Assembly: GCF_944801835.1 (NCBI RefSeq)
Contig: NZ_CALYLN010000001.1
Location: 124,001 to 188,000 of the forward strand
DNA: 64,000 bases
Source of the DNA: Bartonella sp. B1099
Lineage (GTDB): Bacteria > Pseudomonadota > Alphaproteobacteria > Rhizobiales > Rhizobiaceae
Direction: 5' to 3'
In this document: positions 1 through 64,000 of the stretch, in pieces
Layout of the letters: each line of letters begins with the position of its first letter
Position numbering within the stretch: the first letter of the stretch is position 1
The notes under the pieces: generated by a model
Database searches by the model: none
Told to the model about the DNA's origin: nothing
What the model saw: only the letters and a program-made list of their open reading frames with translations
Program-made: the position numbers and the translations under genes

Positions 1-1
1 T

Positions 2-949
2 GTTGAAATTTTACGGGCGGATGGGTATCTGGTTCGTGATGTGCGTCCTCTTGTACGGCTTTCTATATCTGTGGTTGCGGCTGAAGGGAATCGACGTGAA
101 AATGGTTTTTATGGATGTGGGGGGCGACAAGCATTTGAACAATTTATTCGTGAAGACAATTGGAAACAAGCCGCAGATGAAGCCTTACGTATGGCTTTAA
201 TAAATTTAGAAGCAGAAGCAGCACCTGCTGGAACATTTGATGTTGTCTTAGCCAATGGATGGCCTGGCGTTATGCTCCATGAAGCCGTAGGTCATGGTTT
301 AGAAGGTGACTTTAACCGCAAAAAAACATCTGCTTTTGCTGGACTTTTAGGACAACAAGTTGCCGCAAAAGGAGTAACAGTTGTTGATGATGGAACAATT
401 CCTCATTGCCGAGGCTCTCTAACTATTGATGATGAGGGGACCCCTTCAGGATATAACGTTCTCATTGAAGATGGAAAACTCGTTGGTTTTATGCAAGATA
501 GGCTTAATGCACGACTTATGGGGAGTAAATCAACTGGAAATGGACGGCGCGAATCCTATGCTTATGCCCCAATGCCACGAATGACCAATACAATCATGCT
601 AGGAGGCGATAAAACACCTGAAGAAATCATTTCTTCCCTTAAAAGTGGTATCTATGCTGTTTCATTTGGGGGAGGACAAGTGGATATTACTTCTGGCAAA
701 TTCGTCTTTGAATGTACTGAAGCATACCGAGTAGAAAATGGTAAAATTGCTGCCCCCATCAAAGGTGCAACTCTTATTGGAAATGGACCAGATGCTATGA
801 AACGTATCACTATGATTGGAAATGATAGTAAACTGGATAATGGTATTGGCATGTGCGGAAAAGCAGGACAAAATGTTCCTGTTGGTGTTGGACAGCCTCA
901 TTTGCGAATCAATAATATGACGATCGGTGGAACTGCGCTTAAAGAATAA
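2..949 (+). CDS. tldD: Metalloprotease TldD, C-terminal part (5' end outside window)
   Basis: The reading frame is open from base 2 and ends in TAA, giving about 315 residues; the N-terminal third lies before the window. The zinc-protease signature [11 protein letters not shown] (HExxxH) is at about residues 93-103 of the visible part, followed by the family's glycine-rich C-terminal region with [13 protein letters not shown] and SFGGGQVD. TldD acts in the cytosol with its partner PmbA/TldE as a heterodimeric protease that degrades unfolded peptides; in E. coli it matures microcin B17 and destroys the CcdA antitoxin. PmbA is not in this window. A likely rho-independent terminator follows at 975-1020, so this appears to be the last gene of its transcript. 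Family assignment is secure; the physiological substrate is unknown. Confidence 0.95.
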
Positions 950-1500
950 ATTTGCTCATTTCTGCCCAATATTGCCCCCTTCCCGTCTATTCAAACAGTT
1001 TATGAGGGGGGATATTTTTTGTATGCAAATTGATTTTAAAGATAATCCAACGTCACTCAACTTGAATGAGAACCTTTATATCGTAGGATTCTCTTATTTT
1101 AAATCTATGTATATTGAATCAATAAAAAACATTGATTTGTATACTACAAGATCCGTGTGGAGTAAAACTATACAAGAAAGGCATACCTCTCATGAACCGT
1201 CTCAAATGCCAAAGACTGTCATGTCATTGGGAGATAGTCAACATAACGGTGCTGCCGGCTTGTTCAGATATCCTCTCAAACATACCTTTTTCATAATATG
1301 TTCGTCTTTTGTGTGCAGTAGCATTGTCTTTTATATTTCATAATCAAAAAGTCTCAAATCAAATAAGAAGGCTTCCTATATTCAATGCTCTTAATTCAAT
1401 GAGAAAAAGATTATTATTATAGATAATTTTGGAGAGATTTTTGTAATAATACGCAAGTAAATTTTTTTTAAAATTTTCATGGCGTTAAAAAAATTTCAGG
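950..1500. other. Spacer between tldD and the rlmD-like gene; no credible gene
   Basis: This spacer separates convergent genes. It holds the tldD terminator. An open frame on the plus strand (927-1343) overlaps the end of tldD and runs through the terminator hairpin. It has no ribosome binding site and no recognisable product, so I treat it as chance. Otherwise the sequence is AT-rich with nothing I can name. Confidence 0.5.
975..1020 (+). terminator. Probable rho-independent terminator after tldD
   Basis: CCCCCTTC (975-982) pairs with GAGGGGGG (1004-1011) as an 8-bp stem with one G-U pair and a 21-base loop. An A/T stretch ending in six T follows (1015-1020). It lies 26 bases after the tldD stop codon. 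The loop is long, so this is probable rather than certain. Confidence 0.55.
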
Positions 1501-2754
1501 CTAAAGCTTCCAGCCCTTCTTCTTTTTCTTTTTGCTCAAAACAGCAACAATTTCAACATGGGCTGACCATAAAAATTGATCAATGGGTGTGATTTTTTCT
1601 ACTTCATACCCCCCAGCAACAAGAAGAGATAAATCACGCGCAAATGTAGCAGGATTACATGAAATTGCCACAACACGGGGTATTGTTGCCTTCGCCAATT
1701 CACGGACTTGTTCCTCTGCACCCGCACGCGGAGGATCAAAAACAACACTCTCAAAACACTCAAGTTCCTTTACAGAAAGTGGATAGCGGAAAAGATCGCG
1801 TCTTTCACAAGTAACTGTTTTTAAACCCGTCGCAAAACGGGCTGCTGAAACTAAATTTTCTAATGCTGTCTCATTATTTTCTATTGCATGAACATTCATC
1901 TTTTTTGCCATACGCAAGGTAAATGTTCCTACCCCTGAAAATAAATCAAGAGCATTCTTTGTTCTTTTTAAATGAGCCAAAATAATATTGCCCATTATAT
2001 TTTCAGCTTCACAGGTTGCTTGAAGAAAACCACCAGAAGGAAATTCAACACGGACATCTCCAAAGTAAATCACAGGTTTTTCTCGCTCAATCCAAATTTC
2101 ACCGTCAACAGATAAGCGTATAATCCCATAGGAAAGAGCTGCACTAATCATTTTCTGGCGAAGTGATTCATGGTGTATAATGCAACCGCTTAAAGAAACA
2201 TCTAAGCCATTTTCAACGTGGGTAATCGTAACATGAAACCGTTTGACAGAGCTGCTTAGAAAAGCACAGAGCTCTCTGATATTACACAACTGAGAAATGA
2301 GCTCTGGGCAGCTTACCGGACATTCCTCAATAGCCACGATCTCATGAGAAAGATAACGATTAAAACCAACTTTTTGGCCCTGTGGAGTCATGAATGCTGT
2401 TAGAGTTATCCGCCGTCGGCTATAGGGTTTACATTCTATTAAAGGCGCAACAACGCTCTTAATTCCATAGTTTTTAAGCGCATCAACAACCAATTGTTGT
2501 TTCCATACGCGATAAGCATCAGCACGCCAATGTTGAAGAGTACAACCTCCACATTCTCCAAAATGCTGGCAAAGAGCATCAACGCGTTCTGGTGATTTTT
2601 CTTTTAATGCTCTATATGTCGCATATTTTCCATGAACAGTAATTTCTGCACACTCTCCTGGCAAAGTAAAAGGAACATAAACAGAGCCGTACAGTATCTT
2701 AGCAACACCATAACCATTTGCTCCGATATGCTCGATTATGACATTGTCACTCAC
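1501..2754 (-). CDS. rlmD: 23S rRNA (uracil-C5)-methyltransferase, RlmD/RumA family
   Basis: This 417-residue protein is a class I SAM-dependent tRNA/rRNA m5U methyltransferase. An N-terminal TRAM-like segment (about 1-55) precedes the iron-sulfur cysteines C62, C68, C71 and C145 or C149, the pattern of RlmD-type enzymes that carry a 4Fe-4S cluster. The SAM motif LFSGVGTFTLRMA, DPPRAGAEEQV and the catalytic-cysteine motif SCNPATFARDL follow in the C-terminal half. The start is GTG: the GTGA overlaps the tlyA stop by 4 bases, which points to translational coupling. The C-terminus ends in an unusual run of lysines (KKKKKKGWKL). The exact target (U1939 of 23S rRNA, or another uridine such as tRNA U54) cannot be decided from sequence. 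Some alphaproteobacteria carry only one such enzyme. Confidence 0.88.
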   Translation of the reverse strand: MSDNVIIEHIGANGYGVAKILYGSVYVPFTLPGECAEITVHGKYATYRALKEKSPERVDALCQHFGECGGCTLQHWRADAYRVWKQQLVVDALKNYGIKSVVAPLIECKPYSRRRITLTAFMTPQGQKVGFNRYLSHEIVAIEECPVSCPELISQLCNIRELCAFLSSSVKRFHVTITHVENGLDVSLSGCIIHHESLRQKMISAALSYGIIRLSVDGEIWIEREKPVIYFGDVRVEFPSGGFLQATCEAENIMGNIILAHLKRTKNALDLFSGVGTFTLRMAKKMNVHAIENNETALENLVSAARFATGLKTVTCERRDLFRYPLSVKELECFESVVFDPPRAGAEEQVRELAKATIPRVVAISCNPATFARDLSLLVAGGYEVEKITPIDQFLWSAHVEIVAVLSKKKKKKGWKL

Positions 2755-3494
2755 GGTTGCTTTTCTCCAAATAGTAAATATTCCACATTGCCATCACCCC
2801 CTGTAATGGGGGAGGGGAGTAAATCTTTTGCACGCCACCCTGTTTGAGTATTTAACCAGACAAAAAGCTCTTCAGCGGTTTCTTTAGCCCTTGATGGATC
2901 TAATATTCCTCTCTTACCAAGGTGCTTACGACCAACCTCAAACTGAGGCTTTACCAGTAAAACGGCTTGGGCTCCCTTTTTAGCTAAAGACAAAACGGGA
3001 GGCAATGCAAGTTTGAGAGAAATAAAACTAACATCTGAAACAATAAGATCAATTTTCCGCCCCCCTAAATGTTCCTGTTGAAGGTCTCTAACATTTAAGC
3101 CTTCTAATAAGGTTATAGCACTGTTGCCCAATAAACGTTTATCAAATTGATGATGCCCAACCTCAACAGCAATGACATGTGCTGCTCCACGTTCTAAGAG
3201 AACTTGTGTAAAACCACCTGTTGATGCACCAACATCAATGGCCGTTACTTTATCCGTTATAATCGAAAATGCATCAAGTGCAGCAATCAATTTTAATGCT
3301 GCCCGTGAAACATAATTCTGCGCTGGATCACAAACGAAAATCTCTGCATTGTCAAAAAAGGTTTGCCCCGCTTTAAAAACAATTTCACCATTAACTTTAA
3401 CAGTTTGGCGCATAATAGCATCACGTGCGCGGGAACGTGTCGTAAAAAAGTTTTTTTCAACTAAAAGAATATCAAGCCTTTTTTTGGAAGCCAT
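2751..3494 (-). CDS. tlyA: TlyA-family rRNA 2'-O-methyltransferase (hemolysin A family)
   Basis: The protein has 247 residues, the usual length for the family. An S4 RNA-binding domain occupies about 1-65 (KRLDILLVEKNFFTTRSRAR). An FtsJ-type SAM domain follows, with AIDVGASTGGFTQVLL at about 85-100 and DLIVSDVSFISLKLAL further on. Mycobacterial TlyA methylates 16S C1409 and 23S C1920, and shorter forms methylate only 23S. The old name hemolysin comes from heterologous assays and is not evidence of toxicity. It sits between dxs (16 bases upstream) and the rlmD-like gene (4-base overlap), so two ribosomal modification genes share a transcript with an isoprenoid gene. Confidence 0.9.
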   Translation of the reverse strand: MASKKRLDILLVEKNFFTTRSRARDAIMRQTVKVNGEIVFKAGQTFFDNAEIFVCDPAQNYVSRAALKLIAALDAFSIITDKVTAIDVGASTGGFTQVLLERGAAHVIAVEVGHHQFDKRLLGNSAITLLEGLNVRDLQQEHLGGRKIDLIVSDVSFISLKLALPPVLSLAKKGAQAVLLVKPQFEVGRKHLGKRGILDPSRAKETAEELFVWLNTQTGWRAKDLLPSPITGGDGNVEYLLFGEKQP

Positions 3495-3510
3495 CTCATA
3501 CTCGAATTTT

Positions 3511-5418
3511 CTATTCCATTCGAATCTCGCGCCCCAAAGCCGTCAACACCGTGTTGACAATCCCCATAGCACCAAGCCCAATCGTTGAGAGAACTTTTTC
3601 TGGTGAACCATGATTCAAATATTCATCAGGAAATTTGAGTGTACGAACTTTCAAGCCATGCTCTAAGAGCCCTTCTTGTGCTAAAAATTGTAATAAATGT
3701 GCTCCAAATCCACCGATTGCACCTTCTTCAATGGTCACCAATACTTCATGCTCACGGGCTAAACGACGCATCAAATCTTTATCCAAAGGTTTTGCAAATC
3801 GTGCATCTGCAACCGTCGTCGATAGCCCTTTGGCTCCCAACATATCAGCAGCTCGCAATACTTCTGACATCCGTGTTCCAAAACAAACCAGAGCAATCCT
3901 ATCTCCTTCACGCAGAACACGTCCTTTTCCAATCTCTAATATCTCACCACGTTGCGGTAAATCTATACCAATACCTTCACCACGTGGATAACGAAAAGAA
4001 ATGGGACCCTGATCATAAGCTGCAGCTGTACGCACCATATGCATCAGTTCAAGTTCATCTGAAGGCGCCATAACAACAAACTCAGGAAGCGTGGACAAAA
4101 AAACAATATCAAAACTACCAGCGTGCGTTGCACCATCTGCCCCCACAAAACCTGCTCTATCAATAGCAAAACGTACCGGTAATTTTTGAATTGATACATC
4201 ATGAATAATTTGATCATAAGCACGCTGTAAAAAAGTAGAATAAATTGCAACAAAAGGTTTATACCCTTCACAAGCAAGTCCTGCTGCAAAAGTTACGGCA
4301 TGTTGCTCAGCAATCCCAACATCAAACATCTTTTTAGGAAACTTTTCTGCGAAAGTATCAAGACCTGTCCCTGTTGGCATCGCTGCCGTTATGCCAACAA
4401 TCTTATCATCATGACAAGCTTCTTCTATTAAAGCTTTAGAAAATACCTTGGTATAGGGTAGAATATTACTGGGTGCTTTAACCTGTCTTCCTGTCGTGAC
4501 ATCAAAACGATTAACACCATGATATTTATCAGATGAAGCTTCTGCAGGTGGATATCCCTTTCCCTTATGCGTTACAACATGCACCAAAACAGGACCATGA
4601 GGGTATTGGCGAACATTTTTTAAAACAGGCAATAAATGCCCCAAATTATGCCCATCTATGGGGCCAACATAATAAAAGCCAAGCTCATCAAATAACGTTC
4701 CTCCAACCAAAAGTCCACGCGCAAATTCCTCTGAACGACGTGCCTTATCCAAAAAAAACTTTGGCAATTTTTCACTCAACATCTTTACGCGTTCACGCAA
4801 ATGACGATAAGAAGGACGAGAGACTAATCGTGCAAGATGCCCACTCATAGCACCTGTAGGCGGTGCGATAGACATATCGTTATCATTTAGAACAACAATC
4901 AAGCGTGCATCCAAAGCACCAGCGTTATTCATTGCTTCATAAGCCATGCCTGCAGACATTGCACCATCACCAATAACAGCAATGATATTGCGTCTTGTCT
5001 CTGCTTTCAAAGCACTTGCCACCGCCATGCCAAGCCCCGCCGAAATAGAAGTCGATGAATGCCCCGCTCCAAATGGATCATACACGCTTTCTGAACGTTT
5101 TGTGAAACCTGATAGCCCCCCCTCTTGACGTAATGTGCGAATTTTTTCTCTACGCCCCGTTAAAATTTTGTGCGGATAGGTTTGATGACCAACATCCCAA
5201 ATAATCCTATCCTCTGGTGTATTAAAAATATAATGTAACGCAACCGTAAGCTCAACAACACCAAGTCCCGCCCCAAGATGGCCACCTGTTACAGAAACCG
5301 CATCAATTGTTTCAGCTCGCAACTCATCAGCCAACTGTACCAGATCAGACTCAGGTAATGCCCGCAAATCTTTCGGAAAAATAACACGGTCAAGCAATGG
5401 TGTTAAGACCTGAGACAA
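3511..5418 (-). CDS. dxs: 1-deoxy-D-xylulose-5-phosphate synthase
   Basis: This 635-residue enzyme is full length for Dxs, which condenses pyruvate and glyceraldehyde-3-phosphate in a thiamine-diphosphate-dependent reaction, the first step of the MEP isoprenoid pathway. The substrate-side motif [14 protein letters not shown] and the ThDP-binding [18 protein letters not shown] are in the N-terminal domain. The transketolase-like centre ([16 protein letters not shown]) and C-terminal domain follow. The start is TTG: AGGAAGGA lies six bases upstream and there is no in-frame ATG nearby, while the N-terminus aligns with known Dxs proteins. It heads the dxs-tlyA-rlmD block. ispE and ispB of the same overall supply route are elsewhere in the window. 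Confidence 0.97.
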
Positions 5419-5663
5419 AAAAAATCCTTCCTATTTATCTTAACTCAAGAGAAAGCAACAATAAAAATATATCTTTTCTACTCTTTTATTGAGCGTTTTA
5501 CATCTTTTTTACTGAAAAAATACTCTTCTCTCTTTGAGATGATTGATGATCTTTCCTATTTTTAACTTATTTTATAAAAAAGAAATCAATAAAATTTACT
5601 CTCTATCAACGAAGATTATTGCATTTCTTAAGCCCCACAATAAATATCCCCAAATATTTAATA

Positions 5664-5918
5664 TTATTGAGTGTCAAGCGGCTCTACGCCTTCTGGAGAA
5701 CCTGTCTGTGAAAGCTGAATTTTTTCAACTTTGGCTTCAGCAACCTTCAAGAGTTTTTCACAATGTTTTTTCAGCGCTTCACCACGTTCATAAATATCAA
5801 TGGATTGTTCCAAAGGCACATCGCCACGTTCCAAATTTTCAACAATAGTTTCAAGTTGCTTAAGCGCTTGCTCAAAGCTTAAGGCTGTAATATCCCCCTC
5901 TTGTATCTCTTTTTTCAT
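5664..5918 (-). CDS. xseB: Exodeoxyribonuclease VII small subunit
   Basis: The protein has 84 residues, typical for XseB. It is a two-helix coiled coil recognised by [27 protein letters not shown] followed by [15 protein letters not shown]. XseB packs around XseA to form the exonuclease VII complex, which degrades single-stranded DNA. The ATG at 5918 has GAGGATC just upstream and begins seven bases after the ribB stop, so it is probably translated from the ribB transcript. A longer in-frame upstream start would overlap ribB and is less likely. xseA is not in the window. A 245-base spacer separates it from dxs. Confidence 0.92.
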
Positions 5919-5925
5919 ATGATCC

Positions 5926-7029
5926 TCAAAAAATATCTGTCCTAGATATACGAATTCCAAAATCTTCTAAACCTAGATAATGGTGCTCTTTAGAAGCATA
6001 AACAATAACAGAGCCTATTCCTAAATATTTTAAAATTTGCGATCCTAAACCAATTTTGCGCCATTCTTCTTCGCGTTCAATCGCCTGCACATGGTTTTCT
6101 GAACCGTCTCTTGCCACATTTTGAATGCCAATCGTTGATTGTATAATAGATCCTTCACGCAAATAAATAAATACGCCACGTTTTTCTTTTTCCATCATAC
6201 GCCGCATTATCACCATGATATCTGAAGATTGACAAAAAATGTCATTTATAATGTTTTCATGATGTAAATGTACAGGAATACTTTCACCCTCACGGATATC
6301 ACCAAAAATAATCGCACTATGCTGAACAGCTTCCCAAGGAAGTTGATAACTTTGAATAATAGCAGGTCCTACAGGTGTTTCAATCGGCATTTCTCCAACA
6401 CGCTTGATCAATATTTCTTTACGCTGGCGGTAAGCAATTAAATCTGCAACCGTTATGATATGCAACCGATGTTTTTGTGCAAATTTTGTGATCTGATCGC
6501 CATGTTTAACACTTCCATCATCATTGACTAACTCACCAATAACACCAACCGGTGGTAAACCAACTAATTTACATAAATCAACAGCGGCTTCCGTGTGACC
6601 TGAACGCATGAGAACCCCCCCTTCATGCGCAATCAGAGGGAAAACATGCCCTGGACGAACAAAATCATCCGCACTTGTATTCGAATTTGCAAGATTACGC
6701 ACCGCTAATGTACGGTCATGCGCTGAAATCCCTGTTGTTATGCCGTGTTTAAAATCAACAGTAACCGTAAATTGCGTTCCGTGTGCAGAGTTATTATCTT
6801 GTACCATAGGAGCAAGATTAAATCGTTGTGCTTCTTTTTTGGGCATAGGTGTACACACAATACCCGTTGTGTGACGAAGAATAAATGCCATCTTTTCTTC
6901 TGTACAATGAGCTGCAGCAACCGTTAAATCACCTTCATTTTCACGGTCATTATCATCTGTCACCACAACAATTTCACCGCATTCAAAAGCTTTAAGCGCA
7001 GAAATAATTTTTTCTTCATTATACGCCAT
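5926..7029 (-). CDS. ribB: 3,4-dihydroxy-2-butanone 4-phosphate synthase with degenerate GTP cyclohydrolase II domain (RibBX type)
   Basis: This 367-residue protein has two domains. Residues 1-205 are an intact DHBP synthase (RibB), with [11 protein letters not shown] at 25-35, RPGHVFPL and [11 protein letters not shown], which turns ribulose-5-phosphate into the four-carbon precursor of riboflavin. Residues 206-367 follow the GTP cyclohydrolase II fold ([35 protein letters not shown]) but lack the Cys-rich zinc motif: only one cysteine is left in the whole domain. This matches the alphaproteobacterial RibBX form, in which the RibA-like half is not a GTP cyclohydrolase. A true RibA must be elsewhere in the genome. 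It lies 15 bases after aroC and 7 before xseB. Confidence 0.92.
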
Positions 7030-7044
7030 TATTCACCTTCTCAA

Positions 7045-8133
7045 TCACCCAACTTGACCGCGATGTCTTAAATAATGGTCAGCAAGTGCACAAGCAACCA
7101 TCGCTTCACCAACAGGAACAGCTCGAATTCCAACACATGGATCATGACGCCCCTTTGTTATAACATCTACTTCATGACCATCAACATCAATGGAACGACG
7201 AGGCGTTAAAATGGATGACGTAGGTTTCACAGCAAAACGTGCAACAATTGGCTGTCCACTCGATATTCCCCCTAAAATACCACCAGCATGATTGGATAAA
7301 AAAAGTGGTTTTCCGTTATTTCCCATCCGCATTTCATCGGCATTTTCTTCTCCCCTCAAACAGGCTGCCGCAAAACCATCACCAATTTCAACCCCTTTTA
7401 CCGCATTAATTGACATAAGGTATGATGCAATGTCTTGATCAAGTTTTGCGTAAATAGGAGCTCCTAAACCTGCCGGAACATTTTCTGCAACGATCTCAAT
7501 AACCGCACCAACAGATGTACCCTCTTTACGAATTTTACGGATATAATCACTAAAAATTTGAACCATCTCTGCATCAGCTGTAAAAAAAGGATTATTTTCA
7601 ACCTCCGACCAATCCCAACGATCACGATTAATCTTATGGGAACCAATGGCTATCACGGCTCCTCGTACAACCAAACCAGGAACAACTTTACGGGCAAATG
7701 CACCAGCCGCAACACGCGCTGCTGTTTCGCGTGCTGAAGCACGCCCTCCCCCTCGAAAATCGCGAATGCCATATTTAACATCATAAGTATAATCTGCATG
7801 ACCAGGACGATATTGATGAGCAATTTCTCCATAATCTTGAGAGCGTTGATCTGTATTTCGAATCAATAGAGAAATTGGTGTGCCTGTTGTAACGAATGTT
7901 ACCCCGTCTTCCTGAGCAATTGCTCCTGAAAGGATTTCTACTTGATCTTGTTCTCGACGCTGTGTTGTATATAAGGATTGCCCAGGTCTACGCTTATCGA
8001 GATAAGCTTGAATTTCTGCACGCGTAAAAATAATTCCGGGAGGACAACCATCAATGACACAACCAAGAGCAGCACCATGACTTTCACCCCATGTTGTTAC
8101 ACGAAACAAATGACCAAATGTATTATGCGACAT
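7045..8133 (-). CDS. aroC: Chorismate synthase
   Basis: The protein has 362 residues, full length. It catalyses the last step of the shikimate pathway, 5-enolpyruvylshikimate-3-phosphate to chorismate, using reduced FMN. Family signatures are the N-terminal [24 protein letters not shown], the [16 protein letters not shown] segment, and [22 protein letters not shown]. The C-terminal part includes [19 protein letters not shown] chose the ATG at 8133; the codon before it is an in-frame TTG. It reads into ribB after 15 bases. Confidence 0.97.
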
Positions 8134-8280
8134 CAAAAAAGATCCGTTTCTCTGTCAAAATATATGCAATGACAACGCATGTTGAACTATATACAAAACA
8201 GCTCTTTATTCCCAAATATTCTTGGCTACTTTAAATTTGCTCAAATCATCGCTGTCCAATATAAATCCTATAAACCAAAC

Positions 8281-9099
8281 TTATTCTTTTACGACAGAAA
8301 TATCTGGAGCATCAACGGCTTTCATACCGATGATATTATAACCTGAATCGACATGATGAACTTCACCGGTAACAGAACGAGACAAATCCGAAAGAAAATA
8401 AAGGGCAGAATCACCCACCTCTTCAATGGATACCGTACGACGTAAGGGCGCATTATATTCATTCCATTTTAGAATATAACGGAAATCACCAATACCTGAA
8501 GCCGCTAACGTTTTAATGGGTCCAGCAGATATCGCATTAACACGAATACTTTGGGGACCTAAGTCTACTGCTAAATATTTCACGCTCGCTTCAAGAGCAG
8601 CTTTGGCAACCCCCATGACATTATAATTGGGAACAACCTTTTCCGCCCCATAATAGGTTAATGTTAAAATTGAACCACCGTCTCGCATTAACTTTTCTGC
8701 ACGTTTTGCTAGAGCTGTTAGCGAATAAACAGAAATATTCATGGTCATCATAAAATTTGATTCGCTGATATCAATATAACGACCACTTAATTCATCTTTA
8801 TCAGAAAAACCAATAGCATGAACTAAAAAATCAAGTCTGCCCCATTTCTTCTCTACAGCTCTAAAGGCCTCATCAATAGAGGCACTATCAGAAACATCAC
8901 AATGTCCACAAACAAACCCCTTTAATTCTTCAGCCAAAGGCTCAACACGCTTTTTCATTGCTTCACCCTGATAGGTGAAAGCAAGCTCTGCTCCTGCAGC
9001 ACTTGCTGCTTTAGCAATTCCCCAAGCGATGGAGCGATTATTAGCCAACCCCAAGATTAAACCACGCTTACCATACAATAAACCATTACCCTTAGCCAT
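8281..9099 (-). CDS. fabI: Enoyl-[acyl-carrier-protein] reductase (NADH)
   Basis: This 272-residue short-chain dehydrogenase carries out the final reduction of each fatty-acid elongation cycle. The N-terminal cofactor motif is GLILGLANNRSIAWGIA. The FabI-type active site is TYYGAEKVVPNYNVMGVAKAALE, where the Tyr-x6-Lys pair (YNVMGVAK) is intact. It belongs to the triclosan/isoniazid-target family. The start is the ATG at 9099; a GTG six bases earlier is in frame but less likely. It lies between the chaperone gene and aroC. Some relatives, from memory, have a phosphatase-family gene between fabI and aroC; here there is only a 147-base spacer. Confidence 0.96.
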   Translation of the reverse strand: MAKGNGLLYGKRGLILGLANNRSIAWGIAKAASAAGAELAFTYQGEAMKKRVEPLAEELKGFVCGHCDVSDSASIDEAFRAVEKKWGRLDFLVHAIGFSDKDELSGRYIDISESNFMMTMNISVYSLTALAKRAEKLMRDGGSILTLTYYGAEKVVPNYNVMGVAKAALEASVKYLAVDLGPQSIRVNAISAGPIKTLAASGIGDFRYILKWNEYNAPLRRTVSIEEVGDSALYFLSDLSRSVTGEVHHVDSGYNIIGMKAVDAPDISVVKE

Positions 9100-9226
9100 C
9101 AGCACTGCCCCATTGTTACTTAAAATTAATATTATTTATCTGCCTATGACACAGGTCAACTTTTTCTTCAAGTAATTGGTTTAAAATCAAACAAAAACTA
9201 CACTGTATATATAAAAATTTTTAAAA

Positions 9227-10129
9227 TTAATCCTTTTGCGTTTGCAAAAACTGTTCTAGCGCAGCATTTCCACCTTCCGGCAACATAACACGAACATGCA
9301 CATAAAGATCATCTCTTGTACCATTTTTCAAACGAAGCCCTTTTCCTTTCAACCGCAAAACGCGATCAGAACTTGACCAAGCAGGTATCGTTAAGACCAC
9401 ACGTCCTTCCAATGTCTCAACTTCTTCTTTTGCTCCCAAAACAGCATGTTTAAGAGAAACGGGTAAATCAAGATGGAGCGTCCTTCCATCAACCCGAAAA
9501 CGAGGATGTTTTTGAATTTGAATGGTTATCAACGCATCTCCTGCTTGACCATGAGGAACCTCTTCTCCCTGACCTTTTAAACGAATAGTTTGCCCATCTT
9601 CAATATAATCTGGAAGTTTAATTTTTAACTTTTTTCCATGAGGAAAAACAGCTTCCACTTTTTCTGCACCAAGCATCTGCTCTAATGTTATGGTAAGATT
9701 AGCGCGAATATGGGCTCCTTGTTGAGGGCGATTATAGTGTGTGGAATTCGAGAAGCTACCAGCTCCTCCAAACAGATCGCGAAAAATATCACTCGCATCA
9801 AAACCCACCCCCCCTGAAGAGGAAAAGTCAAATCCTTTTGCTCTTCCTGAAAAAGGATTTTGTTTATTGCTAAAATTTTCACCAGCACCATAGGCTTGAT
9901 AAAGTGGTTTGCCTTCCATATCAATTTCACCGCGGTCAAATTGTGCCTTTTTATCTTTATCACCTATAATCTCATAAGCTTGATTAATTTCAGCAAACTT
10001 TTCTTTAGCCTTTGCATCATCTTTATTGTGGTCTGGATGATACTTCTTTGCTAATCTTCTAAATGCCGATTTAATCTCTTGCGGTTTTGCGGTACGTGCC
10101 ACACCTAGAATCGTGTAGGGATCACGCAT
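9227..10129 (-). CDS. DnaJ-class co-chaperone without zinc finger (CbpA-like)
   Basis: The protein has 300 residues. Residues 1-65 are a J domain with the essential HPD ([18 protein letters not shown]), which stimulates DnaK ATPase. A Gly/Phe-rich linker follows (about 75-135, with [21 protein letters not shown]), then a DnaJ C-terminal substrate-binding region with [22 protein letters not shown] and LKGKGLRL. The four CxxCxGxG zinc repeats of true DnaJ are absent, so it is a class II (CbpA/DnaJB-like) co-chaperone. It is divergent from pdxH, an arrangement common in Rhizobiales. The cytosolic role is inferred from the family. Confidence 0.92.
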
Positions 10130-10459
10130 ATTGCCCTCTTTTCAATTTTTTCGTTTTCAAAATATCACGGATATGTTGCTCAATATTCCTCATAGCTTCA
10201 TCTGTCTATTCTAGAGAATAATTTCTCCTTTTCTTTATATGTCTATCAAGAAAGTAAAATACCAGATAAAATGAGATATTTATTTAATATAGCTCATTGT
10301 TGTCTATGCTAAAGATAAAAATAACGAAACCACCATAAAAATACTTGTTAAAAATATATGAAAGCATTGGCTTTTTGAAAATAAGAAAAAATGGTACTTT
10401 ACTTCTTGATGAAAAAGTAAATGAAAAAATATCCATGCTCACTAACATTTGGAGATACT
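10130..10459. other. Divergent intergenic region between the DnaJ-class gene and pdxH
   Basis: This 330-base AT-rich region must hold the promoters of both divergent genes. I cannot point to specific -35/-10 boxes with confidence. The pdxH ribosome binding site GGAG is at 10451-10454. Confidence 0.5.
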
Positions 10460-11083
10460 ATGAGCGATAAAATACCAATAGACGATCATTTTATGCACAT
10501 GCAAAAACCTTTTGAACTTTTTGCAAAGTGGCTTGAAGAGGCAACGATAAGCGAAATAAATGATCCAAATGCTATGGCACTCGCGACAGTTGACGAAACA
10601 GGTCTCCCTAATGTTCGAATGGTTCTCCTCAAAGACTATAGTCCTCAAGGCTTCATCTTCTATACCAATTATGAAAGCCAAAAGGGAAAAGAAATTTTAA
10701 AATCAATGAAAGCATCCTTAGGGTTTCATTGGAAATCGCTTCGTCGTCAGGTCAGAATAAGAGGCATTGTTGAAAAAGTAACTCAGCAAGAAGCCGATGC
10801 TTATTTCCAATCGCGCCCCCGTGGGAGTCGAATTGGTGCATGGGCATCAAAACAATCTCAACCATTAGAAAATCGTTTTGTGCTCGAAAGAGCCATTGCT
10901 CAATATACTGCACGTTATGCTCTAGGCAATATTCCACGACCACCTTATTGGTCTGGGTTTCGTGTTAAACCCCTTTCTATAGAGTTCTGGTGTGATCGCC
11001 CATTTCGTTTACATGATCGTTTGCTTTTTACACGCGATTGTGTTGAAAACAACAATTGGAAAAAACAAAAACTTTACCCTTAA
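10460..11083 (+). CDS. pdxH: Pyridoxamine 5'-phosphate oxidase
   Basis: The protein has 207 residues, family length. It is an FMN-dependent enzyme that oxidises pyridoxamine or pyridoxine 5'-phosphate to pyridoxal 5'-phosphate. Signatures are [12 protein letters not shown] (FMN site), [34 protein letters not shown] and the C-terminal [18 protein letters not shown] chose the ATG at 10460 with GGAG five bases upstream, giving [14 protein letters not shown]. An in-frame ATG 39 bases earlier has no ribosome binding site. A segment resembling bases 10695-10730 of this gene recurs downstream at 11546-11581. Confidence 0.96.
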
Positions 11084-11626
11084 TCCTTCAAGCTTCATCG
11101 TTACAAAGTTTTTTTTCACAGTTAAATGATGACTTTCTATTTGCTAAATTCTAAAAAGAGGTGATTTATTTCATTTCAAGAAGAATTTTATTTTTCTATA
11201 AACGTTGGTTGATAATATTCTTCATCGCTTGACGCTAGATTAGCGACAAGCTTATTGAAGAAAAAATACTGCATTCACCAAAACAATGATTTTACTTTTG
11301 AACTTCTGGTAAGAGAAACAGTGATATTCAAAGGAAGTCTAAATAATACAATCATCATATATATTTTGATTCTGATGAATAAACAGAAAGTGCACTTTAT
11401 AATTAAAAAAGTTGTTCATTCCTCTTACAAGTCTATTTTTATTTCAATAAAACTTGACGGACTCGTTATTTCGAACCAGAAAGATCTCGAACAAAACTCG
11501 TTATAAAATACAAACAAACTTTGACAAATTCAAAAGAATTATAAACTTTAAAATCAATGAAAGTATCTTTGAATTTTCATTCCTCTTCCCATCATCACAG
11601 AACATATGATTTTATCTAACGTGTTG
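11084..11626. other. Spacer between convergent pdxH and ubiA; contains a pdxH-like relic
   Basis: This 543-base AT-rich region has no credible gene. An open frame at 11255-11506 (plus, TTG start) has no ribosome binding site and very low-complexity, Ile/Lys-rich translation. The only identifiable content is the short pdxH-like segment described separately. Confidence 0.5.
11546..11581 (+). repeat. Degenerate direct repeat of an internal pdxH segment
   Basis: These 36 bases match pdxH bases 10695-10730 at 29 of 36 positions by eye, including an unbroken run of 17 (TTTAAAATCAATGAAAG). Most differences are C/T or A/G changes. It is in the same orientation as pdxH and about 460 bases after its stop. 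It looks like the last readable piece of a duplicated and decayed pdxH fragment, but chance similarity in AT-rich DNA is not excluded. Confidence 0.4.
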
Positions 11627-12631
11627 TTAAACTGCAGGACGAAATATCATCCATAAACCACCATAGACTAAACCAGTAAAAATTACAAAACCAATAAGCG
11701 AATTAGATTTGAAAAGCTTAAGACATTGTGCACTGTCATCGATATCAATGACTTTAATTTGAATCAACATATGGATGCTTGCTAAAAAAATTCCCAAAAA
11801 ACTCAATAGAGGGACTTTAGCCAAATAAAATGCTAAACTCACGAATACGACAAAACCACCATACAAAAAGACTAAAGCACGCTTAGTTCCTTTGCCAAAG
11901 AGAAGCGCCGTAGAACCGATCCCCACAGTAGCGTCATCCTCTTTATCTTGATGTGCGTAGATGGTATCGTATCCTATGGTCCACAAGATTGATCCCACAT
12001 AAAGTAAAATTGGTGCCCAGCTTAAACTTCCAAACACAACGGCCCACCCCATTAGTGCTCCCCAATTAAATGCAACACCTAAAAAAAACTGTGGCCAATA
12101 GGTTACGCGTTTCATAAAAGGATACAATGCAACAGCTATTAAAGACGAAATGCCCAGAAAAAAACTAAACCTATTAAATTGTGATAAAACACCTAAACCA
12201 ACCAAACATTGCACAAGTATAAAAACTTTTGCTTGAAACCGACTCACATGACCTGTCGGTAATGGGCGAGAACGTGTTCTCTCGACCTGAGAATCAATTT
12301 TATGGTCAATAAGATCATTCCAAGTACATCCTGCCCCTCGCATAGCGATGGATCCTAGAAAAAAAAGAAAAAGGTACCAAATCCAATGAAGAAGCATTGG
12401 TAAAAGAGGCTCATAACGCATGTCATAAGAGAGAAAAGCCATTGTTGTTGACCAAAAACAAGGCCACATCAACAATTGCCATCCGATCGGCCGATCCCAA
12501 CGCGCCAATTGCGCATAAAACCATAAAGAACAGGGAAGAAAATTATAAACCCATTGTTTGGAAGATGCATCCATAACCCGTCCTTGGCTATCATAGGACT
12601 GAACATGAGGAATATTTTTATTTTTTTTCAT
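11627..12631 (-). CDS. ubiA: 4-hydroxybenzoate octaprenyltransferase
   Basis: This 334-residue integral membrane prenyltransferase has about eight hydrophobic segments. The first Asp-rich motif is NDLIDHKIDSQVERTRSRPL and the second is YDTIYAHQDKEDD; both bind the Mg-diphosphate of the polyprenyl donor. It attaches the octaprenyl tail (from IspB, 22056-23072) to 4-hydroxybenzoate in ubiquinone synthesis at the inner membrane. The N-terminus is about 40 residues longer than E. coli UbiA and hydrophilic, as in other Rhizobiales. I chose the ATG at 12631 with AAAGG upstream. It is divergent from purD. Confidence 0.95.
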   Translation of the reverse strand: MKKNKNIPHVQSYDSQGRVMDASSKQWVYNFLPCSLWFYAQLARWDRPIGWQLLMWPCFWSTTMAFLSYDMRYEPLLPMLLHWIWYLFLFFLGSIAMRGAGCTWNDLIDHKIDSQVERTRSRPLPTGHVSRFQAKVFILVQCLVGLGVLSQFNRFSFFLGISSLIAVALYPFMKRVTYWPQFFLGVAFNWGALMGWAVVFGSLSWAPILLYVGSILWTIGYDTIYAHQDKEDDATVGIGSTALLFGKGTKRALVFLYGGFVVFVSLAFYLAKVPLLSFLGIFLASIHMLIQIKVIDIDDSAQCLKLFKSNSLIGFVIFTGLVYGGLWMIFRPAV

Positions 12632-12721
12632 CAAATGATTTACCTTTAGTCTTGCGATAGAGACATTTCATTCTTATGAGAAGAGGATGAGATTAATCAT
12701 CTTTTATGAGAGGAGCAAGCA

Positions 12722-13996
12722 ATGAATATTCTTCTTATTGGCTCAGGTGGACGAGAACATGCTTTAGCATGGAAAATAGCAGCATCACCACTACTCAAAA
12801 AATTATATTGTGCTCCTGGAAATTCTGCAACAACAGAATTTGGTGAAAATATTAATTTAGACATTGATAACCACCCCCTTGTTATTGATTTTTGTAAAGC
12901 ACATTCTATTGATCTTGTGATTGTAGGACCAGAAGCACCATTGGTTGCAGGTATAACTGACTCTCTTAATAGCGCCAACATCTGTGTATTTGGTCCCACT
13001 CAAAAAGCTGCTCAACTAGAAGGTTCAAAAGCTTTTACAAAAGATCTATGTCGTAAGAATAACATTCCTACAGGAAGTTACCAGTGCTTTAATGATGCGG
13101 CTAAAGCCAAAGCTTACATTCATCAACAAAGTGTTCCCATTGTCATTAAAGCGGATGGCTTAGCAGCTGGCAAAGGTGTCGTGGTTGCAACAACAATAGA
13201 AGAAGCACTGAACGCCGTTGATGTCTGCTTCAAAAATGCCTCCTGCGATGCAGGAAACAAAATTGTTATCGAAGCTTTTCTTGAAGGTGAAGAAGCAAGT
13301 TTCTTTTGTCTTTGTGATGGTAAAATTGCCCTTCCCTTTGGATCTGCTCAAGATCATAAACGTGTGGGTGATGGGGATACTGGAGCAAATACCGGTGGTA
13401 TGGGGGCTTATTCACCAGCGCCCATCATGACCGAAGAAATGGTGAATCGTACCCTCAAAGAAATTGTTGAACCTGCTTTAAAAAGCATGCATGAAATGGG
13501 CGCCCCCTTTAAAGGCATTCTCTTCGTTGGATTGATGATAACGCAAAAAGGCCCCGAACTCATTGAATTTAACGTACGATTCGGTGATCCTGAATGTCAA
13601 GTTTTAATGATGCGCCTCAAAGACGATATTCTGCCGATTTTTCTTGCTGCAGCTCAAGGAAATCTTGAAAATAAACCTCTTCAGTGGTCTGAAAAAGCTG
13701 CTCTCACCGTTGTTATGGCTGCGAATGGTTATCCAGGCTCTCCCCAAAAAGGGACTGTTATCCGTAACGTTGATAAAGTAAACAAACTTCCCGATGTGAA
13801 AGTTTTTCATGCTGGTACCGTATTGCGCAATGGAGAACTTATTGCAAATGGTGGACGTGTTCTCAATATAACAGCAACAGGAAAAACCATTACAAACGCA
13901 CAAAAACGTGCTTATAAAGCGGTTGACTGTATTGATTGGCCAGAAGGCTTTTTTCGTCGTGATATCGGATGGCGCGCCATTGCGCGAGAAAACTAA
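12722..13996 (+). CDS. purD: Phosphoribosylamine-glycine ligase (GAR synthetase)
   Basis: The protein has 424 residues, full length for PurD, which joins glycine to phosphoribosylamine in the second step of de novo purine synthesis. The N-terminal [20 protein letters not shown], the ATP-grasp region with [15 protein letters not shown], the [20 protein letters not shown] loop and [16 protein letters not shown] are all present. GAGGAG lies just ahead of the ATG. It stands alone, divergent from ubiA, with a long spacer after it. Confidence 0.97.
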
Positions 13997-14910
13997 ATCT
14001 TTTGGTATTCTTTTTGACGATTTTATTCTTTCACCTAACAGCATGACACGCGAATTTTCTTATTGTTGTGCGTTGGTCCTAATTTTGGAAAAAACAAGTG
14101 TATTTTCCTTTAAAAAATAAAATACCTAAAAAGAACGCACTTCATGTTATCCACGCATAAAGCAATATTCCTCACGCTCTTTGCCCCATTTCACAATATT
14201 AACCGTGGAGAGTATAAATCGATTCCACCATCTTTATTGAATAAAGGCAAAAACCGATACCATCGTTGTATCAAACATCAATCTTACCATAACCTTTGTT
14301 ATCTAGAAAATTTATCAAAGAGTTTTTGCTCTTTTTTAATAGCATTCATCCACATGAGCATGCCTTCCTGGTGACGTGCAAGACAATGATTTTGATTAGA
14401 AGAAAAAATGAAATGCGAATATTATATTTGTCACTCTCATTCACTATGACAAAATGATCATTATTTTATAAATTAATAACTTGCTTTATAAAAAAGAAAG
14501 TAAAAAGACACTCTCAATAATCTGCGTGTACTTTAACGATATAGCAAAACCAAAAATTACATCATCAACAAAAAACATTGAATATAATTGATTCCTGCTA
14601 CCAATATGTATTGTCAAAAAAACTCTTATTTACAATTCTTGGCTTCCTCTTTGCCTTAAAAAACGAAAACTCCTGCCAGAATCGATCTCTAAACAGTCAG
14701 ATTTCTTATTGAGTTGGTTCCCCTTGTCTGCCCACTTATGTGCTTTACTGGTGTAAGGCTCGATAAACAAATTGAAGAATATTCACCTCATCCGCTAAAA
14801 ACACCGCATGTGTGCAGCTCGCATGCCTTATATCACGGCGCTAAAGAACCGCATTTACATCCCAATAAGATCGATGCTTATGGTCGCATAAAAATGAATG
14901 CACATGAATG
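13997..14910. other. Long gene-poor spacer downstream of purD
   Basis: This 914-base spacer has no gene I can support. Two open frames (14144-14374 and 14714-14917, plus) have poor or no ribosome binding sites and no family resemblance. The second, ending just before the DUF6101-type gene on the other strand, is richer in GC and in non-AT-biased codons than its surroundings and may be the tail of a decayed gene. Confidence 0.45.
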
Positions 14911-15438
14911 TTACTGAAGTGCAATTCTATTCGCAATCACCAAACGCAAACCTAACGGATTGCTATAACGAAGTAAAAAACGCTTTTGTTTAGAATACGG
15001 CGTTGTACAAAAAAATCGATGTAAATCAGAACGATCTTTTACAACCACAATGCGATTATCTTCATTAATCATAAGCATGGGAAGGCCATAAGTATCCGCC
15101 CATAATCGCCAATCCAGAAGAACATTATTCAAATCTCTGGAAACCAAAAGTGGAATACAAGATTCTTCATCTACATGAAGTAGCTCTAATGCAACAGCTC
15201 TTTCTCCTGAACGTGTTTTTACAGTACGTGCTGCAATTCCTTTGAAATGATAAGGGGGCACTAAATGCGATACGCTTGAAGGTTTATCTGTTTTAAAAAA
15301 AACACCGCGCTCATTTAATGAACAAATGACCTTATTACCCGTTTTGGATGAAAAATATGTCGTCGTTTGTGGCAAATGGCACGGATCCAACCGAAATTCA
15401 AGCACCGCTTTTGCCTGATTAAAGCATTGATTAGCCAT
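14911..15438 (-). CDS. Conserved hypothetical protein, DUF6101-type
   Basis: This 175-residue soluble protein has no signal peptide or membrane segment. It resembles a family confined to Rhizobiales and annotated DUF6101, with a FRLDPCHLP-type N-terminus and a conserved FKGIAARTV segment followed by alternating basic and hydrophobic residues. No catalytic motif is apparent and the function is unknown. It is transcribed alone, with 143 bases to the oxidoreductase gene on the same strand. Family naming is from memory of the sequence pattern, so moderately sure. Confidence 0.65.
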   Translation of the reverse strand: MANQCFNQAKAVLEFRLDPCHLPQTTTYFSSKTGNKVICSLNERGVFFKTDKPSSVSHLVPPYHFKGIAARTVKTRSGERAVALELLHVDEESCIPLLVSRDLNNVLLDWRLWADTYGLPMLMINEDNRIVVVKDRSDLHRFFCTTPYSKQKRFLLRYSNPLGLRLVIANRIALQ

Positions 15439-15581
15439 ATACAGTGTCCCAATTTATCTTAAATAACATACACCTTTTAGCAACTTTTCCTCATTGGATT
15501 ATTAAAAGTTTGAATAAAAAACAACTTGTTTCTTTTTTGGTTATTAAAACCTAAACAAAAATATAGATCAGCATTCTTGAA

Positions 15582-16997
15582 TTATAATACTTTTCCAGGA
15601 TTCATGATCCCTAAAGGATCGAGTGTTTTCTTTATTCCTCGCATAATATCCAATGCGACAGGCGATTTAAAAGAACGAAGTTCTTCGCGCTTAAGCTGAC
15701 CAATTCCATGCTCAGCAGAAAATGCACCTTGATAGTCCATCACTAACCTATGAATGCGATGGTTCATTTTTGACCATAACTGCAAGAATGCTGCCGTATC
15801 AGCGCCTATCGGTTGTGTAACATTATAATGCAAATTTCCATCTCCCATATGTCCAAAACAAACCACCCTTGCCCCTGGAGCGATATCTTCAACAATAAGT
15901 GCTGCCTTAGCAATAAAATCAGGAATGGAAGCAAGTGGTACTGCAATATCGTGCTTAATCGATCCTCCCGCTAACTTCTGTGCTGGTGATATAGCTTCGC
16001 GCAATTGCCAGAAAAAATCTTGCTGTTTTAAAGATTGCGCAACAATTGCATCTTCTATCACCGCCTTCTTTAAGGCTTTTTCTAAAATAATACTCAACAC
16101 GGATAATGCTTCAGCATTGCCTTGCAACGATGAAATGTTCATTAATACATACCATCCATGTTTCTGCTCAAAAGGAGACGTCACACACATCTTATAATCT
16201 AAAGCCATTTGAAAACTGAGATTTCCCATGAGCTCAAAACCCGTTACCATCCCTCCTCCATATTCTTGAGCCAAAGATAAAAACTCAAGAGCCTTTTCTG
16301 GGCTATGTAATCCTACCAAAGCCATTGCTTTTGCTTTTATTTTTGGAAAAATCTTCAAAACGGCTGCGGTTATAACGCCTAATGTACCTTCCGCACCAAT
16401 AAAAAGATTTTTCAAATCATACCCGCTATTGTCTTTTTTAACAAAGCGCAAATCATTCAAAAGACGACCATCCGGTAAAACAACTTCTAAACCAAGGCAA
16501 AGATCACGCATATTGCCATAGGCTAAAACAGCCGTCCCTCCAGCATTCGATGAAAGATTTCCCCCTATTTGGCAAGAACCTTCAGAAGCCAAAGAAAGAG
16601 GAAAAAAACGACCTGATTCATCTACTTTTTTTTGTAAATCCTGTAAAATAACACCAGCTTCTACAACAACAAAATTCCCCTCAAGATTTATCTCTCTCAT
16701 CTTATTTAACCGCTCCATAGATAAAAGAATGCTCTCTCCTCTTTCATCTGGTTGTTGCCCCCCTACGAGTCCTGTATTGCCACCCTGTGGCACGATTGGT
16801 GTGCGTGTTTTGCTCGCTAACTGCATAATCAATGAGATTTCTTGCGATGAAGATGGACGTAAAAGTAAGGATGTTTTTCCATGAAAAAGTCCTCGCTCTT
16901 CAAGCAAATACGGTGCAATCAACGCCTGCTCTGTTATAGCATGCTTGGCTCCAACAATTTCTCTAAACCTCTCAATTAATTCTTGCTCCATATTCAT
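15582..16997 (-). CDS. FAD-binding 2-hydroxyacid dehydrogenase (GlcD/D-2-hydroxyglutarate dehydrogenase type)
   Basis: The protein has 471 residues. The VAO-type FAD domain carries PQGGNTGLVGGQQP and GGNLSSNAGGTAVLAYGNMRDLCLGLEVVLPDG-like signatures in two blocks. The C-terminal FAD-oxidase domain has GHMGDGNLHYNV and SAEHGIGQLKREEL, with the metal-binding histidines of D-lactate and D-2-hydroxyglutarate dehydrogenases. It oxidises a D-2-hydroxyacid and passes electrons to a quinone or flavoprotein. The exact substrate cannot be read from the sequence, and D-2-hydroxyglutarate or D-lactate are likely. Its ATG overlaps the stop of the Sua5 gene (ATGA), so it is translationally coupled to tRNA-modification and RNase HII genes without an obvious metabolic link. 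Confidence 0.85.
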   Translation of the reverse strand: MNMEQELIERFREIVGAKHAITEQALIAPYLLEERGLFHGKTSLLLRPSSSQEISLIMQLASKTRTPIVPQGGNTGLVGGQQPDERGESILLSMERLNKMREINLEGNFVVVEAGVILQDLQKKVDESGRFFPLSLASEGSCQIGGNLSSNAGGTAVLAYGNMRDLCLGLEVVLPDGRLLNDLRFVKKDNSGYDLKNLFIGAEGTLGVITAAVLKIFPKIKAKAMALVGLHSPEKALEFLSLAQEYGGGMVTGFELMGNLSFQMALDYKMCVTSPFEQKHGWYVLMNISSLQGNAEALSVLSIILEKALKKAVIEDAIVAQSLKQQDFFWQLREAISPAQKLAGGSIKHDIAVPLASIPDFIAKAALIVEDIAPGARVVCFGHMGDGNLHYNVTQPIGADTAAFLQLWSKMNHRIHRLVMDYQGAFSAEHGIGQLKREELRSFKSPVALDIMRGIKKTLDPLGIMNPGKVL

Positions 16998-17956
16998 TTC
17001 TCCCTTGGAGCTGCAGCCCGTATAAGACGATCATTGATAGCCTCCCCTAATCCATATGATGGAATAGGTTCTACGGCAATACATCTCACTTTCAATGAAT
17101 CCAATTCCTTCATGTATTGAAATAAATGAGAAGCTGCCTCTTCCAACTTTCCTTCCTCGCTAAGGTTTAAACTAAAAACGGCATTTTCAGCCCCCATAAC
17201 GCGCTTTGAACCAAATGCTAAAAGCGCTTCACCATTTTCTACCTTTTCTACATTCAAACGAATCACAGCATCGGGAGCATAATGTGACTTTAACATCCCT
17301 GGAGCTTCAATCGCCGCCCTTTGATCTATCCGCTTTAGCGACTTTCCTACAACTTCTTCAATTTTATCAGCTGCAAGCCCCCCTGGACGCAAAAGATAAA
17401 TATTTTCACCACAAATCTTAATAATTGTTGATTCAAGCCCTATTCTAGTTGGTCCTCCATCCAATATCAAAGGAACAGATTCTCCCAAAGATGCAAAAAC
17501 AGCCTCAGCCGAAGTAGGACTAAGACGCCCCGATTGATTCGCACTAGGAGCCGCAAGTGGACGGCCAAAATATTGTACAATTTCCGCAAAACGACTGTCT
17601 GGAAAACGAATAGCTAATGTATTCAAACCGGCAGTCGTTAAAGGATGGATATCATGTTGTGCTTTTAAGGGTAAAACCAATGTCAAAGGTCCGGGCCAAA
17701 AGGCTTCCATGAGTTGGCGTGAAAGAAAATCAATTTCAACATAGCGCTCCGCCATTTCGATACCGTTGACATGCGCAATAAGAGGGTTAAATTGCGGACG
17801 CTTTTTTGTAGAAAAAATAGAAGAGAGTGCCCTTCCATTGGTTGCATCGCCCGCTAATCCATAAACAGTTTCCGTTGGTACCGCTACTAACTTTCCTTGT
17901 TCAAGGAGCACTATTGCTTCTTTTATCGAAACGCTATTAAGTGGTCGAATCGTCAT
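16994..17956 (-). CDS. tsaC: L-threonylcarbamoyladenylate synthase, Sua5 type
   Basis: The protein has 320 residues: a YrdC/TsaC domain (about 10-200) with [16 protein letters not shown] and [12 protein letters not shown], then a C-terminal Sua5 domain (about 205-320). It makes threonylcarbamoyl-AMP from threonine, bicarbonate and ATP for the t6A37 modification of ANN-decoding tRNAs; TsaB, TsaD and TsaE complete the pathway elsewhere. The ATG overlaps the rnhB stop by 4 bases and the stop overlaps the next start by 4 bases, so three genes are chained by ATGA junctions. Confidence 0.93.
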
Positions 17957-18627
17957 GACACATCATTCCTATAACGCTCTTTGAGTGGCGCAAAACTATA
18001 ACGATGTAATCCTACAATTGGACCCTTTTTATCAAGAGCTGTACGATGGGCTAGTGTTGCATACCCTACATGCTTCTCAAAACCATACCCTTTATAAACT
18101 TGTCCAGCACATTCCATCATCCGATCACGCGTTACTTTCGCAATAATAGATGCGGCTGCAATTGAAACCGAACGCTGATCACCCTTAATTAATGCCGTTG
18201 CGGGACAGGGCAGCTGAGAGGGAATATCACGTCCATCAACAAGGATATAATGAACTGGAACAGCTAATCCTGTAATACAGCGACGCATTGCTTCCAAAGT
18301 TGCTTTTCTAATATTAGACTGATCAATTGTACGGGCGCAAAGACTAGCGACTGAAACCGCTAAGGCACTTTGCAAAATTTCATGATAAAGTTTACTGCGT
18401 TGAAGAAAGGAAAGCTTTTTTGAATCATTTAACCCTTCAGGAATATGATTTTTATCCAAGATGACTGCCGCTGTTACCACAGGCCCAGCAAGAGGTCCCC
18501 GTCCTACTTCATCAACCCCTGCTATATGCAAAAAACCTTGGTTTTGCAAATCCAATTCGCACGAAAAATTTGGCTGAAGCGGCAAATTAAACATCTTTGA
18601 TAAATCACAAATACAACAAACACCCAT
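17953..18627 (-). CDS. rnhB: Ribonuclease HII
   Basis: The protein has 224 residues. The catalytic N-terminal motif is [14 protein letters not shown] (Asp-Glu pair), followed by NDSKKLS and ILVDGRDIP. RNase HII cleaves the RNA strand of RNA-DNA hybrids and single ribonucleotides left in DNA. It is the first gene of the rnhB-sua5-oxidoreductase chain. The ATG at 18627 gives about 30 residues before the core domain, slightly longer than E. coli RnhB; a later in-frame ATG (MFNLPLQPN) is possible. Confidence 0.94.
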
Positions 18628-18874
18628 CTATTTCTGCAACCTGCTTATTTTTTGAAAGCATTACAGTTTTAAATAGCTCTTCAAACATTGCATGAATTCT
18701 TGCACAAAAGATAGAAATAAAATGTGAAATGAAAGAATATCCTACCGTCCATTTTCTCTTCTAAAAGCTTATTCTAGTATGTATTTATTTTATCCCAAAA
18801 ACAAAAAATAGATTTTTTTAATCCTCTCTTCATTATGTATAATAGAATTAGGGCAAAATAGAAGTTTTTATTTC

Positions 18875-19783
18875 TCAAATTGTTCCCAAAGTCATGATCG
18901 GTTTTACAAACCAATTTGGGTGCGTTGATTTGATAAAAAGAGCTGCCTGTTGAGCAGCTTGCTGATCTTTAAAAATGCCAAAACAAGTTGCTCCCGTTCC
19001 AGACATACGAGAAAAAAGAGAGCCACATTCATCTAATATAGATAACACTTGTGTTAATTGAGGTGCCATTTTTAAAGCAGGTGCAAAAAGATCATTACGC
19101 GTTTCTTGTAAAGTTTCAACCAATGAATCAACGCTCTTTAAAGCGACTGGATCAATTTTTAAAGAAGAATGATGGCGCTTGTCTAACGCTTTAAAAACAG
19201 CTTGTGTTGAAATCTCTTGTCCATGATTAACCAATACTATCGCAAGAGAACAAGCGTCCTTTAGTCGTATAATCTCTTGGCCAATCCCTTTAACTAAAAG
19301 TGGCTGCTGATATTCCAATGCAAAAAGGCACATAGGAACATCAGCACCAAGAACTAAACTCATTTTTGCTAATTTTTCACAAGAGCAATCCAGATTCCAT
19401 TGTTGACGCAATATGCTGATAACCCCTGCAGCATCACCTGAGCCACCACCAATACCTGAAGCAATCGGGAGTGTTTTTACAAGGCGAAAAAAAGCAGGTT
19501 GAGCTCTTTCAGGGAAAGTCTTACGCATAAAGTTCTGTGCGCGAATAACCAAATTGTCTAAATGAAACACAAGCTCTTTTGCAAACGGTCCCGTTAAAAT
19601 AAACTGATCACTTTCACAAGGTGCATAGTGTAGATAATCACCGCTAAGACTAAAATAAACCAAACTTTCTATTAAATGATAACCATCAGCACGTTGCCCG
19701 ACAACATGCAGAGCTAAATTCAATTTAATGGGTGTAAACACATAAGAATGTCTTTGGAATGAAACTTGTACATCCGATGTCAT
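18875..19783 (-). CDS. ispE: 4-diphosphocytidyl-2-C-methyl-D-erythritol kinase
   Basis: This 302-residue GHMP kinase of the MEP pathway phosphorylates the 2-hydroxyl of CDP-methylerythritol. The N-terminal [19 protein letters not shown] motif and the ATP loop [17 protein letters not shown] (about 105-121) are intact, as is the C-terminal [14 protein letters not shown]. It acts downstream of Dxs (3511-5418). The ATG at 19783 is used. No clear ribosome binding site precedes it, and an unconvincing 66-codon frame ends on its start codon (ATGA). Confidence 0.95.
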
Positions 19784-20025
19784 ATGACGTAATATTCACT
19801 TTTATAGGGTTCTTTTACAACTATCCCCCTTTTATTCACACTTTTACCATTAGCCCTATAAACCGTTCTAAATATTCTTAATTTTTTTCTAAACAAACAA
19901 TAAATATTATGAAGAACTCTCATACAAAACAAACGACATGTTCTCATTCGTATCATTTCAAGCCTTTTTTCTTCTAACATCTGTTTTTTAGATAAAAATC
20001 CCTTTCGCTTGAATGTTCCTTTTTA

Positions 20026-20871
20026 TCACAAACCATAACGCTGCCAAAGTGCCCGCTCTTCTGCGGCCATCAAAGCACTGTCAACGACCGTATAAACTGC
20101 ATGAGCAGTCACTCCTGAGGGCGTTTTAAGTCCTAAAAAACTTTTTGGAGGCGTAATAAGTCGAATTTTTGCATCATTACCAAAGCGTTCCTTAATAACA
20201 GAACGCACATCATTCAACCCGTCAACCAGACCAAGTTCCACGCCTTTTTTTCCACTCCAAAACATTCCTGTAAAAATATCTGGATCACTTGATAACTTCG
20301 CTGCACGCCGTTCTTTCACCAAATCAATAAAAGTTTGATGAACTTCAAGTTGGAGAGATTTCAAATGCTCAATATCAGCTTTTTTTTCTGGCTGAAATGG
20401 ATCTAATGTAACTTTGTTTTTTCCTGCTGTGTAAACGCGACGTTCCACACCAATTTTCTTCAAAAGTTCCGGAAAACCAAAGGAAGCTGAAACCACCCCA
20501 ATGGAACCAACAATCGAAGAAGGATCTGCAAAAATTTCATCTCCCGCACAAGCAATCATATAACCACCAGATGCTGCGATATCTTCAATAAACACAAGAA
20601 CTTTTTTATTGTTTTCTTCTGCTAAATCGCGGATACGCTTGAAAATAAAACGTGATTGCACTGGAGAGCCACCAGGAGAATTAATAACAATTGCAACAGC
20701 TGGTGCTTTTTTGTACGCAAAAGCTTTTTCTAAAAGATTGGCACATCTACTGAGAGAAAGCGTACGAGATATAGACGATGAATCCATAATTGCCCCTTTA
20801 AGGCGAACAACAGGAACTTCAAATTTATTGGAAGAAAAACGGCGTGGAATAAGATTTTTTAAAATATCCAT
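20026..20871 (-). CDS. sppA: Peptidase S49 family protein (SppA-like signal peptide peptidase)
   Basis: The protein has 281 residues, the short SppA form. Core motifs are INSPGGSP (about 64-70), the nucleophile segment EDIAASGGYMIACAGDEI with Ser about 101, and a Lys at about 151-153 (YTAGKNKVTLDPF) that fits the Ser-Lys dyad. It lacks an obvious N-terminal membrane anchor: the first 20 residues are basic and polar. Family members cut remnant signal peptides or membrane proteins. AAGGAG lies 11 bases ahead of the ATG at 20871. A 34-residue membrane protein gene is immediately upstream (gap 20 bases) and could supply a membrane partner, which is inference only. Confidence 0.9.
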   Translation of the reverse strand: MDILKNLIPRRFSSNKFEVPVVRLKGAIMDSSSISRTLSLSRCANLLEKAFAYKKAPAVAIVINSPGGSPVQSRFIFKRIRDLAEENNKKVLVFIEDIAASGGYMIACAGDEIFADPSSIVGSIGVVSASFGFPELLKKIGVERRVYTAGKNKVTLDPFQPEKKADIEHLKSLQLEVHQTFIDLVKERRAAKLSSDPDIFTGMFWSGKKGVELGLVDGLNDVRSVIKERFGNDAKIRLITPPKSFLGLKTPSGVTAHAVYTVVDSALMAAEERALWQRYGL

Positions 20872-20891
20872 CAAAACAAAATCTCCTTAAT

Positions 20892-20996
20892 TTAAGAACA
20901 ATTAAATAGGCAAGGACACAAAAAAGGAAGAACGTAATACCATCCAAAAGCGCCAATCAATCCCCACATGACAACTAGAAATATAATTTCACCCAA
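20892..20996 (-). CDS. Small membrane protein (34 residues) upstream of sppA
   Basis: This short gene starts with TTG at 20996, with AAGGAG nine bases upstream (21006-21011), and ends in TAA 20 bases before the sppA start. The translation is one hydrophobic helix with a Gly/Trp/Tyr-rich centre (VVMWGLIGAFGWYYVLPF) and a Cys-Pro-Cys tail (CPCLFNCS). The strong ribosome binding site, tight spacing to sppA and a clear single transmembrane segment support a real gene. I do not recognise a family. The TTG start has parallels in this window (dxs, ispB). It may be a conserved alphaproteobacterial microprotein translated with sppA. Confidence 0.6.
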   Translation of the reverse strand: MGEIIFLVVMWGLIGAFGWYYVLPFLCPCLFNCS

Positions 20997-21061
20997 AGGT
21001 TAAGTCTCCTTAATAATAAAGTTTAGACTTTAAATAATAAACTGAAAAACACAAGAGACCA

Positions 21062-21850
21062 TTACAAAAGTTCCCACAAACTTATACATCCATTATTGAT
21101 TGCATCAACCCGTGATGAAAAAGCATGCCCTTCATCTTCATGTATAACCAACGCTGGTAAAATCGATAAAGCTGCTCTGCTCCCTCGTTTTGCATAAAAT
21201 AAAAGACGAATTGCCGGAGTTGATGCACGCGCATGAATGGGAATGATACAGATACCACCAAAGCGACCTTCTAAAGCATGCAAGATATCCGTTAGTGATT
21301 GTGGACGCGCAATGAGCCCTAAATATCCACCTGGCTTAACGATAGCTGCTGCACTGCGTAGCCAGTTATCAAACATCGCTTCAGGCATAACATGTGCTTC
21401 AGATTTTTGTTTATCAGGTGTCTTGCGATCCATAGGATTATTAAAAGGCGGATTCATAATGGCAAAATCAAAGCTATTATCTATCAAACCTGCTTTTATA
21501 CGAGCACTCCCTGTGAGGGTCACATCTGCTTTTAACAAACAAACTCGCTCAGAAAATTTTTCATTTTGCTTTAGCGTAAGTGTTTTTTGTGCATAAGATG
21601 CCATAAAAGATGAGCGCTCAACTAATGTAATATGAACTTGCGGACAACGCGAAGCAACAGCCAACCCTGCTGCTCCAGCCCCCGCCCCTAAATCAACAAC
21701 CTTGCCCTTTAAATCAGTGGGAACCAAACTGGCTAATAACATAGCATCCATTCCAGAACGATGACCATGTTTATGGGGTTGAACCAAATAAAATTTCCCG
21801 CGATGAAAACTGTCTATTGTTTCATCACTCTGATTCGTTGTTTTATCCAT
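21062..21850 (-). CDS. tRNA1(Val) adenine N6-methyltransferase-like protein
   Basis: This 262-residue class I SAM methyltransferase has VVDLGAGAGAAGLAVASRCP (about 51-70) and the N6-adenine signature NPPFNNP (133-139). The N-terminal FHRGKFYLVQPHKHGHRSGMDAMLLA is typical of TrmN6/YfiC. YfiC methylates A37 of tRNA-Val in E. coli; activity on that tRNA here is inferred from family only. It precedes the small membrane protein and sppA on the same strand (65-base gap) and is divergent from ispB. Confidence 0.85.
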   Translation of the reverse strand: MDKTTNQSDETIDSFHRGKFYLVQPHKHGHRSGMDAMLLASLVPTDLKGKVVDLGAGAGAAGLAVASRCPQVHITLVERSSFMASYAQKTLTLKQNEKFSERVCLLKADVTLTGSARIKAGLIDNSFDFAIMNPPFNNPMDRKTPDKQKSEAHVMPEAMFDNWLRSAAAIVKPGGYLGLIARPQSLTDILHALEGRFGGICIIPIHARASTPAIRLLFYAKRGSRAALSILPALVIHEDEGHAFSSRVDAINNGCISLWELL

Positions 21851-22055
21851 TTAAAAGCCTAATGTTCACCTTTATCAACAACCCTTTGGTCCTTAGAACA
21901 ACATTACACGCGTTAAAAAACATTTCTTACCCATATCATTCCAAGCTTACACTTCAAAGCGCCATCAAAAGCTTGAGTCAAAACAAAACCCCCTTTATGC
22001 TAGCGAATAAATAAAATTTATATATGTCCATTGCAACACTCTAGGAGTCAACATA
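21851..22055. other. Divergent spacer between the trmN6-like gene and ispB
   Basis: This 205-base AT-rich spacer should hold both promoters. In many Rhizobiales, from memory, a small DUF2007-type gene lies between these two genes. Here I see only broken frames on the minus strand, so such a gene is absent or decayed. Confidence 0.35.
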
Positions 22056-23072
22056 TTGAGTGCCGTTATCAAACAAGAACAAATAAGAAATAATCAAATT
22101 TCTCTTCAATCTCTCATTCGCCTTACACAACAAGATATGGAGCGCGTCAATCAATTTATTCTCTCTATGGCAACATCAGAAGTTGAGATGATCCCTGAAA
22201 TTTCTAACCATCTTATTTCATCAGGTGGAAAGCGATTACGTCCAATGATCACATTAGCTGCTGCTCATATGTTCGGCTATCAACATGACGGGCATATAAG
22301 ACTTGCAACAGCCGTTGAGTTTATGCATACAGCGACTTTGTTACACGATGATGTGATTGATGAAAGTGATTTACGACGCGGAAAATCTACAGCACGAATG
22401 ATTTGGGGAAATCAAGCAAGTGTTCTTGTTGGAGACTTCCTATTAGGACAAGCTTTTAAAATGATGGTTGATGTTGGCTCTATAGAAGCGCTCTCTGTCT
22501 TAGCAAACGCTGCTGCAATTATTGCTGAAGGAGAAGTTATGCAACTTTCTGCCGCAAAAAATATCAAAACCAGCCCTGCAGACTATCTGAAAATCATCAA
22601 TGCAAAAACAGCGGCACTTTTTTCGGCAGCTGCTGAAGTAGGCCCCATTGTTGCTGGTTATGGAAATAAAGAGCGTTCTGCATTACGTGACTATGGAACA
22701 TCTTTAGGATTGGCTTTCCAATTGATTGATGATGCGCTTGACTATAGTGGTAATGCTCAAAACTTAGGAAAAAATATAGGGGACGATTTTAGGGAAGGAA
22801 AGATCACAATGCCTGTGATTCTCGCATATGAGCGTGGGAATATGGGTGAAAAAGCTTTCTGGAAAGAAGCACTTGAAGATGGTAACAATAGTAATGAAGC
22901 CTTCGCACACGCGCAACACTTAATGGAGAAGTATAATAGTATCACAGATACCATAGAACAAGCACGCATCTATGGAAAACAAGCAATTGATGCTCTTATT
23001 CCCATGCATGAAAATCTTGCTTACAATGCTCTCGTTGAAACTATTGAGTTTTGCATTGCCCGCGTAAACTGA
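22056..23072 (+). CDS. ispB: Polyprenyl (octaprenyl) diphosphate synthase
   Basis: This 338-residue trans-prenyltransferase makes the long isoprenoid chain of ubiquinone. The first Asp-rich motif is LLHDDVIDESDLRRG (DDVID at 98-102), the second is QLIDDALDYSG, and SSGGKRLRP is present near residues 55-63. The start is TTG with AGGAG eight bases upstream (22043-22047); no in-frame ATG precedes the conserved region closely enough. Its product would feed UbiA (11627-12631). Chain length (C40 or C50) is not certain from the sequence. Confidence 0.93.
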   Translation: MSAVIKQEQIRNNQISLQSLIRLTQQDMERVNQFILSMATSEVEMIPEISNHLISSGGKRLRPMITLAAAHMFGYQHDGHIRLATAVEFMHTATLLHDDVIDESDLRRGKSTARMIWGNQASVLVGDFLLGQAFKMMVDVGSIEALSVLANAAAIIAEGEVMQLSAAKNIKTSPADYLKIINAKTAALFSAAAEVGPIVAGYGNKERSALRDYGTSLGLAFQLIDDALDYSGNAQNLGKNIGDDFREGKITMPVILAYERGNMGEKAFWKEALEDGNNSNEAFAHAQHLMEKYNSITDTIEQARIYGKQAIDALIPMHENLAYNALVETIEFCIARVN

Positions 23073-23166
23073 TTCTTTGCAAGAATCGCAGTATTTCTTA
23101 AAAAAGTAATGAGATATGATTTATAAACGACACAATCGATTGATTATCTTAAAAAGGATTAGCTCC

Positions 23167-24861
23167 ATGTGCTCTGCAACGGTATCCCGACTTTTTACCT
23201 TCTTTATCGTGGGTATCATGCTGATGCCATCCCCTACCTACAGTAAAATAAGCACGGTGACTCATACAAGTTCATTTACAGGTGCTTATTTAGCTGGAAG
23301 GGTTGCAAATCATGAAAATAAAACAGATCTTGCGATCAATTATTTTAAACAGGCACTCGTTTATCAACCTGATAACATTGAAACACAAAAAGAGCTCCTT
23401 GAAGCTATGCTCTCAGTCGGAGACTTTAAAGAAGCTGTGCAACAAGCTAAAAAACTCAAAGAGCAAGATGTTATAACTCCCTTTGTTTCCTTAACGTTGT
23501 CAATAGAAAGTCTCATTAAAAAAGACTATAAGAATGCCAAGCTTCTTCTACAATTAAAAGAACCTCCCACAGCCAATAACCCAATACCTGAACTCATCGG
23601 TGCTTGGATTACATTTGGATCTGGGCAAAAATCTCAAGCAATTGCTGATCTTAAGAAGCTCAAAGGTCCTGTCTGGTATGAGCTTTTTATATCTTATCAT
23701 CTAGCACTTATGAGCGACCTTGCAGAACGACCACAGGATGCAAAAAAATATTTCATTAAAGCACTGAATAACAAACAGGGCACTCTTATCGCTCCTAATA
23801 CCTATGAACGTATTATTATAGCCTATGCTTCATTCCAATTGCGCCATAATATGCGTAACCAAGCTCTTCAGACAATCCAGCATGGCGAACAAATGTTGTC
23901 AGCTCGAGAAGTTTTCCAAAACTTTCGAGAAAAAATTGAAAAAAATACTTTCTTAGAAAGGTTGATTAAAACACCTCAACAAGGAGCAGCCGAAGTGTTG
24001 TATAATTTTGGAACAGCTCTCAACCATAAAAACTCAGGACGTATTGCACGTATTTTTAAACAATTATCTTTCGCCTTATATCCTCAAAATGACGCAACAC
24101 TGTTTCAACTCGCACATATTTCTGCTAAACTGGATGATCTTCATCAAGCCATTAAACTTTATCGCGCTTTATCTCCTAAATCTCCTTATTATAAAGATGG
24201 ACAAATCCATCTTGCATTCCTTCTTGCCAATAACAACAATTACAAAGAAGCAATAAAACTACTGACGTTGTTAAATAAAAAATTTCCCAATGATCGTAAC
24301 ATTTTGATAACGCTCGTTGCTTTTTATATGCAGGATCATAAATTTCTTGAAGCTACTAAAACTCTAGACTATGCGATTGCTCAGATAAAAAACTTTCAGC
24401 AGGACGATTGGAAACTTTTTTATCAGCGTGGTATTGCTTTTGAACGTCTAAAACAGTGGCCAAGAGCAGAAATTGACTTGCGAAAAGCCCTTGAATTTTT
24501 CCCAAACCAGCCGCAAGTTCTGAATTATTTAGCCTATTCCCTTGTAGAACGAGGCGAGAAGCTTGAAGAATCACTCCATATGCTACAAAAAGCTTCTGCT
24601 TTGCAAGCGCACAACAGTCATATTCTCGATTCTTTAGGATGGGCTTATTATAAACTAAAAGAATACAACAAAGCAGTCCAAATATTGGAAAATGCTGTCA
24701 GATTACAACCTGAGGACCCAACGCTGAATGATCATTTAGGAGATGCCTATTGGAAAGTTGGACGTAAACGTGAAGCAATATTTCAATGGAATCACGCAAT
24801 TGACGGAAAACCAGAAAATTCTAAACAAATTCAAGAAAAATTGAAATTTGGTTTGCAATAA
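23167..24861 (+). CDS. Secreted or periplasmic tetratricopeptide repeat protein
   Basis: The protein has 564 residues from the chosen ATG, which has AAGGA eight bases ahead. It begins with a signal peptide (SRLFTFFIVGIMLMPSPTYS) and continues as tandem TPR helices: a clear group near the N-terminus (AINYFKQALVYQPDNIETQ) and four or more consecutive repeats in the last 200 residues (WPRAEIDLRKALEFFPNQP, NKAVQILENAVRLQPEDP). It is a protein-protein scaffold in the envelope; a partner cannot be named. An in-frame ATG at 23116 would add 17 basic residues. Relatives often place this gene beside ispE and ispB. Confidence 0.85.
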   Translation: MCSATVSRLFTFFIVGIMLMPSPTYSKISTVTHTSSFTGAYLAGRVANHENKTDLAINYFKQALVYQPDNIETQKELLEAMLSVGDFKEAVQQAKKLKEQDVITPFVSLTLSIESLIKKDYKNAKLLLQLKEPPTANNPIPELIGAWITFGSGQKSQAIADLKKLKGPVWYELFISYHLALMSDLAERPQDAKKYFIKALNNKQGTLIAPNTYERIIIAYASFQLRHNMRNQALQTIQHGEQMLSAREVFQNFREKIEKNTFLERLIKTPQQGAAEVLYNFGTALNHKNSGRIARIFKQLSFALYPQNDATLFQLAHISAKLDDLHQAIKLYRALSPKSPYYKDGQIHLAFLLANNNNYKEAIKLLTLLNKKFPNDRNILITLVAFYMQDHKFLEATKTLDYAIAQIKNFQQDDWKLFYQRGIAFERLKQWPRAEIDLRKALEFFPNQPQVLNYLAYSLVERGEKLEESLHMLQKASALQAHNSHILDSLGWAYYKLKEYNKAVQILENAVRLQPEDPTLNDHLGDAYWKVGRKREAIFQWNHAIDGKPENSKQIQEKLKFGLQ

Positions 24862-24958
24862 ACAATGCTTAACCGTAAACCACATAAAATAATAAACAGA
24901 GAGACTAAAATTTCTTTAGGTGCTCTCTATGTCATTCAATATTTAAAGAGTATAAAGC

Positions 24959-25900
24959 GTGAAACTGCCTGAGCATCTTAACCCCAAACGTTCTTTTCAG
25001 GGACTCATCTTAACTTTGCAAAATTATTGGGCCCACTATGGATGTGCGATTTTGCAACCTTACGATATGGAAGTCGGAGCTGGAACTTTTCATCCAGCAA
25101 CAACGCTACGCTCTTTAGGTCCACGGCCTTGGAAAGTTGCTTATGTCCAACCCTCTCGGCGTCCAACAGATGGCCGATATGGTAAGAATCCAAATCGTTT
25201 ACAACATTATTATCAATTCCAAGTGCTTCTCAAACCCTCTCCGCTCAATCTACAAGAACTTTATATAAAGTCGCTACAAGCTATCGGGCTTGATACAAAA
25301 CTGCATGATATTCGTTTTGTTGAAGATGACTGGGAAAGCCCAACCCTTGGCGCTTGGGGACTCGGATGGGAATGTTGGTGCGATGGGATGGAAATCTCTC
25401 AATTTACTTATTTTCAACAAGTTTGCGGCATTGAATGCGCCCCAGTTTCAGGAGAGCTCACATATGGTCTTGAGCGTCTAGCGATGTATATCCAAGGGGT
25501 TGATAACGTCTATGATCTTAACTTTAATGGTTTGGAGAAAGAAAATAAAATAAGTTATAGAGATATTTTTCTACAGGCAGAACAGGAGTATTCATACTAT
25601 AATTTCGAATTTGCTGATACGAAACTGCTCCACCAACATTTTATCGATGCCGAACGCGAATGCAATGCACTTCTTAATGCAGGAAAACCCAATAAAGAAA
25701 ATGCATTCCATCGCTGTGTTTTTCCTGCCTATGATCAATGTATTAAAGCGAGCCATATTTTTAATCTTTTACAAGCACGTGGCGTTATTTCTGTAACTGA
25801 ACGACAAAATTATATTCTTCGCGTTCGTGATCTCGCACGCCGTTGTGGGGAAGCTTTCTTACTCACAGAAGCTGGACAAATATATACTGGAGAAGCCTAA
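24959..25900 (+). CDS. glyQ: Glycyl-tRNA synthetase alpha subunit
   Basis: This 313-residue catalytic subunit of the bacterial alpha2-beta2 glycyl-tRNA synthetase begins [20 protein letters not shown]. The motif regions [37 protein letters not shown] and [19 protein letters not shown] are intact. The start is GTG with AAAGAG eight bases upstream. The stop codon overlaps the glyS start by one base (TAATG), coupling production of the two subunits. Confidence 0.97.
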
Positions 25901-28122
25901 TGTCTGATCTTCTTCTTGAACTTTTCAGTGAAGAAATCCCTGCACGTATGCAACGAAAAGCTGCTGCTGATCTTAAAAAAGCTGTTACAGATCAACTTGT
26001 GAATGCTGGTTTGTCCTATAAAGTTGCTCGTGAATATTGGACGCCCCGTCGACTAACATTGGACATACGTGGGCTTTCTATACGCTCAAAAGATATCTAT
26101 GAGGAACGCAAAGGTCCCAGTACAAAATCACCACAGCACGCAATTGATGGTTTTCTCCGTGCAACGGGGCTCAACGATATTTCTGAAGCGCAGATTGGAC
26201 ATGATGATAAAAAAGGTGATTTTTATATTGCTAAAATTGTAAAAAAAGGTAGGGCAGCAGAAGAAATTATTGCCGATATTTTACCAGATGTTATTCGCAA
26301 CTTTCCGTGGCCAAAATCTATGCGTTGGGGAAAAGATTCCGCAAAAAGTGGTGCTCTAAAGTGGATTCGACCTTTACAAAATATTCTTTGCGTCTTCGGA
26401 CCAGAAATTGGTGAAACGCATGTTATTCCGTTTACAATTGGCCCTCTTGAAAGTAACAATCTCACTTATGGTCATCGTTTCTTAAGTAACGGAAAGCCAT
26501 TCCAAGTGCGCCGCTTTGATGATTATGTGATGCAACTTGAAGCCCATAAAGTCATTCTGGATACCGAAAGACGAAAAAATATTATTTTAGCAGATGCCCA
26601 AAATCTTTGCTTTGCAAACGGTTTAGAACTGATTCAAGACAACGCTCTCCTAGAAGAAGTTGCTGGTCTTGTTGAATGGCCTGTTGTCCTTATAGGTTAT
26701 TTTGACAAATCATTCCTTGATATTCCTCCAGAAATTATTCGCTTGACCATTCGAGCCAATCAAAAATGTTTTGTCACCCGTAAACAAGGAGAAAAAGTAA
26801 AACTTTCTCATCATTTTATTCTTGTTTCTAATATTCTTGCAAATGATGAAGGCAAAGAAATTTCGAAAGGAAATAGTAAGGTTGTCTGTGCCCGTCTTTC
26901 GGATGCCCTTTATTTTTGGCAAACAGATCAGCGTGATTTGCCCGATATTCAACAATTGGAATCTTCTGTCAAAAAATTTGATCTTGATATAAAGAAACCT
27001 CTCGATCAAAGAATGGCGCGACTTGATCATTTGAATGTAACTTTTCACACCAAATTAGGGACGCAAGGTGCAAGAGTAGAACGCATCGCTAAACTCGCAC
27101 AAAAAATTGCACCTTTGATACACGCAGATCCTCTTTTAGCAAAACGTGCAGCAATTCTTGCAAAAGCTGATTTACAAACGGAAATTGTCGGAGAATTTCC
27201 TGAACTACAAGGGATTATGGGGCAAAAATATGCCCTTCTTCAAGGAGAAGATCCTTGTGTAGCTGTCGCAATTGAAGAGCATTATAAACCTCAAGGACCA
27301 ACAGATCGACTTCCGCAAGAACCACTTGCTATAACCATTATGCTCGCCGACAAAATTGACATGCTGGTTGGCTTTTGGCTCATTAATGAAAAACCAACGG
27401 GTTCGAAAGATCCCTATGCATTAAGACGAGCAGCCTTAGGAATTATTAGGCTTGTCCTTTCTCGGGACTGGAAAATCAATCTTATGCCACTGTTTCAGTT
27501 GGCAACGAATCTTTTCGTACAACAGAAAAATAAATATGAAAGCTCTCAACAAGAAAATCCACAATTGCAGAATTTTCTTCCAGAAAAAACAGAGTATATT
27601 TTATCAGATCTGTTATTCTTTTTTCATGATCGTTTAAAAATCCATCTAAAAGAGGAAGGAGCTCGCTACGATGCTCTTGAAGCCATTTTAAATAAAGATT
27701 CTGATGATTTTTTATTGGTTGCACGTCATGTCGAGTCTCTTATCGCTTTTATCAATACCCACGATGGAATGCACTTTGTAGCCTCTGTAAAGCGTACTGC
27801 CAATATTCTTGAAAATGAATTTCAAAAAAGCACAACAATAATAAATGAAATTACTCCTGAGCTTTTTATTGAGAAAGAAGAAAAGCAGCTCTATCATGCA
27901 ATCTGTGAAGTAGAAAGAAAAGTTCTTGCGCCCATCAATACAACAGATTTATCGTTTGCACTCGATATTTTAGCGCCGCTTGGAAAATTGATTGATCTCT
28001 TTTTTGAAAAGGTATTGGTGAACGATGAAAACCCTAGTGTTCGTGCGAACCGCCTAGCTCTTCTCAAACGTACTCACACAATTACACAAGCGGTTGCAGA
28101 CTTCTCAAAACTTGTCCTTTAA
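25900..28122 (+). CDS. glyS: Glycyl-tRNA synthetase beta subunit
   Basis: This 740-residue tRNA-binding subunit pairs with GlyQ. The N-terminus LLLELFSEEIPARMQ is diagnostic, followed by RNFPWPKSMRWG and an HD-like central region (KADLQTEIVGEFPELQGIMG). The C-terminal part resembles the DALR anticodon-binding domain. The ATG at 25900 shares its A with the glyQ stop. Length is slightly above the E. coli protein. Confidence 0.97.
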   Translation: MSDLLLELFSEEIPARMQRKAAADLKKAVTDQLVNAGLSYKVAREYWTPRRLTLDIRGLSIRSKDIYEERKGPSTKSPQHAIDGFLRATGLNDISEAQIGHDDKKGDFYIAKIVKKGRAAEEIIADILPDVIRNFPWPKSMRWGKDSAKSGALKWIRPLQNILCVFGPEIGETHVIPFTIGPLESNNLTYGHRFLSNGKPFQVRRFDDYVMQLEAHKVILDTERRKNIILADAQNLCFANGLELIQDNALLEEVAGLVEWPVVLIGYFDKSFLDIPPEIIRLTIRANQKCFVTRKQGEKVKLSHHFILVSNILANDEGKEISKGNSKVVCARLSDALYFWQTDQRDLPDIQQLESSVKKFDLDIKKPLDQRMARLDHLNVTFHTKLGTQGARVERIAKLAQKIAPLIHADPLLAKRAAILAKADLQTEIVGEFPELQGIMGQKYALLQGEDPCVAVAIEEHYKPQGPTDRLPQEPLAITIMLADKIDMLVGFWLINEKPTGSKDPYALRRAALGIIRLVLSRDWKINLMPLFQLATNLFVQQKNKYESSQQENPQLQNFLPEKTEYILSDLLFFFHDRLKIHLKEEGARYDALEAILNKDSDDFLLVARHVESLIAFINTHDGMHFVASVKRTANILENEFQKSTTIINEITPELFIEKEEKQLYHAICEVERKVLAPINTTDLSFALDILAPLGKLIDLFFEKVLVNDENPSVRANRLALLKRTHTITQAVADFSKLVL

Positions 28123-28896
28123 AACTAAAATGTCCTATGAACTGATAAAAATAATAGAGATAAATTTTTTTATTAATGAATATTTTAGAATATTATAAAG
28201 AATTTCCCCGTGGAATTCACTCTAACTTTAAAAAGCAGTAGAACTTTTTATCGTCAATGATACTTCATACTGAATCATAACACTGAATATCGTAAATTTT
28301 TATCATCACAAATCTTCTCCTTTCGTATTAAAATGATTGGAGTCACTCTTTTGTGCACACACAAGTTAAGTTAGTGTGTGAATAACATATCGAAGAAAAG
28401 AGTAAAAGTGCTCCTCATGAACGGTGCTAAGTACTATTGTACAATTAGGAGAATTGCTCAAGTAATATCGGTACGATTGGTTTGCACTCTTATTAAAATA
28501 AAAAGAGGATCATGCTCCGTAGATTTATACACTTTACGGGGCCGCTAGTTTTCATAGATGTCGTCGTAAAATGAAGGAGTAATATACGTTGAGAAATGTT
28601 TCTCCCCTAAAACCCCTCAACATAAAAGCAGTTGCTCAATACAAAAATCGTCACAATATCTTAACTGATAATATAATAACAGTGCTCGCTTATCGCTTCA
28701 TAAACATAAAGACAATAGCGCACCTCATTATAATCTTCATGAAGAGAATCAAAAAATGAACCTAAACTAGGGAACACAGCCCTTCAAACTCAATGCACAG
28801 CCAACTCAAGACTGGCATCACCACATAATAGATAAAGAATTTGATATGGAAAAAATTATGCACCTAAAAAAGCAATTTTTTATCTCTAAAATGCCA
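28123..28896. other. Long spacer between glyS and the F0 ATP synthase operon
   Basis: This 774-base spacer lies between convergent genes. It contains a 7-bp hairpin (CACACAC 28356-28362 with GTGTGTG 28374-28380) and one possible short gene (28589-28759, reported as a finding). I see no tRNA or recognisable protein remnant. Confidence 0.45.
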
Positions 28897-29391
28897 TTAA
28901 TTAAGATACTTTTTCATTTTCCCCAATGATTCTTTCGAAAGAGCTTCTTTAACAAGTTCGTCTGCTCTGTTAGAATCTAATTCCTTTGCAATAAGGATAC
29001 GTGCTGTAGAAATTGCCAAATCAATAGCTGATGAAGAAACCATGCGTATTGCATCCGCTTCTGCTTGAGCAATTTTTTGCTCTGCCAGTTTATTGCGGTT
29101 TTTTACATATTCTTCTGCTTTTGTACGAGCCTCAGCAATCACGGATTCAACTTCATGCTTTGCCGCTGCAATAATCTCTTGCGCATCTTTTTCTGCTTCC
29201 GCGTGTTTGCGTTGATATTCAGCTAATATTTCCTGTGCCTCTTCACGAAGACGTAGAGCCTCATCCAGCTCATCTTTGATACGCTTCGCACGTGCATCAA
29301 GATGATGCAAAACTTTCTGCGGAATCTCGAAATAGACTAAAAGAGCCACAAAAAGAACTAATCCAACAAAAGCCCAAAAAGTATCACTCAT
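28897..29391 (-). CDS. atpF: ATP synthase F0 subunit b
   Basis: The protein has 164 residues. One N-terminal transmembrane helix (FWAFVGLVLFVALLVYF) is followed by a long charged coiled coil (RIKDELDEALRLREEAQEIL and onward) that forms the peripheral stalk. The chosen ATG gives MSDTFWAFVG. The gene begins 11 bases after the b' gene. It is the last gene of the F0 operon and precedes a long spacer. Confidence 0.93.
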   Translation of the reverse strand: MSDTFWAFVGLVLFVALLVYFEIPQKVLHHLDARAKRIKDELDEALRLREEAQEILAEYQRKHAEAEKDAQEIIAAAKHEVESVIAEARTKAEEYVKNRNKLAEQKIAQAEADAIRMVSSSAIDLAISTARILIAKELDSNRADELVKEALSKESLGKMKKYLN

Positions 29392-29402
29392 CTTTGTCTT
29401 CC

Positions 29403-29969
29403 TCAATAATCCGCAGTTTTAACAACTGAACGAACAGCCTCTTTGCTGATATCAACATCAATCAATTTTTTCACAATTTCAAGGGCGACTTCTTCAGCGA
29501 TAGAACCAACATTTTGCATCGCTTTATCGCGAATTTTTGCTATCTGTTTCTCAGCCTCTGCAAGCTTTTTCTCTAAACGCTCTTCAATTTCCTTCCGTTC
29601 AAGCTCCGCCTTTTGTTTTAATTCTTCACCAGCAGCCTGTGCTATGGTATGCGCTTTCAAACGCGCTTCTGCTAATTCACGTTCATAAGTTTCAACAACA
29701 GTATCTGCTTCCTGCTTCATGCGCATTGCCTGATCTAAATCAGATGCAATTCGATCTCGACGTGTTTCAATAACACCACCAATACGCGGCGCAATCACAC
29801 GAGAGATAAACAGATAAAAAAGTCCGAAAGAAATTGCCAACCAGAAAAAATGCGAACTAAAATGAACAAAATCAAAAGGCGGAAACACACGATTTGCATG
29901 CTCTGCCACTTTCTTGATATGTTCTATCGACGTTTCAGTGTTCTGTGCATAAGCGCTGGAAACAAACAT
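29403..29969 (-). CDS. atpG: ATP synthase F0 subunit b'
   Basis: This 188-residue protein is the second stalk subunit found in alphaproteobacteria and photosynthetic bacteria. An N-terminal extension ([13 protein letters not shown]) precedes the membrane helix ([19 protein letters not shown]) and a long coiled coil. With b it forms a heterodimeric peripheral stalk. Some genomes name it atpF2; atpG here means b', not the gamma subunit. Confidence 0.92.
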
Positions 29970-30096
29970 CTTTTTTCACCCTTTAAATAGCTTAAGCTCT
30001 CTCTAACCAATGATCATTGACGAACATTTTTCTGATTAAGAGCTAAAAGGGTAAATCTTTTCTCATAGCGAGAACAAACATACCCTTTTATGATGA

Positions 30097-30327
30097 TTAA
30101 ACCCCAAAAAGAAGTAATAAAGCAATGAGCAATGAAAAAATACCCAAAGCTTCTGTCACAGCAAAACCAAAGACGAGACGTCCAAACTGACTATCTGCGG
30201 CTGATGGATTACGTAATGCACCAGAAAGATAGCTCCCAAAAATATTACCAAGCCCTAAAGCTGTTCCAGCCATACCAAAGCAAGCAAGACCAGCGCCAAT
30301 ATATTTTGCTGCAAGCACCATTTCCAT
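30097..30327 (-). CDS. atpE: ATP synthase F0 subunit c
   Basis: This 76-residue hairpin of two membrane helices forms the rotor ring. The polar loop is RNPSA (39-43), and the proton-carrying carboxylate is Glu59 (FAVTEALGIF). The first helix carries the small-residue pattern GMAGTALGLGNIFG needed for ring packing. AAAGGAG precedes the ATG. It has 127 bases to the b' gene. Confidence 0.96.
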   Translation of the reverse strand: MEMVLAAKYIGAGLACFGMAGTALGLGNIFGSYLSGALRNPSAADSQFGRLVFGFAVTEALGIFSLLIALLLLFGV

Positions 30328-30381
30328 ATTATTCTCCTTTAAAGCGAAATTGCACTATTCGACGGAAAACCGCCAATTTTA

Positions 30382-31167
30382 TTAATGTCCTGGATGAATT
30401 GCATCATTAAGATACATACATGTTAAAACTGTAAAGACGTAAGCTTGAAGAAATGCAACCAAAAACTCAAGAGCCGTAATCGCTACAGTCATAATAAGGG
30501 GTAAAACCGAACCACCAACACCTACGATTCCTACCCCAATCATTGAAACAACAAACCCTGAAAACACTTTGAGCGTAATATGACCAGCAAGCATATTCGC
30601 AAAAAGACGAAGCGAAAGACTGATGGGGCGGGAGAGAAAAGAAATAATCTCAATCATTGTCACGAGTGGCAAAACGACGACAGGAACCCCACTGGGAACA
30701 AATAGTTTCAAAAAACTGACCCCATGCTTATAAAAACCATAACCAATCACCGTCAAAATAACCACCATTGCCAACGAAAACGTGATCATGATTTGTGAGG
30801 TCACCGTATAAAAATAGGGGAAGAGACCGATAAAGTTAGCAACCAAAATAAAAGTAAACAGAGAAAAAACTAAAGGGAAAAATTGCATTCCCTGCACACC
30901 AGATGATTCCCGCAGAGTCGACGCTACAAACTCATAGGCCATTTCTGAAAGAGACTGCATCCGTGTTGGAACCAATCCACGGCTTGATGATGAAATAAAG
31001 AGAAAAACAGAAGTTATAACAACCGTAATGACGGTAAACAATGATACATTTGTAAATGATAAATCCATATTCCCTATGGAAATCTTAATCAGCCGTGAAA
31101 TCTCAAACTGATGAATAGGATCTGGAGCGTGCGCTGTCACTTCAACCTCATTTATCGGACCTCTCAT
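30382..31167 (-). CDS. atpB: ATP synthase F0 subunit a
   Basis: This 261-residue membrane protein has about six helices and provides the proton half-channels against the c ring. The essential arginine lies in the [13 protein letters not shown] motif (about residues 190-202). The start is the ATG at 31167, 19 bases inside the end of the upstream atpI gene. Confidence 0.96.
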
Positions 31168-31582
31168 TGGCCCCTTTATTTTGTTTATCTTGGCGCAATA
31201 CGCCTTTTTGCCCTAATTGACCGGAGGAAACATACCCCACAGACCGAAGAATACTCAATACACCAGCAGCAAATCCAAGAAAGAGAAAAAACACCAATCC
31301 CCACGGCCATGAACCTGCTAACTTGTCAAACCCCACCCCCAAAACAACACCCACAATAACACTTGCCAGAAACTCACTGGAAAGCTTAATAGCATCCGCC
31401 ATCCTTCCTTGTGATTTTTCCCGCCTATCCTTATGCTCACGCTTCCTTAATGCTTGCTTGCGCACTAAAGCTACGCTTAAGGCCTTACTACGATATTCCA
31501 AATCCTCTGAATGAAAACACTCTCTTTGCTTTTTCTCTTCAACCTTCTTGCGGCTTATAACGGGTTTTTCGCCCATCGCCAT
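31148..31582 (-). CDS. atpI: ATP synthase-associated protein AtpI
   Basis: This protein of about 144 residues has a very basic N-terminal half ([19 protein letters not shown]) and two C-terminal membrane helices ([19 protein letters not shown] and [19 protein letters not shown]), as in AtpI, a helper of c-ring assembly and Mg uptake. The start is uncertain: AAGGAG precedes ATG codons at 31582 and 31576, while an earlier ATG at 31597 has no ribosome binding site. The last 20 bases overlap atpB. Confidence 0.82.
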
Positions 31583-32920
31583 CATTGGCTCCTTCATCAA
31601 AAAGCAAAATAAAAATGCATCTCATAAAACCGTGTGCATCATATTGTTCCCGAATTTATTCGTCAAGACACTAAAAGAAATCTATCACCAATTATCGTAT
31701 AAATTTTATCGCCTAAATAACATATTTTTCAATTCACATGCTTTTTTAAAAAGCTTCTATGAATAATATAAAACTCATAGGTCCACCATCTTTATGCTTA
31801 TGAAAAGACAAGCAAGCACCATTATACACTTTTTTAACTCTAATGTTGCAACAACCCGCGTCTTTTAAAAAGCATAAAAAGCATTTGTTTTCTTTAATCG
31901 TTTTTACTCACACATCAAACCTACTTATGATGGTAAGAACATCATTTTAATTCATTCAATATGAATTTGTTTGAAATATGAAAGAATTTTATGATTTTCG
32001 ACGTTCTTAAATCAATATAAAAAGTGATGATTTATCATAATAAATCAAAAGATTATAAAATTTAGAACGTTAAACATTAACACACTTGCACATCATCATT
32101 CTCGCTTGCAAACAAATGGAATGCTGTCTTATTTTCCATCAAAATCATATCTTTTCTTCCTATTCTTTAAATATTCTGAACATATGTGAATTCATATACA
32201 CAAAAACATATAAAATATATCGTGTAATACTTTGATAAGAGTGCACAAACATAATTGATGTCTTCTTCTTGGTAACATAATAGACTAAACACCTCTTCAC
32301 TGGTTGTGAATCAATTGCGTAGGCTTTACCCATCATGCGTTCATGAAAATTGATATACCATTGAAAGTTGAAAATAATGTGAAATCATTCGCTAGGTCTT
32401 GTACGTTAATACCTATTTACGGGCACCATCGTGAAATGAGCTTAGAAGCATAAAGAGATTTTTCTTTAAGTCTGCGATATAATGAATTACAATTTCAAAT
32501 AGAGTACAACAAAACTCGAATACGATCACTATACCGTTTTATATAATTTAAATCTAATTTTTGAATCTCACACTTTAAAAGTGAATATTGTTAGATTCAG
32601 CGGATATTTTTACTTTTTATTAAAAAAAATCATCGCAAGCAAAAGTGCTTATGAATACTCTTTAGTTTTATGAAAATATAATTTAATGCTTCTCTTCAAA
32701 TGAGTACCATCATTATATTCCCTCCCCTCATATTGCCTTTATTTTTACATTAAAATACACTCTTAAAAGGATTGTATGCTCTTTCTTCAATATTCCCTAT
32801 TAAATTCTTCTCATAACATACAAATAAAGAAGCTTTATCAAGAAAAATTAAACTGAGAAAGTTCTATAGCACGCATGATAAATGATTATTGATTTATGAA
32901 TACATTAAAATAAAGAGCTA
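31583..32920. other. Largest gene-free stretch in the window (about 1.3 kb)
   Basis: This spacer separates the F0 operon from der. Both flanking genes are on the minus strand. It is strongly AT-rich and no frame longer than about 70 codons has a ribosome binding site. A 36-codon frame (32344-32454, plus) is open from ATG but has no family resemblance. It must contain the promoter of the F0 operon near its left end. The rest is probably decayed DNA. Confidence 0.5.
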
Positions 32921-34345
32921 TCATTTCTTTTTAGAACATGTCGCAAAAGGATTGTCAGATGCGCGTAATGATAAGCGCACTGGAACACCAGACATATCAA
33001 ATGTTTCACGTAATCCATTGACAAGATAACGCAAATACGATTGGGGCATGACTTGGGGACGTGAGCAAGAAATCATAAATCCGGGAGGACGTGTTTTCAC
33101 CTGTGTGATATATTTAACCTTAAGTCGACGCCCCGAAATCGCAGGGGGTGGATGATGTGCCACGACAGTTTCAAGCCATTGATTCAATTTAGCTGTAGAA
33201 ATGCGACGATTCCATACACGGTGCATCATCATGACATTTTCCATGAGTTTATCAATCCCTTGACCATATTGTCCTGATAAAGGAACAGCTCTCAAACCGC
33301 GAACTTGAGGAAGAAATCTCGCACATTTTTCATGCAAATCCATCAATGTGACCTGGCTATTTTCAATAAGGTCCCACTTATTGAAAGCAATAACTGGAAC
33401 ACGCCCTTCACGAATCACAAGATCAGCAATTTGTAAATCTTGCTTTTCAAAAGGCATCGTTGCATCAAAAACAATGACCACTACTTCTGCAAAACGAATC
33501 GCACGCAAAGTATCAGCGACCGATAGCTTTTCTAATTTTTCTTGAATTTTCGATTTTCGACGTAAACCTGCAGTATCAAAAAGTTTAATATGACGACCAC
33601 CCCATTCCCAATCAACAGAAATAGAATCGCGGGTCAACCCTGCTTCTGGTCCTGTTAACAACCGATCTTGCTTCAGCATGCTATTGATAAGAGTGGATTT
33701 TCCTGTATTGGGACGCCCCGCAATGGCAATCCGAATAGGCTTGCTTTCATCGTAAATAAGCCCCTCTTCTTTCGAATTGTTTACATCATCACCAACAGAT
33801 GCAGGCTGTATCGTCATATCTTCTTCTTTGTTGTTGCCCAAAGCGCGCTCTGCCCCAACTGCCTCTATAATGGCATCTCGAAGATCGCTAAGTCCCAAAC
33901 CATGCTCAGCCGATATGAGACACGGCTCTCCCAAACCTAATGACCACGCCTCATACTCTCCTCCTGTTGCCGCTTTTGACTCAGACTTATTGGCAACAAG
34001 CACAATCGGCTTTCCTGATTTGCGAACCAGTGAAGCAAAATTTAAATCACTCGGTGTTATTCCACTCTTTGCATCAAATACGAATAAAACAAGATCTGCT
34101 TCATCAATCGCAGCTTTTGTCTGAGAACGCATACGCCCCTCAAGGGTGTGATCTCCTGCTTCTTCCAGCCCAGCCGTATCAATCACATCAAAATGTAGAT
34201 CTTGAAGTTTTGCCGCATGAATACGCCGATCACGCGTCACACCAGGCTTATCATCAACCAAAGCCAATTTTTGCCCAACCAAACGATTAAAAAGTGTTGA
34301 TTTCCCAACATTAGGGCGACCAACGATAGCAATGGTAAGGCTCAT
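32921..34345 (-). CDS. der: Ribosome assembly GTPase Der (EngA)
   Basis: The protein has 474 residues with two tandem GTPase domains and a C-terminal KH-like domain, the unique Der architecture. P-loops are GRPNVGKST (about 8-16) and GRPNTGKST in the second domain; [10 protein letters not shown] and [10 protein letters not shown] are the G3 motifs, and NKSE and NKWD the G4 motifs. It acts in assembly of the 50S subunit. The linker between the G domains is longer and more acidic than in E. coli. The start is the ATG at 34345. It follows a membrane TPR gene after 4 bases. Confidence 0.97.
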
Positions 34346-34349
34346 CGAT

Positions 34350-35021
34350 TTATTCCTTATTTGCCTTGCCCTCAGCTTGCATAAGCTCAAGCATCATTCG
34401 AGCCCGATCTGTTATTTTTGATCCCAGCGCACTTTCTGCAGAAATTTTCTGAAAATAGTCAACGGCCTCATCAGTCTTCCCTGTTTTATAAGCAGCTAAG
34501 CCTAAAGCCTCTCGCGCAGACATACGCATAGGATCAAGGTCACTTTCCATATCTTTAACGCGCTTTTTGACATCATCCAAGGTCCCTGTATCAACCAAAA
34601 TATAGGCTGCCCGAATTTTCGCAACTTTCCGCAAAATCTGCGGTGCTTTCTCATCCGCTGCAACAGAATCAAAGATTTCTACCGACTTGATAAGATCACC
34701 TTGCTCCATGCGTAAAGAAGCCTCTCGCAAACGAGCGAGAAAAGGATATCCCCCAAAGTTGGAATCTTTAACATTTTCCAATTGCTTTATCGCCTCATCA
34801 AAATGACGTGTATCCGCAAAATTAAGGCTTTTTACAAATGCATCTCCAATATGGCTGGCTTTCTTTATTTGTCCATGATGATAAATTTGATAAGCAATTA
34901 TCATGAGAATGAAAAGGAGCACGGCCCCAATAATTAAAAAACCATACCGTCTCCAAAAAGCAAGCGCTTTTTCCTGACGAAATTCTGCATTAACTTCAGC
35001 AATAAAACTATCATACGACAT
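34350..35021 (-). CDS. Membrane-anchored TPR protein (YfgM/TPR_21 type)
   Basis: The protein has 223 residues. The cytoplasmic N-terminus ([21 protein letters not shown]) and one membrane helix ([20 protein letters not shown]) match YfgM-type proteins. A periplasmic TPR region follows. E. coli YfgM works with PpiD at the SecYEG translocon and is encoded near bamB and der; here the gene abuts der (4-base gap) and no bamB lies between. AAGG sits eight bases before the chosen ATG. The role is inferred from family and context. Confidence 0.82.
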
Positions 35022-35598
35022 ATAACATACCTTGTAAAACAATTTACTTTCTACACTTTTACGCATAAATGAACAAAGATGGTAGCCCTCATTCACGAAA
35101 AATCTTTAAATTGCTCCGTTTATTCATTTCAAAGCAATATGTATTCCAATCGATGAGGCTTTTGCAACTGTATCAATATCAATTAAAAATGATGTAAATA
35201 TCCTTTTGTTTCACATGACAATTTTTATATAATTTGAATTTATAAAAAAGACCACGACCTTAATGTCATGCATGCTTGTCTATAATGTTAACCATTCTTT
35301 CCTAATTCAATGTATACAAAAGACAATCTTTCAAAGTCCTTTGAAACAACTGGTTCCTTATCTTCGGTTGTAGAATGGCATTAAACATGCAAACTCTTTA
35401 CAAAAAACTACAGCTCAATCTCCCTCCCTAAAACCAAATAAACAAATTTTCACTCAGGAGAAAAAATACTGGAGCGTTATTAAAAGTACGCTCCCCAAGC
35501 TTTAAGTAAAAATTTTTATACAAAGGGTATCCCTTCAACTTATCTTCATACGGTTAATAATCTTTTGGAATTGATCCTTAAAGCTTTAAAAAAATATC
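35022..35598. other. Spacer between the SLC13 permease and the TPR-der pair
   Basis: This 577-base AT-rich region holds the promoter for the TPR-der pair. On the minus strand, 35124-35210 is open for 28 codons with a balanced amino-acid mix but lacks a start codon. It could be the tail of a lost gene. Nothing else is recognisable. Confidence 0.4.
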
Positions 35599-37371
35599 CT
35601 ATTGTAATGGCCAAACCCACATAAGCATGGGAACAGCCACAATAATGATTAACACCGCCAAGGGAGCCCCCAAACGTGGATAATCACTAAAACGATATCC
35701 TCCTGGGGCCATCACGAGCATATTGCTTTGATGTCCAATAGGTGTAAGAAACTCACAACCTGCACCAATGGCAACAGCCATCAAAAAAGCTTCAGGCTTA
35801 TAATGAAGAGAATGAGCAAAACTTGATGCGATGGGAGCGACCATCATAACCGTCGCGGCATTATTTAAAAATGGCGTGACCAACATGGCTGTCACCAACA
35901 TCAGAGCTAAAGCGCCAGATGGCGGAAAAAATATTGCCAGTTGGCTCAACCATTGACCAATGAGAGCCGTACATCCCGTTTTCTCTAACGCTTCACTCAC
36001 TGGAATAAGAGCCGCTAATAGGACTAATATTGGGCCATCTAATGCTTGATACAGATCACGCGCGGGTAAAACGCGAAAAATAACCATTGCAGCAGCAGCA
36101 GAAAAGAAAGAAAAAGCAACTGGCACAATATGAAAAGCCGTAAAAATAATGGCTATAAATAAAATGGCTAAGGATATAAAACCATGTCGTAAATTTCCAA
36201 ACACAATATTTCGTTTTGCTAAGGGCAAACATTTCAGTTCCCTTAATAAATTCGGAATAACCGCATCTTGTCCTTGTAAAACAATTACATCTCCAAGATG
36301 AAAGATAATATCATCAAGTCTTCCCCGTACCCTCTCATGTTGACGACTTAACGCAAGCAAATTGACATTATAGCGATCAAAGAGGGAAAACTCTTTCGCA
36401 CTAATGCCAATAAGAGGCGAATTATGCGTGATGACCGCTTCAATAATATCAATGTCACTGTCCTTATCCCCTGTAGAAAGAGTTCGCTTCTTAGAAAACT
36501 CTAAACGCGCAGAGTTCATCACACTATCTATTCCTGTATGCGATCCTTCCAACAAAACAATATCGTTTTCAGACAAAACAAAATCCGGTAGTGGCGAAAT
36601 AGATACTTTATTTCTGATGATTTGAATCACCATAACATCACCACTTGATGGCTTAACCAAATCAACAATACTTTTCCCCACAATGGGTGAATTTACTGGA
36701 ATATGCACTTCTACAACATAATTACGAATATCAATGGCATCATCAAACGATCCACCTGAGCGCACACGCACTGGCAAAAGCCAATAAAAACAGACCAAAT
36801 ATAAGACACCAACCGTTGCAATAACCGCACCAACTGGTGTAAAATCAAACATCGTAAAAGGTGTTCCCGCTAAACGTTCTTGCATCGCTGAAATAACAAC
36901 ATTGGGAGATGTTCCTATCTGTGTCATTAGCCCCCCCAACAAAGAACCAAAGGCCATGGGCATCAAAAAAACAGAAGGAGAAACCTGAGAACGACGAGCA
37001 AACTGAAAAGCGATCGGAAGCATAATAGCCAAAGCACCGATATTTTTAACAAACATTGATAACACGACAACAGAAAAAACCAAAAAAGCTAATTGAAGAC
37101 GCACCGATTTCACATCTGGCCATATCCGCTGAATAATAAATTCCATTATACCAGAGCGTGATACAGCCGTACTGACAACAAATACACTTCCCACAATAAT
37201 AACAATATCATTACTAAAACCGCTGAAAGCTTCCTTTGGACTGACAAGACCAAGAGCACACGCTATTAATAATGTACAAATAGCGACAAGATCATAACGA
37301 AATCGATCCCAAATAAACACAACCATCATGAGACCAATGACCGAAAAGGCTATTATTTGATTTTCTGTCAT
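35599..37371 (-). CDS. SLC13/DASS-family permease with two RCK_C domains
   Basis: This 590-residue inner-membrane protein has an N-terminal half of the ArsB/NhaD-DASS transporter fold (about five helices). Two TrkA-C (RCK_C) regulatory domains follow in the middle: NYVVEVHIPVNSPIVGKSI at about 205 and DIIEAVITHNSPLIGISAKE at about 300. The second membrane half has the GAGCEFLTPIGHQSN signature. Family members carry sulfate, dicarboxylates or other anions with sodium, and the substrate is not predictable. I prefer the ATG at 37371, which has AGAGG eight bases ahead, over a GTG three codons earlier. Confidence 0.82.
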   Translation of the reverse strand: MTENQIIAFSVIGLMMVVFIWDRFRYDLVAICTLLIACALGLVSPKEAFSGFSNDIVIIVGSVFVVSTAVSRSGIMEFIIQRIWPDVKSVRLQLAFLVFSVVVLSMFVKNIGALAIMLPIAFQFARRSQVSPSVFLMPMAFGSLLGGLMTQIGTSPNVVISAMQERLAGTPFTMFDFTPVGAVIATVGVLYLVCFYWLLPVRVRSGGSFDDAIDIRNYVVEVHIPVNSPIVGKSIVDLVKPSSGDVMVIQIIRNKVSISPLPDFVLSENDIVLLEGSHTGIDSVMNSARLEFSKKRTLSTGDKDSDIDIIEAVITHNSPLIGISAKEFSLFDRYNVNLLALSRQHERVRGRLDDIIFHLGDVIVLQGQDAVIPNLLRELKCLPLAKRNIVFGNLRHGFISLAILFIAIIFTAFHIVPVAFSFFSAAAAMVIFRVLPARDLYQALDGPILVLLAALIPVSEALEKTGCTALIGQWLSQLAIFFPPSGALALMLVTAMLVTPFLNNAATVMMVAPIASSFAHSLHYKPEAFLMAVAIGAGCEFLTPIGHQSNMLVMAPGGYRFSDYPRLGAPLAVLIIIVAVPMLMWVWPLQ

Positions 37372-37726
37372 AACACTCACCTCTCCCCATTAAATTATAA
37401 TGAACAAAAACATAATTTTATATGTTTTAAATATTCCTATAAACAGCAGTAAGATAAAAGCAGACATAGGAATATTTTATGATAATTTAAAGTCATAAAA
37501 AATATGATGCGCATAAACTTACCTCTCCTTCATTATGCGTGCTTTTCTATAACGTGCTCAATCCAAAGAAAATCGATAAAAGTTGATAAAGTGATATTGC
37601 AAAAAAGATGAGAATAACTCTAATATAGAGGGTAGATGACTGTTGAAACTGGTACACGCTATATTTTAACCTTTGTCGTTGCTTAAAAGAGTTTATCTTC
37701 ACTCTCAATTTTAAAGAGTGATAAAA
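37372..37726. other. Divergent spacer between the permease and the AsmA-like envelope gene
   Basis: This 355-base AT-rich region separates divergent genes and should contain both promoters. The right end carries the AAAGAG ribosome binding site (37713-37718). No gene or defined operator is visible. Confidence 0.4.
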
Positions 37727-39433
37727 ATGAAAGAAAAAAGAATGGTCAAGCTTAACAGTGGGTATCAAAGTCACCTAAAATATTGGCTCACTTGCATTAT
37801 CGGATTTATTGCTATCTTGGCAATTATAGTTGTTGGTGGATTTTATATCGCAAAGCCCTATCTTGACAGTTTTGTAAAACAAGAAATAGCCCGTCGTGCC
37901 ATAAAAGCAGAGTCATCTGAAGTCAGCATTCTAGGTAAAGTCAATTTGAAGAATGTTACACTCCCCGTTCCAGCCGGTATATCACTTAAAATTGGTGCCA
38001 TTTCTGCTCGTCCTCCTCTTTCCTTTATTCCTGGAACTTTTACATTTTATAATGTTGATTTAAAGCATAATAATATTCATGTAAAAATTCCCCAAATTTC
38101 TCTTAAAAGCGTATCCTTAAAAGACAAAGATAGAACAATCACATCACGCCTTTTACAATCAATGATGCGTATTGATCTTGCCTCAATAAGTGCGCCTAAT
38201 ATACAGCTTTCTATAGAAAATAAAAATAAACAAGCAGAAACAGTTGAAGTTAAAAATTTTCAGCTTTCTGATTTTAAAGGCGGCCATATTCGTTCTGTTA
38301 GTATCAAAAATATGGATCTTAAAACGGTTGTAGTCAATGGTGATAAACAGATGCAGCTAATGGCTAAAAGTGATACAATAAAAGCTCATGATATCGACAT
38401 CAATTATGCCTATTCTATCATTTTCGGAAACAATAATATTCTCAAACAAGGAAAAACCGTTACTGGCCCTATTTCTCTGAATAATATAAGTGTCGATATT
38501 TTTGAAGAAGCAGAAAAAAATAGCTCTTTCTTCCTTGGCCAATTTAAAACATCTGGTCTAAAGATGAAACCGCTTGAACAAACGCCTGAAAAATTGGTCA
38601 AAGCTTATCTTAATGCAAGAAAAGAGAATAATAAAGTCGCAGAAAAAAGAGCACAAAATGGTCTTCTTCTAAACATATTGCTCGCTATTACCTCAGCAGA
38701 TGCCAAAGTTGATAATGTCAGCGTTGATATCCCGCCATTGAAAGCAACGCTTGAATCATTTCAATTTAAACCAAGCTTGTGGAAACATCCTATCCCCAAA
38801 AAGCTTTTTCTTTCTCTCAATAACTTTTCCGTTTTACCTAAAAAAATGAATGAAAAAGATTTAGAACTTTTAAAAAAGATGGGATTTGAACAAATTAATT
38901 TTTCAGGAAAACTTGATATTTCTTACGATGAAAAAAAACATATGCTCTTTCTTGACGCAATGTCTTTCAATATGAAAGATGTTGGATCTGGTAACATATC
39001 AGCTAAAGTTATTGATGTTGATGAAAAGCTTTTTTCTGGTCAACAAAATGTCATGATAGCTGCTTCTCAAAACCTTGGCTTCAATGAAATTGATATACAA
39101 TATCGGGATGCAGGTTTTATTGATAAGCTTTTTTCTTATCTTGCAAAAAATCTTAATGACAGCCAGCATGATCTTAAAAAAGAACTCTATGACGATTTCT
39201 ATTTAATGATGACGCAAACCCCCAAAATGCTGCTAAAAAATCATGACGAAGCAGAAAAAATTTCAAAATCCTTAGGTGAATTTGCTAAAAATCCACAAAC
39301 ATTAATTGTTAAGATTAAAGCAAAAGATAATAAAGGGCTCACAATGGTTGATCTCGAATCCGCTTTACAAAATGATCTATCCAAGGCTTTAGGCAAAGTA
39401 GACCTCGCTATTAAAAATGAAGCATCGCCTTAA
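37727..39433 (+). CDS. Large inner-membrane-anchored periplasmic protein of unknown function, AsmA-like in style
   Basis: The protein has 568 residues. A basic N-terminus and one membrane helix (YWLTCIIGFIAILAIIVVGG, about 15-34) lead into a long periplasmic region built of alternating beta-type segments with repeated 'K-N-V-x-L' phrases (KVNLKNVTLPVP, VSIKNMDLKTVV, ISLNNISVDIFEE). Regularly patterned short strands of this kind recall AsmA/DUF748-like envelope proteins. The C-terminal NPQTLIVKIKAKDNKG segment resembles the end of a Rhizobiales family without assigned function. I do not recognise a precise family. AAAGAG lies eight bases before the ATG at 37727. It is a single gene between a permease and nhaA, very lysine-rich. 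Confidence 0.7.
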   Translation: MKEKRMVKLNSGYQSHLKYWLTCIIGFIAILAIIVVGGFYIAKPYLDSFVKQEIARRAIKAESSEVSILGKVNLKNVTLPVPAGISLKIGAISARPPLSFIPGTFTFYNVDLKHNNIHVKIPQISLKSVSLKDKDRTITSRLLQSMMRIDLASISAPNIQLSIENKNKQAETVEVKNFQLSDFKGGHIRSVSIKNMDLKTVVVNGDKQMQLMAKSDTIKAHDIDINYAYSIIFGNNNILKQGKTVTGPISLNNISVDIFEEAEKNSSFFLGQFKTSGLKMKPLEQTPEKLVKAYLNARKENNKVAEKRAQNGLLLNILLAITSADAKVDNVSVDIPPLKATLESFQFKPSLWKHPIPKKLFLSLNNFSVLPKKMNEKDLELLKKMGFEQINFSGKLDISYDEKKHMLFLDAMSFNMKDVGSGNISAKVIDVDEKLFSGQQNVMIAASQNLGFNEIDIQYRDAGFIDKLFSYLAKNLNDSQHDLKKELYDDFYLMMTQTPKMLLKNHDEAEKISKSLGEFAKNPQTLIVKIKAKDNKGLTMVDLESALQNDLSKALGKVDLAIKNEASP

Positions 39434-39581
39434 ACATATCGCGTTTTAGAGATGATGATCTTGTCTATAAATCAAGAACTTTATTCCTCTTTTTGCTTTT
39501 ATATGATACAGAAAATATCATGATAGAGTCGCTTACACAGAGAATATAGAAACATAAAATTGTCGATAGTTGGAGTTGTTC

Positions 39582-40943
39582 ATGTCTGATTTATCTTCAA
39601 ATCGCTTGCCTAATCGCGCTTCTCGTGTCACCAATCAAGCGCTTTCCGCTATCGAGCGTTTTCTCCATATTGAAGCTCTTAGTGGTATTGTTCTTTTACT
39701 TGCTGCTGCTTCTGCACTCATTTTTGCTAATTCTCAATATGCTACTCTCTATGAAGCTTTCTGGCATACACCTCTTGGCTTTAATTTGGGACATTTCACT
39801 CTTTCATGGGATTTACATTTTTGGGTTAATGATGCCCTTATGACTATTTTCTTCCTCGTTGCAGGAATGGAAATTCGACGCGAAATTCATGAAGGTGCTC
39901 TTGCCGATTTTAAACAAGCAATTTTACCAATTATTGCTGCAATAGGGGGCGTTTGTATCCCTGCAATTATTTATTTCATCTTCAACTCTAACGGTGGGCA
40001 TATCCGCGGTTGGGCTGTGCCAACCGCAACAGATATTGCCTTTGCTCTTGGTATTCTGGCTCTTCTTGGAAAAAAAATTCCTTCTAATCTTCATATCATT
40101 CTTCTCTCATTAGCGATTATTGATGATATTATCGCTGTTCTTATTATTGCTTTTTTCTATTCAACAAACATTGATCCTAGTGGTTTAATAATTGCAGGAG
40201 CGGGTATTGCGCTGGTACTCTTTTTTCAATGGATCGGGCTTGCATCAGCATGGCTGTACACTTTACCTGGCGCAATCATCTGGTGGGGTTTATTGGTAAC
40301 AGGCGTTCATCCATCCCTTGCTGGTGTCATCTTAGGCATGATGACTCCCGTTTTTCCTACACGCACTCTTGTAGCGCCACTGACCATGCTCAGCAACGCT
40401 ATGCAAATTCTCCAAGAAAAAAATACAAAAACAGATCTCCATCATATTTCAACTGCATTGAAAAAAATGCGTAAAGGACAACGAGCCATGATTGCGCCGG
40501 TAACACGTGTTCAAAAGGCGCTGCATCCATGGGTTGCATACGGTATCATGCCGATTTTTGCCTTTGCAAATGCAGGTGTAAGTTTTGCAAACTTTGACCT
40601 TTCTTCTGACAAATCATTCTTAATTGTTCTTGGTGTTGTCATTGGTCTTTTTGTTGGAAAGCCTCTTGGTATTATCACTGCCAGTTATCTAGCCGTAAAA
40701 TCAGGACTATGTCGTCTTCCTCCTCAAATGACATGGGCCGGTATTTTACTGATTGGTTTTTTAGCAGGAATTGGCTTTACAATGTCTATCTTTGTTTCAA
40801 TGCTCGCCTTTAAAGATATTATCCTGCTTGATGCTGCAAAAATTGGTGTCCTTTGTGGCTCTGGTTTATCTGCTCTTATTGGTCTGGGATATGGCTTTAT
40901 TTATATTAAGCGCAATAAAGACATCTCTCATAGTTCCGAATAA
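39582..40943 (+). CDS. nhaA: Na+/H+ antiporter NhaA
   Basis: This 453-residue inner-membrane antiporter has about twelve helices. The paired aspartates of the ion site are in LAIIDDIIAVLIIAFF, preceded by the TM4 motif VPTATDIAFALGIL. The N-terminal region WVNDALMTIFFLVAGMEI is conserved. The protein exchanges sodium for protons and supports pH and salt tolerance. The cytosolic N-terminus is about 20 residues longer than in E. coli. The ATG at 39582 follows a GGAG. Confidence 0.96.
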   Translation: MSDLSSNRLPNRASRVTNQALSAIERFLHIEALSGIVLLLAAASALIFANSQYATLYEAFWHTPLGFNLGHFTLSWDLHFWVNDALMTIFFLVAGMEIRREIHEGALADFKQAILPIIAAIGGVCIPAIIYFIFNSNGGHIRGWAVPTATDIAFALGILALLGKKIPSNLHIILLSLAIIDDIIAVLIIAFFYSTNIDPSGLIIAGAGIALVLFFQWIGLASAWLYTLPGAIIWWGLLVTGVHPSLAGVILGMMTPVFPTRTLVAPLTMLSNAMQILQEKNTKTDLHHISTALKKMRKGQRAMIAPVTRVQKALHPWVAYGIMPIFAFANAGVSFANFDLSSDKSFLIVLGVVIGLFVGKPLGIITASYLAVKSGLCRLPPQMTWAGILLIGFLAGIGFTMSIFVSMLAFKDIILLDAAKIGVLCGSGLSALIGLGYGFIYIKRNKDISHSSE

Positions 40944-41521
40944 AACCAAACAATCATCTGCTTTGTTGAACTGATTTTTGAGCATAACCAAGATTTTGTC
41001 TACAGTCCTTGAAATGGACGTATCTGCTTGATAAGATATTTTTATCTTACGTTCTTGTTGGTTAAATGAACAATTTGAAAAACTCCATAAAAACGTTAAA
41101 AATTGCTTTTTGTTGTTTCATTTATCAGAGATAAGAATATTAAAGTCTCAAAAAAAGTTGCTGTTATTATCGCCTCTGTCCTTAGCTTATTTGCTGCCCT
41201 CAAACATGCTTGAATATATCTCTACAGATCGTTCTTATATCGCTATATTCGTCTCTACAAGAATGAAAATATCATTTCACAGCAGAGATTAATAATCTTT
41301 TTGGAAGAGTTTTCCTCTTCCAAACTTTTTAAAAAAGTACGTTACAATTTAATGATTACCAATCGTCTCAATTAAAATATTAAGATATATAATATTTTTT
41401 TCAGTACTCTTAAATTATCGTGAGAAAACCTTTAAAACTCTAGATCTCACATAGAAACTAGATCATAAAGGAGAATAGATCACAGATAAATTTTTAAATG
41501 ATATTCATAAATGGGTATATT
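40944..41521. other. Spacer between convergent nhaA and the thymidylate kinase-like gene, with two hairpins
   Basis: This 578-base region holds a 7-bp perfect hairpin with TTTT loop (41032-41049) and a strong terminator-like hairpin at 41300-41330. A 60-codon frame just before the second hairpin (41110-41292, TTG start) begins with a signal-peptide-like stretch but lacks a ribosome binding site. An overlapping frame also reads like a signal peptide (KKVAVIIASVLSLFAAL), so a frameshifted remnant is possible. Confidence 0.4.
41300..41330 (+). terminator. Rho-independent terminator-like hairpin
   Basis: TTTGGAAGAG (41300-41309) and CTCTTCCAAA (41315-41324) form a perfect 10-bp stem with a 5-base loop, followed by CTTTTT. 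It is more than 350 bases after nhaA, so either it ends a long nhaA 3' region or it ends a separate short transcript. Confidence 0.65.
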
Positions 41522-42181
41522 TTATTTATTATCAAAACAAGCCTTGTCTATATGGTGTCGTATTTGATTATGGATTAAAGAAACAGAGGCAGTTCCATCA
41601 ATGACGATAAATCGTTCGTCTATTTCTGATAAAAGTTGATATACTTCATAAACTTTTTCAATAAATGAGCGTTTTTCTTCGTATTTTAAGGCTAAACTAT
41701 CCCTTTTTTGCAACCGTTCGATAAGAGCAACAGGCGGCAAATGAAGATAAAATGTGATATTAGGCCTTAGAATAGACTGATTTAATTTTATCACACTTTC
41801 AACAGAAAGCCCTCTAGCATAGAAATAAGCAAGGCTAGAATAAACATATCGATCACTGATTAATAAATTTTGCGATGAAGTTAAAGAAGGTTCGATAATT
41901 TCAAGCGTATGTTTGCGTCTATCTGTTGCAGCTAAAAGAGCTAAAAGCAATGGATCAATCTGTTTTCCACTCTCTAAATAATCTCTAACCTCTGGTTTAT
42001 TTCTATACCAATTACTAGGCTGAAAAGTCTGTATTATATGTCTTTCTTGTGAGTAATGGCGAGAAATTTCTTTTGTTTGAGTTGTTTTTCCACTCCCATC
42101 AAATCCACATAAAGCAATAAAAGAGCCAGAATATTTTTTTAGAGACCACATGGAATTATAAACATCTTTATTAAGATACAT
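41522..42181 (-). CDS. Thymidylate kinase-like nucleotide kinase
   Basis: This protein of about 219 residues is a P-loop kinase of the thymidylate kinase family. The P-loop GFDGSGKTTQ is at about 26-35, the DR-Y motif is in SDRYVYSSLAYFYARGLS, and a LID-like region RLQKRDSLALKYEEKRSF follows. Canonical bacterial Tmk reads FEGxDGxGKTTQ; here the Glu is replaced (LCGFDGSGKTTQ) and the N-terminus is longer. Housekeeping tmk normally lies beside holB, so this looks like a second, divergent member. It stands alone between two spacers of more than 500 bases. GGAG lies five bases ahead of the ATG at 42181; an ATG at 42196 is also in frame. The substrate is unproven. Confidence 0.75.
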   Translation of the reverse strand: MYLNKDVYNSMWSLKKYSGSFIALCGFDGSGKTTQTKEISRHYSQERHIIQTFQPSNWYRNKPEVRDYLESGKQIDPLLLALLAATDRRKHTLEIIEPSLTSSQNLLISDRYVYSSLAYFYARGLSVESVIKLNQSILRPNITFYLHLPPVALIERLQKRDSLALKYEEKRSFIEKVYEVYQLLSEIDERFIVIDGTASVSLIHNQIRHHIDKACFDNK

Positions 42182-42722
42182 TTTCTCTCCATCCATATAA
42201 TTTACATCATTTTACATCCAAAATCTTCTTGTTTACAGATAAGGAATTTTATCTCTTGACATCAGAAGTATGATATCAAGAGCCCCCTCCCCTTCAATGG
42301 AGGAGCTTGAAATTTTTATAAATTATTTGTAGCTAGGATAATATTTTTAATTTTGAATCAAATAAAAAGAAAATTTTGCAAGTTTTATACTATTAATTCT
42401 AAAGTATAAATCCACTTTCATAACACAAGTGCATTCTTCTTCTCTCTCAATCATCTCTTATAAGCAACTCTCCTTTATATTATATTTAGAAGATTTATAG
42501 AAGTATTTTATGTCGTCTCTTAAATTGTTTTTATTACTATGCTAATCTTGTTTATAATACGCATGAAAATAGTTTTTTTCTTCATCATAAGAAAATTTTC
42601 AATGAAAGAACTTCACTGTATTCATTATTCTTATTAAATTAAAAATATAAATTATACTTATAAAGCTAATCATTCATACATATGAAAACTTTATGTTCCT
42701 GAAACTGAGCGTTTAAAAATAC
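42182..42722. other. Spacer between lysC and the thymidylate kinase-like gene
   Basis: This 541-base AT-rich region lies between two genes on the same strand. A C-rich/G-rich inverted pair near 42285-42305 (CCTCC with GGAGG) is a possible weak terminator for lysC or a small hairpin. No gene is visible. Confidence 0.4.
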
Positions 42723-43979
42723 TTAACTCTTATCCAGTCCATAAACAGCATGTAATGTTCTCACCGCAAGTTCAGTATAAGCGCTATCAATCAAAACAGA
42801 AATCTTAATCTCAGAAGTCGTGATTGCTTGAATATTAATACCCTTTTCAGCTAAAGCCTTAAAAGCTGTCGCCGCAACACCTGCATGGCTGCGCATTCCA
42901 ATACCAATCACAGATATTTTGGCAAGATCACTTTCAAATTGGAGAACATCAAATCCAATTTCTTTCCGATTTTTCTCAAGAAGTGCAACGGCTTTTTCTA
43001 CATCGGCTGATGGGACCGTAAAAGTCATATCCGTTTTTGAGCCATCTTCAGAAATATTTTGCACAATCATATCAACATTAATGCACTCTTCAGCCAAGGG
43101 ACCAAAAATTGCTGCCGAAATCCCTGGACGGTCGGCAAGCCGACGCAGCGAAATTTGTGCTTCATCCTTAGCAAAAGCAATACCCGTAACATTTTGTTGT
43201 TCCACGATTTCATCCTCATCGCAAATAAGTGTTCCAGAAGAACTCATTGGATCCTCCATGCCTAATGCATCAAGATCCTCAAAACTTGAACGTACAAAAG
43301 TACGAACTTTATGAACCATGGCCAATTCAACAGAACGAACCTGTAAAACTTTTGCTCCAAGAGAAGCCATTTCCAGCATTTCTTCAAAAGCTACTTTTGG
43401 TAAGCGGCGGGCTTTTGGTTCTATACGTGGATCCGTTGTATAAACACCATCCACATCGGTATAAATATCACAGCGATCAGCTTGTACAGCCGCTGCTATA
43501 GCAACAGCACTTGTATCTGATCCCCCACGTCCTAAGGTAGAAATCCGATTATCCGGAGCTAACCCCTGAAAACCAGCAATAACGGCAACCTGACCTTTCT
43601 GAAAACGCTCTATTAAAAAAAATCCATCAATATCAGTAATACGTGCACGACCATGCGCATTGTCTGTATGAATAGGGATCTGCCAGCCAAGCCATGAACG
43701 TGCATCAACACCCATTTCTTGAAGAGTTAAAGCCAGCAAACCTGAAGTAACCTGTTCACCAGAAGCAACCACAACATCATATTCACGAGCATCTCTATGG
43801 ATAGGCGAAGCATCACGCGTCCACTGAACAAGTTCATTGGTTTTACCAGCCATCGCAGAGACTACAACGGCAACTTCATGGCCTGCATCAACCTCTCTTT
43901 TAACATGCCGAGCAACATTATGAATACATTCAATGTTTGCGACAGACGTTCCACCAAATTTCATGACAATGCGCGCCAT
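42723..43979 (-). CDS. lysC: Aspartate kinase
   Basis: The protein has 418 residues. The catalytic domain (1-240) has KFGGTS at 7-12, GRGGSDTSAVAIAAA and CDIYTDVDGVYTTDPR. Two ACT domains follow (about 265-418), including AKISVIGIGMRSHAGVAATAF, which usually confer feedback control by lysine and threonine. It makes aspartyl phosphate, the entry to lysine, threonine, methionine and diaminopimelate synthesis. The ATG at 43979 gives MARIVMKFGGTS. It stands alone, divergent from ubiG. Confidence 0.96.
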   Translation of the reverse strand: MARIVMKFGGTSVANIECIHNVARHVKREVDAGHEVAVVVSAMAGKTNELVQWTRDASPIHRDAREYDVVVASGEQVTSGLLALTLQEMGVDARSWLGWQIPIHTDNAHGRARITDIDGFFLIERFQKGQVAVIAGFQGLAPDNRISTLGRGGSDTSAVAIAAAVQADRCDIYTDVDGVYTTDPRIEPKARRLPKVAFEEMLEMASLGAKVLQVRSVELAMVHKVRTFVRSSFEDLDALGMEDPMSSSGTLICDEDEIVEQQNVTGIAFAKDEAQISLRRLADRPGISAAIFGPLAEECINVDMIVQNISEDGSKTDMTFTVPSADVEKAVALLEKNRKEIGFDVLQFESDLAKISVIGIGMRSHAGVAATAFKALAEKGINIQAITTSEIKISVLIDSAYTELAVRTLHAVYGLDKS

Positions 43980-44168
43980 TAATAACACTCTTACCTTTAC
44001 ATCTTTTATCTCAAACGATAATGAGAATAAGATGCTCTATCAACTAACCATTTTCTCGACATAGCGAATATCTATCATTTGTGCAAGTTGCATTATGATT
44101 ATATTAATTTTTCTTGACTTTGTATAAAATCTACTGGACTTGATCATTAAAAATAAAAGGAAAGCAAC

Positions 44169-44912
44169 ATGATAGATGAAGCACAAACAACTATTGATCA
44201 AAGTGAAATTGATCACTTCTCACGTATTGCTACAGAATGGTGGAATCCACAAGGAAAATTTCGACCTCTTCATCAATTTAATCCAACACGTCTTGCTTAC
44301 ATCAGAGAAAAAATCTGTTTAGAATTTAATCGTGACCCTGTTTCACTGACGCCTTTTGATAATTTGAAAATTCTTGATATTGGCTGTGGGGGAGGCTTGT
44401 TGTGTGAACCCATGGCACGTCTTGGCGCTATTGTTGTGGGCGTTGATGCCTCACAAACGAATATTGAAGTTGCAAAAATCCATGCAGCCCAAAATAACCT
44501 TTCAATTGATTATCGCACGACAACGGCAGAAGCACTCGCCAATGAAGGAGAAAAATTTGATATCATCCTTAATATGGAAGTTGTTGAACATGTCGCTGAC
44601 GTTAATCTCTTCATAAAAGCAACAGCAAAAATGCTAAAACCACAAGGGTTGATGTTTGTTGCAACACTCAACCGCACGTGGAAAGCATGGGGGCTTGCTA
44701 TTGTAGGCGCTGAATATATCCTCCGTTGGCTCCCTAAAGGAACCCATGATTATAAAAAATTCCTAAAACCTCAAGAGCTTAAAAATTTCTTATCAAAAAA
44801 CGCTCTGTCTGTCATTGATGAGATAGGGATCACTTATAATCCATTAAACGACAGCTGGAATCGCTCAAAAGACATGGATGTTAACTATCTCCTTCTCGCA
44901 AAACGCTCTTAA
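44169..44912 (+). CDS. ubiG: Ubiquinone biosynthesis O-methyltransferase
   Basis: The protein has 247 residues. The N-terminal [26 protein letters not shown] is specific for UbiG, followed by the SAM motif [19 protein letters not shown] (about 69-87) and the membrane-associated region [24 protein letters not shown]. It carries out both O-methylations in ubiquinone synthesis. AAGGA precedes the ATG. It is divergent from lysC, and the UbiG-LysC neighbourhood is common in alphaproteobacteria. Confidence 0.97.
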
Positions 44913-44950
44913 GGGATATAAGAATCTTAAGGGTATGTCATTTACAGCGA

Positions 44951-45205
44951 TTATATGCCTTGCAATAAAGAATTGAGTTTTCCCTCACCTTCTAAAGCGT
45001 AAAGATCATCACAACCACCAACGTGATAATCACCTATAAAAATTTGTGGAAACGTATTACGTCCATTCGCACGCTGTACCATTTCTTGACGAAGGGACGT
45101 GGAGGCATCAATATCTGTATATTTTACGCCTTTTTTATCAAGCAAATTACGTGCTTTTGTGCAATAAGGACAATTAGGACGTGTATAAATAATTATCTCT
45201 TTCAT
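44951..45205 (-). CDS. grxC: Glutaredoxin 3 (GrxC type)
   Basis: This 84-residue dithiol glutaredoxin has the CPYC active site at 12-15 (MKEIIIYTRPNCPYC), a TVP-like FPQIFIGDYHVGG glutathione site and the C-terminal GCDDLYALEGEGKL. It reduces disulfides and glutathione adducts using glutathione (GshA is at 50058-51431). The ATG at 45205 follows a GGAGG-like sequence. It is the second gene after comF on the same strand and convergent with ubiG. Confidence 0.95.
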   Translation of the reverse strand: MKEIIIYTRPNCPYCTKARNLLDKKGVKYTDIDASTSLRQEMVQRANGRNTFPQIFIGDYHVGGCDDLYALEGEGKLNSLLQGI

Positions 45206-45251
45206 AAGTATTATCCTCCAAGTATTTTTTAATAATATCCACTTTAAATTC

Positions 45252-46040
45252 CTATTGAGAAGAAGGAAATATAGAATCTTCTTTAAGGACACGCGAAAAT
45301 GTTAGCACATCAACCCGTCGTGCACCTGCATATTTTAGTGCAGCAGCAGCTGCCGTAACTGTTGCACCCGTTGTAAATACATCATCAATCAGTAAAACGG
45401 AACATCCTTTGAGATATTTTTTAACTTTATGCGAAACCTTAAAAGCATTTTTTACGTTAAGTTTTCTTTCTCTTGAAGAAAGACTAACCTGCGGGCGCGT
45501 ATGCCGACAACGAACAAGCCAACTGGGTTTTAAAAGCTTTTTTTGTGATGCTGCAATATAACGCGCAAGCTCAGCAGATTGATTATAACGCCTCTCCCAA
45601 AAACGACGAAAATGCAATGGAATGGGAATAATAACATCACACTCATCGATAACCTCACGTCCAGCAGATATCATCCAATTTGCCATAAAAGAGGCCAATT
45701 CTATATGATCACCATATTTTAAGCGCGTTACCAAAGTGCGTGCAAGACCTTTATGAACAATGACTGAGCGAACACGTGAAAAAGGGTAAGAATTACGCAG
45801 CGCTTCACCACTGAGAAAACCATCCCCCATATCACAAACAAAAGGTGTCCCCATAACAGGACAATAAGGTTTCGTAATAAATTGGAGGTCTTTCCAACAT
45901 TCAGAGCAAATCGTACCATAAGTAGAGACATTTTGCTTACATCCAGGACAAATTGGTGGATAAAGCATCGTTTTAAAGCGCTCAATGAATTGACTGAGTA
46001 CATCCCCGCTATTTAAAGCCGCTTCTCGAAAGTAAAACAT
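45252..46040 (-). CDS. comF: ComF family phosphoribosyltransferase-like protein
   Basis: The protein has 262 residues. A double CxxC zinc finger near the N-terminus (CPGCKQNVSTYGTICSECW) precedes a type I phosphoribosyltransferase domain with VLLIDDVFTTGATVTAAAAAL (about 217-237) as the PRPP loop. ComF helps natural transformation in Gram-positives and H. influenzae; in alphaproteobacteria its role is unclear. Gene order comF-grxC is widespread in Rhizobiales. The ATG at 46040 is divergent from a BioC-like methyltransferase. Confidence 0.9.
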   Translation of the reverse strand: MFYFREAALNSGDVLSQFIERFKTMLYPPICPGCKQNVSTYGTICSECWKDLQFITKPYCPVMGTPFVCDMGDGFLSGEALRNSYPFSRVRSVIVHKGLARTLVTRLKYGDHIELASFMANWMISAGREVIDECDVIIPIPLHFRRFWERRYNQSAELARYIAASQKKLLKPSWLVRCRHTRPQVSLSSRERKLNVKNAFKVSHKVKKYLKGCSVLLIDDVFTTGATVTAAAAALKYAGARRVDVLTFSRVLKEDSIFPSSQ

Positions 46041-46237
46041 TATAAATTTAGGCTTTTACAAGTTCCCCGTAGAACAAAAGTTCCTTTGTATTTCCTCAAT
46101 TTATAAATTTAATTTCTTTAAAAACTCTTAAGCTTCTATAAACTTATTTTTCTTTCACATTATAAACTTGACAGAGCGCGCACAAACATGAACCTTTTCA
46201 AAATATATTCTTTCATAGATCGAAAGTGTTCCATAAT

Positions 46238-47116
46238 ATGCCGTATCCTTTAATTTTTGATCATAACTGCATTGAACAATTCCGCAAACGCGCCTTCCAA
46301 AAAGCAAAAAAAGGATATGACTTTTTACTCTCTCTCACGGCAGAAGATCTCTATCAACGTCTTAGCACTGTTGAACGTATCTTTACATTAGCCCTTGATT
46401 TACACAGCCATACAGATCTTGCCACACAAGCTCTCATAAAATCTGGAAGGGTTTGTTCTATAGAACGTATTGAAACCGATACGCTTTATCAAAGCCATGA
46501 TAAAAAATTTCATTTACGTCATCGAGAATTTCTTGATTTCCCTCAAAACTATTGTGATCTTATTGTTTCACTTCTTTCATTACAATTGACGAATGATACC
46601 CCAGGTGTTCTAAGCCAGATAAAAAACACCCTTAAACCAGATGGTTTATTTCTAGCTGTTATGACAGGAGCGGGGACACTCAAAGAATTACGTGAATGTC
46701 TCCTAGAGGCTGAAATTGAAATTTATGGTGGAGCAAGCCCTAGGATCTATCCTTTTGTCGACATTCGTGATGCAGGCGCTCTTTTACAGCGTGTTGGATT
46801 TGCTCTTCCTGTAGCAGACGTTGAAGAGATTACAATACGTTATAATACAATGTTTGACCTTATGCACGATCTTAAAGCAATGGGAATGCAAAATGCCCTC
46901 ATCAATCGCTCACGACGCCCTGTCTCCAAACGCTTTTTTCTCCGCGCTGCTGAAATCTATGCACAAAAATTTAGCGATCCTGATGGACGTATTCGTGCCC
47001 ATTTTTCTTTCATCTGGCTCTCTGGTTGGGCTCCTCACCCCAACCAACAAAAACCTCTACACCCTGGTTCTGGGCAAATATCTCTTACAGAGGTTTTAAA
47101 ACCCAAAAAAATATAA
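46238..47116 (+). CDS. SAM-dependent methyltransferase, BioC/NDUFAF5-like
   Basis: This 292-residue class I methyltransferase has a short N-terminal LIFDHNCIEQFRKRAFQ, a degenerate SAM loop (FTLALDLHSHTDLATQALI), and DLIVSLLSLQLTNDTPGVLSQI. The C-terminal SRRPVSKRFFLRAAEIYAQKF segment is characteristic of the alphaproteobacterial group near human NDUFAF5, which hydroxylates a complex I arginine. The classical GxGxG is reduced to an HSH context, so methyl transfer activity is not assured. The ATG at 46238 is used. It is divergent from comF, as in other Rhizobiales. Confidence 0.82.
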   Translation: MPYPLIFDHNCIEQFRKRAFQKAKKGYDFLLSLTAEDLYQRLSTVERIFTLALDLHSHTDLATQALIKSGRVCSIERIETDTLYQSHDKKFHLRHREFLDFPQNYCDLIVSLLSLQLTNDTPGVLSQIKNTLKPDGLFLAVMTGAGTLKELRECLLEAEIEIYGGASPRIYPFVDIRDAGALLQRVGFALPVADVEEITIRYNTMFDLMHDLKAMGMQNALINRSRRPVSKRFFLRAAEIYAQKFSDPDGRIRAHFSFIWLSGWAPHPNQQKPLHPGSGQISLTEVLKPKKI

Positions 47117-47123
47117 CCCAAAA

Positions 47124-48479
47124 TTATTTTTCAAAAATACTTTTATCCGTTGTTTGTAATATTTGACTGGTGATTGTTCCTGCTATCATTGAATCACTCA
47201 CATTTAAAGCGGTACGTCCCATATCAATCAGCGGCTCAATAGAGATAAGGACAGCGACCAAAGTCACAGGAAGCCCCATGATTGGTAACACAATCAATGC
47301 TGAAAAAATAGCCCCTCCCCCCACACCAGCAACACCAATGGAACTCAATGTTACAATCCCAACAAGCGTCGCAATCCAAGTAGGATCAAGAGGATTAATC
47401 CCCATAGTCGGTGCAATCATGGTCGCAAGCATCGCTGGATAAAGACCTGCACACCCATTTTGTCCAATTGTTGCCCCAAAAGAAGCTGCAAAACTCGCAA
47501 TGGATTGCGGTACACCGACCCACTGTGTTTGCGCTTCAATATTCAAAGGAATAGTTGCAGCGCTTGAACGACTGCTAAAAGCAAATGTTAAAACCGGCAA
47601 AACCTTTTTAAAAAAACGGAAGGGATTAATCCCAAAAATGCCGAGCAACACACCATGAATGCCAAAAATTAAAATAATACCGACATAAGAGGCAATGATA
47701 AAAACGAGTAAATTTAAAATATCTGCAACATGCGAAGATGCACCTACTTTTGTCATAAGTGCAAAAATACCATAAGGCGTCAAAGCAATCACAAGACGAA
47801 CTAACCGCATAATCCAAGCTTGTGCTATTTGAATAAATAAAAGTGCTTTTTCCCCTTTTTCTGGCTCATCTTTCTTCAAAAGAAGAACCGCAGCCCCTAA
47901 AAATGACGCAAAAATAACAACACTGATAATTGATGTACGCTTGGAACCACTTAACTCAGCAAAGGGGTTTTTAGGAATCAAGGATAAAATCATCTTTGGA
48001 ATATTCATATCTCCAAGTTGAGAAATACGATCTCCAAGAACAGTAGAAACATTTTGCCCTTCATGCACCAAACCATTTGCGGTTAAACCAAAGGCATTCA
48101 CGACTAAAACGCCAACCAACGCTGAAAGAGCCGTTGTAAAGAGTAATATTGAAATGGTCATTATACTCATTTTTCCAACAGCATAAACAGAATGCAAATG
48201 AGCAACCGCTGAAACGATAGAGATAAAAACCAATGGCATAACAATCATTTGGAGTAACAAGATATAACCATTTCCAACAATGTTAAACCATTCAACGGAT
48301 TTCAACAAAGTGACTTCACCTTCTCCATAAAAAAACTGCAAAACACCACCAAAAATCAAGCCAAAGATAAGCCCCAGCATGACACGGAGTGAAAGACTCC
48401 ATTGCATTCTCTTACTTTGGGCAATCCACAATAAAAAAATAACAAATAGAAATAAATTGATGAAAAAATTAAATGTCAT
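47124..48479 (-). CDS. Cation:dicarboxylate/amino acid symporter, L-cystine transporter type (TcyP)
   Basis: This 451-residue DAACS-family inner-membrane symporter has about eight to ten helices. Signature regions are [41 protein letters not shown] (the substrate-binding serine-rich loop) and [21 protein letters not shown]. It most resembles TcyP-like cystine/cysteine transporters rather than DctA, given the length and the N-terminal membrane segment ([18 protein letters not shown]). Cystine uptake would feed GshA. The precise substrate is inferred. Confidence 0.82.
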
Positions 48480-49286
48480 TGTCTATGCCCAGTCTATATC
48501 CACTATTTTTATAATTGATAATGAATAATATATCATTCAAAATCAATACATAATATTTAAAATTAAAGTATAAAGTTTACAAGGCTTTTAAAAATTCATT
48601 ATTTTTTTAATTTATAGACTAAAAGAGAATTTTTTATCTACGAATAACTGTTTAAAGAAAATAAAGAAATTTATTTCTCTACTCTTTAAAATTGATGAGC
48701 TTATAAGATAGTTTAAAAAGAACAATATAAACCCTTCATTACATTTTAATATTGAATAATTCTAACCTAGCTTACTCTATCAAAGTCCTTATCACTCTCT
48801 TTTGCCTTCTGAATTAAGAAAAGCTTTCTTTAAAAATGATTCATTAACAAACGAACATTCATGAATTTTCTGAAAAATAAACTATCAAGCTCCTCTTGCC
48901 AATTTTACGGACAGCACTCTCAAAAGCTTTTATCACACCTTCAAATATAATTTATTTATTGAAAATACCTGTAAGACATTCTTTCTTTACTCTCAATGAA
49001 AGCTTTTGGAGAAGAAGCTTTTTTGTTTTTCGAAATTTTCTTATAGGCATAAAAATATGCCCTCTCAATAACAAAAAATCGCAAATGTGAAGGCTTTAAA
49101 AACCATAATACCTATTGAACGGCAATACAACTAATAATGCACAGAGTTATTTAACACAACCTAAAACACAATGCCAACAAAAATACCCTATATCTTATCG
49201 ATATGACCAAACTAAGTGATATCAACCGTCATAATAGCCGTATTCAATATCGGTCTATTTATCAAAGATAAGGAGTTAAATCACTC
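48480..49286. other. Long AT-rich spacer upstream of the tcyP-like gene
   Basis: This 807-base spacer lies between divergent genes. It holds the tcyP-like promoter near 48480-48600 and the ribosome binding site of the small gene at 49287. An open frame at 48896-49090 (plus, TTG) is not convincing. Nothing else is recognisable. Confidence 0.45.
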
Positions 49287-49520
49287 ATGAAACGTACCAT
49301 AACATTTATTATTTTATCTTCTCTATTGATACTTTTGTTTGCTGTATTAATATCACTTGGATATACGAAGGTGAACGATCTGAATCTGTATGATGAACTT
49401 TATCAGTCATATCTCAATAAAAACTGTAAAAGTCCAGGGTATCGCGAAAAAGAAGAAATAGCAAAAGAATATATAAAAATATTTCAGAGTAAGATGGAAC
49501 CCGTCATATCTACAGAATAA
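49287..49520 (+). CDS. Small membrane protein (77 residues) of unknown function
   Basis: One N-terminal hydrophobic helix (FIILSSLLILLFAVLISLGY, about 6-25) precedes a charged tail with a Tyr/Lys/Glu-rich mix (YREKEEIAKEYIKIFQSKM) that could form a helix outside the membrane. AAGGAG lies 12 bases before the ATG, slightly far. The tail has a balanced codon use unlike the surrounding AT-rich spacers. I recognise no family. It is isolated between spacers of 807 and 537 bases. Probably a real lineage-specific protein, or a remnant. Confidence 0.5.
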   Translation: MKRTITFIILSSLLILLFAVLISLGYTKVNDLNLYDELYQSYLNKNCKSPGYREKEEIAKEYIKIFQSKMEPVISTE

Positions 49521-50057
49521 GATAAGGGATCGTTTTAGAAATATCGAATAGAACAGCACGTGAATCTTCATAATTAGATATTTTAAAGTATTACCCAAAG
49601 CTACTCGTTTTTTGTGGATGCTTTACTATTTTTAAGTAAGGAATCCCAATATGTATGCAGGTCTGTTAAATAATAAAAGAAGTGTTTGTGACTTACCAGC
49701 ATAACAAACTAAGGTTTTGTATTTTTACTCTACAGAATAAAACACTTCGTATTTTTATACGTATTGAATATAAATAATATTTTTATCCTTTATTTAAAAG
49801 TAATAAAATTATTTTCTACTCCTCTTCATAAGAGTAATAAGCTAAATAGATCAAATCATCTCTAGTACAACGATATAATATAGAGGTTATGGAAATATCG
49901 TTATCGTAGCAATTTTCAGTATGCTCGAGATCTTTGTATTGCATCCCTTATGAGCAATGTTGAAAAAACGGGGATATTTTCTCTAAAACAAATGAATAAA
50001 TGAACTACTCCGATGATATACAGTTCTAAAAGAACGCAAAGTGTCTTTGCTTTAAAT
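49521..50057. other. Spacer between the small membrane gene and gshA
   Basis: This 537-base AT-rich spacer between convergent genes contains no frame with a ribosome binding site and no evident hairpin terminator. I see nothing in it. Confidence 0.5.
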
Positions 50058-51431
50058 TTAATAGGCACATTCTAAAAATATAGGTTCTACAGACTCATTC
50101 CAAATAGAAGAGTAATGAGACAAAAGTTTTTCAGCATCTGTTTGCCCTGTTGCCACAACCTCTTCTAAAGGATTAAGAAAATTTGTTTCATCAAAACCAT
50201 TTGCATCATACTGTTTGCGATTTTTTAAGCCCTTGCGTGCAATAGCAATAGCTTGACGGGCTAATTCTAGAAGAATGGTTTGACGAAAAGGGGTTTTAAA
50301 CCCTTCTTTGGGAACGCGCTGACGCATATCTAAAACTTCTTCAAAACACCAATCTTTAGTCAAATCCTCTGCATCGTTAAGCGCCTCTCTATCATAAAGA
50401 AGCCCAACCCAAAAAGCCGACAATGCACAGATGCGCTTCCAAGAACCGCAATCAGCACCTCTCATTTCTAAAAACCTTTTTAAGCGAACTTCAGGAAATA
50501 ACGTTGATAAGTGATTAATCCAATCTCCCATGTTTGGAATTGAATTTGCAACGTGTCCTCTTAATGCTCCATTCATAAACTGACGAAACGTTATATGTGT
50601 ACAATCATAATAACGACCATCACGTACAACAAAATACATGGGAACATCAAGGGCCCATTCAACGTAATCGGCAAAACCAAAATGCTCAGAAAATATAAAG
50701 GGAAGAACACCTGTCCTGTGATTATCCGTATCACGCCAAATTTCAGAACGCCATGACAAAAAGCCATTTGGGCGTCCTTCTGTAAAAGGTGAACTTGCAA
50801 ATAATGCAGTCGCAACAGACTGTAACTTCATGGATACTTGCATTTTTCGCCGCATATCACTTTCAGATGAAAAATCAAGATTAACTTGAACTGTTGATGT
50901 GCGATACATCATATTAAGACCATTATGCCCGACTTTCGGCATATAATCAGTCATAATCTGATAACGTGATTTAGGCATTTTCGGCGTTTCTGCTAACGTC
51001 CACTTTGGGCTCGCTCCCATCCCCAAAAAACCAATACCCAATGGTTCTGCAATTTTCTTGAGAAGCGTTAAATGTTCCATTAACTCATGATACGTCTGAC
51101 CTACTGTTTTTAATGGTGCCCCAGATAATTCAAACTGTCCCCCAGGTTCCAAAGAAATAGCCCCCTGATCAACTGACCCTACAAGCCCAATAATATTCCC
51201 TTCATCTAAAATAGGTTTCCATCCTAAAGCGCTTTGCATCCCCTCTAAAAGCGCTCGAATTCCCCTCTCACCGTCATAAGGGACAGGACGAAAACCATCT
51301 CTATAAAACGGAAATTTTTCATGTTCTGTACCAATACGCCAATCTTCTTCTGCTTTATACCCCCCTTGGAAATAGCTAACCAAGGAATCTAAGTTATAAA
51401 CTTCACTTTCATCCATTACATCAAGCGCCAT
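50058..51431 (-). CDS. gshA: Glutamate-cysteine ligase, plant/alphaproteobacterial type
   Basis: This 457-residue ATP-dependent ligase joins glutamate and cysteine in the first step of glutathione synthesis. It begins in the family style (DWRIGTEHEKFPFYRDGFRPVPYDG) and has MGASPKWTLAETPKMPKSRYQIMTDYMP-type and MYRTSTVQVNLDFSSESDMRRK signatures, each matching plant GSH1 and Rhizobiales enzymes rather than E. coli GshA. It is a single gene upstream of which, on the same strand, lies rsmE (68-base gap), as in other Rhizobiales. Confidence 0.95.
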   Translation of the reverse strand: MALDVMDESEVYNLDSLVSYFQGGYKAEEDWRIGTEHEKFPFYRDGFRPVPYDGERGIRALLEGMQSALGWKPILDEGNIIGLVGSVDQGAISLEPGGQFELSGAPLKTVGQTYHELMEHLTLLKKIAEPLGIGFLGMGASPKWTLAETPKMPKSRYQIMTDYMPKVGHNGLNMMYRTSTVQVNLDFSSESDMRRKMQVSMKLQSVATALFASSPFTEGRPNGFLSWRSEIWRDTDNHRTGVLPFIFSEHFGFADYVEWALDVPMYFVVRDGRYYDCTHITFRQFMNGALRGHVANSIPNMGDWINHLSTLFPEVRLKRFLEMRGADCGSWKRICALSAFWVGLLYDREALNDAEDLTKDWCFEEVLDMRQRVPKEGFKTPFRQTILLELARQAIAIARKGLKNRKQYDANGFDETNFLNPLEEVVATGQTDAEKLLSHYSSIWNESVEPIFLECAY

Positions 51432-51499
51432 AACTTATTGCATCCTATCATTAGTATTATTATCTTAAATGAATTGTTTAGAATGATTTTACAGATATC

Positions 51500-52243
51500 T
51501 CAATCCATCGACCAATCCCCCACGGTAGCATTAAAAAGAGCCAAAGCAGCAACAGCTGCAGTATCAGCGCGTAAAATGCGTGGACCTAATGATATTGAAA
51601 CCACAAAAGGATGTTTTTTTAAAAAGCTCCGCTCTTCTTCACTAAATCCACCTTCTGGTCCAATGAGAACACCAGGTGTTGTAACATCACGCTTTTTAAA
51701 AGAAGATAATGGATTATGCGATTGATGCTCTTCATCACAAAAGAACAAAGGCTGCGTCTCATCCCAACGTGCTAAAAGCTCTGCTAACGATAGAGCCGAT
51801 ACGCATTCAGGGAGGGATAAGATACCACATTGTTCAGAAGCTTCAATAACATTGGCTTTCATACGCGCCATATTGATACGCGTAACCTGTGTATGATGCG
51901 TTATAACAGGCTGCAAAACCGATACCCCCATTTCAACAGCTTTCTGCACCATATAATCCAACCGCGCGTTTTTGAGTGGAGCAAAGCAATAAATAAGATT
52001 AGAATGCGTCGTTTGTAATCTTTCTTGATGAATAAGCTGAACTAAAACAAATTTTTTTTTAACAATAATAAGTTTAGCAAGCCATTCACCATCCTGTCCA
52101 TTAAAAAGTAGAATTTCTGCTCCTTCTTTCATCCGCAAAACATGCACAAGATAAGAAGCTTGTGCTCCTTCTATCTTTATTTCTTCATTCAAAGCCAATG
52201 TCTGTCGGATAAATAATCTTTTAAGTTTATAGTTTATGCGCAT
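51500..52243 (-). CDS. rsmE: 16S rRNA m3U1498 methyltransferase
   Basis: This 247-residue SPOUT methyltransferase has an N-terminal PUA-like domain (KRLFIRQTLALNEEI, HVLRMKEGAEILLFNG) and a C-terminal knot with LIGPEGGFSEEE and SLGPRILRADTAAVAALALF, both diagnostic for RsmE. It methylates U1498 of 16S rRNA in the assembled 30S subunit. It probably shares a transcript with gshA. Confidence 0.95.
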   Translation of the reverse strand: MRINYKLKRLFIRQTLALNEEIKIEGAQASYLVHVLRMKEGAEILLFNGQDGEWLAKLIIVKKKFVLVQLIHQERLQTTHSNLIYCFAPLKNARLDYMVQKAVEMGVSVLQPVITHHTQVTRINMARMKANVIEASEQCGILSLPECVSALSLAELLARWDETQPLFFCDEEHQSHNPLSSFKKRDVTTPGVLIGPEGGFSEEERSFLKKHPFVVSISLGPRILRADTAAVAALALFNATVGDWSMD

Positions 52244-52476
52244 AAAATCTTGCCAATGCTTACTATCGTCATCAAGAAATGAAGAAAAAGATATAACAAA
52301 AAGAAAAAAATATATCTATAGAACTATAATATATTAAAGAATTATAGAGTTTTTTTAACTTTATGAGATAATGATAGGAACCAATAGATCGTTAAGTGAT
52401 TCTGCTTTCATACAAGTTTAAATAATACACCATTCATCTCTGCATTCAGTCATTCATGCATCAGTGGAGGAAAGAT

Positions 52477-52620
52477 ATGTCTGCTAAAAAAGCTACAATT
52501 ATTACGATTACAACCCTCTTAGCCTTTATTTTGATTACAGTGGGTATTGGTTCTGTTGGAGCAGATGGAAAGCATGCAGTGACCCAAGATGGATATGGTA
52601 TTTCTTCTCAGATTCAATAA
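52477..52620 (+). CDS. Small single-pass membrane or secreted protein (47 residues)
   Basis: ATG at 52477 with GGAGG six bases upstream (52466-52470) opens a frame of 47 codons ending in TAA. The protein has a short basic start (SAKKA), one 20-residue helix (TIITITTLLAFILITVGIGS) and a polar tail (ADGKHAVTQDGYGISSQ). A signal-peptide-like cut after SVGA is conceivable. The strong ribosome binding site, clean helix and a non-AT-biased tail make this a credible gene in a spacer that otherwise looks empty. I recognise no family. Confidence 0.65.
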   Translation: MSAKKATIITITTLLAFILITVGIGSVGADGKHAVTQDGYGISSQIQ

Positions 52621-52939
52621 GTGCTGGCTGATATGCCCTGAACATTTTAAGGCAACAAAATATTTTGTAGCAATTTTCTAAGATCTGCACGCATATTATG
52701 ACTCTCCTGTATTTGAAAGATTACATAAAAAGGTGTTTTTTATTCCTCTCTTAAATTGTTTATCTACATAACAACTGCATTTATGTGACAAAGAGGAAGA
52801 TTCTTAGTCTCATCACGAATAGAAAGTAAGAGAATCTTATGATCTTGAAATCTCTTATTTAAATTTAAAAACGACTTTAAATTGCAAAGAGACGAATTAT
52901 TATTATAGAATAGAGTGTTATGCAGATGAAAAACAATGC
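52621..52939. other. Spacer between the 47-residue gene and the AsmA-family gene
   Basis: This 319-base spacer lies between convergent genes. It contains a perfect 14-base palindrome, ACAAAATATTTTGT (52655-52668), 35 bases after the small gene; it has no T-run after it, so it could be a binding site or a weak terminator. No gene is visible. Confidence 0.4.
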
Positions 52940-54820
52940 TCAATCTGTGTCAATATCTTTTGTAACCAAAAAATTACCATGATCTTGTCCTTTAGAGCTC
53001 AGAGAGAATGTAAAAGGCCATGCAAGGCTGTTAGCAAGACATTGGACATCTTTACATAAAGTTTCTGATCTATGATTTTTGCGCAATTGTGCGTGTAATA
53101 TCAGTTCATTCTGCTGTCCTTGAGCAAGAGCAGTTGTAACAGCCCCCTGTATGGATAAACTCAAGTCTGCTGTACACATCAATGACTCTGTCACTTTCAT
53201 CACAGCTGCTGAAAAGCTTGTCTGAATATCCCAGTGATCAAAACTTGTGGAGAGAGAATCATTATTGGTTAAAAGAAATTGTTGTTTGCTTGAAAGTTGT
53301 GTTTGTAATTCATTCAAATCATACCCTAAGAGCCGCCCAGAAGACATCTTTAGTGTTAATCCACCCTGCATTTTTGTAAAAACTTCCATCCAAGAACCCG
53401 CAAGTGTTTGTATCGTTGCAGTAAAATTTGCTTTGCTCTGTACAAATGGAATAAATCCTAAGGCTTCTAAAACCTCCTGCGTATCAATGGAAGCCCCTGA
53501 AATATTTCCTCCAATACGTATTTTCTGCCCAGTAGGCATAACTTCAATAGTACTTTGAACGGATCCACCCCAAATATTTGCATGTCCAAGATCAAAAATC
53601 CCATGCCCCTTTTTTATTTGTATTGCAGCAGCTAAATTTGTAAGTGAAATATTTTCTATTTTGGCTTGTGGTGCAGAAAGTCGTATATCCACCCCAATAC
53701 GATCAAAAGGCGCCATATCAAAGAATGAATTTTCCTTTTTAACCCGAAAAAACATTGAACACAAAAGATTAAGGTCTAGATTATCAAATGCTAAAGAGCC
53801 CATGATATTTGGTACATAATCTTGAAAATCAAGTTCCAAAGCCCCACGTGCATTGGCTTTCCCCACCGTAAATGCAACATTGTTCATTTGGATATGCATG
53901 GGCCGCGCTAAAAAATGAGATTCCCATACAATAGGGGCCTTTAATCTATATCCCCAAAACTGATTCTCTCCAATCCAAGACAATGTCTGATTCCATCCCG
54001 GAGAACGCATCGACACCTTTCCGTCAAAAATATAATATTCAGATAACCTAGCCTGTCCTGTAAAAGTTATTCCCCCACGTACAGAATTGAGGCTTGCCTT
54101 AATCTGGCTTTTTCCTCCTGCCAAAAGCAACAATGCTTGAGAAGCATCAATTGACAATTTTGTAAATTCTCCACGCCAACGAGCATCTACACGCAACCGT
54201 ACTTCCTTAGTCGATTCTGGCCAATCTAAAGTCGCATTTAATCCTGTTATTTTTTCTGCTATTCCTGAAAGACTATCATGATATACAAGAGAACCATTTT
54301 CAATGACAACCCGCCCAAAAGGTTGTTTTAAAAGATGTTCTATCTCTGGATGATCAGGGTTGTGTTTTAATATTTCACGTGCTTTGCGTATGGCTAACCC
54401 TAAAGTACCTTGTGAGCGAGAAAATCGATCAAAAAAATCTGCCATTGTTTTAACGGGCTTTTTCATAACAAATTGAGGACGCATAATCCGCGTTTCTGAA
54501 AAAGAAACACGCCCCCAAAGAAGGTCGACGACAGAAAGATCAACTTCTATGGATTCAGCTTCCATGAGCGGCGCAACATCATCCATTTTTGATGATAAAG
54601 TAACACCGGAAAGCCACGCTTTAGGATAAGGAAAAAGATTCAACCGCGGTGGATCGCGCAATTGCACCTTATACCCCGTCCATGCACTCAACTCTTGCGC
54701 TAAACGAACACGAATCATATCCGTAGAGATAAGATACGGTAAAACGAGAATCCCCACCCCAAATAAAAAGATAATTGTAATAAAAATTCCGCTCAAAAAT
54801 TTTATTATTCTGATGCGCAC
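52940..54820 (-). CDS. AsmA family protein
   Basis: This 626-residue envelope protein has an N-terminal membrane helix (FLSGIFITIIFLFGVGILVLPYLI, about 9-32), then the AsmA N-terminal domain (GYKVQLRDPPRLNLFPYPKAWLSGVTL) and a large periplasmic beta-rich region with the AsmA C-terminal segment (GSWMEVFTKMQGGLTLKMSSGRLLGYDLN). AsmA-like proteins are bridge-type lipid transfer or outer-membrane homeostasis factors. The start is GTG with GAGGG five bases ahead. It stands alone. A second, more distant AsmA-style protein is at 37727-39433. Confidence 0.88.
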   Translation of the reverse strand: MRIRIIKFLSGIFITIIFLFGVGILVLPYLISTDMIRVRLAQELSAWTGYKVQLRDPPRLNLFPYPKAWLSGVTLSSKMDDVAPLMEAESIEVDLSVVDLLWGRVSFSETRIMRPQFVMKKPVKTMADFFDRFSRSQGTLGLAIRKAREILKHNPDHPEIEHLLKQPFGRVVIENGSLVYHDSLSGIAEKITGLNATLDWPESTKEVRLRVDARWRGEFTKLSIDASQALLLLAGGKSQIKASLNSVRGGITFTGQARLSEYYIFDGKVSMRSPGWNQTLSWIGENQFWGYRLKAPIVWESHFLARPMHIQMNNVAFTVGKANARGALELDFQDYVPNIMGSLAFDNLDLNLLCSMFFRVKKENSFFDMAPFDRIGVDIRLSAPQAKIENISLTNLAAAIQIKKGHGIFDLGHANIWGGSVQSTIEVMPTGQKIRIGGNISGASIDTQEVLEALGFIPFVQSKANFTATIQTLAGSWMEVFTKMQGGLTLKMSSGRLLGYDLNELQTQLSSKQQFLLTNNDSLSTSFDHWDIQTSFSAAVMKVTESLMCTADLSLSIQGAVTTALAQGQQNELILHAQLRKNHRSETLCKDVQCLANSLAWPFTFSLSSKGQDHGNFLVTKDIDTD

Positions 54821-55140
54821 AATATCCCTCTACACATATTCCCCTAGTAACAGATTAAAAACAAACTTAAATAATCGTTAAAAGACTTCTTATACCCCCT
54901 ATAATTCACCATATCCATTTTGTATTTTCATTATTTTTGTTCTTTATCCAAAGTTTATTTAAACAGCAATATTGTTGCTTCTTCATAAAGCAATTATTTA
55001 AATGTCTTCTAAAACTATAAATCCACAACATTATCAAACCATTCTTACTGTTCCCCTATGAATATTGCTATAAAACTCTATCGTATTATTAGAAAATGCT
55101 TTACAAGAAAACAAACAGCCTTACCGAAAGGATCTCTCTC
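54821..55140. other. Divergent spacer between the AsmA-family gene and folD
   Basis: This 320-base AT-rich region separates divergent genes and should contain both promoters. The folD ribosome binding site AAAGGA is near 55126-55131. No other feature is visible. Confidence 0.45.
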
Positions 55141-56040
55141 ATGAATAATATTATTGACGGAAAAAAACTTGCTGAAGAGATTATTGTAAAAGTTAAGGCT
55201 GAAACCACAAAACTCCGCAATAACTATAATATACAACCTAGTATCGCTGTCATTATCGTTGGGGACGATCCTGCAAGTCAAGTCTATGTCTCCTCAAAAA
55301 ACAAAAAAGCTGAAGAATGTGGGTTTCTTTCAATTAAACATGTCATTTCCAAAGAAACGCAAGAAAAAGAGCTTCTTCAACTTATTGCAACATTAAATTC
55401 TGATCCAAAAATTCATGGTATTTTGGTACAGCTACCTCTTCCCGCCCACATCAATACAAACCGCATAACACAAGCCGTTGCTTTTCAAAAAGATGTTGAT
55501 GGCTTTCATTATGTCAATGTAGGAAAACTCGCAGCAAATGCACTTGACGATGCTATTATTCCCTGTACACCAGCTGGTGCTATGATGATGATTGAACAAC
55601 ACTGTGGGCGCGATTTATCTGGACTGGATGCTGTTGTTGTTGGACGCTCTAATATTGTTGGAAAACCTATGGCTGCTCTTTTAACAGCAGCCAATGCTAC
55701 TGTGACAATTGCCCATAGCCGTACCCGTGACCTTGATGATGTATGTCGGAGCGCCGATATTCTCGTAGCGGCTGTAGGCCGCCCACAAATGATTAAAAAA
55801 GACTGGGTGAAAAATGGTGCTATTGTTATTGATGTTGGTATTAACCGCATTGCCGAACCAGAAAAAGGTGTAGGAAAAACGCGTCTTGTTGGGGATGTCG
55901 ATTTTGAAAATGTAAAAGAAAAAGCTGCTGCAATTACCCCTGTTCCAGGAGGTGTTGGCCCCATGACAATTGCTATGCTTATGGTTAATACACTCAAAAC
56001 CACTGCCCGATTACACAATCTTCCTATACCAAAATTCTAA
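55141..56040 (+). CDS. folD: Methylenetetrahydrofolate dehydrogenase/methenyltetrahydrofolate cyclohydrolase
   Basis: This 299-residue bifunctional enzyme interconverts methylene-, methenyl- and formyl-tetrahydrofolate. Motifs are [14 protein letters not shown] (catalytic Lys region), [27 protein letters not shown], and the NADP site [32 protein letters not shown] closes the protein. The ATG at 55141 (MNNIIDGKK) is right for the family; an ATG 45 bases earlier is not. It is convergent with edd. Confidence 0.97.
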
Positions 56041-56105
56041 AAATTTTAACAATCATTGTACATGACTTCATTGCGCATGGTTCACTTTGTTTCTTTTTGC
56101 ATTTC

Positions 56106-57929
56106 TCATGTCATAAAAACAGATGCCCCTTGATCTGCGCGATTAACTGATTGACGGAAAACACGAAAGAGTTCGCGTCCAACGCCCTGTTCATTTTTTG
56201 AAAGATCAGGAGGTGTAACTGTTCGCGCGTTAAATTTTGCTAAATCCTCTAAAAGAGTTAATTTACCCCCATGAACATCGAGGAAAACAATGTCACCATC
56301 TTGCAACCGCGCAATGGGACCATTATCCAAAGCTTCTGGTGTCACATGGATGGCAGCGGGAATTTTTCCTGATGCTCCGGACATACGGCCATCCGTTATC
56401 AATGCTATCCTTTGACCGCGATCTTGTAAAACACCTAAAATAGTGGTTAATTTATGAAGCTCTGGCATCCCATTGGCTTTTGGTCCTTGGTAGCGAATAA
56501 CAGCGATAAAATCTTTATCATGCAACGCTCCAGATTGAAAAGATTTTTGGAGCTCCTCTTGATCATTAAAGACAAGGACTGGTGCTTTAATCTGCCAATA
56601 TTCTGGTTTTACAGATGAAACTTTTATAATAGCTGTTCCCAAATCTCCCGATAAAACACGAAGACCACCGTCAGGCTGAAATGGCTTTTTCCACCCTGCT
56701 AACACCTTATGATCACCACTCTCCTTGAGAGCCGGTTCACGCACCACACAACCATCAGCAGAAAGCTTTGCTTCAATGGCATAAGCATTGAGATCTTTAC
56801 CAAAAACTGTAGAAACATCTTCATGTACTAAACCGGCCTCAATAAGCTCACGAATAATAAATCCTATTCCCCCTGCTGCATGAAAATGATTGATATCAGC
56901 CAAACCATTCGGATAAATTCGTGCTAAAAGAGGTACATGGCATGAAATTTCTGCAATATCACGCCACGTCAATTGAATACCGCAAGCCGCAGCTATAGCC
57001 ATCAAATGTATCGTATGATTGGTAGAACCTCCTGTTGCATTTAATCCTACAATGGCATTCACAAAAGAACGCTCATCGATGATCATACCAAGTGGTCTAT
57101 AATGATCACCAAGATCTGTCATTTCAAGTACACGCTTTGTCGCTTCTTTTGTTAGAGCATCACGCAACGGTGTATTTGCATTGACAAAAGAAGCTCCCGG
57201 CATATGTAGCCCCATCATCTCCAGTATCACCTGATTTGAGTTAGCAGTCCCGTAAAATGTACATGTTCCTGGTCCATGATAAGAACGAGCTTCTGATTCC
57301 AACAAGGTTTGGCGATCTATTTTATTTTCCGCGTAAAGTTGACGTATTTTTGCTTTTTCATCATTCCCTTGACCCGTTGTCATAGGACCAGCAGGTATAA
57401 AAATTCCTGGTAAGTGACCAAATGTTAGTGCACCGATCAATAAACCGGGGACGATTTTATCACACACCCCAAGATACAATGCTGCATCAAAGACATCGTG
57501 TGATAAGCTTATCGCTGTCGCCATTGCAATCACTTCACGCGAAAAAAGGGAAAGCTCCATCCCCGCATTCCCCTGCGTAACACCATCACACATCGCAGGA
57601 ACACCTCCTGCTACCTGCGCAACACCACCAACCATACGAGCTGCTTCTTTAATTAAATGAGGAAACTTTTCAAAAGGTTGATGTGCTGAAAGTATATCGT
57701 TATATGCCGTGATAATACCAATATTTCCAACGATATTTCCCTTCAAACGCTCTTTGTCTATTGCTCCACAAGCAGCAAAATCATGAGCCTGATTAGCGCA
57801 TCCCAAAAAACTCCGCTTGGGTCGATGGCTTTGTGCGTTCGCGATGCGCTCTAAATAAATTTCTCGTGTAGGTAGAGAGCGTTCATAAATCCTTCGTGTA
57901 ACTGTGGCAATTATCTTGGAAAGTGCCAT
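56106..57929 (-). CDS. edd: 6-phosphogluconate dehydratase
   Basis: This 607-residue iron-sulfur dehydratase of the IlvD/Edd family turns 6-phosphogluconate into 2-keto-3-deoxy-6-phosphogluconate, the first dedicated Entner-Doudoroff step. Cluster cysteines lie in [32 protein letters not shown] and [14 protein letters not shown], and the C-terminal [23 protein letters not shown] is diagnostic. It is the last gene of the zwf-pgl-edd set. KDPG aldolase (eda) does not follow it in this window. Confidence 0.96.
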
Positions 57930-57987
57930 ATTTACTTCCCCCCTTTCATTGTTTCTCTCCCTTATTCATTAAAAAGAGATTGCGTTT

Positions 57988-58740
57988 CTATTCCTCTTGT
58001 CTCTCATGTTCTGATTCACTTATTTCATTTTCTGCAGGTGACCAATAAACCTGCACAAGATGAGGGGAATTACGCAAAATTGCCCGAATCGGCATCTCTA
58101 TTTCAGATCCATCTTGACAAGCTTCTTCAAAACAATCGCGTTTCTGAAAACCTTCAAAATGGAGAATAATACAACGCGATTGCATAATAACTGGCAAAGT
58201 TAGTGAGAGTCTTGGCTCAAAAGCACTCTTGGCATGAAGTGGTAAAACAAGTGCTTGTGTTCGAAGATCAAGGGCTTGCTTTAAACGATCAGCATCAGGA
58301 AAAAAGGAAGCCGTATGTCCATCAATCCCCATTCCTAAAACAATAACATCAAAGGGTTTAGGCAAAGTGTTAACACGACTTGCTGCTGAAAAAGCCGCAA
58401 GTTCAACGGTGCGTGCCTTATGATAAAGTCCTACAAAACGCGCTTTTGCAGCAAAATTTTGTAACAAATAACGCTGTACCATATGTTCATTTGAACGCTC
58501 ATGGTGAGCTGGTACAAAACGCTCATCAACCAAAGTGATGATAATATTTTGCCAGTCAATGTCAGCCTTTGATAAATAATGAAAAAACAATTCTGGTGTT
58601 TTTCCACCAGAAACTGCTAAAATTGCGCGTTTGCGCTCCAGAACAGCTATACTAAGCTCTGCAGCTACACGGTCAGCCAATGCTAAAGCAAGAGTCGTAG
58701 GTGTTTCAAAATTTAAACGGTCAATATTCATTCCATGCAT
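57988..58740 (-). CDS. pgl: 6-phosphogluconolactonase
   Basis: This 250-residue protein of the NagB/DevB fold hydrolyses 6-phosphogluconolactone. Motifs are LAVSGGKTPELFFHYLS (phosphate loop), TLVDERFVPAHHERSNEHM and LGMGIDGHTASFFPDA. It lies between zwf (17-base gap) and edd (58-base gap). The start is ATG at 58740; another in-frame ATG three codons later is possible. Confidence 0.94.
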   Translation of the reverse strand: MHGMNIDRLNFETPTTLALALADRVAAELSIAVLERKRAILAVSGGKTPELFFHYLSKADIDWQNIIITLVDERFVPAHHERSNEHMVQRYLLQNFAAKARFVGLYHKARTVELAAFSAASRVNTLPKPFDVIVLGMGIDGHTASFFPDADRLKQALDLRTQALVLPLHAKSAFEPRLSLTLPVIMQSRCIILHFEGFQKRDCFEEACQDGSEIEMPIRAILRNSPHLVQVYWSPAENEISESEHERQEE

Positions 58741-58757
58741 ACTTACTGCTTATTGCT

Positions 58758-60230
58758 CTAAACTAAATTGTTCCATATACGTCTATCACGTTCCATCAAA
58801 ACTGTTGAAGCAGTCGGTCCCCATGAACCCGCACTATATTCATAAATAGGCTGCTTTATTGCTTGCCACCCCTCAATAATAGGATCAATCCAACGCCAAG
58901 CCGCTTCAACTTCGTCACGACGCATAAAGAGTGTTTGATCTCCGCGAATAACATCCATCAATAAGCGTTCATAAGCATCAGGATTACGTTGAGAAAATGC
59001 AGAGGCAAAACTCATATCCAAGGGGATATGACGAAATCGCATACCACCAGGACCCGGATCCTTAATCATCAACCATTGTTTGACACCTTCATCAGGCTGG
59101 AGACGAATAACAAGCCGATTAGAAAAAATCTCATCCGAATCTACATTAAAAATATTATATGGAATGGATTTGAAAACAACCACAATTTCAGACATTCGCG
59201 TGAACATACGCTTACCAGTTCGCAAATAAAAAGGTGTATCTGCCCAACGCCAATTATTAATCTTAACCTTCAACGCTACAAATGTTTCGCTCTCACTTTC
59301 TCTTCCCAAGTCTTCAAGATAAGATCCCACACGAACACCATTCAATGTACCAGCAACATACTGCCCACGCACAGTATGTTGTTCTACATTATGAATCTCA
59401 AGAGGTGTTAAAGAATGCAAAACTTTCAATTTTTCATCACGCACAGCATTGGCTCTATTCGTAAATGGTACTTCCATCGCCACCAAACAGAGCAATTGCA
59501 ACATATGATTTTGCACCATATCGCGTAGCGCACCTGCACTCTCATAATATTCTGCACGCCCTTCCAAACCTAAAGATTCAGCAACAGTTATCTGAACATG
59601 ATCAATATAATTAGAATTCCATAACGGCTCATAAAGTGTATTCACAAACCGTAATGCCATCAAATTTTGAACAGTTTCCTTGCCAAGATAATGATCAATG
59701 CGAAAGATTTGATCCTCATTAAAAACACTTGCAAATGCATCGTTAAGCGAAACAGCTGTTTTTACATCACGACCGATAGGTTTTTCAATGATAATTCGTG
59801 TTTGTGGTGTTACCAAATTGCTTTTCCCCAACTTCATCGCAATATCAGCAAAAAGCGAAGAACCAACAGCCAAATAAAAAGCTTGAATATCCGCTGAATC
59901 TTGTGACAATACCAGCGCAAGATCTTGCCATCCTCGGTTTGAGGAAACATCAACAGAAATGTAAGTTAAACGTGCAAGAAAACGATGGAGTTCAGTTGAA
60001 TTGAGATCTTTTGGATGAATATGTGTTTCTAAAGACGCACGAACAAAATTTTGATACTCTTCATTATTCCATGCAGAACGTGCAACCCCAATAATACGCG
60101 TGGGCTCATTAAATTGCCCAACACACTGACAATGATAGAGAGCAGGCATAAGTTTGCGTGCTGCTAAGTCACCGTTACCACCAAAAACAATACAATCAAA
60201 GGGAGAAACTGGAATAATTTTACTTACCAT
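58758..60230 (-). CDS. zwf: Glucose-6-phosphate 1-dehydrogenase
   Basis: This 490-residue enzyme oxidises glucose-6-phosphate to the lactone, giving NADPH. The cofactor motif FGGNGDLAARKLMPALY and the active site RIDHYLGKETVQN are intact. It heads zwf-pgl-edd, so glucose-6-phosphate carbon is directed through 6-phosphogluconate. The organism's usual lack of phosphofructokinase (known for Bartonella and relatives) would make this route central, though nothing here shows that directly. Confidence 0.97.
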   Translation of the reverse strand: MVSKIIPVSPFDCIVFGGNGDLAARKLMPALYHCQCVGQFNEPTRIIGVARSAWNNEEYQNFVRASLETHIHPKDLNSTELHRFLARLTYISVDVSSNRGWQDLALVLSQDSADIQAFYLAVGSSLFADIAMKLGKSNLVTPQTRIIIEKPIGRDVKTAVSLNDAFASVFNEDQIFRIDHYLGKETVQNLMALRFVNTLYEPLWNSNYIDHVQITVAESLGLEGRAEYYESAGALRDMVQNHMLQLLCLVAMEVPFTNRANAVRDEKLKVLHSLTPLEIHNVEQHTVRGQYVAGTLNGVRVGSYLEDLGRESESETFVALKVKINNWRWADTPFYLRTGKRMFTRMSEIVVVFKSIPYNIFNVDSDEIFSNRLVIRLQPDEGVKQWLMIKDPGPGGMRFRHIPLDMSFASAFSQRNPDAYERLLMDVIRGDQTLFMRRDEVEAAWRWIDPIIEGWQAIKQPIYEYSAGSWGPTASTVLMERDRRIWNNLV

Positions 60231-60350
60231 GGACTTATTTATTTTTCTATTTGATTATTCAATCCTATATTACTTATAAAAGCTTTTATCATTAAAGCAG
60301 ACAGAACCTAAATAAGCCATTAATTTTCTACATTTCAATCAATGTTTGTG

Positions 60351-61634
60351 TTAAAGACGATCCATTAAAGAAAACCAACGCATTGCTAAAAATATAAGTG
60401 GATAACGCAAAATGCTTCCTCCCGGAAAGGATGAAATCTTTAAGTTCTGAAAATGGGCAAAACGTTCATAATTCCCAGTCAACCATTCTGCGTATAATTT
60501 TCCCATAAAAGGAGCAAGTATAACGCCATGCCCTGAATAACCGCCACAATAAGTCATCTTTGAGAAAAGTTGGCGAACATAAGGCATACGTTCAACCGTG
60601 ATGGCAACGGTTGCCCCCCAACGATGGGTCAAATTAACAGAGTATAATTGAGGATAAATTTCAGCAATTTGCCGTTTTATACGTACATCTAAATTTATAG
60701 GATTCTTATTATTGTAACTTTCTACACCACCAAATAAGAGACGATTATCGATGCTTTTGCGAAAATAACGAACCATAAAACGGGAATCATCAACCGATTC
60801 ACCCCTCATGAGAATTGAACTGTTCTTTGGTAATGGTTCCGTTGCTCCAATATAGGAGCGAATAGAAACAATATTTTTCTGAACAAAATGCTGCAAACCA
60901 AGTTTATACCCGTTCGTTGCGAGTAAAACATGCTCTGCTGTTATACTCCCTTTTTCTGTTATTACGTTCCAATGAGTTCCCTTGCTCTTCACGGTTGTTA
61001 CTTGTGTCTTCTCATAAAGCTTAGCACCAGCATCTTTAGCTCTTTTTGCCAACCCAACAATCAATTTTAAGGGATTTATATGGCCGGTATCCGCATCATA
61101 AATACCACCACAATAAAAAGACGATCCAAGTCGCCTAGATGTTTCAGCCCTATCCATAAAAGTAAGCGCGTGATAGCCATAACGCTGCATCGTCTCAATA
61201 TGCCGTTGATAAGAGAAAAGCTCACGCCTTTTATGGGTCACAGAAAGCTGCCCTACCATAAAATCGCATTGAAAATCAGGCATTGCACATAAAGATAAAA
61301 TATCTCTTTTAGCTTCTTCCGCTAAATCAAATAGCACTTTACTGCGCTCAAAACCATATTTTTTCTCTAACGTTTCGACCCATTGCCGTTGCCCCGTTCC
61401 CAGTTGCCCACCATTTCGGCCTGAAGCACCATCCCCCAAACGTGATGCTTCAAATAAAACAACATCCACTCCAGCGTTCGCTAAATGATAAGCAGCTGAA
61501 AGGCCTGTCAATCCACCCCCAATAATGACCACATCACACCGTCTATCTTCACAAAAAGAAGGATAAGAGGGGCGCTCTTTTAAAGTATCTTCATACCACG
61601 AAATGCCTGGAGAAATCGAATTAGAGCCAATCAT
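60351..61634 (-). CDS. FAD-dependent amine oxidoreductase, DAO family (gamma-glutamylputrescine oxidase-like)
   Basis: The protein has 427 residues. The N-terminal FAD motif is VVIIGGGLTGLSAAYHLANAG, with SGRNGGQLGTGQRQW typical of PuuB/OrdL-type amine oxidases; the C-terminal YCGGYSGHGVILAPFMGKL completes the fold. PuuB oxidises gamma-glutamylputrescine. It follows a glutamine-synthetase-like gene after 11 bases, fitting a gamma-glutamylation route for polyamines or another amine; the substrate is inferred. The ATG at 61634 has GAGG nine bases ahead and is preferred to a TTG five codons earlier. Confidence 0.85.
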   Translation of the reverse strand: MIGSNSISPGISWYEDTLKERPSYPSFCEDRRCDVVIIGGGLTGLSAAYHLANAGVDVVLFEASRLGDGASGRNGGQLGTGQRQWVETLEKKYGFERSKVLFDLAEEAKRDILSLCAMPDFQCDFMVGQLSVTHKRRELFSYQRHIETMQRYGYHALTFMDRAETSRRLGSSFYCGGIYDADTGHINPLKLIVGLAKRAKDAGAKLYEKTQVTTVKSKGTHWNVITEKGSITAEHVLLATNGYKLGLQHFVQKNIVSIRSYIGATEPLPKNSSILMRGESVDDSRFMVRYFRKSIDNRLLFGGVESYNNKNPINLDVRIKRQIAEIYPQLYSVNLTHRWGATVAITVERMPYVRQLFSKMTYCGGYSGHGVILAPFMGKLYAEWLTGNYERFAHFQNLKISSFPGGSILRYPLIFLAMRWFSLMDRL

Positions 61635-61645
61635 CGTGATAAACC

Positions 61646-63073
61646 TCAAACATTAAGCAAGAGATATTCACGCTCCCACGGGCTAATCACTTCCATAAAA
61701 GTTTCAAATTCTTGTCGTTTAATTGCAGCATAAGTACTGACAAACACATCTCCTAAAATAGCGCGTATTTCTGTATCTTGTTCAAACAAATTGACAGCCT
61801 CAATGAGTCCACGCGGTAACTCAATGTTATCAGCATTCACATTATTTGTCGTTGGCTCATCGGGTTCAATTTTCTGTTGTAAACCAATAAGACCGCACGC
61901 TAAAGAAGCTGCAAGAGCTAAATAAGGATTTGCATCTGACGAAGGAAGTCTATTCTCAACACGTCGTGCCTGTGGAGCAGAACGAGGAACACGAAAAGCT
62001 GTGGTACGATTGTCATATCCCCACCGCAAATTAACAGGGGCCGAATTATCAGGAACAAGACGTCGATAAGAATTCACATAAGGCGCGAGCATTACAAGAA
62101 CCCCTGGCATATGTTTTTGCAATCCACCAATAAAATGGCGAAAACAAATACTTTCTCCATCATCTTCATGCGTAAAAATATTCATACCTGTCTTCTTATT
62201 AACGACTGATTGGTGAATATGCATCGCAGAACCCGGCTGCCCTTGAATGGGCTTGGCCATAAAAGTTGCATACATATTATGTTTCAGTGCTGCTTCACGA
62301 ATTGTGCGTTTGAACATAAAAACTTGATCAGCCAATTCAATTGGATCACCATGGCGTAAATTGATTTCAAACTGACCTGCCCCCTCTTCGTGAATAAGTG
62401 TATCAATCTCCAATCCTTGTGCTTCCGAAAAATGATAAATATCATCAATGAACTCATCAAACTCGTTCACACCGGCAATCGAATAGCCCTGTCCCCCACC
62501 AATTGAACGTCCAGAACGACCAACTGGAGGAACTAAAGGATAATCAGGATCAGGATTTTTTTCTACTAAATAAAACTCAATTTCTGGTGAAACAACCGGC
62601 TTTAGATCCATTTGCGTATAAAAATTGACTACTTTTCGCAAAACATTTCGTGGTGTATAAGCGACAACCTGTCCACTTTGATATACAAGATCACAAATCA
62701 CCTGTGCTGTGGGAGCATCTTCCCATGGCACAATGCTTAGCGTAGACAAATCAGGCTCAAGACGCAGATCACCATCGGTTTTAGGATATTCAAAGCCATG
62801 ACCATCTTCAGGATAATCTCCTGAAATTGTTGTCATAAAAACCGCTGAAGGCAATGCTAATGATGTTTCCGATGTAAATTTTTTAGAAAGCATCATCTTG
62901 CCACGCGGCACCCCTGCTTGATCAGGCGTGATACACTCAATATCCTCTACCTTACGAAAAGCCAGCCATTGTAAAACTTGTTCCCAATTTTTTACACCCC
63001 TTAAATTTTTAAGGAAATGAGCGACAGGCTTAGAACCCTTACTTTTTATTTGTTTACCATTCTTCACAGCCAT
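61646..63073 (-). CDS. Glutamine synthetase family protein (gamma-glutamylputrescine synthetase-like)
   Basis: This 475-residue glutamine synthetase fold protein is of the GlnA3/PuuA branch. The ATP and metal site is in HEEGAGQFEINLRHGDP and GSAMHIHQSV, with the Arg-rich LRWGYDNRTTAFRVP and ENRLPSSDANPYLALAASLACG regions. It lacks the adenylylation tyrosine region of GlnA-I. Paired with an FAD amine oxidoreductase, it most likely joins glutamate to an amine. The usual puuC, puuD and puuR genes are absent from the visible neighbourhood. It could equally act on another amine. Confidence 0.83.
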   Translation of the reverse strand: MAVKNGKQIKSKGSKPVAHFLKNLRGVKNWEQVLQWLAFRKVEDIECITPDQAGVPRGKMMLSKKFTSETSLALPSAVFMTTISGDYPEDGHGFEYPKTDGDLRLEPDLSTLSIVPWEDAPTAQVICDLVYQSGQVVAYTPRNVLRKVVNFYTQMDLKPVVSPEIEFYLVEKNPDPDYPLVPPVGRSGRSIGGGQGYSIAGVNEFDEFIDDIYHFSEAQGLEIDTLIHEEGAGQFEINLRHGDPIELADQVFMFKRTIREAALKHNMYATFMAKPIQGQPGSAMHIHQSVVNKKTGMNIFTHEDDGESICFRHFIGGLQKHMPGVLVMLAPYVNSYRRLVPDNSAPVNLRWGYDNRTTAFRVPRSAPQARRVENRLPSSDANPYLALAASLACGLIGLQQKIEPDEPTTNNVNADNIELPRGLIEAVNLFEQDTEIRAILGDVFVSTYAAIKRQEFETFMEVISPWEREYLLLNV

Positions 63074-63727
63074 AACATATCAACTTTAAAAATAATCAAG
63101 TCCTATTCTTATTATATCAGACTTATATCAGCCATGTATGAATGACACGAAAAAAACTTATCAACGAATATTTTTAAAGACTGCTACAAAATTCATCAAG
63201 GTAAGAGAACCTTACACTCAATAAGCTATCCTATCAATTATAGTGCAAAATTGGTACTGCACGCGATACATCGCGCGCTAACGTTCTGTTAATAAAAAAT
63301 AAAAGCTCTAAAGCCATTCTGGCAAGCAATAATCGTATAAAATCTCATATGGATACTCAACGTAATTATTACATCTCTACTCTTAATGACCACAAAGAAG
63401 CGATCCGCACACCGCCCCTTCTGCCACCTCAATCTATACAGCAAAATACCCAACGTCTCATTAACTACGCCTTACCGCAACTCCGATAAACGCTTGAAAC
63501 AACTAGAAGCAGTCAGCATTCGTGGGCAGCTGAACGAAAGACGAATTTCCTATTCTGCTAACAAATCTAGCTTGATTTAGAGCACTAGCCCTCTCAATAA
63601 TTTTTTTCCCCTCTCCAGATGCGTTGCACATATGACTTCTTATCTGCGTGGCTGAATCTTATTTAGCACAGATAATTTACCTCATCGGTACAAACCCACG
63701 CAGTATATCAAGAAATAATTTTTTTAG
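63074..63727. other. Spacer between the glutamine-synthetase-like gene and a GNAT gene
   Basis: This 654-base region holds a small inverted repeat, CGCGATACATCGCG (63262-63275), 190 bases upstream of the glutamine-synthetase-like start, and a GC-richer patch at 63390-63560 whose open frame (63386-63580, plus) has no ribosome binding site and no recognised product. The patch may be a remnant of a lost gene. Confidence 0.4.
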
Positions 63728-64000
63728 CTAATCACACATTATAAAGCTATAAATATTCTGATCATGAAAAACCCCGTTCAACAATTCAGATTTTCTCAAT
63801 CTGCCTTCAAGCTCAAAGCCACAGCACTGCGCTACTGCGTTGCTTCTCTGATTGTCTACTGAGCATTTTATGACAAATCTTTTTATTTTGCCAGACTTCA
63901 AATAAGACTGCATCAAAGCTTTCACAGACTTAGTGATAATCCCTTTTCCTTGAAGTTTTAAATCAAGCCAATAGCCGATATAAGCGGTCTTATTACCACT
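63728..64000 (-). CDS. GNAT-family N-acetyltransferase, RimJ/RimL type, C-terminal part (5' end outside window)
   Basis: The frame is open from the window edge to TAG, giving 90 visible residues. AYIGYWLDLKLQGKGIITKSVKALM is the acetyl-CoA-binding block of RimL-type acetyltransferases (Q/R-x-x-G-x-G/A as QGKGII), followed by DNQRSNAVAQCCGFELEGRLRKSELLNG, the usual C-terminal beta-strand region. Family members acetylate the N-terminus of ribosomal proteins or detoxify amines, with unknown substrate here. An internal ATG at 63925 is not the start, because the conserved block precedes it. Confidence 0.88.
   Translation of the reverse strand, partial: SGNKTAYIGYWLDLKLQGKGIITKSVKALMQSYLKSGKIKRFVIKCSVDNQRSNAVAQCCGFELEGRLRKSELLNGVFHDQNIYSFIMCD

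Follow-up and report, generated by a model that had tools for sequence, protein, structure and literature searches.

A T-rich, lineage-specific small ORF upstream of sppA in Bartonella, predicted to encode a dispensable single-helix membrane peptide

Introduction

Does the short reading frame that immediately precedes the SppA-like protease gene of Bartonella sp. B1099 encode a membrane peptide and, if so, does this peptide serve the protease? The initial annotation of the window (i.e. the whole 64,000-nt stretch of DNA that was analysed) had described the frame as an unannotated small membrane protein and had proposed it as a partner for an SppA that lacks a clear membrane anchor. The analysis presented here favours, with a probability of about 0.55, a young, T-rich, lineage-specific small ORF that would give rise to a dispensable one-helix membrane peptide and is probably translated together with sppA. 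No article title or abstract opening in the open-licence PMC literature was found to deal with this small ORF.

The small ORF and its neighbours

The small ORF is located on the minus strand between a methyltransferase gene and sppA, and the relevant features are as follows:

21850..21062, minus strand, upstream small-domain methyltransferase (Pfam PF05175, E 7.5e-14), which we take to be trmN6-like
21061..20875, minus strand, methyltransferase-sppA spacer containing the small ORF (defined by gap lengths and by aligning 10 spacers of the branch with 10 from other Bartonella)
21011..21006, minus strand, small-ORF ribosome-binding motif AAGGAG, located 9 nt ahead of the TTG start
20996..20892, minus strand, small ORF with a TTG start, 34 codons and one hydrophobic helix (homologues and helix model)
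20888..20882, minus strand, AAGGAGA ribosome-binding motif of sppA, between the small-ORF stop and the sppA start
20874..20026, minus strand, sppA, encoding an SppA-like S49 peptidase (Pfam PF01343, E 6.6e-32), with a likely TTG start at 20874 and an ATG at 20871

The small ORF was thus found as initially described, starting at a TTG codon (20996-20994), ending at a TAA codon (20894-20892) and separated by 20 nt from the ATG of sppA, or by 17 nt if sppA begins at TTG 20874. The latter codon is probably the sppA start rather than the ATG, as almost every aligned Bartonella spacer retains it, in contrast to the variable codon that follows (ATG, ATT, ATA, GTT, TTG and others).

The deduced peptide, (M)GEIIFLVVMWGLIGAFGWYYVLPFLCPCLFNCS, exhibits a top 19-residue Kyte-Doolittle window of 1.97 and was modelled by AlphaFold2 as a single helix spanning residues 2-31, with a mean pLDDT of 79 and of only 55-64 across the last 14 residues. 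A hydrophobic helical stretch of ~19 residues, evident from this model and from hydropathy values of 1.5-2.3 in all 32 intact homologues, is present, and the product is probably a single-pass membrane peptide. The Cys-Pro-Cys tail that had been noted previously is not a conserved motif, as CPC is present in 9 of the 32 intact homologues. No Pfam or NCBIfam family matched the peptide. The 93-base small-ORF frames have a T content of 49%, and T-rich DNA tends to yield hydrophobic peptides.

Across the 64-kb window, 13 listed matches (repeats counted) were obtained for a ribosome-binding motif followed by a start codon and a frame of 25-60 aa, and four distinct motif-led short ORFs reached a hydropathy of at least 1.6. 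With four similar ORFs in 64 kb, the single-genome pattern is unremarkable, and it is conservation among relatives that sets this small ORF apart. The other hydrophobic short ORFs with a ribosome-binding motif are located at 31395 (minus strand, 25 aa), 37514 (minus strand, 25 aa) and 28589 (plus strand, 56 aa).

The SppA-like protein of the window is 98% identical to that of B. elizabethae F9251 (among the best 80 of 417 relatives) and aligns to the SppA chains 3rst and 4kwb, which we take to be B. subtilis-type SppA structures, with its SGGY stretch in register with both. Its Peptidase_S49 domain contains the catalytic Ser-Lys positions of the SppA type (the lysine register being judged by eye), and the peptidase is presumably active. 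The protein indeed lacks a clear membrane anchor, the top hydropathy window in its first 60 residues being 0.59. The sppA gene was detected in all 61 sampled genus genomes and, at E 1e-60, in 119 of 121 family genomes. Distant S49-type paralogues (~24-27% identical) were observed at G000:C1:1062943-1063458 and at six places in G035, being multicopy in some genomes; these are perhaps prophage proteases, which is a guess.

Distribution of the small ORF among relatives

The small ORF was encountered in a single Bartonella branch, presumably 'lineage 4', whose members include elizabethae, tribocorum, grahamii, vinsonii, doshiae, koehlerae and taylorii, among others. The spacer of this branch is ~90 nt longer than that of other Bartonella, and the additional ~90 nt corresponds to the small ORF and its ribosome-binding motif. 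The methyltransferase-to-sppA gap measures 158-217 nt across 40 distinct branch spacers, compared with 43-125 nt at the 47 loci from Bartonella outside the branch (with some genomes represented twice). Outside Bartonella, where the methyltransferase lies beside sppA at 55 of 61 loci, the median gap is 91 nt, and the few long gaps, of up to 280 nt, are devoid of the ORF.

At 108 further sppA loci, of which 61 come from outside Bartonella and 47 from other members of the genus (some being copies of a single genome), the gap yielded no homologue of the small ORF; the sole match with E <1 among these (locus L149, E 0.0077) sits within the methyltransferase gene. When a profile of 32 peptides was applied to 71 genus genomes, the same 32 genomes and one more, G182, were recovered at E <1e-10. 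The small ORF is absent from 30 of the 71 genomes, 27 by spacer length and three (G181, G183 and G184) by profile search only. Away from sppA, a single genus match had E <0.01 (G186 C93, E 4.6e-4); it overlaps, on the same strand but in a different frame, an ORF of 179 aa, and was put down to chance rather than taken as a second copy. Among 397 genomes of the order, an E-value of 0.005 was passed by the window's own genome alone, the best value in the other 396 being 0.0078; the 12 further genomes at E 0.008-0.1 represent no more than the chance passes that per-genome E-values produce. Candidatus Tokpelaia, with similar gaps of 191 and 188 nt, contained no such ORF among its frames and no profile match. 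From this distribution we infer that the insert was gained in the branch rather than lost elsewhere.

As to where the insert came from, an origin by tandem duplication, either of the 5' end of sppA or of the 3' end of the methyltransferase gene, was rejected, as local alignments of the insert with its flanks (at most 1.2 kb per side, nine species) scored at shuffle level. Similarly, tblastn against 72,556 plasmid and 50,697 phage records gave no match indicative of a mobile origin.

Intact and broken copies within the branch

Conservation among Rhizobiales had been suggested as the check on the original proposal. This was borne out within the branch, where the frame is intact in 32 of 41 genomes, and not beyond it, no homologue being found elsewhere in the Rhizobiales searched. 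Stops or frameshifts in close relatives, named at the same time as contrary evidence, do occur: nine of the 41 copies are frameshifted, stopped or start-deleted, and in all nine genomes sppA is full length (282 codons with a normal end). These counts derive from 40 aligned distinct branch spacers, in which the frame was read at the aligned start, with G182 as the 41st genome. The 32 intact copies comprise 31 recognized by sequence pattern and one, L062, with a tail ending in SFFNFS that lies outside the pattern.

Broken copies among the 40 were those of L012, L018 (washoeensis), L020 (vinsonii berkhoffii), L028 (koehlerae), L029 (raoultii), L032, L099 (fuyuanensis) and L117 (a tribocorum-labelled strain). 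In G182, the ribosome-binding motif and start are deleted, as in koehlerae; what remains is a frame of 30 residues that opens with an in-frame ATG and has no evident motif. The L032 spacer (genome G035), in which the small ORF is frameshifted, contains an additional ribosome-binding-like stretch directly upstream of the small-ORF motif. A reverse arrangement was observed in a B. queenslandensis strain (L062; G054 C7:20770-21614), in which the small ORF is intact and sppA is broken into two pieces by a TGA, the first stop falling after 98 codons.

Intact copies start with TTG (29 copies) or ATG (three), and all 32 possess a purine-rich GGA/GAG/GGG motif at the ribosome-binding position, with an exact AGGAG in 14. 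Residues M1, P24 and F31 are invariant among them, while E3, W11, F17 and L30 are present in at least 90%.

Frame retention and selection

As judged by comparison with simulated and neighbouring sequence, the frame, start and ribosome-binding site of the small ORF are conserved beyond chance among branch relatives. When neutral drift was simulated along the sppA tree at matched divergence, 13 of 40 frames stayed intact on average, and none of 1500 runs retained 32 or more; with a slower rate the average rose to 17.6, and 28 of 1500 runs retained at least 32. The simulation ignores indels, the inclusion of which would lower neutral retention further, as well as recombination, which could inflate frame retention. 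The other frames of the 32 intact copies are rarely stop-free (two copies in each of the two forward frames, and two, six and two copies in the three reverse frames). Among the 40 copies, 11 gap patterns were observed in the small-ORF frame vs 21 in the 5' spacer; among the 32 intact copies the numbers were three vs 16, frameshifts being excluded here by the choice of intact copies. Two of these three gap patterns within the frame stem, by eye, from insertions in broken copies.

At the amino acid level, selection on the small ORF, as estimated from 32 sequences chosen because they are intact, is weak. The intact frames differ pairwise by a mean of 0.31, and the M0 model yielded an omega of 0.68-0.71 in frame 0 (2dlnL 4.4-5.6), compared with 0.86, 1.12 and 0.87 in frames +1, +2 and reverse, where the departure from 1 is not significant. 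The omega of sppA is 0.12 (codon alignment of 280 codons, 31 loci; L062 excluded, its sppA being broken). Changes at codon positions 1, 2 and 3 of the small ORF numbered 137, 111 and 136 on the sppA tree and 91, 69 and 89 on the ORF tree, without a significant third-position excess (p 0.28 and 0.27, respectively). Of the single-base codon differences, a fraction of 0.375 was synonymous, compared with 0.248 when columns were shuffled 400 times (p 0.012), and a BLOSUM-based shuffle test gave p 0.06. A two-class site model exceeded omega=1 by 45 (2dlnL), a value equalled by seven of 60 column shuffles. In 13 close relatives, divergence was 0.131 in the small ORF vs 0.101 in the 5' spacer, with first positions changing most. 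Taken together, the frame is probably maintained, with its sequence held loosely.

Allele classes and recombination

Two allele classes of the small ORF were distinguished, with tails like CYRVLPFCCPCLFNCS and like SYALPFLLPCLFP, and their distribution is discordant with the sppA tree. The small ORFs of the window (first class) and of B. elizabethae (second class) are only 63.4% identical, whereas the corresponding values are 96.3% for the initial 300 sppA bases and 92.0% for 697 aligned methyltransferase bases. The methyltransferase and sppA trees are likewise discordant, which suggests that recombination is common at this locus. At L093 and L003, the closest relative differs depending on whether the methyltransferase, the small ORF or sppA is considered, an indication of recombination breakpoints in the vicinity of the spacer at these two loci.

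Proposed origin and alternative explanations

According to the favoured reading, a short T-rich insert would have entered the methyltransferase-sppA interval in the ancestor of one Bartonella branch, carrying a small ORF with its own ribosome-binding site. This ORF would be translated from the same mRNA as sppA, and its product would be a peptide of 32-37 residues, inserted as a single helix in the inner membrane. Selection would retain the frame, the start, hydrophobicity and a few residues (E3, W11, F17, P24, L30 and F31), not most of the sequence. The peptide would be accessory, having been lost in several species that keep sppA, and an effect on SppA, such as holding it near the membrane, is possible. 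In a more specific version, put forward tentatively and with the odds against it, the peptide would be one observed shortly after its birth: in the branch ancestor the T-rich insert would have become a translated, transmembrane-first ORF, which then split into two strongly divergent allele classes that move between species by recombination, and which is being lost in some of these species.

The main rival explanation, itself unlikely, is a cis-acting leader: ribosomes that finish just before sppA would feed or gate its translation, by coupling or by a nascent-chain stall as in MifM or VemP, and the peptide would need no role in trans. Such a leader is consistent with the short distance that separates the small ORF from sppA (12-30 nt to the start codon across the 32 intact copies), with frame retention above the simulated level and with weak sequence constraint in which several of the best-conserved residues (P24, L30 and F31) lie near the C-terminus, a pattern that arrest peptides display. 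However, known arrest-controlled genes use RNA structure around the ribosome-binding site, and the consensus structure around that of sppA contained no pairs in the 25 of 32 intact loci analysed. Nor did a single-sequence fold exceed shuffles (z-score +0.91), and no Rfam match was obtained at the locus. A RAPP-like motif (RAPP/RAGP) was found in none of the 32 intact peptides, and sppA has its own ribosome-binding site and occurs without the small ORF in relatives. As for transcription signals, six promoter-like sites were predicted around the locus (shuffle mean 3.8, sd 2.3), and no terminator-like sites.

Ranking next, and rather improbable, is a non-functional ORF, i.e. a chance ribosome-binding motif and an open frame drifting in a T-rich spacer insert. 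The near-even substitutions across codon positions, the nine broken copies, a divergence close to that of the 5' spacer and the presence of four similar ORFs in the window are what such drift would produce; against it, frame and start are kept more often than simulated, gap patterns are fewer in the frame than in the 5' spacer, and omega falls below 1 in the small-ORF frame only.

The proposal of the initial annotation, in which the peptide is a dedicated membrane partner or anchor of SppA, draws on the adjoining, co-directional genes and the missing hydrophobic N-terminus; it is improbable and was not upheld as a general rule, since an anchor is absent from SppA at all 14 inspected loci (five Bartonella, nine others), 13 of which are without the small ORF, and since full-length sppA accompanies the broken copies, so that a conserved Rhizobiales partner is unsupported.

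If translated, the small ORF would constitute a small bacterial membrane gene that is present in some well-sampled sister species, absent from others and broken in still others, so that ideas on how small membrane peptides emerge and disappear could be tested. The biology of SppA would be little affected, the protease gene being kept without the small ORF elsewhere.

Comparison with known systems

The arrest peptides MifM, VemP, SecM and ApdP (PMC10987492; see also PMC6037786 and PMC11470409) are encoded by small ORFs that contain a hydrophobic segment, directly precede a gene of membrane-protein biology and have conserved C-terminal residues, and the Bartonella ORF shares these traits. It differs from them in lacking both a RAPP-like motif, the arrest motif given in PMC10987492, and a conserved structure over the next ribosome-binding site, and its downstream target is a peptidase rather than sec or yidC.

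In yeast, de novo emergence of transmembrane ORFs from thymine-rich intergenic DNA has been reported (PMC7005711). The small ORF resembles these in its T-richness, transmembrane-type peptide, weak constraint and dispensability. Unlike them, it is bacterial, has its own ribosome-binding site and lies beside sppA, and the source of its insert was not found.

A preprint catalogue of intergenic small ORF families in Enterobacteriaceae reports purifying selection (PMC11188072). Like those families, the Bartonella ORF is short, intergenic, hydrophobic and syntenic; unlike them, it belongs to a different order and is under weak selection, and its presence, absence and breakage are placed inside one genus. 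It can be placed among the lineage-restricted, hydrophobic small ORFs of intergenic regions, which form a broad class.
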